In this document: positions 1 to 54,249 of the stretch, piece after piece
Layout of the letters: each line of letters opens with the position of its first letter
Numbering within the stretch: the stretch's first letter is position 1
Assembly: GCA_024644385.1 (NCBI GenBank)
Contig: JAHELB010000007.1
Location: 1 to 54,249 of the forward strand
Origin: Nitrosopumilaceae archaeon
Lineage (GTDB): Archaea > Thermoproteota > Nitrososphaeria > Nitrososphaerales > Nitrosopumilaceae
DNA: 54,249 nt
Reading direction: 5' to 3'
Translations under genes and position numbers: made by a program
Notes under the pieces: generated by a model
Databases searched by the model: none
Told to the model about the DNA's origin: nothing
The model's input: only the letters and a program-made list of their open reading frames with translations

Positions 1-1094
1 CAGAAAATCATAGTTCTAACATTAGTTACTTGACAATAAAATCTCCATATGGAAACACAACTGGTAGTGGTTGGTACATTAAGGAAAAAACTGCTGATTT
101 TACTATTTCAGAAAAATATGTTTATGATGAATATCAAGACGGTATAAGATATGCCTTTAGCGGTTGGAATGATGGAAATACTCCAAATTCGCTGAATAAC
201 TCTATCATTATGAACCAGTCTAAAGTGGTTACCGCAAATTGGACAGAACAATATCGTTTAGACTTTGTAAATACAAATCAAGACGTAACCCTATTAGGTT
301 CAGGTTGGCATGATAAAGGATCCCTTGCGACCCTAACAGCAATAAACAATTCTAATCTGGACAAAACCATATACACATTCAAAGAATGGTTAAGTGCAGG
401 CCCAAATGCTGCAATAATACAAAACTCTACGTTATCCTCAACAAACATTGCAATGGAGAAACCATATTCGATTATGGCAGATTGGCAGGAGCAGTATTAT
501 CTTGATGTTAATAGTGGTTATGGACAAGTAAACGGTTCTGGATTCTATGATGCAGGTACATATGCCACATCTTACATCAACTCTGAGATTCAGGAAACAG
601 GTCAGTCAGGAGTTAGAGTAGCATTTGATGGGTGGACTGGGGATGCAAATTCTCAATCCATGAACGTTAAGGTATTCATGGATTCTCCAAAGTCAATAGA
701 AGCAAATTGGAATAAACAATACTTCCTAACAGTAAATTCAGAATATGGCAATCCCCATGGTTCAGATTGGTATGATGAGGGTCAAATTGCCACGTTTGGA
801 ATAAAAATTCCTAGGGAACCTGTAGGATTCTGGAACCAGCAAGTGTTTTACGGTTGGGATGGGAGCTCCGAAACACCTGGAATGAAAGGGACTACTTTAA
901 TGAATGGACCAAAAACAATAACTGCCAATTGGAGTGATGACTCTTCGCTTTCTATACTGAACATCGGAATAATAGTTGGGCTAGGAGTAGTGGCATCAAT
1001 TGGTTTTGTAATCCTAAAGAAGAAAGTCAAGCCAAATTCTTCTAATGAATTTAGGATAGAGGAGATTGAAAATTGGACATCCAAAAAACCATAA
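1..1094 (+). CDS. Cell-surface protein with InlB-B-like repeats (5' end outside window)
   Basis: The reading frame is open back to the first base, so the gene is truncated by the window edge; the first usable codon inside is a TTG at 30, which is probably not the real start. At least four repeats of about 75-80 residues are visible, each with a pattern like YFLTVNSEYG.P.GS.WYDEG, an FxGW core and an ending such as SIEANW or TITANW. This matches divergent InlB B-type (beta-grasp) repeats of exported proteins. A single hydrophobic helix near residues 308-330 followed by a KKK cluster suggests a C-terminal membrane anchor with the repeats outside the cell. The next gene starts inside its 3' end, so it may be co-transcribed with the secretion genes downstream. 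Ligand unknown. Confidence 0.8.
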   Translation, partial: ENHSSNISYLTIKSPYGNTTGSGWYIKEKTADFTISEKYVYDEYQDGIRYAFSGWNDGNTPNSLNNSIIMNQSKVVTANWTEQYRLDFVNTNQDVTLLGSGWHDKGSLATLTAINNSNLDKTIYTFKEWLSAGPNAAIIQNSTLSSTNIAMEKPYSIMADWQEQYYLDVNSGYGQVNGSGFYDAGTYATSYINSEIQETGQSGVRVAFDGWTGDANSQSMNVKVFMDSPKSIEANWNKQYFLTVNSEYGNPHGSDWYDEGQIATFGIKIPREPVGFWNQQVFYGWDGSSETPGMKGTTLMNGPKTITANWSDDSSLSILNIGIIVGLGVVASIGFVILKKKVKPNSSNEFRIEEIENWTSKKP

Positions 1095-1462
1095 TACTAA
1101 TGCCAATAGTAGGAGTCTTGCTAATTGCATCATATGGGTTTGGTGCTTCAATAGCAACTGCTTCAGAGGTTAATCAAATAAAATCTTTAGAGATACTAAC
1201 AACAACGGCAGGAAACGATGAAGTTGTAGATAGCATTGATATGGGAACAGGCGACAGTATTAGTTCTATTATTTTAAATTTCAAGGGTAGTCTTTCTAGT
1301 GGTACAACAGTGGATATATCATTAAAAGACTCATCTGGATCTGAGATTGGGAATGGTTCAGAGACTCTTTCCTCTCAAACAAGTGTTGTAACAATTACCC
1401 TGACAGATACTATTACCGCAGCAGAGAGACCTACTATGACAAGTGTTAGCATTACAATTTGA
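1073..1462 (+). CDS. Small secreted protein, possible TasA/camelysin-like filament or matrix subunit
   Basis: The protein has 129 residues with an N-terminal hydrophobic segment (about residues 7-29, IILMPIVGVLLIASYGFGAS) typical of a signal peptide, then a Ser/Thr/Asp-rich beta-type region without Cys. The TTG start at 1073 is chosen because GGAG at 1061-1064 sits 8 bases upstream and because it gives the signal peptide a Lys; an ATG at 1100 is the alternative. It overlaps the preceding gene by 22 bases and is followed 16 bases later by a second small secreted protein and then a SipW-type signal peptidase. That order resembles the sipW-tasA arrangement. No conserved domain is certain by eye, so the function is inference from context. 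Confidence 0.65.
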   Translation: MDIQKTIILMPIVGVLLIASYGFGASIATASEVNQIKSLEILTTTAGNDEVVDSIDMGTGDSISSIILNFKGSLSSGTTVDISLKDSSGSEIGNGSETLSSQTSVVTITLTDTITAAERPTMTSVSITI

Positions 1463-1478
1463 TGAGGATGATGTGATA

Positions 1479-1901
1479 ATGCTTGCAAAAATAATTCCCC
1501 TGACAACATTGCTAGTAGTGGCATCAACGGTTCTAGGTTTTGGAGCCCCTCTTGGTACCTCTGCAACTTTAGATAACTTTGGAGGTGATGATAACGTAGG
1601 GGTCACTGGAGCAGATACCTTTGTTACTAAAGTAACCTGGGATCAACAAGGCGCTGCCCATATAAAAGGCGCAACTGTTGATATTAAAAATACAGATACA
1701 ATAGCTCATACATATGAAATATGTGTAATCTCCAAAGAAAGTAATGGAGACCTCTCAGATACAGTTGGAACAACTTCAGATTGTGCCAGTACTGGATCTA
1801 TTTCATCAAGTGCAGTAGGTTCGGCGACCATAACTTTTAACTCGAAACTTAAATACTCAGCACTTCAAGATACCGACATTTCTATTGAACAAACAGCCTA
1901 A
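1479..1901 (+). CDS. Second small secreted beta-rich protein beside SipW-like peptidase
   Basis: The protein has 140 residues from the ATG at 1479, with GAGG about 11 bases upstream; an in-frame GTG at 1443 would add an acidic leader ahead of the signal peptide and is unlikely. Residues 1-25 form a signal peptide (LAKIIPLTTLLVVASTVLGF). The mature part reads as a beta sandwich with alternating hydrophobics (ATVDIKNTDT, SATITFNSKL) and two Cys about 20 residues apart that could form a disulfide. Position and layout suggest a substrate of the signal peptidase encoded 18 bases downstream, possibly a pilus or matrix subunit as known for SipW/TasA in bacteria and related archaeal bundling pili. 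Homology is not proven here. Confidence 0.65.
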   Translation: MLAKIIPLTTLLVVASTVLGFGAPLGTSATLDNFGGDDNVGVTGADTFVTKVTWDQQGAAHIKGATVDIKNTDTIAHTYEICVISKESNGDLSDTVGTTSDCASTGSISSSAVGSATITFNSKLKYSALQDTDISIEQTA

Positions 1902-1919
1902 GATGGTTTTTTCTGAGAG

Positions 1920-2717
1920 GTGCCAAATTTGAAATTAAAAAAGAAATCTATTATTGGTCTTGTTGCCATATTGCCTGTTTTGTTTTTTTTATGGCCAACT
2001 CATCTTTATGGTAATACTAGTTACATAATGCTCTTAGGAAACAGTATGTATCCAAACATCGAAAGTGGTACTCTGATAATAGTTCAACCAGATGAGCAGT
2101 ACTTACTTGGGGACATTATAGCATTTGTTAATGAGGATAATGTTAACGTAGTTCACCGCATAGTCGAGGAAACAGATGAAGGGTTTGTTACAAAGGGGGA
2201 TAACAATCCAAAAAACGATGAAGAAGCAGTACCATATGATGAAGTGTTGGGGCGGGCAAAATTCATTATACCCTATGTAGGATTTACTTCGCTATTTTTA
2301 AAATCACCATTGGGGATGGCAATTTTTGGAGTCTGGGTCTTAATTCTGGTTCTGCCTAAGAAACCTCGCAAGGAGAAGGTTGGGGAAGGACATATTTTCA
2401 AAATTTTTCATGTAGCACTTGGTGCAAATGTAGTGAGCTATGTAATGACACAGGTTGCACTTGGAATTGATATAAAATCCTCCGAGATCATGAATATTCC
2501 TCTAGCCAATTTTCTTGAATTATCCACTGCAAGTACAATTTCATTTGCTCTTTTTTTTAGCGTAATTGTTGCGTTTTATTTCTTTGTTCGAAATATTGAG
2601 AGCACCAAACCAAAGGGAGGAGATAAAATTAAATTAATTTTTGCAGCAAGTGGCACAATGATTCTTGTCATACAAATAATGAATATTATCAACCTTCTAC
2701 CAATTTTTTTAACCTAG
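1920..2717 (+). CDS. ER-type (SipW-like) signal peptidase I, S26B family
   Basis: This is a membrane signal peptidase of the archaeal/ER type. The catalytic Ser is in GNSMYPNI (about residue 42). The general-base position is His (VVHRIV) rather than the bacterial Lys, and the conserved Asp box is KGDNN. After the catalytic domain there are several further hydrophobic segments (about residues 130-150, 165-185, 200-222, 240-262), longer than a minimal enzyme. Start is a GTG at 1920; a TTG at 1929 would fit GAGAGG spacing better. It sits directly behind two small secreted proteins, which are its likely dedicated substrates. The AACATT/AATGTT dyad just after the stop (2726-2740) may aid termination. 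Confidence 0.9.
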   Translation: MPNLKLKKKSIIGLVAILPVLFFLWPTHLYGNTSYIMLLGNSMYPNIESGTLIIVQPDEQYLLGDIIAFVNEDNVNVVHRIVEETDEGFVTKGDNNPKNDEEAVPYDEVLGRAKFIIPYVGFTSLFLKSPLGMAIFGVWVLILVLPKKPRKEKVGEGHIFKIFHVALGANVVSYVMTQVALGIDIKSSEIMNIPLANFLELSTASTISFALFFSVIVAFYFFVRNIESTKPKGGDKIKLIFAASGTMILVIQIMNIINLLPIFLT

Positions 2718-3236
2718 CGAGATAACATTTTTAATGTTAATAGCCTACACGCATAAAAAATTCTTTTTAATATTTAGCGTAATGAAAATTAAAAATTTCT
2801 GATTTAGTTCGAGCTCCTTTACTCTTGTTTTAATTTGAGTTTTATCATTTTGTATTTTACAAAGGATGAATTTTGATTCTAAAGTATTGTAATAAATCCA
2901 TATGACAATAGAGTATCCTTAAAAGTAATTTCTTGCTATTTTATATCGGGCATGGAGAGAATGTGGAACGTAGTTGTACTGATAGCTATTTTGATCGTAG
3001 GATCAATATCAGTTGCAGTGTAAATACTCTAGTCATTGATGAATAACTTGCCTTACCGTATATCTTATTTCGTGATTCTTAGATAATCATCATAAATCTC
3101 TTATGTTTCTTGGGTTCCATTAAATAGGTCAGGTATAATTTTTATCCACATATCCGTTTCTGAATTGATTAATTTCATACAATTTTTATTCACCTTAAAG
3201 TATAGATTTGTCCATTCGATTTATTAAACCAGTGTT
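2718..3236. other. Intergenic gap of about 520 bases
   Basis: No long coding region is visible on either strand. It is AT-rich with a short dyad after the signal peptidase stop and one possible very small membrane ORF at 2952-3023, listed separately. The rest probably holds promoter DNA for the winged-helix gene at 3237. Confidence 0.5.
2952..3023 (+). CDS. Possible 23-residue single-helix membrane peptide
   Basis: An ATG-to-TAA frame encodes a charged start (MERMW) followed by an almost purely aliphatic stretch (NVVVLIAILIVGSISVAV), as expected for a single transmembrane helix. An internal ATG at 2961 is also possible, with GGAG just upstream. The frame is very short and the AT-rich surroundings could produce it by chance, so only conservation in relatives would establish it. 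Confidence 0.3.
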   Translation: MERMWNVVVLIAILIVGSISVAV

Positions 3237-3527
3237 ATGGAATTAGTCTTTGTGTTGAGTAGTAAGAGGGTCAGAAGGGATCAGATGAGCATAATGGCTG
3301 ACATTTTATTGAGTATAAAACAACCAAAAATTTTAACACACATAATGTACGACACACAATTGAGCTACACTCAACTAAAGAGACATCTTGAAACCCTGAT
3401 TTCTTTGGGTCTAGTAGTTGATGTAAAGTCTAGAGATAATCAACGTTCTTTCAAACTTAGTGAAAAGGGAAAAATCTTTGTTGCCACCATTGCAAAAAAT
3501 GGTAAAAATAATAAAAGAAAAAACTAA
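3237..3527 (+). CDS. Winged-helix transcriptional regulator (HTH_45/ArnR-like)
   Basis: This is a 96-residue basic protein whose body (about residues 14-85) fits a winged helix: MSIMADILLSIKQPKILTHI forms helix 1 and 2, LSYTQLKRHLETLISLGLV the recognition region, and the following FKLSEKGKIF is the wing and last helix. Such single-domain archaeal regulators usually bind DNA as dimers. The ATG at 3237 is used; an internal Met near residue 17 could be the start if the first 15 residues are not conserved. It stands alone between two larger gaps, so its target cannot be read from context, though both neighbours encode exported proteins. Confidence 0.8.
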   Translation: MELVFVLSSKRVRRDQMSIMADILLSIKQPKILTHIMYDTQLSYTQLKRHLETLISLGLVVDVKSRDNQRSFKLSEKGKIFVATIAKNGKNNKRKN

Positions 3528-3638
3528 ACGTTACCGCTCAAATAATTTGGAGATTGTTTGCTAGATTAGTTCAATACTCGTCCTTTTTGTTCATCAATTT
3601 GAAAAAGCTACAAATCACGTAGAGGTAAATCCCATAAC

Positions 3639-4967
3639 ATGAATATGAAAACAAAGATTACCTCAATTTTTGTTTTAATTATTGCTGTTTTTTTTATTTA
3701 TGGTGGTTTGGCAAATCTTATGGGTTCGGCAGATTTAGCGAGAACTATAAATTTACAAAATCTGGAGGGTGATTTTGAATCTATTGAGATTTATTCCTAT
3801 GCCTATTCTGACGATAACAAAGGAAGAGCAAATTATTCAAGTCAGGAATTTGAAAACATTGTTCCAGATGATAGTTGTTCTTGTATAGCTTTTAGATTTG
3901 ACGATGTACAAAATGGATGGTTATCTTTTGTTCAGCTTGAGATAATACAGAAATTTAGAGGCCAAAATATTCCTCTCACAATTGGAATAATGGGAAATGA
4001 ATTACGAGGATATATGGCAACTTATGTTAAAGAAATTACCAATGAAGCTAATTCTACAATAGAAATTGCAAATCATGGTTGGCTACATGAGGATTTTACT
4101 ACTATAGACAAAAAAACCCAAAGTCAATTAATGCAAAAAACCAATAAAAAAATATTTGAAGTAACTGGAAAAACTCCCAGTATTTTCATTCCTCCTTTTA
4201 ATGTTTTTAATAACGATACAATAAAAGCAATGAAAGAAAATAATTTTACTCATTTTAGTTCTAGTGTTGTTAATAGCCAACCCCCTTACCCTCTAAAAAA
4301 ATCTGATTTGTATCATTTCCCAGAGACTGCTACAACTGGTACCATTAGTTCGGAGCTAAACCTTTTTGAGGGTCTTTCACATAAAGAAACCTTAAAAGAT
4401 ATTCAAGCTAGCCAAAATATTTTTGGGTTCTCAGTTGTGGTTATGCATCCACAGGAATTCTCGATTATTAAAAATGGAGCTTATTCTGATCAGATTGACC
4501 CGAATCAAATTCATGAACTTGATTTGTTAATTAACGAAATCCAAAAATCTAATTTGAAAATAGTTTTTCTAAGCCAAATTAATGAAAATTTGGTTGATCC
4601 TTTAAAAAATAAAAAAACAGAATTAGCAAAATCAGGATTGCAAAATCAGGTAGGTATACCAAATTTAGAATTTGGTTCTAGACAAAGTTACCAATCTACT
4701 CCGATTCCCTCCTGGATAAAAACAAATGCAGAGTGGTGGGTTCAGGACAGAATTGATGACCAAACCTTCATTCAAGGAATCCAATTTTTGATTAAAGAAG
4801 GAATAATGGTTGTTCCTAAAACAGAAAAGGTTGAAAATTATTCAGAAACATTTGTCCCAGTCTGGATAAAGAACAATGCAGGTTGGTGGACACAAGGATT
4901 GATTTCTGATGATGATTTCCTGAAAGGAATAACATTTCTAGTTGAAAAAGGAATAATTGTCCTTTAA
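3639..4967 (+). CDS. Secreted polysaccharide-deacetylase-like protein with two C-terminal Trp-Trp modules
   Basis: A 442-residue exported protein. Residues 1-30 form a signal peptide or anchor. Residues about 85-310 resemble the NodB/DUF2334 deacetylase fold: metal-binding Asp pair in FRFDDVQ, a HGWLH motif (HxxxH) for the metal, and IFIPPFN in the position of the RxPY motif. The C-terminus carries two copies of a 35-40 residue module, IPSWIKTNAEWW (about 356-392) and VPVWIKNNAGWW (about 407-442), each ending in a GI.FL..EGII helix. The same module occurs in the partial gene at the far end of the window. The enzyme may act on N-acetylated surface glycans; substrate unknown. Confidence 0.8.
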   Translation: MNMKTKITSIFVLIIAVFFIYGGLANLMGSADLARTINLQNLEGDFESIEIYSYAYSDDNKGRANYSSQEFENIVPDDSCSCIAFRFDDVQNGWLSFVQLEIIQKFRGQNIPLTIGIMGNELRGYMATYVKEITNEANSTIEIANHGWLHEDFTTIDKKTQSQLMQKTNKKIFEVTGKTPSIFIPPFNVFNNDTIKAMKENNFTHFSSSVVNSQPPYPLKKSDLYHFPETATTGTISSELNLFEGLSHKETLKDIQASQNIFGFSVVVMHPQEFSIIKNGAYSDQIDPNQIHELDLLINEIQKSNLKIVFLSQINENLVDPLKNKKTELAKSGLQNQVGIPNLEFGSRQSYQSTPIPSWIKTNAEWWVQDRIDDQTFIQGIQFLIKEGIMVVPKTEKVENYSETFVPVWIKNNAGWWTQGLISDDDFLKGITFLVEKGIIVL

Positions 4968-5013
4968 CTAAATTCATTCTTTCCGAAAAAATAATTTAAA
5001 TTAAACTAGTGGG

Positions 5014-5376
5014 TTATTTACGTAAAATTTTCGTGGATATCTTTTCGCTAAAATATAATAAATTTATACCTGCCATTAAACCAAATATCATACTTGAAAA
5101 TATCACAGTAGAATGTTTAAAATAAAAAATTAAAAAATCATAGCTTACCATTGGAACAATTAGCATAGGAAATAATATTATCAAAAGTTTAGCGATATAC
5201 TTGATTGGGTTATTTTTAATAATCTTAATTTGCCGTGATTGTTCATCAGGGACTCGAAATGTTCCGACCATTAATGGCCATTGGTTCAATGGATTTAAAG
5301 AATTACTACCTATTGCTACCTGCGATCTTTTTTTATTTTTTTCATCCTTGCCAAAAAACAAATTCAAAGCCTCCAA
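5014..5376 (-). CDS. Hypothetical two-helix membrane protein
   Basis: The protein has 120 residues. The first 55 are polar and basic (KDEKNKKRSQ), then two transmembrane helices follow at about 63-80 (LLIILFPMLIVPMV) and 90-110, with a basic C-terminus (KISTKILRK). The start is a TTG at 5376, forced by an in-frame stop just upstream, with AGGT about 8 bases before it. It stands alone next to a tRNA gene. No family recognised. Confidence 0.65.
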   Translation of the reverse strand: MEALNLFFGKDEKNKKRSQVAIGSNSLNPLNQWPLMVGTFRVPDEQSRQIKIIKNNPIKYIAKLLIILFPMLIVPMVSYDFLIFYFKHSTVIFSSMIFGLMAGINLLYFSEKISTKILRK

Positions 5377-5433
5377 AGGAACCTTTCATTTTAGGTCAAG
5401 GGTATGAGATATGATAAAGGATTAGTTAGAGTA

Positions 5434-5507
5434 TGGGCCCGAAGGGCTTCGATCCCTTGGCTCACCGGTTATGAGCCGGTTACTCTACCAAGCTGAGTTA
5501 CGGGCCC
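5434..5507 (-). tRNA. tRNA with CAU anticodon (elongator Met or Ile2)
   Basis: A 74-base cloverleaf without encoded CCA. Acceptor GGGCCCG/CGGGCCC with discriminator A, D stem ACTC/GAGT, anticodon stem ACCGG/CCGGT with loop CTCATAA (anticodon complement at 5471-5473), and T stem AAGGG/CCCTT. The T loop reads ATCGAAG, so the usual T54 is A. It is not the initiator, which has an A1-U72 pair and GGG/CCC at the anticodon. The GGGCCCG acceptor would also suit an isoleucine tRNA whose CAU is modified to read AUA, so Met versus Ile2 is left open. Confidence 0.92.
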
Positions 5508-5548
5508 TACAAAAAAGAGAAAAATCTTCAGTTTAAAATGTTATGAGC

Positions 5549-6181
5549 TTAACAGTATGCTTCATAGCAGCTATCAAGCAACAGGTTTTGTGCTGAGATG
5601 GATTTGTCTGCAATTTGTATCAATTCGTTAGTACTAGTTGATGCTACCTCTATGATATTTCTCCACACAGCTGCATGTCGGATGTCTGCTTCTGTATGCA
5701 GTTTGAAATATTCAGTTGCATCTTCGTTTGAAATACCATAAAACTTTGATAGTCCATCGAGTTTTGTTTGGCTGATTTTTGGAATTTCTTTTTCAAATGC
5801 ATACATTGCACAAGAACCTCCCTCATAGGAATTCATTAAATCAGACAAATCTGATACTGCTTTTTTGGTTTTCTCCAAGCCGCTATATTCTATCAGTTCT
5901 TCCTCTGATATTCCAAGATTGGTTGCAAATTTTATCCAGGGTTGTACGTGATCTGCCTCTTCTTGCTGATTTTCGATTAATTTTGGAATTATAGCTTCTG
6001 GGGCTTTACTAATTATAGGCGTCATAAAGGATGGTACAGCCTTTACAAGTTGAAAGTATTCTTTAGAATATCCCGCTAGAGATTCTATTGTAAGTTTTCC
6101 ATCAGACCACATCTCGTAGAATGGGTGTTTTAGCAAGCTTCTTTCTTCAATCATTTCATCAATACGTTTTATCAAACTCAT
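5549..6181 (-). CDS. CADD-like heme-oxygenase-fold metalloprotein, candidate p-aminobenzoate synthase
   Basis: This belongs to the TenA/PqqC-like all-helical fold. Counting from the longer TTG start at 6202, the metal ligands expected for CADD are visible: an Glu pair and His in QEEADHVQPW (81-85), E137, H169, D173 and H176 (HTEADIRH), plus Tyr29 and Lys147 near the positions important in the chlamydial enzyme. CADD proteins make p-aminobenzoate from their own tyrosine in an oxygen-dependent way, supplying folate or tetrahydromethanopterin synthesis. The ATG at 6181 is preferred because a TATA-like TTTTTTATT lies about 25 bases upstream (leaderless pattern); a TTG at 6202 adds 7 residues. Confidence 0.8.
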   Translation of the reverse strand: MSLIKRIDEMIEERSLLKHPFYEMWSDGKLTIESLAGYSKEYFQLVKAVPSFMTPIISKAPEAIIPKLIENQQEEADHVQPWIKFATNLGISEEELIEYSGLEKTKKAVSDLSDLMNSYEGGSCAMYAFEKEIPKISQTKLDGLSKFYGISNEDATEYFKLHTEADIRHAAVWRNIIEVASTSTNELIQIADKSISAQNLLLDSCYEAYC

Positions 6182-6260
6182 ATTCTTTGTCGTTTTTGCC
6201 AATAAAAAAATCTTTGTTGTTTACAAAAGATTTTATGGACAAAATATGAAATTGGTTTGG

Positions 6261-6354
6261 GTTCCAGTGGTGTAGACCGGTCAAGCATACTGCCCTTTCA
6301 AGGCAGTGATCCCGGGTTCAAAATCTAACGATGAAAATCCCGGCTGGAGCACCA
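6261..6354 (+). tRNA. tRNA-Glu (TTC) with a 15-base intron in the T loop and encoded CCA
   Basis: Acceptor GTTCCAG/CTGGAGC (one G-U pair at 2:71), anticodon stem CTGCC/GGCAG with loop CTTTCAA giving anticodon TTC at 6297-6299, discriminator A and encoded CCA at 6352-6354. The T arm is interrupted: the contiguous gene reads CCGGGTTCAAA, then 15 extra bases, then TCCCGG. Removing 6323-6337 restores a perfect T stem-loop (GGGTTCAAATCCC). The intron is listed separately. Confidence 0.95.
6323..6337 (+). other. Archaeal tRNA intron with bulge-helix-type splice signal, T loop
   Basis: The 15 bases between TTCAAA and TCCCGG are the excess over a normal T loop. TTCA (6317-6320) pairs with TGAA (6332-6335) to give a 4-bp central helix, stacked on the CCGGG/CCCGG T stem through a 3-base AAT bulge. 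Cutting after the second base of each bulge (AA/A and AA/T) yields exactly the canonical T loop. This is a relaxed bulge-helix-loop substrate for the archaeal splicing endonuclease, at a non-canonical position. Confidence 0.88.
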
Positions 6355-6395
6355 AGATTTATTTAGTAATGAAAGAGCTTTTTGACTAGGCAGTC

Positions 6396-7247
6396 TTGGA
6401 CAGGAAAAATTTAGAGATTAATCCTTTACTTGAAAACTATGGCAAATATATTGATAAAATAAATCGTTCTTTGGATAAAGAATTAGATCTTTATTCAGAA
6501 TCAGAATTCATAGAACCACTAAAATATTCTTTAGATGGGGGCAAAAGAATTAGACCAATTATCCTAGTTTTGGCAGCTGAAAGCGTAGGAAAAATTGATG
6601 AAAATACACTGGTGGCATCATGTGCTGTAGAGTTTTTACATATGGAGTCTATAATTCACGATGACATTATTGACAATGAAACCTTGAGAAGGCAAAAGGA
6701 TCCATTTCACATCAAATATGGATACAACACGAGTGTCTTGACTGGAGATTTTGTTTTAGGATTGATTCTTGGAATTTCCTCAAGGTTAGATAATGCAAGA
6801 ATTACAAAGGAATTGGCAAGCACGGCCATGCTAATGAGTGAAGGTGAAATGATTGAAAATCGGCTTGAAACAAGTGAAGATGTTACCTTTGATGATTATC
6901 TAAAAGTAATAGAATACAAAACGGCAGTTGCATTTCAAGCAGCTTCCAGAATAGGAGCAATCATTAGCAAAGGAACGGAAGAACAGATAGAATCCTTAAC
7001 TGAATATGGAAAAAATATAGGAATCGCGTATCAAATTAGAGATGATTTGTTGGATTGGAAAAATGAGGATAAATTATTTAATTTTCTTATCAAAAAAAGT
7101 TCTGATCCAAGGGATGTCTTTGACAAGATGGAAGATCTTTTAAAAGATTTCTCTGAAAAAGCAAGACTCGGATTACGTAAAATTCCAGACAATGACGCAA
7201 AAGTTAATCTTGAAAAATTAATAAAGTTGACAATGTTTAAGGCATAA
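6396..7247 (+). CDS. Polyprenyl (geranylgeranyl/farnesyl) diphosphate synthase
   Basis: A trans-isoprenyl diphosphate synthase of 283 residues, making the C20 precursor of archaeal ether lipids or a longer chain. Both Asp-rich motifs are present: DDIID at 89-93 and DDLLD at 216-220, with GKRIRP (49-54) binding the pyrophosphate. The start is a TTG at 6396 with AGG 5 bases upstream. Its 3' end overlaps the convergent nuoN by 11 bases. Chain length cannot be set from sequence alone; GGPP is the default guess in this lineage. Confidence 0.88.
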   Translation: MDRKNLEINPLLENYGKYIDKINRSLDKELDLYSESEFIEPLKYSLDGGKRIRPIILVLAAESVGKIDENTLVASCAVEFLHMESIIHDDIIDNETLRRQKDPFHIKYGYNTSVLTGDFVLGLILGISSRLDNARITKELASTAMLMSEGEMIENRLETSEDVTFDDYLKVIEYKTAVAFQAASRIGAIISKGTEEQIESLTEYGKNIGIAYQIRDDLLDWKNEDKLFNFLIKKSSDPRDVFDKMEDLLKDFSEKARLGLRKIPDNDAKVNLEKLIKLTMFKA

Positions 7248-8721
7248 AGCCATTACTAATTACAGGAGTTGCAAATTCTACGAATTTGATAACTGGATCT
7301 GGATATACACCAAATCCTACCAAGAAGATGATAGAAAATATCATTACTGCAATAACGGATTTTGGTTCTGATACTCTCTTTTCTGTTTCACCTTCAAAGT
7401 ACATTCGTCTCATAATCCAACCATAGTATGCCAGTGATAGTGCACTGTTTAGAACTCCAGCGATTGCAAGCCATGGAGCCCACCACAAAGCAGGTGTTGC
7501 ATCCAAGGCGCCACCAAATAACATTAATTTACTCCAAAAACCAGCAAGGGGAGGAACGCCAGCTAGTGCCAGTAATGAAATTACCAATCCCAATGAGGTA
7601 ATTGGCATTCTTCTTCCTAAACCTTTTAGTTTATCTAGATTAGTAACTGCAAGAGTAGTAACAATTCCTGCAACAGCAATAAAGGCCATTCCTTTCATTA
7701 CAGCATGATTTAAAATTTGATATAGAGACCCTTGTAATCCGAGGGAGCTATGAGGAGCTACTGCAAGCCCGATGAGTATGTATCCAGCATGTGCAATACT
7801 TGAATAGGCCAACATTCTGGAAAGATTCTTTTGCATGATTGCTGCAATGTTACCGATAGTCATAGTCATAATGGCTAAGATGCCAAGCGCAAGAGTCCAA
7901 TCCAGATTAAGGACAACCATCCCAAGAACTACTATTCGAATGGTGGCGGCAAAACCAGCTTTCTTTGTACCGGCTGCTAATAAAGTAGTGATAGTTGGAG
8001 GAGCACCTTCATAGGTATCAGGCAGCCATTGATGGAAAGGTACCAATCCCATCTTAAAACCAAATCCTGCAATGAACATACCCATTGATAATAATGCAAG
8101 TGGAACAAGCCCTGGATCTAGGTTTGAATATCCTTGTATAACTTCCCCGATGTTAGTTGATCCAGTTATTCCATAGGTAATTGAAATACCATAAACTATG
8201 ATTGCAGATGACAATGCGCCAAACAAGAAGTACTTTAAGGCCGCCTCATTAGATTGAGGGTTTTTCTTAATGAATCCGACAAGAGCATATGTTGGGATAC
8301 TCATTAACTCCCATGCAACAAATAACATGATCAAATCTGTAGAGTATGCGATTAACACCATGCCTATCGTTGAAAGTAAAATTAAGGAGTAGTATATCGC
8401 AGGATAATTTTGCTTTCTCATGAAATTAAAAGAGCCAACCGTTGTGAAGATGGCTACAATTAACATTGCTATTGCAAAGAATCCACCAAACGCATCATCA
8501 ATGATTACGTCTTCTGAGAATAATGCAGATGGTAGAATATTTTCGGTAATGAATTGGTAACCCACATATGCAATTGAAATAATTAAGGCTGCAAATGCAA
8601 TTGCGGCATAAAATGAATTTGAGCCCTTTTCTTTTCTTATAACATTAATTACAGGTAAAACAACACCTGCTATTCCGAGAATTATTATTATTGCAATTGG
8701 AGTTGAACTAATTTCTATCAT
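7237..8721 (-). CDS. nuoN: NADH dehydrogenase-like complex I subunit N
   Basis: Antiporter-like membrane subunit (494 residues, about 14 helices), last gene of the complex I operon. The proton-channel core shows as FKMGLVPFHQWLPDTYEGAP with the conserved Lys and His, and an upstream conserved Glu lies in AWELMSIPTYAL. It pumps protons or sodium together with subunits L and M. It follows nuoL by 12 bases. Confidence 0.95.
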   Translation of the reverse strand: MIEISSTPIAIIIILGIAGVVLPVINVIRKEKGSNSFYAAIAFAALIISIAYVGYQFITENILPSALFSEDVIIDDAFGGFFAIAMLIVAIFTTVGSFNFMRKQNYPAIYYSLILLSTIGMVLIAYSTDLIMLFVAWELMSIPTYALVGFIKKNPQSNEAALKYFLFGALSSAIIVYGISITYGITGSTNIGEVIQGYSNLDPGLVPLALLSMGMFIAGFGFKMGLVPFHQWLPDTYEGAPPTITTLLAAGTKKAGFAATIRIVVLGMVVLNLDWTLALGILAIMTMTIGNIAAIMQKNLSRMLAYSSIAHAGYILIGLAVAPHSSLGLQGSLYQILNHAVMKGMAFIAVAGIVTTLAVTNLDKLKGLGRRMPITSLGLVISLLALAGVPPLAGFWSKLMLFGGALDATPALWWAPWLAIAGVLNSALSLAYYGWIMRRMYFEGETEKRVSEPKSVIAVMIFSIIFLVGFGVYPDPVIKFVEFATPVISNGFMP

Positions 8722-8733
8722 CTCATAACACTC

Positions 8734-10812
8734 CTAAATCAACAATATCAGAACTACGAATAGTAATCCTGCTCCAAATACGAATAGGTATGATTGAGAC
8801 ACACCTGTCTGAGTTCCTTGAACAACCTTGGCACTCCAGCCAACAGCCTTTTGGAATCCGTCATTCATTCCATAATCAATTGCTGTCTTCTCAAAGTATC
8901 TGTATACTCCCCTTGCAAGCCAAAGTGGGGCTACAACAAAGCACCAATAGATTATTGCGTTTAGATACCATCTGTTTAGGAGGGTTTTATGAATAGCATA
9001 AAAGAAAATATTTGAATTTACAAACTTTGTGGCATCAACCCACCTTCCAATATAGAAGATGTAACCCAACCCGATTCCGGTTGCAAAGGCTACCAAAGAT
9101 GAACCCAATGCAACAGGGTTTAGTCCTTGTAGGAACTCTGGTAAAATTGATTCTCCTGTTTCATGATGAACAGTATGAATATCAAATGAGTGCTCAAGGT
9201 AATCTGTAAACATGTGGTGTATTCCTTCTTCAGCAGACAATCCAATAATGCCAATACCTATAGTTAGAACTGCAAGAATTCCGTAAGGAACCCACATGGA
9301 AATTGATGCCTCGTGGATATGATGACCTTCCGCTTCCATCTTTTCGATGTGCTTGCTCTTCTTTCCAAAAAATACTAAGCCTATCATCCTTGTGGTATAA
9401 AATGCAGTTATTACGGCTGTTAAAACAGCAATCGCATAAAGTGGCATTGCCCATTCACTTCCAGACTCAAAGACTGCAGCAAAGATTGCATCCTTACTCC
9501 AGAAACCTGTCGTGATAAATGGAGCCCCCATTAAACCAAGCCCTGCAGCCCACATGAATGCATATGTTTTTTTCATTTGTTTTCTTAGTCCGCCCATATC
9601 AGTCATAAATCTAGAACCAACAACATGTAACAGCGAACCTGCTGCCATAAAGAGAGATGCCTTAAACATTGCATGAGAAATTAAATGGAAAAATCCAGCA
9701 GTATAACCGTCAACATATTGTTCAGATAACCCGGCAACGCCTAATGCCATCATCATGTAACCGATTTGAGAACCAGTAGAATATGCGAGGACCTTTTTAA
9801 TTTCGGGATTTACCATCCCTTGGGTTGCAAGTAATAATGCAGTAATTGCGCCAACCCATGCAACGATTTCAAAGAATTGATCTGCAAGTATTCCAGCTGC
9901 TCCCAAGGCAAAAACTATAGGTCCAATTCTGGCTACAAGAAATACTCCTGCCTTTACCATTGTTGCAGCATGAATTAATGCAGATACTGCAGTTGGGCCA
10001 GTCATTGCCTCTAAAAGCCATTCATTGAGAGGAAATTGTGCCGATTTTCCTACAGCCCCTCCAAATATCAATACAAAGGCAGGAACCAACAATCCTTGTG
10101 CAGACATGGTCTCAGCCCAAGCAAAGTCTCCCATTAATTCTTTAAATCCAAAGGTTCCAGCAAACAAAAAGATCAACAACATTCCGGCAATCATCATTAC
10201 ATCCCCAACTTTTGTCATGATGAATGCCTTCATTCCTGCATGGGTTGGTGAATAGTAATCTAAGAGACCCAGAACAGTTTTTCCTTCAGTACCAACATGA
10301 TCCTTCTTTTTGTCACGATACCAAAAGCTGATCAATGCATAAGATGCAAGCCCCACACCTTCCCATCCAAAGAAGACTTGGAGTAAGTTATCAGATAAGA
10401 CGATAAGTTGCATTGATCCAATAAAGAACATCATCCAGAACCAGAATCGAATAATGTCTTTATCGCCTTTCATGTATCCAGTGCTGTATATCATAATCAA
10501 AAATGAAATCCATCCTACAACGTTTGCCATTATGACAGAAAGTGGATCAGCTAAAACCCCACCCTTAAGACCAATAGATTCTATCCAATTAATTTGATGA
10601 TGAATTTCACTTGCCTCTAATGCAACTGGTAAAAGAGATGCTGCAGATAGTGTACTCATTAAGGCAAATGCAACTGCGACATAACCAGTTAGATTTTTTG
10701 ATGCTTTGCCAACTGCTGGCATTATAAGAGCAGCTACAAATGGTAAAATCCATACTAACCATGCAGCAGCAGAGGTTGCTTCAAATGGTAAACCTACTGC
10801 CTCAGTTGCCAT
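8734..10812 (-). CDS. nuoL: Complex I subunit L
   Basis: The largest antiporter-like subunit (692 residues). Conserved marks include GWEGVGLASYALISFWY, KSAQFPLNEWLLEAMTGPT with its channel Lys, and AYSTGSQIGYM. The long C-terminal portion, ending in hydrophobic SQSYLFVFGAGLLFVVLILL, corresponds to the lateral arm helix and last anchor. It sits 3 bases behind nuoM. Normal length for the family. Confidence 0.96.
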   Translation of the reverse strand: MATEAVGLPFEATSAAAWLVWILPFVAALIMPAVGKASKNLTGYVAVAFALMSTLSAASLLPVALEASEIHHQINWIESIGLKGGVLADPLSVIMANVVGWISFLIMIYSTGYMKGDKDIIRFWFWMMFFIGSMQLIVLSDNLLQVFFGWEGVGLASYALISFWYRDKKKDHVGTEGKTVLGLLDYYSPTHAGMKAFIMTKVGDVMMIAGMLLIFLFAGTFGFKELMGDFAWAETMSAQGLLVPAFVLIFGGAVGKSAQFPLNEWLLEAMTGPTAVSALIHAATMVKAGVFLVARIGPIVFALGAAGILADQFFEIVAWVGAITALLLATQGMVNPEIKKVLAYSTGSQIGYMMMALGVAGLSEQYVDGYTAGFFHLISHAMFKASLFMAAGSLLHVVGSRFMTDMGGLRKQMKKTYAFMWAAGLGLMGAPFITTGFWSKDAIFAAVFESGSEWAMPLYAIAVLTAVITAFYTTRMIGLVFFGKKSKHIEKMEAEGHHIHEASISMWVPYGILAVLTIGIGIIGLSAEEGIHHMFTDYLEHSFDIHTVHHETGESILPEFLQGLNPVALGSSLVAFATGIGLGYIFYIGRWVDATKFVNSNIFFYAIHKTLLNRWYLNAIIYWCFVVAPLWLARGVYRYFEKTAIDYGMNDGFQKAVGWSAKVVQGTQTGVSQSYLFVFGAGLLFVVLILLI

Positions 10813-10815
10813 GGA

Positions 10816-12369
10816 TTAAATCCCCAACACTCCATTCATGTATGGAATTATTGAATTCAAGAAAATATCTGGATAAATTCCAACTACAATTGTAAATCCT
10901 GCAAGTACCATCATGGGAGCAGTCATGTACCAACTTCCTTCCTTAACGTTCTCAAGAGATTCAGGAGTTTTACCAAAGAAGACACGTTTTAGCATCCAAA
11001 GAATATAGGACATTGTCAAGGCAGTTGCAATTAATCCTAAACCAAATGTAACGGCTCTAACTGTTGAGCCTTCTTCAATGGCAGTCTCTAGTGCACCGTA
11101 AAATAGTATCCACTCTCCCATAAATCCACTTGTTGGTGGAACTCCCATGATTGTCAAAGCTCCAATAACTGCACAAACAGCAGTAATTGGCATCTTTCCT
11201 GCTAGTCCACCTAGTTTAGTAATGCTTCGTGTACCGACTCTAACAATGATAACTCCAGCCATCATGAAGAGGATGCCTTTTCCTAGCGCATGTGTAACAT
11301 ACATCAGCTCAGCTCCTGCCATTCCAAGGGCAGACATTGAACCTATTCCAAATAGAATATACCCCATTTGGCTGATGCTTGAGTATGCAAGTAACCGTTT
11401 AAGATCATCTTGCATTAACGCCATTGCTCCACCATAAATCATTGTCACCAGACCCCAAATGTGGAACCAAATAGAAAGTTCCGCAAATGTAGACGGTAAG
11501 AACTCTACTATTAATCTGAAAATACCGTATGCACCAATGCCAATCATTGCAGGTGACAACAAGGCACTGATTGGAGTGGGGGCAGAACCGTGAACATAGG
11601 GCAGCCAAATATGGAACATGAACACTGCAAGTTTTACTCCAAGGCCAATTGCTATTGCAATTGCTGATGCCATTACGATATCTGGAGGTATTTCTGATTC
11701 TTGAATGTCTGCAAAGTCAAAGCTTCCTATCGTCAGACCTATCATCAAAAATCCCAATAACAAGACAACAGCTCCGGCATGTGTCCAGAACAAGAACATC
11801 AAGCCTATCTTTCTTCTTGGGCCATCACCCCATAAAGCAACTAAAAAGAAACCTGGAATCAGCATTATCTCAAAGAAGACATAAAATTCAATGAGATTTG
11901 TAGCGAGAACTGTTCCAAGCATTCCCATAGCAAATACAAGATAAAGAGCAAAGTATAGACCAGATTTTGCATTGACATAATTTGTAAGAGATGTAGACTC
12001 TACGATTGCGGATTGCCCAGTACTTGATTGAATAGTTTTTTGTTCCTCTTCATACTGCTCGTGAAATTTGTGAATCATGTAGGGTTTTGAATAAAGTGCA
12101 AGAATTGTACTTAGCACGTAAATCATGATAGCAAATGGAGAAGCTAAACCATCAAGTAATAATCCAAATTCTCCAAACATATCAGTCCATGGATAATGTT
12201 CTTCTGTTGTTCCACCTAAGGCGGCCTGAATGACAAGAATTGTAGTATAAAGTAAAATCGCAAAGGTAAACCACATTGCTGGAGTTGGGCCCATTTTCCG
12301 TCCAAGGATGTAGGCAATTGGGGATAACAATAGAGGCAAGAAAACTGCCTGTAATAGAGCGTACTCCAT
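10816..12369 (-). CDS. nuoM: Complex I subunit M
   Basis: A 517-residue antiporter-like subunit with the channel signature LAVFMFHIWLPYVHGSAPTP, a conserved Glu in EFYVFFEIMLIPGF and AYSSISQMGYI. It starts at the base where nuoK ends, indicating translational coupling. A polar insert (EEEQKTIQSSTGQS, about residues 104-118) between helices is longer than in bacterial NuoM. Confidence 0.96.
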   Translation of the reverse strand: MEYALLQAVFLPLLLSPIAYILGRKMGPTPAMWFTFAILLYTTILVIQAALGGTTEEHYPWTDMFGEFGLLLDGLASPFAIMIYVLSTILALYSKPYMIHKFHEQYEEEQKTIQSSTGQSAIVESTSLTNYVNAKSGLYFALYLVFAMGMLGTVLATNLIEFYVFFEIMLIPGFFLVALWGDGPRRKIGLMFLFWTHAGAVVLLLGFLMIGLTIGSFDFADIQESEIPPDIVMASAIAIAIGLGVKLAVFMFHIWLPYVHGSAPTPISALLSPAMIGIGAYGIFRLIVEFLPSTFAELSIWFHIWGLVTMIYGGAMALMQDDLKRLLAYSSISQMGYILFGIGSMSALGMAGAELMYVTHALGKGILFMMAGVIIVRVGTRSITKLGGLAGKMPITAVCAVIGALTIMGVPPTSGFMGEWILFYGALETAIEEGSTVRAVTFGLGLIATALTMSYILWMLKRVFFGKTPESLENVKEGSWYMTAPMMVLAGFTIVVGIYPDIFLNSIIPYMNGVLGI

Positions 12370-12674
12370 TATCCCTTCAGGCTCCGGTAATCTGCGATAT
12401 CGATATTATGATACATACGATAAGCCACAATAATCAGAGAAAGTCCGACGGCAACTTCGGCTGCTGCAATTGCAATTGAGAATAAGGCCAAAGTTTGCCC
12501 GCCACTATGTGGCAAAAATCTACCAAATGCTACCATGTTTAGATTTGCAGCATTAATAACAATCTCAACTGCAAATAACATCCGAATAAAATTTCTTTTT
12601 ACTGCTAGACCATAAATGCCAATACCCAAAAGGGCAACAGATACCAAAACAAACTCAGTTAACTCGTTGGCCAT
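12369..12674 (-). CDS. nuoK: Complex I subunit K
   Basis: A small three-helix subunit (101 residues) with membrane-embedded Glu in LFAVEIVINAANL and IAAAEVAVGLSL, both essential in the E. coli protein. The ATG at 12674 (MANEL) is chosen because it aligns with the bacterial N-terminus; upstream in-frame starts at 12683 and 12704 would add 3 or 10 polar residues. It overlaps the end of nuoJ. Confidence 0.94.
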   Translation of the reverse strand: MANELTEFVLVSVALLGIGIYGLAVKRNFIRMLFAVEIVINAANLNMVAFGRFLPHSGGQTLALFSIAIAAAEVAVGLSLIIVAYRMYHNIDIADYRSLKG

Positions 12675-13167
12675 TCTCCTCATCCACCCTTCTTGCCAAA
12701 ACAAGTGCTCCAGTTACCGCACCTGATAAAATCAACCCCATCAAAATTAACGCTGGCCAATAATATGTTACAAAGTCCTCACCAATCTCCCTAAAGTCTA
12801 CTGCAGGTTCATCAGTAGTGATTTGTTTAATACCAGAATCTAAAATTACTGCGCCTAGGGAAACCATCAAGACTAACATTAATGCAATACCAACAAATTT
12901 TCTTCGTTTGTCCTCAACTTTTTTGAAGATTAGTTCTCTTTTTACAAGCATTACAGTAAACAGAATTAAAACCGCGATAGAACCAACATAAACTGCCAGC
13001 TGGAACATTGCTACAAATGGGGAATCCAAAAGTAAAAAGAATCCAGCAATTCCACCGAGTGTGCCCATCAAAGCAATTGAACCATAAACTAAGGATCTTA
13101 ATTCAAGTGCTGCTATTGCGCTCCCAATTGTTATTACCGATAGAGCAAGAAAGGCAGCATCAGCCAT
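12655..13167 (-). CDS. nuoJ: Complex I subunit J
   Basis: A five-helix membrane subunit of 170 residues with the typical LAVYVGSIAVLILFTVML segment forming the pi-bulge helix of complex I. The ATG at 13167 follows GAGGTG at a good distance; a longer frame to 13215 lies inside nuoI and is rejected. It overlaps nuoI by 8 bases and nuoK by 20. Confidence 0.93.
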   Translation of the reverse strand: MADAAFLALSVITIGSAIAALELRSLVYGSIALMGTLGGIAGFFLLLDSPFVAMFQLAVYVGSIAVLILFTVMLVKRELIFKKVEDKRRKFVGIALMLVLMVSLGAVILDSGIKQITTDEPAVDFREIGEDFVTYYWPALILMGLILSGAVTGALVLARRVDEENGQRVN

Positions 13168-13657
13168 GTGTCGCACCTCTATCTGAAATTTGTATTTCAG
13201 AATTTTGAGAAACATCGGGTTTTACCTGTAATTGAGCAGGAGTGTAAATCAAACCTTCTTTGCTAAAAGAAGAAAGCTCATAGTCGTTTGTCATATACAA
13301 TGCATAGAAAGGACAAGCGTCTACACATAGACCGCAAAAAACACATTTACCATAATCAATTTGTGGCATTATGGATTTTTTATTTTGTTTCCATTCCTCT
13401 GGAACTTTTACCATCCCAATTGCTTCTGCAACACCTTCACATGCAATTGAGCAGAGTTGACAGCCAGTACAGTGATCATGAAATAACATATGACGTCCTT
13501 TGAGGCCTGCAATTCCTACTCCTGTGGATGGATCGAATTGATAACCATCACCAACAAATTTTAATTTCTGTTCAGGGTATCGAAGTGTAAATCGTTTTAT
13601 TGCAAGGTGCTTAATTCCAGAATTTAAAGCCTTGATTATCCCAGTAGCAGTTCCCAT
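13160..13657 (-). CDS. nuoI: Complex I subunit I, two-[4Fe-4S] ferredoxin-like
   Basis: A 165-residue iron-sulfur subunit with two binding motifs: CTGCQLCSIAC (the usual Pro after the fourth Cys is Glu) and CVFCGLCVDACP. It relays electrons to the N2 cluster in NuoB. With NuoE, F and G absent, it is a likely entry point for electrons from reduced ferredoxin or another carrier. It abuts nuoH with a 1-base overlap. Confidence 0.95.
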   Translation of the reverse strand: MGTATGIIKALNSGIKHLAIKRFTLRYPEQKLKFVGDGYQFDPSTGVGIAGLKGRHMLFHDHCTGCQLCSIACEGVAEAIGMVKVPEEWKQNKKSIMPQIDYGKCVFCGLCVDACPFYALYMTNDYELSSFSKEGLIYTPAQLQVKPDVSQNSEIQISDRGATHG

Positions 13658-14955
13658 TAGATTATACCTCCTGGTCCCAAGATTCCAGCATACAGCAAAC
13701 CAAGTGCTATAAAGATGTTAACGAACGCAAGCCCGATTAATTTCTTCCATCCTAGATCAAGTAATAAATCAACTCTAATACGTGGGAAAACACCTCGCGG
13801 TAAAAGTATGAAGAAAATTACTCCAACAGTTTTTAGAACAAACATTAGAATTCCGTTAAGTACTTCTTGAGAAAATACCGGAAGTCCTGGAATTTGAGCA
13901 GTTACTGGACCTAATTCAATTCCCTCAGTAATGATTTCTTCTGGGAAGGGTGGCCAGAGCATTGGTCCGTTAAATCCTCCAAGGAAAATAACAACAAAAA
14001 GAGCTGCAAATGCATAAAGTTTCAAGTAAGTTCCTAGCTGAACCAAACCATACATCATTCCAGATAATTCGGTTAACCATCCGGCAACAATCTCGCTTTC
14101 AGCTTCTGGTAAATCAAAAGGAATTCTTTCTAATTCTGCTAACATTGTGACAAAGAAGACAATTGCACCAATTGGCAAAAATATAATCCATGGAAAACTT
14201 GATTGGCTTGCAGCAATCTCAGAGAGATTTAAAGTTCCAGTTAAAATAACAGCGCCAAGTAAAGAAAGAATCAAAGGAATTTCAAATGAAACCATCTGGA
14301 ACAAGGCTCGAATGCCTCCGATGAAAGGAAATTTACTGTTTGCAGCCCATGCAGAGAGAATCGTAATGATTGGGAAAAATCCTATAATTGCAAATACTGC
14401 TAAAAGTCCAACATCCAAGTCTGCTACAACCCATCCAGGTGCAACTGGAATTAATGCTACGAATGCTGCTGCAGTTGCAACAAACAAAACTGGAGCAGCC
14501 CAGAAAATAGGTTTGTCTGCTTTTGCGGGAATAATAATTTCCTTTGAAATTAATTTCAAGCCATCACCCATCAATTGTAAAATTCCTTCTATTTTTCCAC
14601 AGTAAAATGGCCCAACGCGTAACTGAAGTTTGGCCAACATTTTTCTTTCTACAAAGATTGTTCCAGCAGCTAACAAGGCTGCAAAACCAAAGCCAGGAAA
14701 TGCTGCAATTCTAAACAAATCAGTGGTCATAAAGGCTTTGATAATAGGTAGGGTTCTTGAGGGATCAGCTATCCAGGTCAATGCAAGGAATGGAGTAAGG
14801 AGTTCACCGTTGATTACAGGCATTTCAATATAAAATAAAATGACTTGGACGGCTGGAATACCTATTAATGCTAAAATTAACAAAATCCAAAACGCATTAT
14901 CTAGGATGGACTTGATAAATTCGCTGAGTTTAAAATTTGGTGCAATGACTGACAT
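13657..14955 (-). CDS. nuoH: Complex I subunit H
   Basis: The quinone-chamber membrane subunit (432 residues). Conserved loop features include VERKMLAKLQLRVGP near helix 1-2, EIPLILSLLGAV, and ERIPFDLPEAESEIVAGW. It is about 100 residues longer than bacterial NuoH, partly from an inserted loop after residue 330 (PPFPEEIITEGIELGP). It is separated from nuoD by no spacer. Confidence 0.96.
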   Translation of the reverse strand: MSVIAPNFKLSEFIKSILDNAFWILLILALIGIPAVQVILFYIEMPVINGELLTPFLALTWIADPSRTLPIIKAFMTTDLFRIAAFPGFGFAALLAAGTIFVERKMLAKLQLRVGPFYCGKIEGILQLMGDGLKLISKEIIIPAKADKPIFWAAPVLFVATAAAFVALIPVAPGWVVADLDVGLLAVFAIIGFFPIITILSAWAANSKFPFIGGIRALFQMVSFEIPLILSLLGAVILTGTLNLSEIAASQSSFPWIIFLPIGAIVFFVTMLAELERIPFDLPEAESEIVAGWLTELSGMMYGLVQLGTYLKLYAFAALFVVIFLGGFNGPMLWPPFPEEIITEGIELGPVTAQIPGLPVFSQEVLNGILMFVLKTVGVIFFILLPRGVFPRIRVDLLLDLGWKKLIGLAFVNIFIALGLLYAGILGPGGII

Positions 14956-16092
14956 TTACCTATCTGCCTCCACGGGCCAATAATTAAGACTCCAATATAC
15001 CGATGGCATATTTCCAAGCTTTTCTCCTATAAGGAGATGGGGCAATGCAATCAGATTTCTAAATGAAGGAACACTAAGTTTTACTCTATATGGTTCTGCT
15101 TTTTTGTCCGACACAATATAGCACCCTAATGCACCTCTTCCAGATTCAACACGCTTATAGACTGAACCAATTGCTCCTTTGGGATTTGGTTTTAGTTTTA
15201 CTCTAACAGATCCTGACTTTGGCATTTTTTGTAATGCATCTCTAATTATTCTGCAACTTTCCATCATGTCAAGCCATGGGATTTTTGATCTGGCATAAGA
15301 ATCGCCGCTCTTCAATACATTAGTTTGAAAATCTAATTCATCATAGACATCATATGGTTCTTTTTTTCTTACATCATAATCTATTCCACTAGCTCGAAGC
15401 ACAGAACCTGTAGTTCCCAATCTTATTGCGTTTTCTCGTGTCAGTATTCCGGTTTTTTCTGTTCTAGAAATTAAAATTGGATTATCGTAAAAAATATCTG
15501 CATATTCTTTAATCCTTTTTTCAAAATAATTAACTTGCCTTAAACAAACATCTTCAAAGTTTGCAGGTAAGTCATTTCGAATTCCTCCAGGAATAAAGTA
15601 AGAGTGAGTAACCCTAGCACCAGTCATTTTTTCTAAAAGATCAATTAGAAGTTCACGGTCACCTGCTGGCCACATAAACATTGTAGAGTGACCTAAAAAG
15701 ATACCGTAAATTGCAAGCCAATACATCGTATAAACACATCTATTCAATTCAGATGCTATTACGCGAACATACTTCGCACGTTCTGAAACTTCTAGGCCTA
15801 AAAGTTCTTCGACCCCCAAAACATAAGGATACAAAATATTACAAGAGTCATGAATGACAGGTCTTTCTAAATGTGGAATGTTGAGAACATAATTTCTATA
15901 TTCTGCCATCTTTTCCTCTCCACGGTGAACATAACCTGGATCAGGATCACATGCAACAATATAATCACCATCAATTTGGACAATAATTCTCATATGTCCT
16001 GATCCTGGATGTTGGGGCCCAACATTGAGAGTCATTATTCTCTCATCAGCTTTTTGAATTGCCAATCCAGGAGGAAGTGTTGGTGTACTCAT
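14956..16092 (-). CDS. nuoD: Complex I subunit D (49 kDa-type)
   Basis: A 378-residue peripheral-arm subunit derived from the NiFe-hydrogenase large subunit. It keeps GPQHPGSGHMR near the N-terminus, YVHRGEEK, and SYFIPGGIRNDLP, regions that line the quinone pocket, but lacks the hydrogenase Cys pairs. It lies 2 bases after nuoC as a separate gene (not fused NuoCD). Confidence 0.96.
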   Translation of the reverse strand: MSTPTLPPGLAIQKADERIMTLNVGPQHPGSGHMRIIVQIDGDYIVACDPDPGYVHRGEEKMAEYRNYVLNIPHLERPVIHDSCNILYPYVLGVEELLGLEVSERAKYVRVIASELNRCVYTMYWLAIYGIFLGHSTMFMWPAGDRELLIDLLEKMTGARVTHSYFIPGGIRNDLPANFEDVCLRQVNYFEKRIKEYADIFYDNPILISRTEKTGILTRENAIRLGTTGSVLRASGIDYDVRKKEPYDVYDELDFQTNVLKSGDSYARSKIPWLDMMESCRIIRDALQKMPKSGSVRVKLKPNPKGAIGSVYKRVESGRGALGCYIVSDKKAEPYRVKLSVPSFRNLIALPHLLIGEKLGNMPSVYWSLNYWPVEADR

Positions 16093-16094
16093 TT

Positions 16095-16739
16095 CTATCG
16101 CCCTTTATTCCTAAAGTCCTTTCTTAACGGTGGGAGATCTGCCCAATCTTCTGGTAAAAGTAATCGTCTGTTATCTGGATGACCTTCAAAGAAAACACCT
16201 AACATTTCAAAAACTTCTCTTTCATGAAATTCAACACTGTAGAATATATCTCTAAGACTAGGAAGTTTTGTTGCATCGTTTCCAGGAATCGGATCTTCTT
16301 CCCTTTGTGCCCTTGTTGCTATTTCTAGGATTTGTCTAGATAATGAGGGGTCAGTATAAGAACTCAGATGATATACAACTTCAATTTCCTTGTCCGCAGG
16401 ATAGTCTACTCCTGCAACAGAGTCTACATGATCATAATTTAGAACATCTCGTGCAAATTCAGCAACTTCATGGATATTTTCTCTACCAACCTTAATCCCG
16501 ACTCTATCGGGTTTTACAAATGTTATTGTTGTTTTTTCACCAAATTTTTCTGTTATTTTATCTCCTATTCCTTTTTCAAAGGCAGGTAATTCAGGTTCTT
16601 CCTTGGTTGCTACCTTAGGAGGAATGGTTTTTTTTGCAGTTGGTGGGACAACATCAGGTTTTTTCGGGTTTTTATCAGCGGTTGGTTTAGGATTTTCTGT
16701 TTTTTTTTCAACCGTTTCTTTTTCCGACTCTGCACTCAT
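16095..16739 (-). CDS. nuoC: Complex I subunit C (30 kDa-type) with charged N-terminal extension
   Basis: The conserved domain (about residues 70-214) ends with FHEREVFEMLGVFFEGHPD and LLPEDWADLPPLRKDF, the family signature. The first 55 residues are an unusual low-complexity Lys/Pro/Glu tail (KPTADKNPKKPDVVPPTAKK) that bacterial NuoC lacks. It shares one base with the nuoB stop. Confidence 0.95.
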   Translation of the reverse strand: MSAESEKETVEKKTENPKPTADKNPKKPDVVPPTAKKTIPPKVATKEEPELPAFEKGIGDKITEKFGEKTTITFVKPDRVGIKVGRENIHEVAEFARDVLNYDHVDSVAGVDYPADKEIEVVYHLSSYTDPSLSRQILEIATRAQREEDPIPGNDATKLPSLRDIFYSVEFHEREVFEMLGVFFEGHPDNRRLLLPEDWADLPPLRKDFRNKGR

Positions 16740-17263
16740 TATACAAACTTCCTAGCCTTCATTCTCTTGATTTTTTCTTGTAGTAACATACATCCTTGAA
16801 TAAGAGTTTCAGGTCTAGGTGGACAACCTGGAACATACACGTCGACTGGAATGACACCATCAATACCTGGAAGTACATTGTATGAATCAAAATACAATCC
16901 TCCAGTAATGGCACAAGCTCCCATTGCAATAACATATTTTGGTTCGGGCATTTGATCATAAACTAAACGTAAACGTGGTGCCATCTTTCTGGTAATAGTT
17001 CCCTGAACCACAACAAGATCACATTGTCTAAGTGAACCAAAAGCTTCAATGATTCCAAATCGTTCCACGTCATATCTTGGGCTGGATGCTGCGCCAAACT
17101 CTACACTGCAACAGGCTGTTTCGATGTGTACGGGCCATAAGGACCAAATTCTACCCCAATTGATTGCATAGCCTAATGGCTTGTCAATCGCTTTTTCTAA
17201 AATATCTCCAAGTTTTCCAACAAACACATTTGCATTTTGTGGAGTTATCAGATCTTTTAGCAA
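16739..17263 (-). CDS. nuoB: Complex I subunit B (N2 cluster)
   Basis: A 174-residue subunit carrying the terminal [4Fe-4S] cluster N2. The tandem ligands are in ACCSVEFGA, with further Cys in MGACAITGG and VPGCPPRPE. RYDVERFG and the GTITRKMAP loop are also typical. It begins 40 bases after nuoA. Confidence 0.96.
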   Translation of the reverse strand: MLKDLITPQNANVFVGKLGDILEKAIDKPLGYAINWGRIWSLWPVHIETACCSVEFGAASSPRYDVERFGIIEAFGSLRQCDLVVVQGTITRKMAPRLRLVYDQMPEPKYVIAMGACAITGGLYFDSYNVLPGIDGVIPVDVYVPGCPPRPETLIQGCMLLQEKIKRMKARKFV

Positions 17264-17303
17264 TTTAATCCCTCACAATTGTAAATTTGATTTGTATAAA
17301 AAA

Positions 17304-17720
17304 CTACCAAATTTTTCTCCTATCTGACTGAGATAAAGCAAAAGCCATTGCAGCAAATATTATACCCAAAAAAGCTATGATTGGAAGGGTTGCCTCTTTT
17401 GGAAGATACAAGATTGTACTTCCCCATGCATAAAGGAAAATTGCAACCACATCGAAAACAACAAACATCAAAATGTATGCGTAATATTGCATCATAAACT
17501 GAGTTCGCCCTTCTCCAGTTGGTACCTGCCCACATTCCATGGGTAAAAACTTGACAGGGTTACTTCTTTTTCGAGGAGAAAGCATCCTTGAAATAACCAG
17601 GGCTGGAGCCATTGCCGCTACAGCAAATCCGAACATTAACACCACGGTACTATAATTGCCCGCTAATTCCCCGACCAATTCAGCTTTGAACCCAACTTTT
17701 TTGTATAAAAAGGTATGCAC
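17304..17720 (-). CDS. nuoA: Complex I subunit A, first gene of the nuo operon
   Basis: A three-helix membrane subunit with the conserved PMECGQ loop and FVVFDVVAIFLYAW. The start is uncertain: GTG at 17720 gives 138 residues and lies in an inverted repeat; TTG at 17678 would also leave a complete domain. As the first gene of an 11-gene operon lacking nuoE, F and G, it marks the start of the transcript. Confidence 0.92.
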   Translation of the reverse strand: MHTFLYKKVGFKAELVGELAGNYSTVVLMFGFAVAAMAPALVISRMLSPRKRSNPVKFLPMECGQVPTGEGRTQFMMQYYAYILMFVVFDVVAIFLYAWGSTILYLPKEATLPIIAFLGIIFAAMAFALSQSDRRKIW

Positions 17721-17726
17721 CTTTTT
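17707..17726. promoter_or_regulatory. Perfect inverted repeat at the 5' end of the nuo operon
   Basis: AAAAAGGT and ACCTTTTT flank the 4-base spacer ATGC. The repeat covers the GTG start codon proposed for nuoA and lies in the 70-base region shared with the divergent peroxiredoxin gene. It could be an operator or a hairpin in the 5' mRNA; an AT-rich chance repeat is also possible. Confidence 0.4.
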
Positions 17727-17792
17727 TTTGATCTAATTTTTCAAAAGCCAAATTTTGTAAAGTACTTTATAGGATAACATCTGAAACCGATC

Positions 17793-18257
17793 ATGTCTTT
17801 GAATATTGGAGATATTGCTCCAAATTTTGAACTTCCAGACACAGAACTCAAGATGCGGACTTTGGATGATTTCAAAGGAAAGAAAATTGTCTTGTCTTTT
17901 TTTGTAGCAGCAAGTTCTCCAGTGTGTGAAAATGAATTATGCACATTTAGGGACTCCTGGGCGGAATTTTCAAAACTTAATGCTCAAGTAATCGCAATAA
18001 GTAATGATGGTCCCTTTGCAAATAAAGCATTTGCAGAAAAACATAATTTGAAATTTCCTTTATTAGGAGATTACAACAGTAAAACAATTCGTGATTATGA
18101 TGTATTGATGAAAGATTTGTTGCACATCAAAGATTACAATGCCGCAAAGCGTTCCGTTTTTGTAATATTGGAGGATGGAAAAATTGGTTACAAATGGGTT
18201 TCAGAAGATCCTCTAAAAGAACCAAACTATGAAGAGATTAAAGAATCCCTAAAGTAA
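17793..18257 (+). CDS. Peroxiredoxin (AhpC/TSA superfamily)
   Basis: A thioredoxin-fold peroxidase of 154 residues. The likely peroxidatic Cys is C45 in AASSPVCENELC, with a second Cys at C50 that could resolve it. The canonical PxxxTxxC motif is altered: the Pro position is V38, while S42 replaces Thr. The ATG at 17793 has a TATA-like CTTTATAGG about 25 bases upstream, so the transcript is probably leaderless. It is divergent from nuoA and may protect the respiratory chain region from peroxide, by inference. Confidence 0.85.
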   Translation: MSLNIGDIAPNFELPDTELKMRTLDDFKGKKIVLSFFVAASSPVCENELCTFRDSWAEFSKLNAQVIAISNDGPFANKAFAEKHNLKFPLLGDYNSKTIRDYDVLMKDLLHIKDYNAAKRSVFVILEDGKIGYKWVSEDPLKEPNYEEIKESLK

Positions 18258-18275
18258 AAAATATATTTTCTTTTT

Positions 18276-18788
18276 TTATTCTATTTCAGCTACCAAGTCA
18301 CCTTTGGCAACGGTGTTGCCTTCCTTTATTTTGATGGATGTAATAGAACCATCTTTGTGAGCTTTTACGGAAACTTGCATTTTCATTGATTCTAAAGTAC
18401 ACACAACATCACCTTGTTTTACAGAATCACCTTCTTGAACTGCAATGGAAACAACTTTTCCTGGAATTTGACTTTTTAATGCTAATTGAGCATTGCCTCC
18501 TCCTCCACCTCCAGAATTTTTATAGACAATTTCATCGAAATTTGTATGCTTGTTTATTGTCATAGGAACATTATCAATTACAAGATTCATTTCATTTGTG
18601 GTATTCGCTAGATATTTTGCACGATGATATTGTTGATCAAGTACAAATTCAATTCCTTTTGAATTCATAGTTAGAATTTTTATTTGGTGATCTTTGTCGT
18701 TAATTTTAATTATGTATTCATTGTTTCCAAGATTTTCAGTAATCTCCCCGAGGAAAACATTTTCAATATCTTGTATTTTATAATCCAT
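18276..18788 (-). CDS. Biotin carboxyl carrier protein of acetyl/propionyl-CoA carboxylase
   Basis: The biotinyl domain occupies residues 100-170, with biotin-accepting Lys136 in ESMKM. A Gly run (SGGGGGG, 92-98) is the flexible swing-arm hinge, and residues 1-90 form a beta-rich region that probably docks on the core. It is the last gene of the three-gene carboxylase unit, 6 bases after the biotin carboxylase. In this lineage the enzyme fixes bicarbonate onto acetyl-CoA and propionyl-CoA in the 3-hydroxypropionate/4-hydroxybutyrate cycle. Confidence 0.93.
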   Translation of the reverse strand: MDYKIQDIENVFLGEITENLGNNEYIIKINDKDHQIKILTMNSKGIEFVLDQQYHRAKYLANTTNEMNLVIDNVPMTINKHTNFDEIVYKNSGGGGGGNAQLALKSQIPGKVVSIAVQEGDSVKQGDVVCTLESMKMQVSVKAHKDGSITSIKIKEGNTVAKGDLVAEIE

Positions 18789-18794
18789 ATTTCA

Positions 18795-20282
18795 TCAAAT
18801 TATTTTATTTTTCCAGATAGAGTTATCTTGTGTAGAACTTTGTACACGGCTTTGAAAGTATTCAGAATGAAGAATAGCAGCGGCCACAGCAGCTTCACTT
18901 TTTTCAATTTTTTCGGTTTTGAGGTCTTTTTTTAATTTTTCAATCATATCAAAACGCTTTAGAAAATCGGTGGTAAGTTCACCCCTTTTGTATTCTTCAC
19001 TTTTAAGAATAGTTTTGTACAAAGGAATTGATGTTTCTACGCCTTCAATGTAAAAATCATTTAGGGCATTAAGCATCCGAGTTCTTGATTCTTCAAAAGT
19101 TTGTCCCCAGGTGCAAAGTTTTGCCATCAAAGAATCATAAAATGGAGACACTGTACATCCAGAATAAAGGTAGGTATCACATCTAACACTAGGTCCTGCA
19201 GGAATGGTTACCTCGGGAACAGGTCCAGTTGATGGAGCAAAATCCAAAAAGGTATCCTCGGCATTAATTCTGCATTCAATGGCATAACCATTCATTTTAA
19301 GATCAGATTGTTTGAATGGAAGTGGCTCTCCGTTTGCAATATCAATTTGTAATTTCACAAGATCCAAGCCGGAAACAAGTTCAGTGATTGGGTGTTCTAC
19401 CTGTAATCGAGCATTAATTTCAATAAAATAAAATTCTCCGTTATCAGCTCGTAAGAATTCGGCTGTACCTAAATTGGTGTAATCTACTGCCTCTGAAGCC
19501 TTGACAACTAAATCTCCAATTCTATCCCGAGTTTCTTGATCTACAATGGGCGAGGGTGTTTGTTCAATTAGTTTTTGATTTCGTCGTTGAATTGAACATT
19601 CTCTCTCAAAGATGTGAACTGCATTTCCATGCTTGTCTCTTGCCATTTGATATTCAATATGTCTTGTTTTTTCTAGAAATTTTTCTACAATAATAGCTGA
19701 CTTTCCAACAGCAGAGATTGATTCATCAGTTACTGATTTGAAACCGTCTGTAAGTTCTTTGTCATTAGTTACCAGTCTAATTCCACGACCTCCTCCACCA
19801 AACACTGATTTTAGTAATACTGGATATCCTATTTCATTTGCAATTTTTATTGCTTCTTCTACATCTTTTACAAGTCCTGGACTTCCCGGAACCGTTGGAA
19901 CTTTAGCCTTGAGCATTGCATCTTTGCATTCCATTTTGTCACCACAAAGATTCATCGATTTTGAAGAAGGGCCAATAAAATTTATTTTGTTTTTTTCACA
20001 AAGGTTTGCAAAGTCGTCATTTTCTGAAAGGAATCCGTACCCTGGATGAACTGCATCAGCACCTGAAGATAACATTACATCAAGAATTTTTTGTTGATTA
20101 AGATATGATTTTGCCGGAGCTGCTTCTCCAATATGATATGCATCATCTGCTTTTTTAACATGAAGAGAGTTATAATCCTCATCAGAGTAAACAGCAACTG
20201 TTTTGATACCCAAAGCTTTGCATGTTTTAATTACACGGAGTGCAATCTCTCCTCTATTTGCAATAAGTACCTTTTCAATCAT
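18795..20282 (-). CDS. accC: Biotin carboxylase subunit of acetyl/propionyl-CoA carboxylase
   Basis: An ATP-grasp enzyme (about 495 residues) that carboxylates biotin using bicarbonate and ATP. It shows the N-terminal VLIANRGEIALRVI, PGYGFLSEN, the Gly-rich ATP loop FGGGGRGIRLV, and EINARLQVEHPITE with metal-binding Glu and catalytic Arg. The ATG at 20282 matches the family N-terminus; a GTG at 20291 that overlaps the preceding stop would add three residues. Confidence 0.94.
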   Translation of the reverse strand: MIEKVLIANRGEIALRVIKTCKALGIKTVAVYSDEDYNSLHVKKADDAYHIGEAAPAKSYLNQQKILDVMLSSGADAVHPGYGFLSENDDFANLCEKNKINFIGPSSKSMNLCGDKMECKDAMLKAKVPTVPGSPGLVKDVEEAIKIANEIGYPVLLKSVFGGGGRGIRLVTNDKELTDGFKSVTDESISAVGKSAIIVEKFLEKTRHIEYQMARDKHGNAVHIFERECSIQRRNQKLIEQTPSPIVDQETRDRIGDLVVKASEAVDYTNLGTAEFLRADNGEFYFIEINARLQVEHPITELVSGLDLVKLQIDIANGEPLPFKQSDLKMNGYAIECRINAEDTFLDFAPSTGPVPEVTIPAGPSVRCDTYLYSGCTVSPFYDSLMAKLCTWGQTFEESRTRMLNALNDFYIEGVETSIPLYKTILKSEEYKRGELTTDFLKRFDMIEKLKKDLKTEKIEKSEAAVAAAILHSEYFQSRVQSSTQDNSIWKNKII

Positions 20283-20287
20283 AGGAC

Positions 20288-21856
20288 TCACAAATTGATG
20301 TTACCATGTTTTCTTGGAAGTTGTTTTTCTCTTTTGTTTGCAAGCATTTCTAGAGCTTTTATTAACATGGGTCTTGTTTCAGCAGGATTAATTACGTTAT
20401 CTACTGTTCCGTGTGATGCAGCAACATATGGATTTTCAAATTTTTCTGTAAATTCACCAATCAGTTGTTTTTTGAGGGCATCTGCATCATTAGAACTTGC
20501 AAGTTCTTTTCTATACATGATTTTTACAGCAGCCTCACCTCCAAGAACCGCACATCTAGCAGTTGGCCAAGCATAATTAATATCAGTTCTAAGATTTTTG
20601 CTTCCCATAGCAATGTATGCTCCGCCATAAGCTTTGCCGATAACTAAGGTGATTCTAGGAACAGTTGCCTCACAGTAAGCATAAAGGAGCTTGCTTCCAT
20701 GTCGGATGATTCCATTATGTTCTTGATTTGACCCGGGCATATATCCTGGGGTATCTACAAGTGTAATTATTGGAATATTAAATGAATCACAAAATCTAAT
20801 GAATCGAGCTGCTTTGTTTGATGAATCGATATCGAGTGCGCCTGCAAGATGTATTGGTTGGTTTGCAACAATGCCGACTACTTTTCCATTCAATCGACCA
20901 TATCCTACTATAACGTTTGGTGCAAATAGTTCATGAATCTCCAAGAATTCATGGTTATCTACAACAGAGTTTATGATTTCTTTCATGTCGTAAGGTTGCA
21001 ATGGATTTTCAGGAATAATGTTGATTAGATTATGGTCCAATCTGTTTGGATCATCATCTGTTTTCAGTTTTGGAGGTTCTTGGGTATTGTTTTGTGGAAG
21101 AAATGAGATTAATTTTTTTATGTAATCCATACATTCGTATTCATTACGTGCAACAAAGTGTGCCACACCACTTTTTGATCCGTGAGTCATTGCTCCACCC
21201 AAATCATCAAAGGAAATATCTTCTCCCAAAACAGTCTTTACAACATCAGGACCTGTAACAAACATTGTTCCTGCTTTTTCAACCATAATAACAAAATCAG
21301 TCATTGCTGGAGAATATACAGAGCCACCAGCAGATGGACCTATACTTGCCGTAATTTGTGGTATTACACCTGAAGCCAATTGATTATGGTAAAAGATATC
21401 TGCAAATCCATCAAGACTCATAATTCCTTCCTGAATCCTCGCACCTCCTGAGTCCATTATCCCAACAATGGGGCAACCAGTTCGAAGTGAATGATCCATT
21501 AATTTTGTAATTTTTTTAGCTCCCATTTGACTAAGGGTCCCTCCAAGAACAGTAAAATCATAAGCAAAAACAAAGATCTGTCTTCCATTAACTAATCCAT
21601 ATCCCCCGACTACACCATCAGTAAAGAATTTCTTTTTCTGCATATCGTACTCATGATAATGATGTGTAGTTAGTGGATCAATTTCGGTAAAAGTTCCTTC
21701 ATCTAATAAAAGGTCAATTCTCTCACGGGCAGTAAGTTTTCCTTTATTGTGTTGGTCTTTGATACGATCTTGTCCTCCTCCCTGTAATGAAATCTTCTTC
21801 CTCTTCGAAAATTCTTCAATTTTTTCAGAGTGCATCCTGATCTCTAAGGTTAACAT
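20288..21856 (-). CDS. pccB: Carboxyltransferase subunit of acetyl/propionyl-CoA carboxylase
   Basis: A crotonase-fold carboxyltransferase with N and C halves, 522 residues. Landmarks are KLTARERIDLLLDEGTF, the oxyanion-hole regions GIMDSGGARIQEG and TLVDTPGYMPG, and AYGGAYIAMGSK. It is the first gene of the pccB-accC-accB unit. The annotated ATG at 21856 may be 7 residues too long: the ATG at 21835 gives the usual MHSEKIEEF start and has a TATA-like stretch (21860-21871) about 30 bases upstream. Confidence 0.94.
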   Translation of the reverse strand: MLTLEIRMHSEKIEEFSKRKKISLQGGGQDRIKDQHNKGKLTARERIDLLLDEGTFTEIDPLTTHHYHEYDMQKKKFFTDGVVGGYGLVNGRQIFVFAYDFTVLGGTLSQMGAKKITKLMDHSLRTGCPIVGIMDSGGARIQEGIMSLDGFADIFYHNQLASGVIPQITASIGPSAGGSVYSPAMTDFVIMVEKAGTMFVTGPDVVKTVLGEDISFDDLGGAMTHGSKSGVAHFVARNEYECMDYIKKLISFLPQNNTQEPPKLKTDDDPNRLDHNLINIIPENPLQPYDMKEIINSVVDNHEFLEIHELFAPNVIVGYGRLNGKVVGIVANQPIHLAGALDIDSSNKAARFIRFCDSFNIPIITLVDTPGYMPGSNQEHNGIIRHGSKLLYAYCEATVPRITLVIGKAYGGAYIAMGSKNLRTDINYAWPTARCAVLGGEAAVKIMYRKELASSNDADALKKQLIGEFTEKFENPYVAASHGTVDNVINPAETRPMLIKALEMLANKREKQLPRKHGNINL

Positions 21857-21999
21857 CTACTTATTAATTTAGGTGCATTTTGCCTTTGTGGAATATAATT
21901 TTTAAATTAATAATTTTCAAGATTTTTGTCTTATTTTTAAAAAAATCTAAATTAGATTTACAGAAATACATTTAACTAAAGTAAAGACAAAAGATCCTT

Positions 22000-22842
22000 A
22001 TGGTGGCTGAGATGAAAGCCAAGGTGATTTACACCAATTTGCTTAAAGAAGACCTTGTAATTATTCGAATTCGTCCAGATGAAGGTATGCCAGATTACGT
22101 AACTGGTCAATTTCTCACTATTGGTGTTATTGTTCCTACTGAAAATTATAAACTAGTTAGGAGGGCATATTCAATTGCATCACATCCAGAAAATAGAGAT
22201 TATTTTGAGTTTGTCATTAGGTGGGTAAGAAATCCATTACCGGGACGAGTGACAACAATGTTATTCCATGCAAGTGAAGGTGATGAAGTAAAATTGGGAT
22301 ATCCAACAGGAAATGCACTTTTGATTAATGAAAAACTCCCTAACGGAGAAAAGGACATGAGGAGAATAGTTTGTGTGGGGGGAGGTACAGGCCTTGCGCC
22401 TTTCATTGCATTTCCTAATCATTTACACGACGTGGGAGATAAACGTGAAGTGATTGTACTTCATGGAGCAAGCTATGTAGATGAATTAAGTTATAGGAGA
22501 TTACTTACAGACTTGGAGGATGAGAGTATCAAACGAGGTAAAGACGAATGGAATTTCAAATATAGAGCTGCAATTAGCAGACCCAAAGAATTCTTTAATC
22601 GTTCTTGGAGTGGACAAGTAGGTAGAGTTGAATCATTCTTCAAAGAAGGTAAAAATGGTTTATCTCCACTTGATGAATTAGCGGGTGAAAAATGTACTCC
22701 AGAGAATACCACTATCTACATCTGTGGATATCAGGGAACAATTGATGGGGTTATCGATAATGTTAAGGCGCGAGGATTTGTAACAAAAGACAAGAAAAGA
22801 GATGATGGGGGTTTTGACATCAGGTATGAATCATATGGATAA
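22000..22842 (+). CDS. FAD-dependent ferredoxin/flavodoxin-NADP reductase-like oxidoreductase
   Basis: A two-domain FNR-type flavoprotein of 280 residues. The FAD motif RRAYSIAS is at 54-61 and the NAD(P)-binding GGGTGLAPF at 127-135; the C-terminal YICGYQGTI is the nicotinamide-side signature. It probably moves electrons between NADPH and ferredoxin, which would suit a complex I without NADH-binding subunits. Its promoter faces that of pccB across a 143-base AT-rich gap, with TTTAACTA about 25 bases before the ATG. Confidence 0.88.
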   Translation: MVAEMKAKVIYTNLLKEDLVIIRIRPDEGMPDYVTGQFLTIGVIVPTENYKLVRRAYSIASHPENRDYFEFVIRWVRNPLPGRVTTMLFHASEGDEVKLGYPTGNALLINEKLPNGEKDMRRIVCVGGGTGLAPFIAFPNHLHDVGDKREVIVLHGASYVDELSYRRLLTDLEDESIKRGKDEWNFKYRAAISRPKEFFNRSWSGQVGRVESFFKEGKNGLSPLDELAGEKCTPENTTIYICGYQGTIDGVIDNVKARGFVTKDKKRDDGGFDIRYESYG

Positions 22843-22890
22843 ATTCAGGCTCTAAAAAACTAGTAAATTATAATTTTTGTTAATCCTGAT

Positions 22891-23055
22891 TTAGGATTTT
22901 TTGCGTAGGATAAACTGCATTAGTGCTTCTTTGGAATAATCAATCCCATGCTCTTCATCGGTATGCTTGCCAAAAACTTCAATCACTTCCTCAATTTCAC
23001 CCTCACTTACAAAATCACACTCAAACCCATAATCTGAACATCTTAGTTTTGCCAT
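22891..23055 (-). CDS. DUF1059-like small protein
   Basis: A 54-residue protein starting MAKLRCSDYGFECDF, with two Cys and an acidic middle (EGEIEEVIEVFGKHTDEEHG) and His residues, matching the pattern of DUF1059 small proteins. The ATG at 23055 is preferred; an in-frame start at 23079 adds eight residues without support. Function unknown. Confidence 0.75.
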   Translation of the reverse strand: MAKLRCSDYGFECDFVSEGEIEEVIEVFGKHTDEEHGIDYSKEALMQFILRKKS

Positions 23056-23167
23056 ATTTTGGGAATTAACAGTGTACAATAAAAACTAAGGTGTGTTTCC
23101 AAATAAAAATCCAAATCAGCTATTTTCCATCTATTTAGATCAAAGAATAAAGATTTGAATTTAGTTA

Positions 23168-24427
23168 TTAATCTGATTTCTCAGATATTTTTTTTGTTGG
23201 GGAAGAAACAATGTTTTGGGCAACGGTTTTCGTCAATTCCTCAATTATCTTTATTTTATTCTCATCGGTTTCACCCAACTTTTCTAAGGCTTTTTCTAAT
23301 TCCTTTTTCCTTACTGCGTCTACACTTGCCTGTACATCAACTATTATCGGCTCAGCATCAACCTTTTTCATGGTAGCCTCAATTACTGGAACTTCTTTTG
23401 CTATCAATTTTTCAACTTCGGGAACTTTGCCCATCCTAATTGTTTCATTCTCTTCAACTAATTCAATAATCTGATCTTTAAACATTAATTTTACTCCAGG
23501 AATAGTTGATACTCTATCATCAACTGCTCTTGGATCAGAAATATCTAAAATCAAAACTCCTGTTTTTTTATTCCCTACTATTCTTTTTATTTTTTCATTT
23601 GTTATAAGGAAATAATCTGCAGTAGTTGCAACAAAAACTATATCGAATTTATCAAATTCTTGAAAAATATCCTTGAATTCTATTGGTGTTCCTCCTAGTA
23701 TTTTTGAAAAACCAGTTGCTCGATCCAAAGTCATACTTGTAACATCAAATGCATATCCTTTTTTTCTCAGAGTCTTAGCAACCCTAGCAGCTGCCTCACC
23801 CGTACCTATTAATAAAATGTGTTTCTTTTTGTCAATCCCTACATTTTCTTCAGCAATTTTTACAGATATATCTCCAAGCGAACTAACATTTTCTCCAATA
23901 CCAGTCGTATTTCTAATCTGAGTGGCTACTCGAATACAGGTATCAAATAGTTTATTCAACACTCTTCCCGAAGTTTTGTATTCCTTAGCTTTTGAAATTG
24001 ATGTTTTTAATTCTTCAAGAATTTCATTTTTACCTACCACCACAGACTCTAGACCGCATGCAAGTCTAAGCAAATTCATGTAAACATCTACTCCTGAATA
24101 AATTTCAAGGGTTTGATCAAAGTGATCAATTTCCCATTGATCAAGTTCAGTTAAGGATATCCATGTATCTTGAATTTGATTTAATACAAGTCCTTTTGCT
24201 TCTGGTCTTCTGGCATCAGGAGAATCTCCTGTCTCAAGATTAATTATTAGAAAAATTTCAACTCTGCTTGATGTTTGAACTATTACACATTCAGAAACAT
24301 CTGATATTTTTTTAAACTCTTCAGCAGCAGCAGAAATGTCTTCAAAAGAAAATTTTTCTAATTTATGAATTGGGACATTATTATGAGTAAATTTTGCGTT
24401 GATTATTCTAAAGTTTCCTTCTGTCAT
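23168..24427 (-). CDS. Glutamyl-tRNA reductase-like protein lacking catalytic residues
   Basis: The whole three-domain GluTR layout is present (419 residues): N-terminal catalytic-like domain, a Rossmann domain with LLIGTGEAAARVAKTL (205-220) for NADPH, and a C-terminal dimerization helix bundle with KKELEKAL and GETDENKIKIIEELT. But the catalytic site is changed. The TCNR motif is TSSR (52-55), so the nucleophilic Cys is Ser53; the active-site His before LLRLACGLES is Asn118; and the GEPQI-type motif is GKNEI (132-136). It is therefore probably a paralogue or pseudoenzyme rather than active HemA. It is followed on the same strand by no heme gene; upstream lies a charged coiled-coil protein 12 bases away. 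Confidence 0.85.
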   Translation of the reverse strand: MTEGNFRIINAKFTHNNVPIHKLEKFSFEDISAAAEEFKKISDVSECVIVQTSSRVEIFLIINLETGDSPDARRPEAKGLVLNQIQDTWISLTELDQWEIDHFDQTLEIYSGVDVYMNLLRLACGLESVVVGKNEILEELKTSISKAKEYKTSGRVLNKLFDTCIRVATQIRNTTGIGENVSSLGDISVKIAEENVGIDKKKHILLIGTGEAAARVAKTLRKKGYAFDVTSMTLDRATGFSKILGGTPIEFKDIFQEFDKFDIVFVATTADYFLITNEKIKRIVGNKKTGVLILDISDPRAVDDRVSTIPGVKLMFKDQIIELVEENETIRMGKVPEVEKLIAKEVPVIEATMKKVDAEPIIVDVQASVDAVRKKELEKALEKLGETDENKIKIIEELTKTVAQNIVSSPTKKISEKSD

Positions 24428-24439
24428 TGCACATCATCC

Positions 24440-25141
24440 TCATTTGTCAAATTTGTTCCTTCCTCCTTTTGCTGTCCGGAAAACATTCATTCCAAGATTA
24501 TAATTTTCAAATAGATAATCTATAGTTTTAAGATCTTCTTCTGCTTGTAAAATTTCTTGTTTACTTGAGTCTGGGTCTTTTTGTAATTTAGCTAGTTTTT
24601 TCTCTATTTCATCTCTAAAGGATGAAATCCCAGATTCATAGTTTGATTCGCCATGAAATTCTGGACTTAGCATATTTTCAGGAGTGTATTTTGGGGTTTG
24701 ATCCCGTGGGATTTCAACTCGTCTTGAAATCTCTTCTTCCTCCTCCGGTGTTAGAATAGGTCTAGGGGGTGCCAATTCGTGTTTACGAAGGAAAAATTCA
24801 GGTTCTCCCATTTCCCTCCTAAATATTTGATCTCGAAATCGTTGATTGGTAAAAGAATTACTGACCTTCGTCGCAACTGCTTCCTTTGCAGCTTGCTTGT
24901 ATTCCTCCTCCAAAGCTTTTTCTGCAGCTTCTTTTGCAGCTTTTGATCGAGCCAATGCTGTTGTAGCTTCTGCTTCCGCTAATGCTGCTAATTCTGAGGC
25001 AGTAATACCTGATTTGGGGGATTTTGTCTTTACTGCTTTGGTTTTAGAGAGTTTTTCCGGATTTTCCTTTTCTGAAGATTTTGTTTCTTTCGGAACAGTT
25101 TTTGAGTTTTTACTCTCTTCTTTTTTTTTATCTTCAGACAT
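24440..25141 (-). CDS. Hypothetical Lys/Glu/Ala-rich coiled-coil protein
   Basis: A 233-residue protein without recognised domain. Residues 1-45 are disordered Lys/Ser/Glu-rich, 46-95 form an Ala-rich helix (ASELAALAEAEATTALARSK), then a Pro-rich acidic linker (PRPILTPEEEEEI), and a C-terminal predicted helical pair (FRDEIEKKLAKLQKD, ILQAEEDLKTIDYLFENY). It is cytosolic in appearance. It lies 12 bases upstream of the GluTR-like gene and probably shares its transcript, so the two products may work together; this is inference. Confidence 0.6.
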   Translation of the reverse strand: MSEDKKKEESKNSKTVPKETKSSEKENPEKLSKTKAVKTKSPKSGITASELAALAEAEATTALARSKAAKEAAEKALEEEYKQAAKEAVATKVSNSFTNQRFRDQIFRREMGEPEFFLRKHELAPPRPILTPEEEEEISRRVEIPRDQTPKYTPENMLSPEFHGESNYESGISSFRDEIEKKLAKLQKDPDSSKQEILQAEEDLKTIDYLFENYNLGMNVFRTAKGGRNKFDK

Positions 25142-25219
25142 TAAAAATTAGAATAATTGAGTAGAATTTTAAGCTTTTAGAATTTTTTTCGATCTCACAA
25201 AGAAAATTACATGATTTTG

Positions 25220-25543
25220 CTAAGTTTTAGGATTTAGATTCAATGCAGGAAGTTTTTTCTTAATGGATTTTTGGTATAAATCATAAGGATTTTTCTGATC
25301 AAGGCATTTTTTACAAATGCATAATGGAGAAACCTTTTCAATATCACAATTATCCTGAAATTCACAACTTTGACATCCTGCGGGTCCATCACAAATTGCA
25401 CATCGGAGTTCTTTAATTTGAGAACATTTTTCATGTTTAACACCAATTCCTTTTGCCCATAAACCTAATTCATTTATTTCAATTTTTTCATTACAGATAA
25501 TGCACGTTCCAGGAAACTTCATTGGGATTTTTCTCCAACTCAT
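25220..25543 (-). CDS. Cys-rich zinc-binding hypothetical protein
   Basis: The protein has 107 residues and about 13 Cys in paired arrangements: CIIC, CAIC, CQSC, and CICKKC, plus single ones, consistent with several zinc-binding knuckles. Residues 1-35 (IPMKFPGTCIICNEKIEINE) look like a treble-clef start. Its ATG overlaps the RFC large-subunit stop by 4 bases (ATGA), implying coupled translation. A role with RFC in DNA replication or repair is possible but unproven. Confidence 0.7.
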   Translation of the reverse strand: MSWRKIPMKFPGTCIICNEKIEINELGLWAKGIGVKHEKCSQIKELRCAICDGPAGCQSCEFQDNCDIEKVSPLCICKKCLDQKNPYDLYQKSIKKKLPALNLNPKT

Positions 25544-26709
25544 TTAATTAACTCCATTTCTTTTTCAATAATTTCTCCAAAAGTTTCTTCTAAATCTAAA
25601 TCTAATTTTTTGTTCTTAATACAAAACAAAACAAAAGGCAGACCAATTGAGGTAAAGGAACTCCTAGAAAGATGTAATTTTTGTCCAATAAATGAGGATA
25701 ATGATTTTATTTTTCTTCCATCCCACCTTATCCTATTCAAAAGTGGCCAAGATAAATTATATTTAGTATATCTTATACGGTCGTCTTTTTGATAAAGTTC
25801 AATCAATATTTCATTTAGATATCGTAAAAGTCGCCAGTTTTGAGTTTTCAAAATTTTTCCATACAAGACATCAGCCCTTGAAATTATATCTAAATATTTT
25901 GCAAAAGAATTTTTGTCCAAACTACTCATAATAATACTAGAGTAAAATGCATCAATTTTTTCTCTAGGATCGATTTGCATTGAATATAAAACCCCTCGTG
26001 CTTCATCAATTGAATTAGATTTAAAGAAGGAGTTTATCCCATCCTCTACATTAATACTTTCAAATGATTTTTCTGTTTGAGGATTAAATCCAGTTACAAG
26101 AGATTGAGTCATGTTTATCATGGAGCGAATGTCACCTCTGGATTTATCAATAATTTTTATCAGGACACCTGGACTAAGTTTAGCATCTTCTTTTTTCAGA
26201 ATGTTTTCAAGGTAAATACGCAGTAGACGTGGGGGAATTGGACGAAAATTAATTGTCTTTACAACTTTTTTGATGCTTTTCATTTTATCGGTTGAGTCAC
26301 TGTTTGCAGCTAAAATTATTGGGATAGTTGGTTCTTTTAAAATATGAATTAATGCTTCTGCACCTCCATAGTCTCCTCTACCATGAATGCCATCAACCTC
26401 ATCGACAAAAATCATTGGAGATCCTAGAATAGTTATATTTCCTAAAACAGGAGAAAGAATTTCATTAATTCGAGTTTTGCTCCTAACATCACTTGCGTTG
26501 AGACCAATCATATCATATCTAAATTGTTTAGCCGAAAGATATGCAATCGTGGTTTTGCCAATGCCCGGGGGCCCTATTAGTAGTAAAGGTTTTGTCCCTT
26601 TTTTCCATTTGGCAAACCACTCGATTATAGCTGCTCTAGAGTCCTCATTTCCAATCATATCAGAGATATTCTGAGGTCTATGTTTCTCGGACCACATCAA
26701 ACTTATCAC
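25540..26709 (-). CDS. rfcL: Replication factor C large subunit
   Basis: An AAA+ clamp-loader subunit, 389 residues, that loads PCNA with the small RFC subunits. It has the WSEKHRPQNISDMIGN start, Walker A GPPGIGKT (46-53), Walker B FVDEVDG (101-107) with Asp103 and Glu104, sensor-1 LAANSD, and a sensor-2 region SRGDIRSMINM. The C-terminal collar region is shorter than in many archaeal RfcL and no clear PIP box is seen at the very end. It overlaps both neighbours by 4 bases, forming a tight three-gene unit. Confidence 0.9.
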   Translation of the reverse strand: MISLMWSEKHRPQNISDMIGNEDSRAAIIEWFAKWKKGTKPLLLIGPPGIGKTTIAYLSAKQFRYDMIGLNASDVRSKTRINEILSPVLGNITILGSPMIFVDEVDGIHGRGDYGGAEALIHILKEPTIPIILAANSDSTDKMKSIKKVVKTINFRPIPPRLLRIYLENILKKEDAKLSPGVLIKIIDKSRGDIRSMINMTQSLVTGFNPQTEKSFESINVEDGINSFFKSNSIDEARGVLYSMQIDPREKIDAFYSSIIMSSLDKNSFAKYLDIISRADVLYGKILKTQNWRLLRYLNEILIELYQKDDRIRYTKYNLSWPLLNRIRWDGRKIKSLSSFIGQKLHLSRSSFTSIGLPFVLFCIKNKKLDLDLEETFGEIIEKEMELIK

Positions 26710-27821
26710 CTTGGAAGTTTAGATTCAAATTCTGACCATTTATCTGCCTTTTGTAATTTGTTAAACCAAAATTGATTATAATGCTCAACTGTCAAGAATA
26801 AAAAATCTAAAAATTCTTTATGAGAAAAATTTTCCGGCAATAGTTCGATAGCGAGTCGGGCATCTCGTAGAAATAAATTACTTTTTTCAAGGGTTATTTC
26901 AAATCCTTTTCTGACATCATTAGCTAAAAGTGAATAATACAATGGCCATGACGGGATTTTTACAAATCCATTTTTTATAGAATCTTCAATTTCATTTCCA
27001 CATCCAACTCCCTCTGCTGCTCGTGCCATTCCTAAATAGAAAATTTCTCCTAAGGGTCTTTCTGCAAGAGCCATATTTTTCCCAGCCGTACCCATTACAG
27101 ATCTGTATTTTTTGTAGGACAGAGTCATTTCTTCTTCTGTAATTTCTGTTGGTTTTGATTTTAATTCTTCATCAATATATTGTCCTATTCGTGCCTCCTT
27201 GAATCCCTCCTCAAACTCATTTAAAACCAAATCACCTCCTTTAGAAATTTTATCTCTAGCTAATTTCAAAATATAGGGATTCATCAATTTGTAATCATCA
27301 AGATATTCTAAATCTTCATCTTTGTCTACAATTCTATCCATCGGTTCGCTGAGGTCAATTGCGAGTATATGGCCTTCTACAATATTTTGTTTCAGGTTTG
27401 CATCTTTGTTTCCTGAAAATTCAGCTGCTCCATCAAATAAAGCATTAAAAACAGGAAATGTCATTTTAACAAAATTGGAGTTGAGAATTCGTGCAACTCT
27501 GTCTCGTATGATTTCTATATTGTTGAGTTTAGTTTTGATAGAGTCAATTTCAGATGATTTAAGAATAATTTCATTAGATCCTACTTCATCACCAAAAGCT
27601 TGCTGGGTAGAATTGGGAGAGGAATCAGATTTAATTTCTTTGTAAAGATCCTGCGCAAATCTTTCTGCAAAGTTTGGAAATTCTTTTTCGGTTTCATCCT
27701 TGTATTGATTAAATAATTTATAGCCTTTTGATTTGAATAATGCTTGTTTCATTATTTGCTTTCCCGGCTTTGTACTCATCAATGCTTCTTTGCTAACTAC
27801 TGATTGATCTTTACCACTCAC
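26706..27821 (-). CDS. Conserved-looking hypothetical protein coupled to rfcL
   Basis: A large soluble, mostly helical protein of about 370 residues with no motif I recognise; no Walker boxes, metal triads or membrane segments. A run ELLPENFSHKEFLDFLFLTVEHYNQ marks the C-terminal part. It is first in the unit with rfcL (ATGA overlap). GTG at 27821 is used because a TATA-like TAAATAAC is about 26 bases upstream; TTG at 27830 and ATG at 27779 (MSTKPGKQIM) are alternatives. Position suggests a replication or repair accessory factor; that is inference only. Confidence 0.7.
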   Translation of the reverse strand: MSGKDQSVVSKEALMSTKPGKQIMKQALFKSKGYKLFNQYKDETEKEFPNFAERFAQDLYKEIKSDSSPNSTQQAFGDEVGSNEIILKSSEIDSIKTKLNNIEIIRDRVARILNSNFVKMTFPVFNALFDGAAEFSGNKDANLKQNIVEGHILAIDLSEPMDRIVDKDEDLEYLDDYKLMNPYILKLARDKISKGGDLVLNEFEEGFKEARIGQYIDEELKSKPTEITEEEMTLSYKKYRSVMGTAGKNMALAERPLGEIFYLGMARAAEGVGCGNEIEDSIKNGFVKIPSWPLYYSLLANDVRKGFEITLEKSNLFLRDARLAIELLPENFSHKEFLDFLFLTVEHYNQFWFNKLQKADKWSEFESKLPR

Positions 27822-27900
27822 AACGGTCAACGTCTCTATTGTTATTTATGCTTTCAAAAAACATCTTTCACTTAAATTACGAAGACAGAATAAAAGATCA

Positions 27901-28698
27901 ATGGAAGTCAATGAAATTCTCAAAGAAGCCTCAAAAAAAATTTATGAAAATGTTAAAGATTTACCCGGTACCGAAAATGCGGCTGGTGATTTTGGACGAG
28001 GTGCGGGTGGAGATATTTCTCGGAACATTGACATTATTGCAGAAAAAACCGTTTTGGAATTTTTAAAAGAGGTTAATTTTGAATGTGTGGTTTTAGGTGA
28101 AGAATGTGGAAGGGTGGAATTATCCAAAAATCCAAAGGGATTTGTAATTATGGATGCTATTGATGGATCGGCCAATTCAGTGAGAGGGGTTCCTTTTTTT
28201 TGTAGTTCCTTAGCTTTTGCACCTGAAAACCGACTTAGCTCCATTACTGACGGGGTAATTACAAACCTAACTAATGGAGACATGTATTGGGCTTCCAAAA
28301 ATAAAGGTGCCTTTCTCGGTGATTGTAAAATTCAAGTGAATAATAAGGAGCCCATATACAAAATTGTTGGGATAAACACTTCAGGAGCTAAACCAGAATT
28401 GATGAGAAAACTCCTTCCGATTTTTGAGAAACAAAATCACACTAGACATTTTGGGGCTAATGCTCTTGAAATGGCAATGTTTGCTAGAGGATGGATGGAT
28501 ATCTTTATTGATTTAAGAAATAAAATTCGTATTCAAGATATAGCAGCTGGGTATTTAATCGTAAAGGAAGCAGGAGGACTTCTTTTAGATGAAAATTTTA
28601 ATTCCCTTGATGCAGATCTTAGTTATGACACTAGAGTGTCGTTTATTGCTGTAGCAAATCAAAAGATTTTGGCTGAAGTTTTTTCAGATATAGAGTAA
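27901..28698 (+). CDS. Inositol monophosphatase/fructose-1,6-bisphosphatase family protein
   Basis: A Mg-dependent sugar-phosphatase of 265 residues. Metal-binding sets are visible: GEECG (about 88-92), DAIDGSAN (102-109, variant of DPxDGTxN), and IQDIAAGYLIVKEAGG (variant of WDxAAG, with Gln for Trp) near 221-236. Archaeal members often hydrolyse both inositol-1-phosphate and fructose-1,6-bisphosphate; either activity is possible here. It is divergent from the hypothetical gene upstream of rfcL. Confidence 0.85.
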   Translation: MEVNEILKEASKKIYENVKDLPGTENAAGDFGRGAGGDISRNIDIIAEKTVLEFLKEVNFECVVLGEECGRVELSKNPKGFVIMDAIDGSANSVRGVPFFCSSLAFAPENRLSSITDGVITNLTNGDMYWASKNKGAFLGDCKIQVNNKEPIYKIVGINTSGAKPELMRKLLPIFEKQNHTRHFGANALEMAMFARGWMDIFIDLRNKIRIQDIAAGYLIVKEAGGLLLDENFNSLDADLSYDTRVSFIAVANQKILAEVFSDIE

Positions 28699-28802
28699 TA
28701 TTATTCCAAAAAAGAAAAAATAGCTGTATACAACATCAATGAGTAAATAATCTATGATAAAAAGATGGCAAATTAATTTATAATTTTTATTTATAACAAA
28801 TT

Positions 28803-29012
28803 TTAAGAGTTTTTCATTATATCCTCAATTCGTTTTTCTTCAATACGCATAACTTTTTCAAATTCTTTACGCAATAAATCATATTTGGTTTGTTTTTCCT
28901 TGTCATCCAACTTTGAGAATCTAATTGCTCTAATCTCATCTACAATAGCATTAATTTTGTCATTAGTCTCAAACATTATTTCGTCAATCTTTGAAGTTGA
29001 TTCAGGATCCAT
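28803..29012 (-). CDS. Small charged helical hypothetical protein
   Basis: A 69-residue protein that appears to be one long amphipathic coiled coil (KIDEIMFETNDKINAIVDEI, EKRIEDIM). It has an ATG start and a 71-base gap to the TFB gene downstream on the same strand. No family recognised. Confidence 0.55.
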   Translation of the reverse strand: MDPESTSKIDEIMFETNDKINAIVDEIRAIRFSKLDDKEKQTKYDLLRKEFEKVMRIEEKRIEDIMKNS

Positions 29013-29083
29013 ATTTAATAATGGCTTTAATCATAAATAACTCTTCTATAATTTTAGTATACGTCTTTCCTAAATTTTTATTT

Positions 29084-30025
29084 CTAAATTAGTTTTATGA
29101 AATTTTTAAACTCTTTGAATCTATTACGTATCGTAATTGAACTAACCCCGGACACTTTGGATATTTTATATTGTGATATGTTCAGATTATTTCTTATACA
29201 TGCCATGTATATTACAACTGCTGCAACTGCATCGGGTTTCTTTCCTGCAATAACCTTTTTTTCTTTTAAAGAATCCAGAATGAATATGGCATCCCTCTTT
29301 GTTTGTTCAGATAGTCCCAAATTATTGGAGAATCTGACAATGCTATTTGTGGAATCAGGTACTGATACTCTTAAGTTTAATTCTTGAAATAACATCCTAT
29401 AACTTTGAGCTATGGATCTTCTTTTCTCATTCATGTGTTTTGAAATCTCAATTATTGTTCTCGTAGTTTCAAAATCTCGGCAAGCAGCATAAAGACAAGC
29501 CCCAACTACTGCTCTAACTGACCTCCCACGAACAAGTTGTTTTTCTGACGCTTTTCTGTACAAGTACGCTGATCGCTCTATAATTCCATCGGATAAGGCC
29601 ATCTTTTCTTTGAGTTTGTTTATCTCTAAAAGGGCAATTACGAGATTTTTTCTGGAAGTGGTATTTACTTTGCTTCTAGAATCCCACATTCTCATTCTAT
29701 TAAGGGGGCCTTTCATGGTACCAGAAACAGGTTTATGGCTAGAATCAAAATTAGATTTCCCAATTATTGTGGAAAGGCCACCATCATGCATGGTTATTGA
29801 TATTTTTGGCCCAGTCCTAGAGTTTTCAAAATCTTCTGAATACTTTTCAAAAGTTTGATCTGTCATGTTTTTAACCAAGACCTGTCCACAAGTTTTACAA
29901 ATTTGTTCACCTGTTGTCTCATCGTTTACAATTGTTAAATGATAGCAAGAATTTTTTTCTTGTATTTTTTGGATGGTTATTCTTATCGCCCTCCGGATTG
30001 TAGTTCTATAATAGGTACCTGACAT
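29084..30025 (-). CDS. tfb: Transcription initiation factor B (TFIIB homologue)
   Basis: Two cyclin-like repeats follow a zinc ribbon and B-reader region (313 residues). The ribbon has Cys43 and Cys46 (CKTCG), but the N-terminal pair is C27-Y-H29, one residue shorter than the usual CxxC/CxxH spacing. Repeat 1 runs about 110-200 (VRGRSVRAVVGACLYAACR), repeat 2 about 210-305 (KKPDAVAAVVIYMACI). It recruits RNA polymerase to TBP-bound promoters. The only in-frame start codon before the ribbon is the ATG at 30025, which overlaps a small zinc-ribbon gene by 43 bases. Confidence 0.9.
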   Translation of the reverse strand: MSGTYYRTTIRRAIRITIQKIQEKNSCYHLTIVNDETTGEQICKTCGQVLVKNMTDQTFEKYSEDFENSRTGPKISITMHDGGLSTIIGKSNFDSSHKPVSGTMKGPLNRMRMWDSRSKVNTTSRKNLVIALLEINKLKEKMALSDGIIERSAYLYRKASEKQLVRGRSVRAVVGACLYAACRDFETTRTIIEISKHMNEKRRSIAQSYRMLFQELNLRVSVPDSTNSIVRFSNNLGLSEQTKRDAIFILDSLKEKKVIAGKKPDAVAAVVIYMACIRNNLNISQYKISKVSGVSSITIRNRFKEFKNFIKLI

Positions 30026-30156
30026 TGAAAATGCAATTTCTCTTCTGTAGAATAATTACATTTAACACATGAAAATAAAATTACTTCATTGCAAACGTTA
30101 CATTCTTTTTGGGTGGTTAAATTTTCTCCGCACCTTCTGCATGAATCAATTCTCAT
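29983..30156 (-). CDS. Small zinc-ribbon protein overlapping the tfb start
   Basis: A 57-residue frame with ATG at 30156 and TAA at 29983-29985. It contains three CxxC pairs (CRRCG, CNVCN, CVKCN) and one more Cys in HFQCQ, giving a two-site zinc-ribbon pattern. Its last 43 bases overlap the tfb frame in another phase, so the two are probably co-transcribed and coupled. A GGAGGG near its stop could serve the downstream gene, though no good in-frame start follows. Function unknown. Confidence 0.7.
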   Translation of the reverse strand: MRIDSCRRCGENLTTQKECNVCNEVILFSCVKCNYSTEEKLHFQCQVPIIELQSGGR

Positions 30157-30464
30157 GTTTTATTATACACCAATATTTGATTTAAAGGATTTGGAAATTA
30201 GAGTAGCCTAATTAATGATTTTAAATTTCCGTGTACTTATTCTCATTCTCTAGAATCAGAATATAGTTGGTTTGGAACAGTAATGTTTTTGGAACTACAT
30301 CCCCATTGCATAGACCGTAAGGGGCAAAAATTATTTTACTATACCTAGTTGTTTATGGTATGCCTTTTTGAAAATTGTTAAAAAATAGTTCCTTAAAAGC
30401 ACTCCACAATAAAAAAAATTTTTTAATATAAAAGGAAAGTTATGTCAAAAGAAGAGGTGAAAGA
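30157..30464. other. Intergenic gap of about 310 bases
   Basis: AT-rich, between the zinc-ribbon gene and a small membrane protein. TATTATAC near 30160 is probably part of the zinc-ribbon/tfb promoter. A 21-codon frame at 30282 has no supporting feature. Nothing else is seen. Confidence 0.5.
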
Positions 30465-30605
30465 ATGGATCCCCCTAAAGTAAAGAATTGGGACAAGATG
30501 GTTCATGCACCATTCAAAAAGGTTGTAAAATTCGATCTTATTTGTATGGGCATCGGGACTGTAATCGGAATGGGAATCGGAGCTTTTATCGCAACCAATT
30601 TCTAG
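30465..30605 (+). CDS. Small single-helix membrane protein (46 residues)
   Basis: ATG at 30465 with GAGGTGA (30454-30460) 4 bases upstream. The N-terminal half is polar and basic (KVKNWDKMVHAPFKKVVK), followed by one transmembrane helix made of Gly-spaced hydrophobics (CMGIGTVIGMGIGAFIA), a GxxxG packing pattern typical of small subunits of membrane complexes. No family recognised; possible accessory subunit of a respiratory or oxidase complex. Confidence 0.6.
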   Translation: MDPPKVKNWDKMVHAPFKKVVKFDLICMGIGTVIGMGIGAFIATNF

Positions 30606-30702
30606 AGTGAGGCCAATTAGTCTGTCTGCATCCGATACAATATTTTTTTTATTTTACAAATTGTCAGATTGATTTTAAAGGCATACCACAAAAAATTAGA
30701 TA

Positions 30703-30710
30703 TTTTTAAA
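30703..30710 (+). promoter_or_regulatory. TATA-like box for the candidate RNA at 30735
   Basis: TTTTTAAA is centred about 28 bases before the first base of the terminal stem of the candidate RNA, the distance expected between an archaeal TATA box and the transcription start. Confidence 0.4.
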
Positions 30711-30734
30711 ATTAAATTATGATTATTTTAATCA

Positions 30735-30799
30735 GTGCGACATAAACTAGGCATGCCAAAGGGATACCCTCGAATCCAGGCAGCGAAATTATGACGCAC
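30735..30799 (+). ncRNA. Candidate structured non-coding RNA, unassigned
   Basis: GTGCGACATAA (30735-30745) and TTATGACGCAC (30789-30799) form an 11-bp terminal stem with one mismatch. Inside, TGCC/GGCA and GGGAT/ATCC pairings are nested, so the 65 bases can fold compactly. Eight T residues follow directly (from 30801), an archaeal termination signal, and a TATA-like box lies 28 bases upstream. GC is much higher than in the surrounding DNA. No protein frame is plausible. I do not recognise the family; riboswitch and sRNA are both possible. Confidence 0.45.
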
Positions 30800-30816
30800 A
30801 TTTTTTTTCTTTAATT

Positions 30817-30845
30817 GGACTCCCTTAACTTAGAGTCCGTTTTTG
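30817..30845 (+). terminator. Hairpin plus T-tract
   Basis: GGACTC and GAGTCC enclose a 10-base loop and are followed by GTTTTT. Together with the T-tract at 30801 it forms a double terminator behind the candidate RNA, or it may be a second small RNA element. Confidence 0.4.
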
Positions 30846-30959
30846 TTTCGAGAATTTTTTTAGATTATTTTAATGAAATCAAATTGATTAAACTTGATTG
30901 GATTTGGAAAGTTTTTGATTAAATAGAATAGCTGGTAGGGATTTAAACTAAATTGATGG

Positions 30960-31034
30960 CGCCCTCGGCGGGATTTGAACACGCGTCTCAGCCGTGACAG
31001 GGCCGAATTCTAGACCGGGCTATACTACAAGGGC
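30960..31034 (-). tRNA. tRNA-Asp (GTC)
   Basis: A 75-base cloverleaf, no encoded CCA. Acceptor GCCCTTG/CGAGGGC (one G-T pairing at the base), discriminator G, anticodon stem CGGCC/GGCTG with loop CTGTCAC (anticodon complement at 30996-30998). The T stem GCGTG/CCCGC has a T-C mismatch at 52:62. No intron. Confidence 0.92.
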
Positions 31035-31131
31035 ACATTTTCTTGTGAACAAAATCCTAGATTAAAAGTTTCGGTAATAACAAAAAATTTTGTAAAAGAC
31101 TAAATTATACACTCAAAGCAAATTTTATTGT

Positions 31132-31205
31132 GGGTCTATGGCGCAGCCAGGTAGCGCACCGGACTTTTAATCCGGTTGTCGAGGGTCCGAATCCCTCTAG
31201 ACCCG
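31132..31205 (+). tRNA. tRNA-Lys (TTT)
   Basis: A 74-base cloverleaf. Acceptor GGGTCTA/TAGACCC, discriminator G, D stem GCGC/GCGC, anticodon stem CCGGA/TCCGG with loop CTTTTAA (anticodon 31166-31168), T stem GAGGG/CCCTC. The T loop reads TCCGAAT, so position 55, almost always T, is C. No intron and no encoded CCA. Confidence 0.94.
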
Positions 31206-31470
31206 CTTTTATCTTAGCTATTTTTCTCAGACCTGATTTTCTTGCGATACAATAGTAACTCTAGTTGGTTTATTATTGATCCAAATAGATTTGGATTTTT
31301 CCCATTACTCAGTTCTGAATACATTCCTCTTTAAATCCAAAATTAACGTGTAACCCCTAGTTTTAGTTAATTTTTTTACTTAATTTAAAAATTGAATTAA
31401 ATGGAATAAATCTGTCTAGATACGATTTTATTCAATTTTTTGAACATAAAATAAATAATTTTTTTCTAAA

Positions 31471-31800
31471 TTACCTTGGAAAATAAAACATTACGCTAAC
31501 TCCCAACAACACAATAACAGATCCAATTATCTCTAAACGATCTGGTTTTTTTTTATCAACATAATATCCCCAGATAATTGAAGATACAACAAAAATTCCT
31601 CCATAGGATGCATAAACCTTGCCAAAATCTGCAGGTTGTAAGGTCATAATAATTCCATAGGAAAATAAAATCAGTGCACCCGTTAACCCAAATATTTTTC
31701 CTTTATGAGAACGTAGCCATTTCCATATAAGAAAACCTCCACCTATTTCTAACAATGCTGCCAAAAAGAACAATCCAAGTGTAGAAAGAACTAGTTCCAA
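31471..31800 (-). CDS. UPF0060/YnfA-type four-helix membrane protein, copy B
   Basis: A 109-residue protein with four transmembrane helices and the family pattern [32 protein letters not shown], and a [13 protein letters not shown] loop. The family is related in architecture to small multidrug resistance transporters. It overlaps the upstream paralogue by 10 bases and shares about half its residues, so the pair probably works as a heterodimer. Substrate unknown. Confidence 0.88.
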
Positions 31801-32153
31801 ATTTTTTCTCCTTTTCTAGGAAAATAAAAAATTATCAAAACCCCGATTAAAGCAATTATACTTCCAATGATGTCAAATGTGTCTGGCTTTACTCCGTCAA
31901 TTAACCAACCCCAAAATAAGGCCATGGCAATAAATACTCCACCGTAAGCTGCATAGACCCTATGAAAGTGAGTTTTCTGAAAAGTTGGAACAATGCCATA
32001 AAGGAATAATACAAATCCACCAATTGCACCTAAAACCCAACTAAAATCCTCACGTAACCACAGCCAAACAAGATAGCCTCCCCCAATTTCACATAAACCA
32101 GCAAAGAAAAATAAAAGAATAGAATATCCTATTTGGTTAACTTTTTGGGACAA
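31791..32153 (-). CDS. UPF0060/YnfA-type four-helix membrane protein, copy A
   Basis: A 120-residue paralogue of the next gene, with [34 protein letters not shown] and [13 protein letters not shown]. Start ATG or GTG at 32153 with the hydrophobic region starting about residue 8. First gene of the two-gene unit; the last ten bases of its frame encode the start of copy B. Loop charges differ between the copies, as in paired SMR transporters of opposite topology, but topology is not proven. Confidence 0.88.
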
Positions 32154-32281
32154 CCATTTTTTTTGTTTTAACTATATAATAAATCGAGATTTGAGTAAGT
32201 CAAAATGTTGATATCTTTTTGGAAAATCAATTTTGATTACCTTGATGCAATTTTTAAATAGCTCCTATTGAAAATGTGCTC

Positions 32282-32704
32282 ATGTCTCAAAAAATTAGTA
32301 ATATTCTTGTTCCATTGGATGACTCTAAAGATTCCGTTAGGGGTTTGGACAAAGCAATTTCAATTGCAAAGGAATCAGGCGCAAAAATTACAGGAATAAA
32401 TGTTGTTGCTGTAGCTCCAACTCTTGCTTCAACAGTAATAAATTATAAAAAATTCCTAACGAAAAAAGCAGAAACGTTATTAGACTCTGCAAAAAAAAAT
32501 TGTGAAAAACAAGAGGTAAAATTTGCATCTAAGATTCAATATGGAAGTCCCGCATCCAAAATTGTTGAAACCGCTGAAAAAGGAAAGTTTGACCTAGTGG
32601 TTATTGGTTCACGAGGGATTGGTGGTATCAAAGGGGCTATTCTTGGAAGTGTAGCAAATACAGTTGTGAATAAATCAAAAGTTTCGGTTTTAGTTGTAAA
32701 ATAA
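32282..32704 (+). CDS. Universal stress protein A family (ATP-binding type)
   Basis: A single-domain Usp of 140 residues. ILVPLDDSKDS at the start and the nucleotide motif GSRGIGGIKGAILGSVAN (G2xG9xG(S/N)) near the end indicate ATP binding. The ATG at 32282 gives the typical MSQKISNILVPLD start; a GTG at 32276 adds two residues. Role in stress is known for the family, but the specific trigger is not. Confidence 0.88.
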   Translation: MSQKISNILVPLDDSKDSVRGLDKAISIAKESGAKITGINVVAVAPTLASTVINYKKFLTKKAETLLDSAKKNCEKQEVKFASKIQYGSPASKIVETAEKGKFDLVVIGSRGIGGIKGAILGSVANTVVNKSKVSVLVVK

Positions 32705-32740
32705 CTTATTGGGTAGACAAGTAATATCACCCATACCTAA

Positions 32741-33508
32741 CTAATTAAATAAAAATAATTTATTTTCTAATCCAATTGTAAATACAATATTGATACCTAT
32801 AATGAAAGTTATACTTGCTATCGCATATTTTAGATATTTTGCGGCAGAACTTAATCTTGATACTAAAATAAATGGTAAGCCCAAAACTCCACTCGCAACA
32901 GTCATGCCGATAATACTGCCAATACCAAATAAAATTAAAAAGTAAATCATCATATCAAATCCTCCAATAGTTGATGCAGTCAAAGCTACAAGGCTTCCGC
33001 TCCCGGCAATACCATGAATACAACCAATTAGGTACGATTTATGGCCATGTTTGTGATTTTCAATATGATTATGAGAATGTGTGTGCGCAATCCCATTTGG
33101 GTGTGTGTGGGGATGAATATGTTTTGGTTTTAGGATACTTCGATTTGTAATTGTTAAAATTCCTAAAATAATCAACATAAAACCAACAAAAAATTCTGCA
33201 CTGACATAGAAATTATCTGGAATATTCAATGATAAACCGGCAATTAGTAATCCAATTAGAATAATACTTGAGGTATGTCCCATTCCCCAAAGTGCTCCTT
33301 TTAATGAGCTGTTTATGGTAAGACTCCTTAACCCTATTTTTTTTGAATTAGAGTAATGATTATTTTTTGTTAGTAGTTGAGTTGAGACTGCGCTTAAATG
33401 ATCAGGTTCAAAAGCATGTAACACGCCAATCATCAATCCTGCCATTAAAATTAGCAGTGGATTGTTAGCTTGTAACATTTCAATAAACATATCGAACAAT
33501 CCATTCAC
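32741..33508 (-). CDS. UreH/NicO-type nickel (or cobalt) permease
   Basis: A 255-residue protein with about six transmembrane helices. The metal-selectivity motif HAFEPDHLSA (31-40) corresponds to the Hx4DH signature of nickel/cobalt permeases, and a cytosolic or external loop (about 129-158) is His-rich (HIHPHTHPNGIAHTHSHNH). Last gene of an operon with the ureohydrolase. It probably supplies nickel for the urease 10 kb away and perhaps for the ureohydrolase itself. Confidence 0.88.
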   Translation of the reverse strand: MNGLFDMFIEMLQANNPLLILMAGLMIGVLHAFEPDHLSAVSTQLLTKNNHYSNSKKIGLRSLTINSSLKGALWGMGHTSSIILIGLLIAGLSLNIPDNFYVSAEFFVGFMLIILGILTITNRSILKPKHIHPHTHPNGIAHTHSHNHIENHKHGHKSYLIGCIHGIAGSGSLVALTASTIGGFDMMIYFLILFGIGSIIGMTVASGVLGLPFILVSRLSSAAKYLKYAIASITFIIGINIVFTIGLENKLFLFN

Positions 33509-33513
33509 CCACC

Positions 33514-33909
33514 CTACATAGTTTTTTCCTGCTCATGGAAAAAATATTGATTAATAGGAATTGGTGTCGAGATAGATATTAAATCACAATCATTATTTTT
33601 AGTTGAAATTAAAAAAGTTAATTTTCTCATGCTTTCGGGAACGCCAATCATAACCTGATTTGGAAAAAGAAGTTCAGGAATATTTTTTGTTATAAAATGG
33701 GTAGACTTTCCCTCATTTATTGAAGTTATAACATATGCCACATACAACCATAAGGTTTCATCCAGATTTAATCTCAAATTATTTCCAAGCCGTTTTTTTA
33801 TTACTTTTGTAGATTCAAAAAAGAGTAATTCATCAGATTTATCATAATGGAATATTTTGGAAATTGGTTTTATATCAGGATCTCCATGAACCAATAATTC
33901 AATTTTCAT
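33514..33909 (-). CDS. Hypothetical protein between ureohydrolase and nickel permease
   Basis: A 131-residue soluble protein with no motif I recognise. Two hydrophobic core strands (IELLVHGD, TLWLYVAYVITSI, KLTFLIST) suggest a compact alpha/beta fold. Its start overlaps the ureohydrolase stop by one base and its end lies 5 bases before the permease, so the three are co-translated. By analogy with nickel-enzyme clusters it could be a metallochaperone or assembly factor, but it lacks a His cluster. Confidence 0.65.
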   Translation of the reverse strand: MKIELLVHGDPDIKPISKIFHYDKSDELLFFESTKVIKKRLGNNLRLNLDETLWLYVAYVITSINEGKSTHFITKNIPELLFPNQVMIGVPESMRKLTFLISTKNNDCDLISISTPIPINQYFFHEQEKTM

Positions 33910-35024
33910 TAATCTCTCTTTGGTATTTTAGAAGCTGGATTGCCAAAATTGTATGTGTGTCCAGTTCCACGATAATCATTTGGCCTGACTGGATCTCCTC
34001 CCTCCAAACCTCTTTTTGTTAAGGATAAACCTGCTAACAACTCGATTACCAATCTCTGTCCCAATCCTGAAGTAATACCTCCATTGTAAGAACTCTGATC
34101 ACTTACATCATATGCTGGAGCAATCTCTACTAAATCCATTGCAAATCTGTCGGGATCAAAGGATTTTGATAAAAGGCGTATCATTCTAATCCCTTCTCTA
34201 GATGTTAGACCATTTGGTTCCGGTTCACCAGTACCGGGAGCATAAGCAGGATCAAAGGAATCAATATCCCAGCTTAGATAAACTGCATCAGTTCCATCAT
34301 TTGCTCTATCGGCGATTTCCTTTGCAATCAAATCGATTCCTAATTCTTCTACATCAAGCATGGTAAACCACTGAAAATCTTGATCTGACATCCATTTGTA
34401 CAAATCAGGTCCGGGCCAATAACCTCGTGGACCAACTAGTGAATAGTTTTTTCCTTTCAAACAGCCCATTTCCATAATTCGCCTAATATGGGCTCCATGG
34501 TCATATTTGTAGCCAGTTAGTCCTTGTGGGGCACAATCTGCATGAGTATCAAAATGAATCATCCCAATGTTTTTGTATTTTTTAGCAAAAGCTCTCACAT
34601 TTGCATATGTAATAGAATGGTCTCCTCCAAGCATTACTGGAATGCCATCTGCTTCTAGAACCTCCTTAACCTTTATGGTCATTCTCTTGTGAGATTCAAT
34701 AACATCGCCTGGCGAAACATGAACATCACCATAATCAACTGTCCGGAAAGTACCAAAAGGATCTGCACCGGTTTCAATGTTAAATCTTTCATATGGTGGT
34801 GATGGAATTGTTGAAGCAGCTCTAATTGCTCTTGGTCCATATCTTGCCCCAGGTCTAATAGTAGTTCCAAAGTCAAATGGTTCCCCAATAATTGCAACAT
34901 CAGGTTTAGCTTCAAGTAATTCTTTGTGGGATTTTATCCAAGGAAGGTGTAAGAATGTATTAATTCCTACAAAAGGAGCAACATCAGCTCCTCTAAAGTC
35001 ATCCCCATAAAATTCCATTCCCAT
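33909..35024 (-). CDS. Arginase/agmatinase-family ureohydrolase
   Basis: A binuclear metal hydrolase of 371 residues, about 60 longer than typical agmatinase (extra N-terminal 40 and C-terminal 20). All metal ligands are visible: H136 in GGDHSIT, D159/H161/D163 in HFDTHADC, and D253/D255 in WDIDSFDPAYAPGTGEP. The Thr in DTH replaces the usual Ala or Ser. It releases urea from a guanidino compound: agmatine is the default guess, guanidine, arginine or guanidinobutyrate are alternatives. It heads an operon with a nickel permease and lies near a urease, so urea produced here could feed ammonia oxidation. Confidence 0.88.
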   Translation of the reverse strand: MGMEFYGDDFRGADVAPFVGINTFLHLPWIKSHKELLEAKPDVAIIGEPFDFGTTIRPGARYGPRAIRAASTIPSPPYERFNIETGADPFGTFRTVDYGDVHVSPGDVIESHKRMTIKVKEVLEADGIPVMLGGDHSITYANVRAFAKKYKNIGMIHFDTHADCAPQGLTGYKYDHGAHIRRIMEMGCLKGKNYSLVGPRGYWPGPDLYKWMSDQDFQWFTMLDVEELGIDLIAKEIADRANDGTDAVYLSWDIDSFDPAYAPGTGEPEPNGLTSREGIRMIRLLSKSFDPDRFAMDLVEIAPAYDVSDQSSYNGGITSGLGQRLVIELLAGLSLTKRGLEGGDPVRPNDYRGTGHTYNFGNPASKIPKRD

Positions 35025-35112
35025 TTAAATCATTTTTTGTAAGCAAAATAAATAATTAAAGATTTCAAGTAAAGTACGTAAATTTTTTTTTATAAATGGT
35101 AACTAAAACAAA

Positions 35113-36417
35113 ATGAAAAACCAAAGTTTATGTAATATACGATTTAACTATAAAAATAATATTTGGATTAAAATACATATGATTTTAAAAAATTCTAAAA
35201 ATGCTTGGTATTATTTGAATCAGGGTTTAACGGCAGTCTATTACAATGAATTTAAAAAAGCAGTTTCAAAATTTAATAAAGCGAGTTCCTTGGAACCTGA
35301 AAATATAGTTATACAACTTCATAAAGGAACAACCTTGCATAAAATGGAAGATTATAAAAAAGCAATAATTTGTTTTGATCATGTCCTATCCGTAGATCCC
35401 AAAAACATAGATGCGTTGTATAACAAAGGACTTGCTCTACAAAAAATAGGGAATTTTGATGAGGCCATCATATTGTTCAAAGAATCTCTAAAGATTGATT
35501 CAAATTTTTTAGATTCCTTGATATCAATGGGATTATGTTTGAGTAATCTAGGTCGTAATAAGGAGGCGCTAAAAATAACTGATAAAGTCTTGATAAAAAA
35601 TCAAAAACACACAACTGCCCTTTATAATAAAAGTCTAATTTTAGGACGATTAGGGCTAAATTCTGAGGCGGTTTCCTTTTTAAAAAAGGCCATAGAGGAA
35701 GATTCTCGACAATCGAATATCCTTTATGAAAAAGGCCAAAAACTTGCAAAGCAGAAAAAACATGAGGAGGCTATAAAATTCTATACTAAGGCACTTGAAA
35801 TAGATCGTAAAAACACCAAAGCCCTTGTAGCAAAGGGTTGGACTCTTGATTTTGCTGGATTTGGAAACAAAGATATTTTTGCTTTTTACGACAGGGCTAT
35901 TGAAATTGATCCTAAATGTACTGAGGCGTTATTAAATAAAGGTCTAGTTTTGGACAGAACTGGCCAATATAAAAAGGCCATTGAGTGTTTTGATAGAATT
36001 ATTGAATATGACCCAAAAAATGTTAGAGCACTTTACAGTAAAGGTGTATCACTTTCATCTCTAAAAAAGTTTGGTGAGGCTAGATTTTATTGTGAATGTG
36101 CCATTGAGCTTGATCCAAAAAACGTATTTGCCCTTTGTAGTATGGTCTGGTTTTTAGAGCATTCAAAAAAATATAACGAAGCTCTAGTTTATTGTGAAAA
36201 AGCTTTGAAGATAAATCCAAATTATGTCTATGCAATAAGCTATAAAGGAAAATTACTTTTATCGTTAAAAAGATATGAGGAATCCATCGTTTGGTATAGC
36301 AAAGCATTGAAACTAGATCCCGAAAATCAAACAGCAATTTATCACAAAAATAAGGCAGAAGATGAACTAGAGAAATTAAAAAAAGAGTCACTCTTGAAAA
36401 AACTCTCCAAGTTATAA
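35113..36417 (+). CDS. Tetratricopeptide-repeat protein
   Basis: About eleven TPR units of 34 residues fill the protein from residue 30 to 425; typical units read KAIICFDHVLSVDPKNIDALYN and EAIKFYTKALEIDRKN. TPR solenoids bind partner proteins. No enzymatic domain or signal peptide is seen; the first 22 residues before Met23 (35179) may not be translated. Confidence 0.85.
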   Translation: MKNQSLCNIRFNYKNNIWIKIHMILKNSKNAWYYLNQGLTAVYYNEFKKAVSKFNKASSLEPENIVIQLHKGTTLHKMEDYKKAIICFDHVLSVDPKNIDALYNKGLALQKIGNFDEAIILFKESLKIDSNFLDSLISMGLCLSNLGRNKEALKITDKVLIKNQKHTTALYNKSLILGRLGLNSEAVSFLKKAIEEDSRQSNILYEKGQKLAKQKKHEEAIKFYTKALEIDRKNTKALVAKGWTLDFAGFGNKDIFAFYDRAIEIDPKCTEALLNKGLVLDRTGQYKKAIECFDRIIEYDPKNVRALYSKGVSLSSLKKFGEARFYCECAIELDPKNVFALCSMVWFLEHSKKYNEALVYCEKALKINPNYVYAISYKGKLLLSLKRYEESIVWYSKALKLDPENQTAIYHKNKAEDELEKLKKESLLKKLSKL

Positions 36418-36485
36418 TAAATTCTATTAAAAAACCTAAAATTAAATTATAATATTTTTATATTTGTCCTGTCTAAAATATAGAT

Positions 36486-36737
36486 ATGCAAAGTGTTAGC
36501 ACTCCGGAAGATATCAAAAGAGAATCAAGTAGGGTAATCAATGCCCTCTATGGAAATGTTACCGACTTCAGGGTAAATGAAACATTCGAAATTCCCGAAA
36601 AGGGACCAAGAGAAGCATGGGATGTTCAAGTTAATTTCATGTTAAATTCTTTGAAATACACTGTGGACCTAGAAATTCAAGAAAAAGATGGACAAGTCAC
36701 CAATGCACGGCTAATTGACACTATGACCCCACTCTAA
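36486..36737 (+). CDS. Small hypothetical protein
   Basis: An 83-residue protein with an N-terminal helix (TPEDIKRESSRVINALYG) and a beta-hairpin C-terminal half (AWDVQVNFMLNSLKYTVDLE). The pattern suggests a small alpha/beta domain. ATG start, single gene. Not recognised. Confidence 0.65.
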   Translation: MQSVSTPEDIKRESSRVINALYGNVTDFRVNETFEIPEKGPREAWDVQVNFMLNSLKYTVDLEIQEKDGQVTNARLIDTMTPL

Positions 36738-36764
36738 ATTTTTTAGAATGGATATTAACGAGTT

Positions 36765-37277
36765 TTAAATTGTGAGAATTTCCCTGGCAGCTTTAATCTT
36801 TCCAAATAAACCATTTACGTAGCCATCGACAAATCGTTCAAAGCTTATATTTTCTTGAAAATTATTCTTTTGTTTTTGGTACTCCTTTTGAAGACTTTTG
36901 AAATCTTCCTCCCGTAAGTGAATCGCATGTTTATTTGCATCATATTTTGATTCAAGTAAATTTATTATAAAATAGCTTACAAATTTTGTAAAGCACTTTG
37001 CCCTGTATTTTTCTTCATATTCCTCCCTAAGTATTTCTTGGTTTTCCTCTAACCATTCCTGAACATCAGATCGTATTGTAATAGTATTGTAATGACCCGT
37101 CAAATCTAACTTTATTTCATGGGGTTCGACCGAGTAATATCCTCTCTTTACTTCATTCATCATAATTATCAGAGTACTTGGAAGAAACATACCTGGATAG
37201 TTTTTATCAGTAACCTCTTGTAATCGAGCAGTCACTGCAGGTTTCATTCCTACAGTAGCATATCCTTTTCCAGGCAT
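36765..37277 (-). CDS. Ribbon-helix-helix-type DNA-binding protein with two RHH-like segments
   Basis: A 170-residue protein. Residues 5-46 look like a ribbon-helix-helix fold (GYATVGMKPAVTARLQEVTD), and residues 66-112 repeat the pattern (NTITIRSDVQEWLEENQEIL with a second helix KCFTKFVSYFIINLL). A single chain could thus form the dimeric DNA-binding unit. The C-terminal 55 residues are helical and charged. Target unknown; it stands alone between two gaps. Confidence 0.7.
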   Translation of the reverse strand: MPGKGYATVGMKPAVTARLQEVTDKNYPGMFLPSTLIIMMNEVKRGYYSVEPHEIKLDLTGHYNTITIRSDVQEWLEENQEILREEYEEKYRAKCFTKFVSYFIINLLESKYDANKHAIHLREEDFKSLQKEYQKQKNNFQENISFERFVDGYVNGLFGKIKAAREILTI

Positions 37278-37329
37278 ATCGAATAAATATTTTTGATGTT
37301 TATATCATTTTTCGGATTTTTTTATAAGG

Positions 37330-37494
37330 TTATTTTTTTTTGATTTCTTTTATTAAGCGAATGGCTACCCAAACCGATCCCATCGCAATGATCCCAACAC
37401 CAAGACCTGAGTAAAATGGATTTGAATCACCGGATTGACTTAAACCTAGTCCTAAAATTATAAAAATCACTGCAAAAGCATATTGTTTGTCCAC
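37330..37494 (-). CDS. Small two-helix membrane protein (54 residues)
   Basis: A frame from GTG at 37494 to TAA. It has two hydrophobic helices (YAFAVIFIILGLGLSQ and GLGVGIIAMGSVWVAIRL) and ends in a basic tail (KEIKKK), a positive-inside layout. The frame stays open upstream for 18 codons but with no better start. No SD is seen. Not recognised; it is plausible on hydrophobic pattern alone. Confidence 0.55.
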   Translation of the reverse strand: MDKQYAFAVIFIILGLGLSQSGDSNPFYSGLGVGIIAMGSVWVAIRLIKEIKKK

Positions 37495-37746
37495 AGGGTT
37501 TCTAAGTGGATTGAATAAAAAAGATTTTGAATAAAATTTAATTTAGAAATTTAGGTGAATTTATACAAATTATTGTACTTAGTTTTTCGGATATTGGTAT
37601 AAAATCTAATCGGGGTAAAACAATAAACGTTCTTAAAAAAATTTAGGGTATCCAAATAAGAAAATCATAAGTTGCTATAATTTAACCAAATAAATTGAAG
37701 TATTATGGTTTTTCATCGTAAATTTTATAAAATTTTTATAAATAAT

Positions 37747-37786
37747 GTATTATACGTATTTTTTTTAAAGAAAAATCGTATAATAC
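37747..37786. promoter_or_regulatory. Long inverted repeat upstream of the symporter gene
   Basis: GTATTATACG (37747-37756) and CGTATAATAC (37777-37786) are perfect inverted repeats of 10 bases; inside them ATTTTT and AAAAAT continue the pairing, leaving a loop of about 7 bases. It is centred about 65 bases before the ATG at 37832. It could be a two-site operator or an RNA hairpin controlling the transporter. Confidence 0.5.
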
Positions 37787-37831
37787 CTTATTTTATGAAA
37801 ATTTATATAATTTTTCGAAATTAAAGATACA

Positions 37832-39421
37832 ATGGTGGAAATGTCTGGTTTTGGCATTGCAGTTGCCGCCTTTATTATAATTACACTTGTAGTTGGTGTG
37901 TTTGCAGGGAAATTAGTCAAGAATAGCGGCAAACGATTGATAGTTGCTGGAAAAAGTTTGCCCTTAGCAATGGTTGGTACGATGCTAGCAGCACAAGCAG
38001 TTGATGGAAATTCTTCGCTAGGTAATGTAGCTTTGGTATTTGAATTTGGATTTTGGGCTGGAGCGGTTATTCCATTAGGTCTCGGATTATGTTTGCTAGT
38101 AACCGCAGCATTCTATGCTAAACCATTAAACAAAATGTCAATGATTACTTTACCTGATTTTTATTTTAGAAGATTTGGAAACGGGGCAGAAGGGATTTCT
38201 GGTGTTCTTATGATAATTAGTTTTCTAGTTCTAGTTGCGGGAAACTTGGCTGCAAGCGGATTTATTTTGGAAGTCGTTTTTGGTATCGATTATTTCTGGG
38301 GAATAACAATTTCTGCTCTAGTGGTTGTTGCATATACAATTGCAGGTGGCTTGTTTGCCTCAGCTTATACAAATTTGTTTCAGGTCTATCTTGCGATAGG
38401 GTCATTCTGGGCAGGATTCCTTTTCTTTGCCGGCGGTTTTTCAGATGTTCCATGGGATGTCATTTACAATAACGCTCCTCCAGAATTTATGGATCTTTCC
38501 GGATTATATGATATTGCAAATGGAGCACTAATCAATTGGGGAGCTATTTTAGCACTAGGTTTGGGGGATATTGTTGCTTTAGACTTCATGGAGAGAGTAT
38601 TTGCTGCTCGTAGTCCAAAAACTGCAAGGAGAGGTGCATTGATGGGAGGTGCTCTTACTTTATTCACGGTAGTTCCAACAAGCATGTTGGGAATTGTAGC
38701 ATTTTACTATTTGCCAGGGGATACATTACCTGATTTGGCACTACCTTTGTTATCGACTGAATTTATGCCCTTTGCAATTGGTGCATCAATACTGATGGGA
38801 GTAATTGGAGCATCAATGTCTACTGCCAGTGGAGGACTATTAGCAATATCTAGTGTAGTTTCTAGGAATATGGTCCAGAGAATCATTAGAAGGCGTTGGA
38901 TGGGAAAACCCAACTGGAGTGATAAAAAATTACTAGGAGTTACACGATTGGCAATAATTCCAATGATGGTGGCAGGAACAACCTTAGGTTATTTCGTACC
39001 GGCACCAGGAATATATCTTATTCTTGCCTTTGACATAGTCTTTGCAGGAGCATTTGCACCATTGACCTTCGGGTTATTCTGGAAAAAAGCTAACATGCCA
39101 GCAGCAATTGCATCTCTTCTTGTCGGCTCAGGGTTGCGATTATACTTCTTCTTTACAATGCCAGAGGAATGGGCAGGTTTGGATACAATGATACCTCCAG
39201 TGGTTTCGTTTGTCTTGTTTATTGTAGTAGCACTTGCAACCCAGAACAAATATCCAGGTAAAGCCAGACATGATGTAAGAGATTATGTTCCACCGGAGGA
39301 GGATGTAATTACAGGAGAAGATCTAAAACACTTCAATGAGGGCAGTGATGCTATGCCAGGTGGACAGAACTCGAACACATCGGGTCCTGATGAAGACATT
39401 GAAAGTAAAAACACAGTGTAA
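37832..39421 (+). CDS. Sodium:solute symporter family transporter, possible urea carrier
   Basis: About 13 transmembrane helices, 529 residues, LeuT-like SSS fold with the family segment GGLFASAYTNLFQVYLAIGSF and SMSTASGGLLAISSVVSRN. The C-terminal 50 residues are acidic and cytosolic. SSS proteins (DUR3 type) carry urea in several urease-containing ammonia oxidizers, and this one lies 4 kb from the urease operons on the same side, which makes urea a reasonable substrate; other solutes cannot be excluded. A long inverted repeat sits in its promoter. Confidence 0.82.
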   Translation: MVEMSGFGIAVAAFIIITLVVGVFAGKLVKNSGKRLIVAGKSLPLAMVGTMLAAQAVDGNSSLGNVALVFEFGFWAGAVIPLGLGLCLLVTAAFYAKPLNKMSMITLPDFYFRRFGNGAEGISGVLMIISFLVLVAGNLAASGFILEVVFGIDYFWGITISALVVVAYTIAGGLFASAYTNLFQVYLAIGSFWAGFLFFAGGFSDVPWDVIYNNAPPEFMDLSGLYDIANGALINWGAILALGLGDIVALDFMERVFAARSPKTARRGALMGGALTLFTVVPTSMLGIVAFYYLPGDTLPDLALPLLSTEFMPFAIGASILMGVIGASMSTASGGLLAISSVVSRNMVQRIIRRRWMGKPNWSDKKLLGVTRLAIIPMMVAGTTLGYFVPAPGIYLILAFDIVFAGAFAPLTFGLFWKKANMPAAIASLLVGSGLRLYFFFTMPEEWAGLDTMIPPVVSFVLFIVVALATQNKYPGKARHDVRDYVPPEEDVITGEDLKHFNEGSDAMPGGQNSNTSGPDEDIESKNTV

Positions 39422-39519
39422 GTTGTATCCGATCACTCGCTGCAAAAATTTTTGATTGTTTTAAAAAAACTACAATATAGGTAAATATGTTTTAATATCC
39501 TAAAAGAAGTTAAAAATGA

Positions 39520-41211
39520 ATGAAATATCCTGATTTGCTTGATCAAGATATTTCACGAGTTGGATTACAAGAATCACAAAAATATAATTTACTTTCATGT
39601 AGACTTGTAACGGAAATAGTAAAAACCTCCTTAGGTCCAAGAGGTATGGAAAAAATGTATATCGACATTCTTGGGGAAGATTCAATAACAAAACATGGCG
39701 GAGCTTTCTTAAGAAAAGTTGATGTGGTTCAACCTGCAGCCAAGTCTGTAATAGAGGCTGTAAACACAGTTGATACTCACGTCGGAGATGGTACAACCTC
39801 AACTGCAATTGTGATGGGAAGCTTACTCCGTCATGCTGAAGAGTTGTTAAAATTGGGAATTCCCGTTGCGGTAATTACAAGAGGTTATGAGAAAAGTCTA
39901 GATTTTGCTTTAGAGGCATTAGATGAAATAAAAATAAAATCTAATAGAAGTGATAAAGAAACAATGAAGCAATTGCTAATAACTTGCTTAGAAGGAAAGG
40001 CAATTTTCGATTTACAAGAAGAGAATATAAAAATTATTGACCTTATCATTGAGGCTGTATTTGATATAGCCAACTTTAATCGTGGTCAGATAAATGTTGA
40101 TGACATAAAAATTGAAGAAAAAATAGGAAATCTCACAGATATACAATTGGTTAAAGGCACCGTTATTGACAAGACGATAGATAGTTCGGCAATGCCCAGA
40201 ACAATCAATGATGCCAAAATTTTGCTGATAAATGAATCCTTAGAACCAATGAGGACCAAAACAGAGGCAGGGATAGAAATAGAATCACCAGAACAAATGA
40301 GTCAATTTTTTGACCAAGAAAATAAAGACTTGCTTGCACTTGTAAAAAGTATTTCAGAATCAGGAGCTAATGTGGTAATTTCCAGAAAAGGAGTAAATGA
40401 ATTTGTTCAGGAGGCTCTAGCAAAAAAGGGAATAATTTCGATGCGCAGAGTCAAGTATAATGATTTATGGTGGTTGGAAAAGGCGACTGGTGCAAAAACC
40501 TGTAAGGATGTTGAGAAAATATCTAGTGATGAATTAGGTTTTGCAAAAAAGGTTTATGAGAAAACTACTGGAGGTGAAAAAATGGTTTTTGTGGAAGGCG
40601 GGGATAATCCAAAATCTGTAACTTTGTTATTGAGAGCCAACTCAAAACGATATCTAGATGAATTTCACAGAAATGTTCTAAACGCATTTTATGTTTTAAG
40701 AAACTTTATTGAAAACCCATTCATTATACATGGGGCTGGGTCAGTAGAATGGATAATAGCTCAAAAAATAAGACAAAAAGCTGTTAGCGTCGAAGGAAAG
40801 GAACAAATTGCAATAGAAAGGTTTGCAGATGCCTTAGAGCAGATACCGTTAACTTTGGCACAAAATATAGGAATGGATGTTTTAGACACATTAACACAAT
40901 TACGAAAAAAATTTTCAGAGTCAAATGGCAAAATGAAATGGTATGGTATAGATTCTAACAGGAGAAAAATATTAGATATTGCCTCATTGGGAATTATTGA
41001 AACGGTGGTGGTAAAGCAGCAGGTTCTCAAAACTGCGGTGGAGGCAAGTAATATGATACTTAACGTAGATGATGTTTTCATGAAGGATTTAATTGACAAT
41101 ACGCATTGTCATATTGATGGAACAGTCCATGCCCATCATGACGGTGGAAAATCTCATAATCATTTTGAACAAGAAGGACTTGAGCAAAGACAAATGCATC
41201 ATTATTACTAA
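39520..41211 (+). CDS. Degenerate group II chaperonin (thermosome-like) with His-rich tail
   Basis: A full-length thermosome homologue (563 residues): LGPRGMEKM (38-46), GDGTTS (89-94), and VVVKQQVLKTAVEASNMILN (497-515) are conserved. The ATP site is altered. The usual NDGAT reads KHGGA (58-62), and the catalytic Asp of the HDAL-type motif is Asn388. The C-terminal GGM tail is replaced by a His-rich one (529-561, nine His, including THCHIDGTVHAHHDG). It may be an ATPase-poor folding or metal-holding factor. It sits between the symporter and the urease locus, so a nickel-related role is possible. Confidence 0.9.
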   Translation: MKYPDLLDQDISRVGLQESQKYNLLSCRLVTEIVKTSLGPRGMEKMYIDILGEDSITKHGGAFLRKVDVVQPAAKSVIEAVNTVDTHVGDGTTSTAIVMGSLLRHAEELLKLGIPVAVITRGYEKSLDFALEALDEIKIKSNRSDKETMKQLLITCLEGKAIFDLQEENIKIIDLIIEAVFDIANFNRGQINVDDIKIEEKIGNLTDIQLVKGTVIDKTIDSSAMPRTINDAKILLINESLEPMRTKTEAGIEIESPEQMSQFFDQENKDLLALVKSISESGANVVISRKGVNEFVQEALAKKGIISMRRVKYNDLWWLEKATGAKTCKDVEKISSDELGFAKKVYEKTTGGEKMVFVEGGDNPKSVTLLLRANSKRYLDEFHRNVLNAFYVLRNFIENPFIIHGAGSVEWIIAQKIRQKAVSVEGKEQIAIERFADALEQIPLTLAQNIGMDVLDTLTQLRKKFSESNGKMKWYGIDSNRRKILDIASLGIIETVVVKQQVLKTAVEASNMILNVDDVFMKDLIDNTHCHIDGTVHAHHDGGKSHNHFEQEGLEQRQMHHYY

Positions 41212-41266
41212 ACTTTAAAAAATTCTATAGATTTGTTTTTAAATTAATCTCTCGATTATTTCTATT

Positions 41267-41500
41267 TTAAGGATTAATTGGATTTGTAATTACATATTCC
41301 GAATTAGGGTTTTCTTCACTGTCAATAGGATTTGCATCATCAAATTCAATAGATTTTTCAGTTTTATCAGAAGAATCGAAACCAAAATAGAAAATCAAAT
41401 TTATAACAATAAACATTACAGCAATTAAAATTAATCTGTGCTTCATAGAAAGTTTTTTTCCCTGATCCGGTTTGTGAGACGTAACGTAATTTCTAATCAC
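41267..41500 (-). CDS. Small single-helix membrane protein with acidic exterior tail
   Basis: A 77-residue protein: basic N-terminus (KPDQGKKLSMKHR), one transmembrane helix at about 21-40 (LILIAVMFIVINLIFYFGF), and an acidic, Asn/Pro-rich C-terminus. Type II topology is expected. Not recognised. Confidence 0.6.
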   Translation of the reverse strand: MIRNYVTSHKPDQGKKLSMKHRLILIAVMFIVINLIFYFGFDSSDKTEKSIEFDDANPIDSEENPNSEYVITNPINP

Positions 41501-41560
41501 TTGGTTTTATTTATACCTAAAACAAGGTATTCTCCAAAGATTTAAAGTTCGTTTTGATTC

Positions 41561-41809
41561 ATGAAAATAAATTTGAATGAAAAAAAAATAGAAGAGTATA
41601 AAGAAATTTTTGATTTTATTGAAAAAACCCGTCCTGATTGGGAGAGATTAATAATAGATGATAACTTTAAAATTAAAACCAATCAAGAAAAAGTACAATT
41701 TTCAACCATAGACCAAATTTTGAAAAAATTTAACCTTAGAATTACTGAAATTTCATTTTCAGATTATTATGGTATTACTTTTGGAATTGAAAAACTGGAA
41801 AATGTTTAG
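41561..41809 (+). CDS. Small hypothetical protein
   Basis: An 82-residue charged protein with an N-terminal helix (EKKIEEYKEIFDFIEKTRPD) and a short beta-rich C-terminus (LRITEISFSDYYGITFGIEK). ATG start and no neighbours in the same operon. Not recognised. Confidence 0.6.
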   Translation: MKINLNEKKIEEYKEIFDFIEKTRPDWERLIIDDNFKIKTNQEKVQFSTIDQILKKFNLRITEISFSDYYGITFGIEKLENV

Positions 41810-41901
41810 AAATTTGTCTTTAAAGATGGTAAAAATTTAGAATTATATACTTTGGAAATTAATCTAGGCAGAAATTTATAATCGAAATCAAAGAAAAATT
41901 C

Positions 41902-42843
41902 ATGATCGAACCAGGTCGCGCAGTCAAAGATATTGAAATTGATTCAAACACATCCATAGAACAAATTTTTGAAGAGTTATCTCAATCAGGGGGTTTTGAA
42001 TCGGTGAATCTTTCAGAAGGCCTGGAAATTTTAACAAAAATGATTTCAGATGATCAATGTCTCAGATTTGTCTCATTTGTAGCAGCTCTAGTATCGACGG
42101 GGACTAGGGGAATCATCAAAAATATGATCAAAAACAAGTGGTTTGATGTTGTCATTACAACATGTGGAGCCTTAGATCATGATATTGCCAAACATTTCTC
42201 ACATTACAAAGAAGGTTCCTTTACTATGGATGACCAAGAATTGATGGACCAGAACATACACCGACTAGGTAATGTTTTGGTACCTATGGATAGTTATGGG
42301 CCAATTATTGAAGACAAAATGCAGGTATTCTTAGAAGAAGAATATCAAAATGGGAAAAAAGAAATGACTACTGCAGAAATAACTAAAATGATTGGAAAGC
42401 ATCTAGGAGAAGATTCATTTCTTTTTTGGGCTTACAAAAATGATATCCCTGTAGTTGTTCCAGGAATTATGGATGGAGCCGTAGGAAGTCAAATTTGGCT
42501 TTTCACACAAAAACATCATGATTTCAAACTAAACATTATAGGTGATGCAGAACTGCTTTCTGGATTAATTTTCAAAGCAAAAAAATCAGGCGCCTTTATG
42601 ATTGGGGGAGGAATTTCAAAACACCATACCTTATGGTGGAACCAATATAGAGAAGGATTAGATTATGCCTTTTATATTACAACTGCACAAGAGTTTGACG
42701 GAAGTCTTAGTGGAGCTTTGGTTAAAGAGGCAATTTCTTGGGGCAAGGTAACACAACAAGCAAAACAGACAACACTTCATGCCGAAGTCACAACAATATT
42801 ACCATTTATCTATGCCGGACTTATTTCAAAATTAAAAAAATAG
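41902..42843 (+). CDS. dys: Deoxyhypusine synthase
   Basis: A NAD-dependent enzyme of 313 residues that moves the aminobutyl group of spermidine onto a lysine of initiation factor aIF5A. The active-site Lys240 is in GGGISKHHTLWWN, with TTAQEFDGSLSGA, VSTGTRG and the NAD-side CGALDHDIAKH present. It uses polyamine, linking it loosely to the ureohydrolase family enzyme upstream if that makes putrescine. Leaderless-type promoter likely. Confidence 0.95.
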   Translation: MIEPGRAVKDIEIDSNTSIEQIFEELSQSGGFESVNLSEGLEILTKMISDDQCLRFVSFVAALVSTGTRGIIKNMIKNKWFDVVITTCGALDHDIAKHFSHYKEGSFTMDDQELMDQNIHRLGNVLVPMDSYGPIIEDKMQVFLEEEYQNGKKEMTTAEITKMIGKHLGEDSFLFWAYKNDIPVVVPGIMDGAVGSQIWLFTQKHHDFKLNIIGDAELLSGLIFKAKKSGAFMIGGGISKHHTLWWNQYREGLDYAFYITTAQEFDGSLSGALVKEAISWGKVTQQAKQTTLHAEVTTILPFIYAGLISKLKK

Positions 42844-42901
42844 AAAATTAATTTAGTGATTTTAATAGAAAAAAAGTTTTTTTACATTTATCCTTGTAGT
42901 T

Positions 42902-43828
42902 TTAATTTTTTCTTGTTCTACTAAATGATCCCCCTAGAATTTTTTTTCTACTGATTTCAAGGATTTTAGAAATCACATCAAAAATATTTTCAGTTTTATT
43001 TCCTAAAATTCTTATTATTATTCCAGATTCATCTGGTAAAATAGAGGTTCCAACCGAAACTTCTTCTATTTTTCTAACTGTTTGATTTATAGAATTTTCC
43101 AAATCAATTACATTCTCCTTACTAGTTAAAACGTAAACTGTTCCCACGGTGTTAAATTCTCCTAATATTCCAAAATCTTTTAATCGCTGTTTTTTAGGCT
43201 CGATTTTGGTATTTTCTAAAAATCTAATTTTTTTATCTTGATTCTTACAATGGGTTCGAAGATAACAGATGTCATATACAAACGATTCTCCCATGGCGAC
43301 TCTTCCTGGAGTTAAAATTTCAGAATAAATCAAGGTGGAGTTTTCGTGAACCTTGAGATGTACCTTTTGATAATATCTAGAGTTTTTGTATGGGATTATT
43401 TGATCAGGGATATATTCAAGATAACAATCTTCATCGACAGTAATGTTTACAATTTGTGATGCAGAATTTGAATTCATACTGTAAACTCTTGTAGCTCCCT
43501 GAGTGGTAATATGGGAGATGGCTTTATTTTTTAATTTCACATCTGTTCGGTATCTATCTCCCTGAAGAATTCCACCCGATGGAGAAATAACATAAAGATA
43601 TGCCATTTGTGGTAAGGAAATTTCAGGATATAATGCACGTTGTATTTGTAACGGAATTTGGAAAAACTGTTTTGTAACAATTGTTTTGCCTGTATTATTC
43701 ATTTGTAGTTCCAAATCAAGAATTCCTACTTTTCCAGATTGTCCAACTGCCAACTGTTTTACAGGAGCCTCATAGGCTTGGATTTCCTTTGGTATGTCAT
43801 CTGGTGTATAATAATCTAGTTTATTCAA
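42902..43828 (-). CDS. ureD: Urease accessory protein UreD
   Basis: A 308-residue UreD/UreH-type assembly factor; the beta-helical core includes PQMAYLYVISPSGGILQGDRY, which is the family hallmark, and TTQGATRVYSMNSN. It forms the UreDFG complex that delivers nickel to apo-urease. Start is a TTG at 43828, 3 bases after ureG, and last gene of the ureEFGD unit. Confidence 0.94.
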   Translation of the reverse strand: MNKLDYYTPDDIPKEIQAYEAPVKQLAVGQSGKVGILDLELQMNNTGKTIVTKQFFQIPLQIQRALYPEISLPQMAYLYVISPSGGILQGDRYRTDVKLKNKAISHITTQGATRVYSMNSNSASQIVNITVDEDCYLEYIPDQIIPYKNSRYYQKVHLKVHENSTLIYSEILTPGRVAMGESFVYDICYLRTHCKNQDKKIRFLENTKIEPKKQRLKDFGILGEFNTVGTVYVLTSKENVIDLENSINQTVRKIEEVSVGTSILPDESGIIIRILGNKTENIFDVISKILEISRKKILGGSFSRTRKN

Positions 43829-43831
43829 GAA

Positions 43832-44488
43832 TCAAACCTTTTGTGTAATTGTAGATTTTGGTAAAGAACCAAATAAAACATCATGGATGATATGTTCCGC
43901 TACATCCAAAACACCTTCATCTGTTTTGCAGTTGATAAATACAAACGGTTTTTCTTTTCGATTTATTTCTGCATCTCTCTGCATTAGTTTTAGATCTGCA
44001 CCCACCATAATTGCAAGGTCAATTTTGTTTATCACTAAAAGATCACAACTCTCAATTCCTAAACCACCCTTTCTTGGATATTTGTCTCCACCTGCAACAT
44101 CAATTATGTAAATAAAATAATCTGCAAGAATTGGACTAAAGGTGGTGGTAATATTATCTCCACCGCTTTCAATAATTATTAAATCAAGGTCAGGATGGTT
44201 CGACTCCAATTCCTCTATCACAGACAGATTCATGGAAGGATCTTCTCTTATCGCAGTATGAGGACAACCTCCTGTAGCCAGTCCTATGACTAGGTTTTCA
44301 GGAAGTAATCCCTTTTTTGTGGCTAAATTAGTCCTCATCCTATCTGCATCTTCTTTTGAAATTACATCATTTGAGATAATGCTTACACTGTATCCTTTTT
44401 CAGCCAAAATTGGAACAAAGCGTTCAATGAGCATACTTTTTCCAGAACCTACTGGTCCTCCAATACCAATTCTTGGAATACGAGTCAT
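43832..44488 (-). CDS. ureG: Urease accessory GTPase UreG
   Basis: A SIMIBI-class GTPase of 218 residues with P-loop GPVGSGKS (11-18), the nickel/urease motif GGCPHTAIRED (CPH is the Ni-binding site), IIESGGDN, and NKIDLA for guanine. It energises nickel insertion with UreD and UreF. 17 bases separate it from ureF. Confidence 0.97.
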   Translation of the reverse strand: MTRIPRIGIGGPVGSGKSMLIERFVPILAEKGYSVSIISNDVISKEDADRMRTNLATKKGLLPENLVIGLATGGCPHTAIREDPSMNLSVIEELESNHPDLDLIIIESGGDNITTTFSPILADYFIYIIDVAGGDKYPRKGGLGIESCDLLVINKIDLAIMVGADLKLMQRDAEINRKEKPFVFINCKTDEGVLDVAEHIIHDVLFGSLPKSTITQKV

Positions 44489-44505
44489 GATAAAAAATTC
44501 AATTT

Positions 44506-45207
44506 TTATGTTATAAACATTTTAGAGTCCATCTTTTCATGGGACATCTGAACAACATCTACTTGTGGTGCAAACTGCCACATTTCTAAAATAGATTTAT
44601 TTGAATATTCTCTAATAGTTTGACCTATAATGGGTTTAATGCTGTGAATTATTTTTTGACTTTCAAAATGCTGAATTAATCCGAGTCGTAATGCGGCACC
44701 GATAACCCCCACAGTAAAACCATACAACATCATTGCCATACTTTTCTCTTTTGTAATTTTTAAGGAATGACATCCTATAGCATACGCCACGGGAAAAACT
44801 CCATGGGTTTGGTTGTCAGTTATGCTCTCTTTGTATTGATTTAATATTTTATTGTCTTTTACAAATTCTGACACACATTTTATAAATTGCATACCTGATC
44901 TTACAGATGCATTACGAATTTCTTTGATGGATTTTGAAGCAAAAACTAGATTATCAACCTCTATTATTTTTTTCAGATCATAATTGTTTGCATTATCCAT
45001 TACATTTGCAAGCGCAACACAATCTGTTGGTCCAATTTGCTGAATAATATTAATTCTAATTAGATCAATTAGGTCTACGGTTCCCTGAATTTTTTTTTCA
45101 TTAAAAAGAAATTCCAATCCATTTGAAGTAGTAAAAATACCAGTGGGAAAGAAGGAATCAGACAATTGCATTACTCCTAACTCTTGCTCAATTTCGTCAA
45201 TGCTCAT
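44506..45207 (-). CDS. ureF: Urease accessory protein UreF
   Basis: An all-helical UreF of 233 residues with the opening QLSDSFFPTGIFTTSNGLE and HGVFPVAYAIGC. It bridges UreD and UreG. The ATG at 45207 is chosen since GGTG lies 7 bases upstream; a longer start at 45219 would add four residues. It overlaps the end of ureE. Confidence 0.93.
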   Translation of the reverse strand: MSIDEIEQELGVMQLSDSFFPTGIFTTSNGLEFLFNEKKIQGTVDLIDLIRINIIQQIGPTDCVALANVMDNANNYDLKKIIEVDNLVFASKSIKEIRNASVRSGMQFIKCVSEFVKDNKILNQYKESITDNQTHGVFPVAYAIGCHSLKITKEKSMAMMLYGFTVGVIGAALRLGLIQHFESQKIIHSIKPIIGQTIREYSNKSILEMWQFAPQVDVVQMSHEKMDSKMFIT

Positions 45208-45682
45208 GAATATCACCACCTGAATTTGGGTAAAATACTTGTTCCTTTATGGTCATCTCAATATGTGTAATAAAATCCCCAAATAGTTTTGAAAAAAGTT
45301 CCTTTTCGGATTCGGTCTGAATAGGAAACAAAAACTCTTCTCCTTGTATAGATACGGGTCTATGCCTATTTCCAATAATATGGCCTAAAAGAAACATCAA
45401 TTCAGGCTTGTTTTTCGTCTTGAGTTTAAATGAAATTACCTTTTCGGGTAATTGTTCTAAAACAATTTTTTTGTCCTTGTTTTTGAAAATATCTCCATCA
45501 CGAAGTTTTACTCCTGGGTCTAATTTCCAACCCACATCCGTTCCAAGATCAGTCTTTCTTCTCAAAATTCTTTTTTCTAAATCTATTCGTGAAATCTTAA
45601 TTTTTTCAAAATTCATGTTTTTAAAATATTTAAATTCTTTATCGTGAAAAATATTTCCAATCGGTGAATTAACCTCTAACAC
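45197..45682 (-). CDS. ureE: Urease accessory nickel chaperone UreE
   Basis: A 161-residue UreE with the peptide-binding domain ([18 protein letters not shown]) and the metal-binding domain ([13 protein letters not shown]); the tail GGDIHEH is a short His tip. It hands nickel to UreG. Start is GTG at 45682 with TATA-like GTATAAC 25-30 bases upstream (minus strand, 45706-45712), so it is the first, leaderless gene of ureEFGD. Confidence 0.92.
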
Positions 45683-45771
45683 AAATTACTTTGTATAATG
45701 ACAGAGTTATACTTTTTTGGATTCCTTTCAAATTTTTAATTATTAAATACCACAGTAGGCTATCAATTTCA
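45683..45771. promoter_or_regulatory. Shared divergent promoter region of ureEFGD and ureABC
   Basis: The 89-base gap holds one TATA-like box for each direction: GTATAAC (complement at 45706-45712) before ureE and TTAAATA (45743-45749) about 25 bases before the ureA ATG. No clear dyad is seen. The arrangement makes simultaneous control of enzyme and nickel-assembly genes likely. Confidence 0.6.
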
Positions 45772-46074
45772 ATGATGCTTACTCCTAGAGAATTAGAAAA
45801 GCTAAATGTTTTTGTAACCAGTGAACTTGCTAGAAGAAGACAAAAACGGGGATTAAAACTAAACCATCCCGAAGCCGTTGCCATACTTGCTGATCATATT
45901 TTAGAAGGAGCTAGAGATGGTAAAAATGTCTCTGAATTAATGAGTTCTGGAAAAAAAGTTTTATCAAAAAATGACGTCTTGCCTGGTGTTTCAGATCTAA
46001 TTCATTCTATTCAAGTGGAAGCAACTTTTGAAGATGGAACCAAGCTGGTAACAGTTCACGACCCTATCGTGTGA
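45772..46074 (+). CDS. ureA: Urease gamma subunit
   Basis: A 100-residue subunit beginning [17 protein letters not shown] and containing [19 protein letters not shown], with [18 protein letters not shown] at the end. ATG at 45772 (or 45775) is used rather than the upstream in-frame start at 45691, which would add a foreign leader and cross the promoter. Its stop overlaps the ureB region. Confidence 0.96.
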
Positions 46075-46079
46075 GAAAT

Positions 46080-46445
46080 ATGATTCCAGGCGAATATTTT
46101 CCATCAAGTGAATCAATAATTGCCAATGTTGGTAAATCCACGACATCAGTTAAAGTTAGCAATACGGGGGATAGGCCCATTCAAGTAGGATCACATACCC
46201 ATTTTTTTGAAGTAAATAAGGCACTTGAATTTCCAAGAAAACAATCCTACGGGTATCATCTCAATATTCCTTCCGGAACTTCGATAAGATTTGAACCCGG
46301 AGAAACCAAAAGAATTGAACTGACCGAATTTGGAGGCAAAAAAATAGTTTTTGGGTTAAGTGGTTTGGTTAATGGACACCTAAAAGAAAAACAAGAAGAT
46401 GCATTCAAAAAAGCAAAAGAAATGGGGTTTAAGGGAATTACATAA
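46080..46445 (+). CDS. ureB: Urease beta subunit
   Basis: A 121-residue subunit with the classic [11 protein letters not shown] start, [19 protein letters not shown], and [20 protein letters not shown] at 46080 is preferred over an overlapping GTG at 46071. Shares one base with the ureC start, so the three structural genes are coupled. The beta and gamma subunits stay separate, unlike the fused forms in plants and Helicobacter. Confidence 0.97.
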
Positions 46446-48157
46446 TGGCTCTAACTATTCCGCGAAAAACCTATGTTGATTTGTTTGGTCCAACGGTTGG
46501 CGATAGGGTTCGTCTGGCTGATACTGATTTGATTATAGAGATTGAAAAAGACTTGATCAAATATGGAGATGAGGCGGTATTTGGCGGTGGAAAGAGCGTA
46601 CGAGACGGGCTAGGACAATCAAGTGGAGTGTCAAGAGCTGAATCAGTTGACCTGGTAATTACTAATGCAATTGTAATGGATCCTATTTTGGGAATTATTA
46701 AGGCCGATATTGGAATAAAGGATGGAAAAATTGTGGGGGTAGGAAACGCAGGAAATCCCAACATAATGGATGACGTTGATTTTATAATTTCCTCAAATAC
46801 GGAAATTATTGCTGGTGAACATACCATTTGTACTCCAGGAACTATTGACTCACACATTCATTTTATTTCTCCTCAACAAGCTGTTCATGCAATTTGTAAT
46901 GGTACTACCACAATGATTGGTGGTGGAACTGGTCCGGCTGATGGAACAAATGCAACAACATGTACTCCAGGTAAATGGAATATTCATAGAATGCTTGAAT
47001 CAGTCGATGGAATACCAATGAACTTTGGTTTTCTTGCAAAAGGAAATGACTCTCTTCAAACTGCACTACTTGAACAAATAGAAGCAGGCGCTTGTGGCCT
47101 AAAACTGCATGAAGATTGGGGTTCAACTCCTGCAGTAATTGATTCTGCATTAAATGTTGCAGATAAAACGGACACTCAAGTAGCAATTCATACAGATACT
47201 CTAAATGAATGTGGGTTTGTTGATGATACCATCAAGGCTATTGCAGGCAGAACCATACATACCTATCACACTGAGGGAGCGGGAGGGGGTCATGCTCCCG
47301 ATATCATAAAAATAGCTGGTGAAGAAAACATACTTCCTTCATCGACAAATCCTACTAGACCTTTTACAATAAACACATTGGCTGAACACCTTGATATGAT
47401 GATGGTATGCCATCATCTGAACCCTTCAGTCCCAGAGGACGTATCATTTGCAGAATCCAGAATACGAGGAGAAACCATTGCAGCAGAGGACGTATTGCAT
47501 GATTTGGGAGTTTTGAGTATGATGTCTTCAGATAGTCAAGCAATGGGAAGAGTAGGTGAAGTTGCACTCAGAAATTGGCAAACAGCAGATAAGATGAAAA
47601 AGATGACAGGTAAATTACCGCAAGACAATGAAAGAAATGATAATTTTAGAGTAAAGAGATACCTTGCAAAAATCACAATAAATCCTGCCATAACTCATGG
47701 AGTCTCAGATTACGTAGGTTCCCTACAACCAGGAAGATTGGCAGATATTGTGATTTGGTCTCCTCAATTCTTTGGAGTAAAGCCAAAAATGATTATCAAA
47801 GGCGGATTTATTGCGTATTCACTAATGGGAGACCCAAATGCTTCAATTCCTACCACCGAGCCAGTACTTTATCGCCCAATGTTCGGAGCACTTGGTCAAA
47901 CAAAACATTCCACGTCTGTAACCTTCACATCTCAACTGGCATTAGATAATGGCCTTGAATCAGAAATAAAATCAAAAAAGAAATTGGTTCCAGTAAAAAA
48001 CTGTCGTTCTATTGGAAAAAAAGACATGTTGTATAATGATCTTGCCCCAAACATCGAGGTAAATCCTGAAACTTATGAAGTGAAAGTTGATGGAAAACTT
48101 GCTACTGTAAATCCAGCAGAGAGGATTTCCCTATCACGACTCTATCATTTATTTTAA
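46445..48157 (+). CDS. ureC: Urease alpha (catalytic) subunit
   Basis: 570 residues with an intact bis-nickel site: H137 and H139 (DSHIHF), K220 to be carbamylated ([10 protein letters not shown]), H249, H275 and D363 (SSDSQAMGR), and catalytic H323 in the flap (VCHHLNPSV). These numbers are shifted by exactly 3 from the Klebsiella enzyme. It hydrolyses urea to ammonia and carbamate, giving the organism an ammonia source for oxidation. Confidence 0.98.
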
Positions 48158-48183
48158 ATTTTTTTAATAAATTAGACAGGTGT

Positions 48184-49647
48184 TTATTTTATAATTTTAG
48201 AAATTTTTTCACTCAAATTTTCTAGTGCAATAGATATTTCATTTTCTTGTTTGGTAATGTTTGTTCTGTAATTATTAATTTTTTTTATACGATCTTTTAT
48301 CATTCGTTTTTGTTCGGCATATCCTGATGAACCAAAGGAAATCCTGTCCTTTAATGAGGAAATAATTGTGGTAGATTTTAGAAGTTCTGAAATAATTTTG
48401 GGATCAACTTTTGTTCCTTCTAAAGACTTTTTAATTTCATTAGTTGTTAGTTTGTTCAAAGGTTTTTTGGAATAGTGAGCCTGCTGAACCAAAGATCCTG
48501 TAATTTTATGTGCAGTTCTGAAAGGAATTTCTCTTTGTACTAGTTTTTCGGCAATATCTAGGGAGATAATATAACTTGAATCTGCTGCCTTTTTCATCTG
48601 TTTTTCATTTACCTGTAAAGTCAAAAGCATTGGTTTTAAAATTAACAATGCGCTGATAGAGTTTTTTGATGCAGACCAAATGGAGGAATTGATTTGTTGC
48701 AAATCTCTCCCATATCCTGTAGATAATCCTTTAAGAGTAGAAAGGATGCCAGTAAGATTTCCAATTATTTCTGAAGTTTTTCCCCTTGTTAATTCTAAAA
48801 TGTCTGGATTCTTTTTTTGAGGCATTACACTTGATGGCGAGGTAAATTCATCGGATAGTTCAATGAAGGAAAATTCAGAAGTAGACCAAAGCACAAAATC
48901 CTCGGCGATTTTACTAAGATTAGTCATCAAAATAGCAATTATGCCGATATATTCAGCAACAAAATCCCTTGTACTGGTAGCATCAATAGAATTTTCAACA
49001 ATTCCGCCAAATCCCAACATCATAGCAGTGCTATGTCTATCAATTGGTATGCTAGTTCCCCCTACAGGTCCAGCACCTAAAGGACTTTGATTTACACGTA
49101 CATATCCATCAAAAAGACGCTCAAAGTCTCGAAACAGGGCATCTGAGTGAGCTAATAGGTAATGAGAGAATAATCCAGCTTGAGCTTGCTGCAAGTGGGT
49201 ATATAGTGGCATGATTGTTTTTTGATGATTATCTGCCAAAGACACTAGAGCCTCAATCAAGTCAAGCAAGCAATTGCAGAGAATGTTAATGTCGTGTCTT
49301 ATTTTCATTCTAATGTCCAATGCTACTTGGTCATTTCGGGATCTCGCAGTATGCATTTTACCACCGCTGGTCATTCCCGCTTTTTTGATAACAAGAGTTT
49401 CAATTAATTCATGTATATCTTCAGCATTTGAATTTGAATTAATTTTTTCATTTTTTAGTGATTCTAATGCTTTTAGAATTTTTTTTGCATCATTTTTGGC
49501 AATTATTTTATTTTCTTGTAACATTAAGACATGTGCTTGACTTCCTAAAATATCAAAAAGAATAATTTCAGAATCTGCATTTAGAGATGAAACATATTCT
49601 AAGGTGATATCACCCAGATCATGGCCAAGACGTGAACGATACATCAT
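48184..49647 (-). CDS. argH: Argininosuccinate lyase
   Basis: A fumarase-superfamily enzyme of 487 residues; last step of arginine synthesis. It shows TARSRNDQVALD with catalytic Thr/Ser positions, the signature loop SPSSVMPQKKNPDILE and SPLGAGPVGGTS. Two consecutive ATG codons are at the start. The arginine it makes could be the source of agmatine for the ureohydrolase. It is convergent with ureC (26-base gap) and divergent from the SufT-like gene. Confidence 0.95.
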   Translation of the reverse strand: MMYRSRLGHDLGDITLEYVSSLNADSEIILFDILGSQAHVLMLQENKIIAKNDAKKILKALESLKNEKINSNSNAEDIHELIETLVIKKAGMTSGGKMHTARSRNDQVALDIRMKIRHDINILCNCLLDLIEALVSLADNHQKTIMPLYTHLQQAQAGLFSHYLLAHSDALFRDFERLFDGYVRVNQSPLGAGPVGGTSIPIDRHSTAMMLGFGGIVENSIDATSTRDFVAEYIGIIAILMTNLSKIAEDFVLWSTSEFSFIELSDEFTSPSSVMPQKKNPDILELTRGKTSEIIGNLTGILSTLKGLSTGYGRDLQQINSSIWSASKNSISALLILKPMLLTLQVNEKQMKKAADSSYIISLDIAEKLVQREIPFRTAHKITGSLVQQAHYSKKPLNKLTTNEIKKSLEGTKVDPKIISELLKSTTIISSLKDRISFGSSGYAEQKRMIKDRIKKINNYRTNITKQENEISIALENLSEKISKIIK

Positions 49648-49664
49648 CTAAAGTTCTAGAATGG

Positions 49665-49674
49665 TTATATATAG
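49665..49674 (+). promoter_or_regulatory. TATA box of the MIP18/SufT-like gene
   Basis: TTATATATAG lies about 24 bases before the ATG at 49694, the classic archaeal leaderless spacing. It also argues against the in-frame start at 49661, which is upstream of the box. Confidence 0.6.
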
Positions 49675-49693
49675 CATCGACGCTTTTGCCCAC

Positions 49694-50011
49694 ATGAGTC
49701 AAGATATCAAACAACTTCGAGTAAAAATATTCGATGAACTATCCAAGATTGTAGATCCTGAGATAAACACTACAATTACAGAATTAGAATTGATTGATGA
49801 GGTAGATATTAGTGATAGTAAGGTTAAAGTTGATTTGCACTTAACCAGCCCATTTTGTCCGGCAGTGTTTGGATTTAAAATTTGCCAAGATATCCATGAT
49901 AATCTTTTGAAGGTTGATGGGATTGACGATGTCAAGGTAAATGTCTCAAACCACTTTATGGCAGAGCAGATTAACAATCAGGTAAACAATAGTCCAAACC
50001 CAAAAAAATAG
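49694..50011 (+). CDS. MIP18/SufT-like iron-sulfur cluster assembly protein (DUF59)
   Basis: A 105-residue protein with the DUF59 fold: VKIFDELSKIVDPEINTTIT, a beta strand and the LTSPFCPAV loop carrying the conserved Cys. Related proteins mature Fe-S enzymes. It is divergent from argH and convergent with sdhB, an Fe-S subunit; the match of function to neighbour is suggestive. Confidence 0.9.
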   Translation: MSQDIKQLRVKIFDELSKIVDPEINTTITELELIDEVDISDSKVKVDLHLTSPFCPAVFGFKICQDIHDNLLKVDGIDDVKVNVSNHFMAEQINNQVNNSPNPKK

Positions 50012-50012
50012 G

Positions 50013-50780
50013 TTAGCTTCTAAATCCTAAAAGATATCCCCTAAGGAATTGAATTCCCATTGCAGGGTCTACTCCCTTTGGGCATACCTGGCTGCAGGAT
50101 CCTGCAAAATGGCATCTCCAAATACCGTGAGAATCATCGATTATTTTTAATCTCGAATCTTTTCCTTTATCTCTACTGTCAGCTACGTATCGGTAGGCTT
50201 GAGCTAAAGCTTGTGGTCCTATAAAAGAAGAATCTGTAGCCATAGTTGGACAGGCAGAGTTGCAGAGTCCACATTTAATACAATTTGAAAATTGAATGTA
50301 TTGTTCTACTTCTTCTGGAGATTGGAGAAATTCTTTTTCGTCTGACGAAATTTCTGAATCTTCCCGAATTAGAAATGGTTTTACTTTGTGATGAGAATCA
50401 AATAGTCTTTCAAATCTTACCGTCAAATCTCGAATGATCGGAAAATTATTCATTGGTTCAACCGTAACCACATTTGATTCTAATTCGCTAATTTTTGTAA
50501 AGCAAGCAAGTCTTGGTTTACCATTAATTATCATTCCGCATGAACCACATGTTGCCTGTCTACAAGAATAGCGAACTGCCACTGAATGATCAAAATGTTT
50601 CTTAACTTGCAGGATTGCTTCTAATACAGTGGTCCATCTTTGGTAGGGAATTGAAAATTCCATAAATTTTTTTTCGGTGTTTTGTTTTGGGTTAACTCTT
50701 GCAATACGGAGGGTTACTGACTTTGGTGAAGAACTTGTTTTTGATACTGAGTTTTCTTCTAATTTAGGAACTTGTGCCAT
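50013..50780 (-). CDS. sdhB: Succinate dehydrogenase/fumarate reductase iron-sulfur subunit
   Basis: 255 residues with three clusters: [2Fe-2S] CRQATCGSCG, [4Fe-4S] CIKCGLCNSACP, and a third site CHFAGSCSQVCPKG. Electrons pass from FAD in SdhA to the membrane anchors. Last gene of the sdhACDB order on the minus strand. Confidence 0.96.
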   Translation of the reverse strand: MAQVPKLEENSVSKTSSSPKSVTLRIARVNPKQNTEKKFMEFSIPYQRWTTVLEAILQVKKHFDHSVAVRYSCRQATCGSCGMIINGKPRLACFTKISELESNVVTVEPMNNFPIIRDLTVRFERLFDSHHKVKPFLIREDSEISSDEKEFLQSPEEVEQYIQFSNCIKCGLCNSACPTMATDSSFIGPQALAQAYRYVADSRDKGKDSRLKIIDDSHGIWRCHFAGSCSQVCPKGVDPAMGIQFLRGYLLGFRS

Positions 50781-51137
50781 CTATACTACCCCCATGTTTA
50801 CCATTATTATTGTTCGCGAACCATAGGCGATTAAACCAATCATTCCTGCCAGACATCCATAGGATACGGCTTTTTCATAACCTCTTCCTTGTTTTAATTC
50901 TAACAAGATTACTCTAAGCCCGTTGAATCCATGAATTGATAGTAAAATCAAAATTATCTCTAACATTCCGGCATAGGGAAGAAATTTGTAGTTTGCAATT
51001 ACATTGGCATATTCTAAGGATTCAGAGAAGCTCTGTGTAAGGCGCATTAGAATATGAACTGCAACAAGGGCAACTGCTGCTAGTGCAGTTCCATAATGAA
51101 TTTTCATAATTATGCTTTCTCTCAATTTATTCACCAT
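50781..51137 (-). CDS. sdhD: Succinate dehydrogenase membrane anchor, second subunit
   Basis: A 118-residue protein with three helices; conserved HGFNGLRVILLE gives the heme or quinone His and Arg. It overlaps the first anchor by 11 bases and touches sdhB. The C/D naming is by order; either may be the cytochrome-type subunit. Confidence 0.88.
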   Translation of the reverse strand: MVNKLRESIIMKIHYGTALAAVALVAVHILMRLTQSFSESLEYANVIANYKFLPYAGMLEIILILLSIHGFNGLRVILLELKQGRGYEKAVSYGCLAGMIGLIAYGSRTIIMVNMGVV

Positions 51138-51561
51138 ACATTACTGCAAGACCATACAACATTGCAATTGCCGCTAAAACAATAGCAGAATAGATTCCTA
51201 TCTTGTGCCTATAATTCTGTGATGCTGGATTATATGGATAGTCTGGTCTTGAGGGTTTTCCAACACCAACACCTCCATGTCCAAGCATTACTCTAATTCC
51301 ATTTACGGTGTGAAAAACACACATTGCAATTACAATGGCCAAGATTGCATGTCCTTCATTAGTTTGTGTTAAAGCTAAAAATTCATTCCATCCAACTTCA
51401 CCTCTCAAAATTGAACTGGTTTCATAAATGTGGGCAATGAAATATGCTAGTAATCCTAGCCCACTTAATCGCATTAGCAAGTATGCAACTCGTTCTATAC
51501 CATACCTTCGGGGGTTTATCATTCCCCCAATACCTTCTTTGTTTTCGTCTAAAGGTTCCAT
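51127..51561 (-). CDS. sdhC: Succinate dehydrogenase membrane anchor, first subunit
   Basis: A 144-residue anchor with three helices, YFIAHIYETSSI and HTVNGIRVMLGHGG (H-x3-G-x-R), paired with the second anchor, which has the same core motif. Lies directly after sdhA with no spacer. Probably binds heme b. Confidence 0.88.
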   Translation of the reverse strand: MEPLDENKEGIGGMINPRRYGIERVAYLLMRLSGLGLLAYFIAHIYETSSILRGEVGWNEFLALTQTNEGHAILAIVIAMCVFHTVNGIRVMLGHGGVGVGKPSRPDYPYNPASQNYRHKIGIYSAIVLAAIAMLYGLAVMYGE

Positions 51562-53274
51562 TTAGTATTTTCTCTCCACTGGTTGATACGTTGTAATTGT
51601 TACTGGATGTGTTTTCATTATTGGTTCGGTAGGGTCATAATATGCTAGAGTATGGTGTAAAAAGTTTGCATCATCACGTTTTGGATAATCAGTTCTAGCA
51701 TGAGCGCCACGTGACTCTTTTCTATTGATAGCACCAATAAGTACAATTTCTGCAGTTCTAATCATAGAATCAAGTTCCATTACATTTGTAAAATTAGTGT
51801 TGTATTCTTTGGCGCTATCATCTACATGTTTCCAAGTTTGTTGCTTTAATTGGCGTATCTTTTTTAATCCTTCTACAAGTTTATTTTCATCTCGAAAAAC
51901 ATAGGCCTTATCGTTCATGGTATCAGTTAGTTCTTGCTGGATTTCATATGGATTTGCATCTCCATTGCCTCTAAAAATTCCATCATAGATTCTTTTTTCT
52001 TCTAGAGTTACGAGATAATGAGGCCACGGGTTGGAATGGGTATTTTTTTCAATGTAATCAACAGCGAGGCTCCCAGTAATTTTCCCCCATACGATACACT
52101 CGGATGTAGAATTAGCTCCCAGACGGTTGGAACCGTGAACACTATTGCATGCTGCTTCACCTGCAGCCCAAACCCCCTGCAATTCTGTTGCTCCATCAAT
52201 ATTTGTATGAATTCCACCCATCATGTAATGACACACTGGTCGGATATCAAGAATTTCATTAGCTGGGTCCACCCCAGAAAATTTTATCGAAATTTCTCTA
52301 ATTCCGCCTAATTTCTCTTTAATTTTTTCATCACCAATATGTCTCAGATCTAGTTTCATACAATCAACTCCAGTTTCATGTTTGAATCCGTTGCCTTCAT
52401 TGATTTCAGTTATTATTGCTCTTGATACAATGTCACGTGGGGCCAATTCCATTTTTTCTGCTGCGTATTTTTTCATAAAACGTTCGCCTTTGTTGTTTAG
52501 AAGATATCCTCCCTCACCTCTTGCTCCTTCTGTAATCAATATACCAGAAGGTAAAATTCCAGTAGGGTGGAATTGGACAAATTCCATATCTTTTAGGGCC
52601 ATACCTGCTCTGTATGCCATATCTAATCCGTCCGGAGTTGAAGAAAATGCATAGGTTGAAAAGCTGTAGATTCTTCCAGCCCCACCGGTGGCAATAATCA
52701 AAGCTTTTGCTTTAATTTGGTAAAAGTTACCTGAGGAAATTTCTATAGCGGTAATTCCCATAAATTTACTTCCATCATGAATAATAGATGTTGCAAACCA
52801 CTCATTGAGATATTCAATATTTTCAAATTTTTGACAAGTATCATACAGGGTTTGCATCTCAAAGAATCCTACTTTATCAGATGCATATGTAGCTCGAGGA
52901 AAACTATAGCCTCCAAAATTCCTTTGGTCAACTCTCCCGTCTTTTCTTCTTGACCATGGCATTCCCCAATGATCAAGCTGACGAATTTCTCTTGGCATTT
53001 CTTCACATAGTCTTTTGGCAACATCTTGATCTGCTAGAAAATCACTTCCCTTTACGGTATCATAGATATGAGACTCGATGGTGTCACCTTCATCCTCAAA
53101 AAGAACCGCAGCAGTACCACCTTCAGCAGATACTGAATGGGAACGCATAACTTGTACCTTTGAGACAATTCCAATTTTTATCTTGGAGTTTTTTTTCGCC
53201 GCCTCTATAGCTGCTCTTAGGCCAGCCAATCCTGAACCACAAATGATCAAATCAAATTCGATGGACTGTACCAT
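51562..53274 (-). CDS. sdhA: Succinate dehydrogenase/fumarate reductase flavoprotein subunit
   Basis: 570 residues. N-terminal Rossmann motif GSGLAGLRAAIEAA, FAD-linking region RSHSVSAEGGTAAV (covalent His), the dicarboxylate site VQFHPTGI and CHYMMGGIHTN, and RGAHARTDYP near the end. It is the first gene of the operon and faces the PadR gene. In this lineage it serves the TCA portion and the electron transport chain. Confidence 0.97.
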   Translation of the reverse strand: MVQSIEFDLIICGSGLAGLRAAIEAAKKNSKIKIGIVSKVQVMRSHSVSAEGGTAAVLFEDEGDTIESHIYDTVKGSDFLADQDVAKRLCEEMPREIRQLDHWGMPWSRRKDGRVDQRNFGGYSFPRATYASDKVGFFEMQTLYDTCQKFENIEYLNEWFATSIIHDGSKFMGITAIEISSGNFYQIKAKALIIATGGAGRIYSFSTYAFSSTPDGLDMAYRAGMALKDMEFVQFHPTGILPSGILITEGARGEGGYLLNNKGERFMKKYAAEKMELAPRDIVSRAIITEINEGNGFKHETGVDCMKLDLRHIGDEKIKEKLGGIREISIKFSGVDPANEILDIRPVCHYMMGGIHTNIDGATELQGVWAAGEAACNSVHGSNRLGANSTSECIVWGKITGSLAVDYIEKNTHSNPWPHYLVTLEEKRIYDGIFRGNGDANPYEIQQELTDTMNDKAYVFRDENKLVEGLKKIRQLKQQTWKHVDDSAKEYNTNFTNVMELDSMIRTAEIVLIGAINRKESRGAHARTDYPKRDDANFLHHTLAYYDPTEPIMKTHPVTITTYQPVERKY

Positions 53275-53345
53275 TTAGACTGAGTTCTCTGGATGTAGGT
53301 TAAATATGTAATAATGATCAATAATCGAATTGTTAATATATATCG

Positions 53346-53366
53346 CTAGTGATATCACTAGTGATG
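53346..53366. promoter_or_regulatory. Overlapping palindromes at the padR start, likely autoregulatory operator
   Basis: CTAGTGATATCACTAG (53346-53361) is a perfect 16-base palindrome, and ATCACTAGTGAT (53355-53366) is a second one overlapping it, so three half-sites CTAGTGAT lie head to head. A TATA-like TAATATATAT (about 53334-53343) precedes it and the start codon ATG at 53364 ends it. Binding here would block transcription start. Confidence 0.7.
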
Positions 53367-53873
53367 ATTTCAGAATGGTTTCAAAGAGTGGGTAGTTCTG
53401 TTCCTAGAGGATTTTCAAGATACTTTATTTTAGAACTTTTAGCGAAAAAAAATCATACTGGAAAGGAGATCATTGACTATGCTGTTGAGCAAAGTAATGG
53501 GATATGGAAACCATCTCCGGGGTTAATTTACCCATTATTAGGTAGGTTACTAGATGAAGGCCTAATTGAAGAATCCAAAGATGGAAAGTATCAATTAACC
53601 AAAAAAGGATCTGAAACGGCCTCAGATGTAGACAAGATAAATGACATTGTAAAAACACAACTAGATGTTCTTTTCAGGTTAGGAAATGTAGGACGATTTG
53701 TGGCAATGGATTTGCTTGAAAAGATTTTTAGTATGGGTTCGGTTCTTAGCTCCAACATTGCACATATGACAGAAGATGAGACAAAAAAATACAAAACATT
53801 TCTAGAAACTGAATTAAAAAAGATAAACAAGCAAGATACCAAAAAGAAAGGACGACGTATTAAAATAGAATAA
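53364..53873 (+). CDS. PadR-family transcriptional regulator
   Basis: 169 residues: an N-terminal winged helix (GFSRYFILELLAKKNHTGKE, SPGLIYPLLGRLLDEGLIEE) characteristic of PadR, and a C-terminal helical dimerization region with basic tail (KKKGRRIKIE). The ATG at 53364 is chosen because the TATA box and palindrome lie directly in front of it; GTG at 53349 would sit inside the operator. It is divergent from sdhA across an 89-base gap, so it may also control the sdh operon. Confidence 0.9.
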   Translation: MISEWFQRVGSSVPRGFSRYFILELLAKKNHTGKEIIDYAVEQSNGIWKPSPGLIYPLLGRLLDEGLIEESKDGKYQLTKKGSETASDVDKINDIVKTQLDVLFRLGNVGRFVAMDLLEKIFSMGSVLSSNIAHMTEDETKKYKTFLETELKKINKQDTKKKGRRIKIE

Positions 53874-53976
53874 CTTCCAATTAGATGAAAATGGATGTAA
53901 ATCTCATTTTGATTATTTTAATTTGGTTTTGGAGGTATAGAACTATTTTTTCTAATAGAATGTTATATGTAGATTC

Positions 53977-54249
53977 TTAGATTCCCCTTATTATTTTATT
54001 TTTAATCATCCACTTTATCCCTTCAAGGAATTGATCCTCTGGAACTTCGCCATTTATCCACCATTCTGTTGTAGCAGCAATCCAATTTGGTACTTGAGGT
54101 TCTTCATTTGTTGGTTGGTTTGCCTCTGTCTGTGAAGATTCCACTGTAACATCTATAATTTTCTCCTTTACCAAAAATCCTAGAGCATCAGTAAACTCCC
54201 TATCAGATACATCTCTATCAATCCAGAATTGTGCAGTTGTTTGTACCCA
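53977..54249 (-). CDS. Trp-Trp-module protein (3' part only; start outside window)
   Basis: The frame is open to the last base of the window. Two modules are visible: WVQTTAQFWIDRDVSDREF at the edge and VPNWIAATTEWWINGEVPED near the end, each closed by a helix such as FLEGIKWMIKNKIIRGI, joined by a Ser/Thr/Pro linker. This is the same module that ends the deacetylase-like protein at 3639-4967. The N-terminal part, and thus its main function, is beyond the window. Confidence 0.8.
   Translation of the reverse strand, partial: WVQTTAQFWIDRDVSDREFTDALGFLVKEKIIDVTVESSQTEANQPTNEEPQVPNWIAATTEWWINGEVPEDQFLEGIKWMIKNKIIRGI

Follow-up and report, generated by a model that had tools for sequence, protein, structure and literature searches.

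We describe a His-tailed group II chaperonin (CHAPhis; 563 aa, ATG start, positions 39520–41211, forward strand) encoded in the window, i.e. in the whole stretch of 54,249 nt analysed here. In our main reading, to which we give a probability of roughly 0.45, CHAPhis would be a paralogous chaperonin specific to ammonia-oxidising archaea (AOA) and specialised for one genomic island, where it would serve the metal-loaded folding or assembly of the metalloenzyme of this island. The His-tailed chaperonins form one clade with an invariant tail; residues of the ATPase site have been lost repeatedly, and the gene co-occurs with, and is closely linked to, a ureohydrolase gene. As the chaperonin travels with the urea-releasing enzyme and not with urease itself, a dedicated folding machine handling a metal, probably nickel, is suggested.

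Domain, fold and ATPase residues

The Pfam domain Cpn60_TCP1 spans residues 30–521 of CHAPhis (449 bits), and the closest sequence relatives in PDB are group II chaperonins. The AlphaFold model (mean pLDDT 79) has a chaperonin fold with a disordered tail; in the Foldseek search it matched Mm-cpn (3ruq; E 3.9e-42, TM 0.77) and also thermosomes (TM ∼0.8). Scores against the NCBIfam thermosome models were above the cut-off for the alpha equivalog (495 versus 450) and for beta (484.5 versus 400), and below it for TIGR02339 (488 versus 671). Homology to group I proteins (GroES/GroEL1) was not found: GroEL models gave at most 53 bits, the group II models 484–495. The same genome encodes two canonical thermosomes, both without a His tail. 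CHAPhis has in common with canonical thermosomes the fold, the order of domains and the LGPRG and GDGT loops; what sets its clade apart is the His tail in place of the GGM tail, the frequent loss of the Asp of NDGAT and/or of the catalytic Asp, and the separate position in the tree.

In alignment with canonical thermosomes the NDGAT motif is KHGGA in CHAPhis, with His59 (codon 39694–39696, forward strand) replacing Asp; the catalytic Asp of ‘RSIHDSL’ is replaced by Asn388 (codon 40681–40683, forward strand; seen also in the tree analysis), and GGGA.E has become GAGSVE. A sequence-only reading of this DNA had pointed to both substitutions, to the retained chaperonin fold and GDGTT loop, and to a tail with nine His instead of the GGM-type one; all these features were borne out, the fold by Pfam, PDB relatives, AlphaFold and Foldseek, the loop and the substitutions by the alignment, the tail by translation and alignment. 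The same reading called the protein catalytically degenerate, which stands for the window protein, where neither Asp is present, and fails as a property of the family, where the loss is patchy and secondary. Both Asp are kept in most copies from Nitrososphaeraceae; in Nitrosocosmicus-like copies the catalytic position is taken by Ser, in Nitrosotalea-like ones just the Asp of NDGAT is lost, and the clade of the window protein has lost both. Each of the two positions requires about four changes on the tree. Loss of ATPase residues as the defining feature of the family was thus ruled out, since many equally tailed copies keep both Asp; as the tailed clade is one group and the Asp losses are repeated, the tail predates the decay of the ATPase and is the more constant of the two. 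His383 (codon 40666–40668), shortly before the catalytic position, is a further difference from canonical thermosomes, whose residue here is Glu or Asp; within the His-tailed clade the conservation of this His is 98%.

The histidine tail and its spread

The tail occupies residues 529–563 (41104–41208, forward strand) and follows the pattern HxHxDGxxHxH...H...QRxxHHYY. Its nine His (529, 531, 537, 539, 540, 546, 548, 560 and 561) fall into the last 45 residues; at the His frequency of 1.7% observed in the body of the clade's proteins, the binomial probability of at least nine His in 45 residues is ∼6e-8. The set comprised 92 distinct homologues. The motif HxHxDGxxHxH...H...QRxxHH is missing from three of them, two cut by contig ends and one interrupted copy; the other 89, whose C-termini are intact, all have it. 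Among 48 diverse sequences His 529, 531, 537, 539, 546 and 560 are invariant, and the residues of QR..HHYY other than His are likewise invariant or nearly so. Columns conserved to at least 95% make up 32% of the tail and 15% of the body, a twofold difference. The sequence comparison thus supports strong purifying selection on the tail. Six Nitrososphaera copies (L098, L104, L107, L183, L054 and L059) carry a second His cluster, 14–16 His in 40 aa, in the body near residue 330.

The His-tailed proteins make a single clade (SH-aLRT 99) confined to AOA, with homologues in two AOA families. Two short peptide patterns, run against 84 980 species genomes of the GTDB collection, yielded 69 loci, with no match outside AOA; the loci were labelled Nitrosopumilus, Nitrosopelagicus, Nitrosarchaeum, Nitrosotenuis, Nitrosotalea, Cenarchaeum, Nitrososphaera, Nitrosocosmicus or, less specifically, Thaumarchaeota/Nitrososphaeria. 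A short DNA pattern for HHYY was dropped as a search probe over 400 genomes, its matches being far too frequent.

Gene content of the island

The set of genes recurring around the chaperonin consists of a ureohydrolase, a urease-gamma-like protein (uAL), a PutP-like symporter of 529 aa, two small conserved proteins (p83 and p170), a TPR protein and the chaperonin itself. In the window the symporter gene, of the SSS family (37832–39421, forward strand), lies 98 bp upstream of the chaperonin gene on the same strand. The ureohydrolase (UHY; 371 aa, arginase family, 33909–35024, reverse strand) is agmatinase-like, with scores below the NCBIfam cut-offs; uAL (131 aa, 33514–33909, reverse strand), assigned by profile and fold, adjoins it. 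The TPR-repeat protein (35113–36417, forward strand) was found as an ORF and in 28 of the 69 neighbourhoods. Near-constant members by comparison of neighbourhoods are p83 (36486–36737, forward strand) and p170 (36765–37277, reverse strand; no family match), two unannotated proteins that recur in 23 of the 24 loci whose flanks were long. Downstream of the chaperonin there follow p82, a small protein seen as an ORF here and at this place in close relatives (41561–41809, forward strand), and deoxyhypusine synthase, a frequent neighbour (41902–42843, forward strand). Next come the urease accessory genes ureD, ureG, ureF and ureE (42902–45682, reverse strand), named by similarity and recurring beside ureABC in related loci, and the structural genes ureA, ureB and ureC (45691–48157, forward strand), with the urease alpha family match at 46454. 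Urease genes adjoin the island in many loci, not in all. A UreE from a Nitrososphaeraceae-like genome (G199; L078:4689–5423, reverse strand) has 39 His in its 244 residues.

On the other side of uAL there is a gene for a membrane protein with the signature HAFEPDH and a His-rich loop (32741–33508, reverse strand). It had no Pfam or NCBIfam match, and from its motif we take it to be a probable nickel transporter of the UreH type. Nickel-transporter-like genes of two unrelated types (HAFEPDH and RHALDADHI) recur in the islands; such a gene is frequent, yet not near every copy of the chaperonin. Because of these neighbouring transporters and of urease, nickel is favoured as the metal that the tail would bind; His tails can also bind Cu, Zn or Co.

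The symporter had been taken for a possible urea symporter in the sequence-only reading. This label is doubtful, because all 23 genomes at least 95% complete that have urease and lack UHY are also devoid of the 529-aa protein (six of them carry a relative of ∼780 aa with 23–25% identity); judging by these sequences it is probably not the urea symporter. In the same 23 genomes p83 was not detected either.

Association with ureohydrolase and with urease

Co-occurrence was counted in 400 genomes of the class Nitrososphaeria. Chaperonin and ureohydrolase were both present in 79 genomes, chaperonin alone in 4, ureohydrolase alone in 7 and neither in 310 (phi 0.92); for chaperonin and urease phi was 0.60. 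As linked genes may both be missed in incomplete genomes, the count was redone in the 136 genomes with completeness of at least 95%, giving 40, 0, 2 and 94 genomes, respectively (phi 0.97). Ureohydrolase without the His-tailed chaperonin was seen in G206 (97% complete) and G015 (99% complete); most apparent ureohydrolase-only genomes do carry a chaperonin gene, either split into several matches by insertions or cut by contig ends. The four genomes with chaperonin and no detected ureohydrolase are 69–84% (three genomes) and 93% complete. Chaperonin and ureohydrolase covary inside many mixed genera, which limits shared ancestry as a confounder and does not remove it.

The two genes also stay close to each other. 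They share a contig in 62 of 73 cases, every time at a distance of no more than 12.8 kb, while chaperonin and ureC share a contig in 42 of 66 cases, with distances up to 2.2 Mb. In genome G037 the chaperonin gene and the ureohydrolase gene both occur twice, as two linked pairs, with just one ureC present. Around chaperonin, ureohydrolase and symporter in six loci of Nitrososphaeraceae (L079, L080, L083, L084, L085 and L088) there was no urease gene within the 10–18 kb examined.

The sequence-only reading had tied the chaperonin to the urease locus, as a possible store or donor of nickel. As an account of urease alone, for which the chaperonin would store nickel or which it would help to activate, we consider this idea unlikely. 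It is true that urease is present in all 40 carriers of the chaperonin among genomes at least 95% complete, so that in this set the same tail was not seen in any urease-negative relative (seven chaperonin-bearing genomes without a urease match are all <95% complete). The idea keeps some weight, because ∼17 of the 69 loci have the chaperonin as the last gene, straight after ureEFGD and on the same strand; some Nitrososphaeraceae have it in divergent orientation to ureABC, no more than ∼1 kb apart. Presence of urease in all high-quality genomes with the island is expected if the ureohydrolase releases urea. The chaperonin is missing from 25 of 65 urease-positive genomes at least 95% complete, and it was found in none of the 23 such genomes that have urease and lack ureohydrolase; in several genomes urease is 88 kb to 2.2 Mb away from the chaperonin with ureohydrolase within 13 kb. 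Urease was therefore set aside as the driver of the association; it accompanies the chaperonin, and the gene being tracked is the ureohydrolase.

Furthermore, in Nitrososphaerales an Hsp60 other than CHAPhis belongs to the main urease operon. For Nitrosocaldus and Nitrososphaerales, Abby et al. (2018) reported that the urease locus includes a homologue of Hsp60, absent in Nitrosopumilales (PMC5797428). Like CHAPhis, it is encoded beside urease genes in AOA; unlike CHAPhis, it is very divergent, has no His tail, keeps both Asp and sits on a far branch. Identity of the two proteins was ruled out by sequence and by the tree, where they fall into separate clades (both supports ≥99). Untailed divergent Cpn60 genes were seen directly beside ureC in main urease operons of Nitrososphaeraceae- or Nitrosocaldus-like genomes (L074:5210–6784, L081:6626–8176 and L077:6750–8309, all on the reverse strand).

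The ureohydrolase and the urease-gamma-like protein

UHY is 78–99% identical over its full length across most island-bearing AOA and retains GGDHS, HFDTHAD and SWDIDSFDP. Most ureohydrolases use Mn. The residues reported as specific for guanidinases are Thr 97 and Trp 305 (PMC11410670). At the first of these positions UHY has mostly Ala (RPGARYGP in 42 of 48 sequences) and at the second Glu (PGTGEPEP in all 47 readable ones); identity of UHY with the guanidinase GdmH was thus ruled out. As both guanidinase residues are missing, neither nickel dependence of UHY nor its substrate follows from homology. GdmH of Synechocystis and Nitrospira inopinata is similar to UHY in being of the ureohydrolase family, a nickel enzyme feeding urea and ammonia metabolism. 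It differs in that its nickel loaders are GhaA and GhaB, which are HypA/B-like, whereas the putative partner of UHY is a chaperonin. For the comammox guanidinase Palatinszky et al. could not find nickel-loading chaperones (PMC11410670).

The likeness of uAL to urease gamma was seen both in the profile search (2e-13) and in a fold match to urease (2kau_A, 4.6e-7). A free-standing uAL beside the ureohydrolase is kept across islands.

Relation to known systems

By analogy, Helicobacter pylori HspA appears to be a close counterpart of CHAPhis: it belongs to the chaperonin system, is extended at the C-terminus by a His-rich stretch and has a nickel and urease context (PMC3856676). HspA, though, is a GroES co-chaperonin of unrelated fold with a His/Cys-rich tail, and the tail of CHAPhis is on a group II barrel subunit. 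Mycobacterial GroEL1, a paralogue of a barrel chaperonin with a His tail, was proposed to act in metal homeostasis (PMC10170517); it is, in contrast, a group I actinobacterial protein, reported with copper and not tied to a ureohydrolase island.

One could ask whether the CHAPhis barrel simply buffers nickel or copper with no client, as was proposed for the HspA and GroEL1 tails; we find such storage or detoxification improbable, to about the same degree as a role for urease alone. Removal of the HspA tail impairs hydrogenase, not urease maturation, and affects nickel content (PMC3856676), and the GroEL1 tail binds Cu (PMC10170517). The His tail with the second His cluster and the repeated loss of ATPase residues agree with storage as well. 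Near-perfect tracking of one metabolic gene, on the other hand, would be unexpected for a general metal buffer, and the chaperonin body and apical domain, well folded and conserved, would be needless for pure storage.

Archaeal thermosomes and CCT are hetero-oligomers. This, together with the full group II fold and the constancy of QR..HHYY, would suit a specialised subunit co-assembling with canonical thermosome subunits, its tail being a contact with the client or within the assembly and not a metal site, but we regard this as the least probable reading, as HxH pairs that alternate without variation and a His cluster inserted independently agree better with metal binding and the longer branch to the His-tailed clade (0.94 versus 0.26 for canonical subunits) suggests a separate role.

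Parts of the island have been met before. The hadal MAG MTA1 encodes, close to urease and a Na+/solute symporter, an additional thermosome that stands apart in phylogeny and was read as an adaptation to pressure (PMC7265257). This thermosome very likely belongs to the His-tailed clade; the main text of that paper mentions neither ‘histidine’ nor ‘agmatinase’ and makes no remark on tail, ATPase or ureohydrolase. In soil AOA an SSS transporter was linked with ‘agmatinase’, the chaperonin not being mentioned (PMC11131427). Among the papers searched, none was found on the His tail of this gene, its ATPase loss or its link to ureohydrolase.

A possible role in the use of organic nitrogen

In group II chaperonins the C-termini are located within the barrel, close to its equator. 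If CHAPhis is specialised for the metalloenzyme of its island, the fixed His motif would hold nickel or a similar divalent metal within the chamber, and the client, most likely the ureohydrolase with uAL and possibly urease too, would be folded or assembled in this metal-loaded chamber. The PutP-like symporter may import a guanidino-type compound, which the ureohydrolase would cleave to urea, with urease converting urea to ammonia. ATP hydrolysis could be dispensable for this role in some lineages, where it would have decayed repeatedly while the tail did not.

A bolder version, which we hold to be rather doubtful, is a dedicated nickel-loading barrel, lined on the inside with a conserved lattice of metal-binding His, that metallates and assembles a ureohydrolase/urease-gamma-like enzyme not characterised before. 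If true, nickel maturation would here be achieved by a system with no relation to HypA/B, UreE/G or GhaA/B, and AOA would have a route to live on guanidino compounds. Given the observations of Palatinszky et al. (PMC11410670), nickel loading of ureohydrolases is an open problem in itself.

Few nitrifiers rival AOA in abundance, and which organic nitrogen AOA can use is an open question; the association described here indicates a well-delimited island, open to testing, in which urea would be made from a different compound. The clade also offers a natural experiment, with the ATP cycle decayed and a metal-type tail fixed across comparable lineages. If the metal role holds, group II chaperonins would have been reused as metallochaperones, in parallel to HspA and GroEL1 and independently of them.
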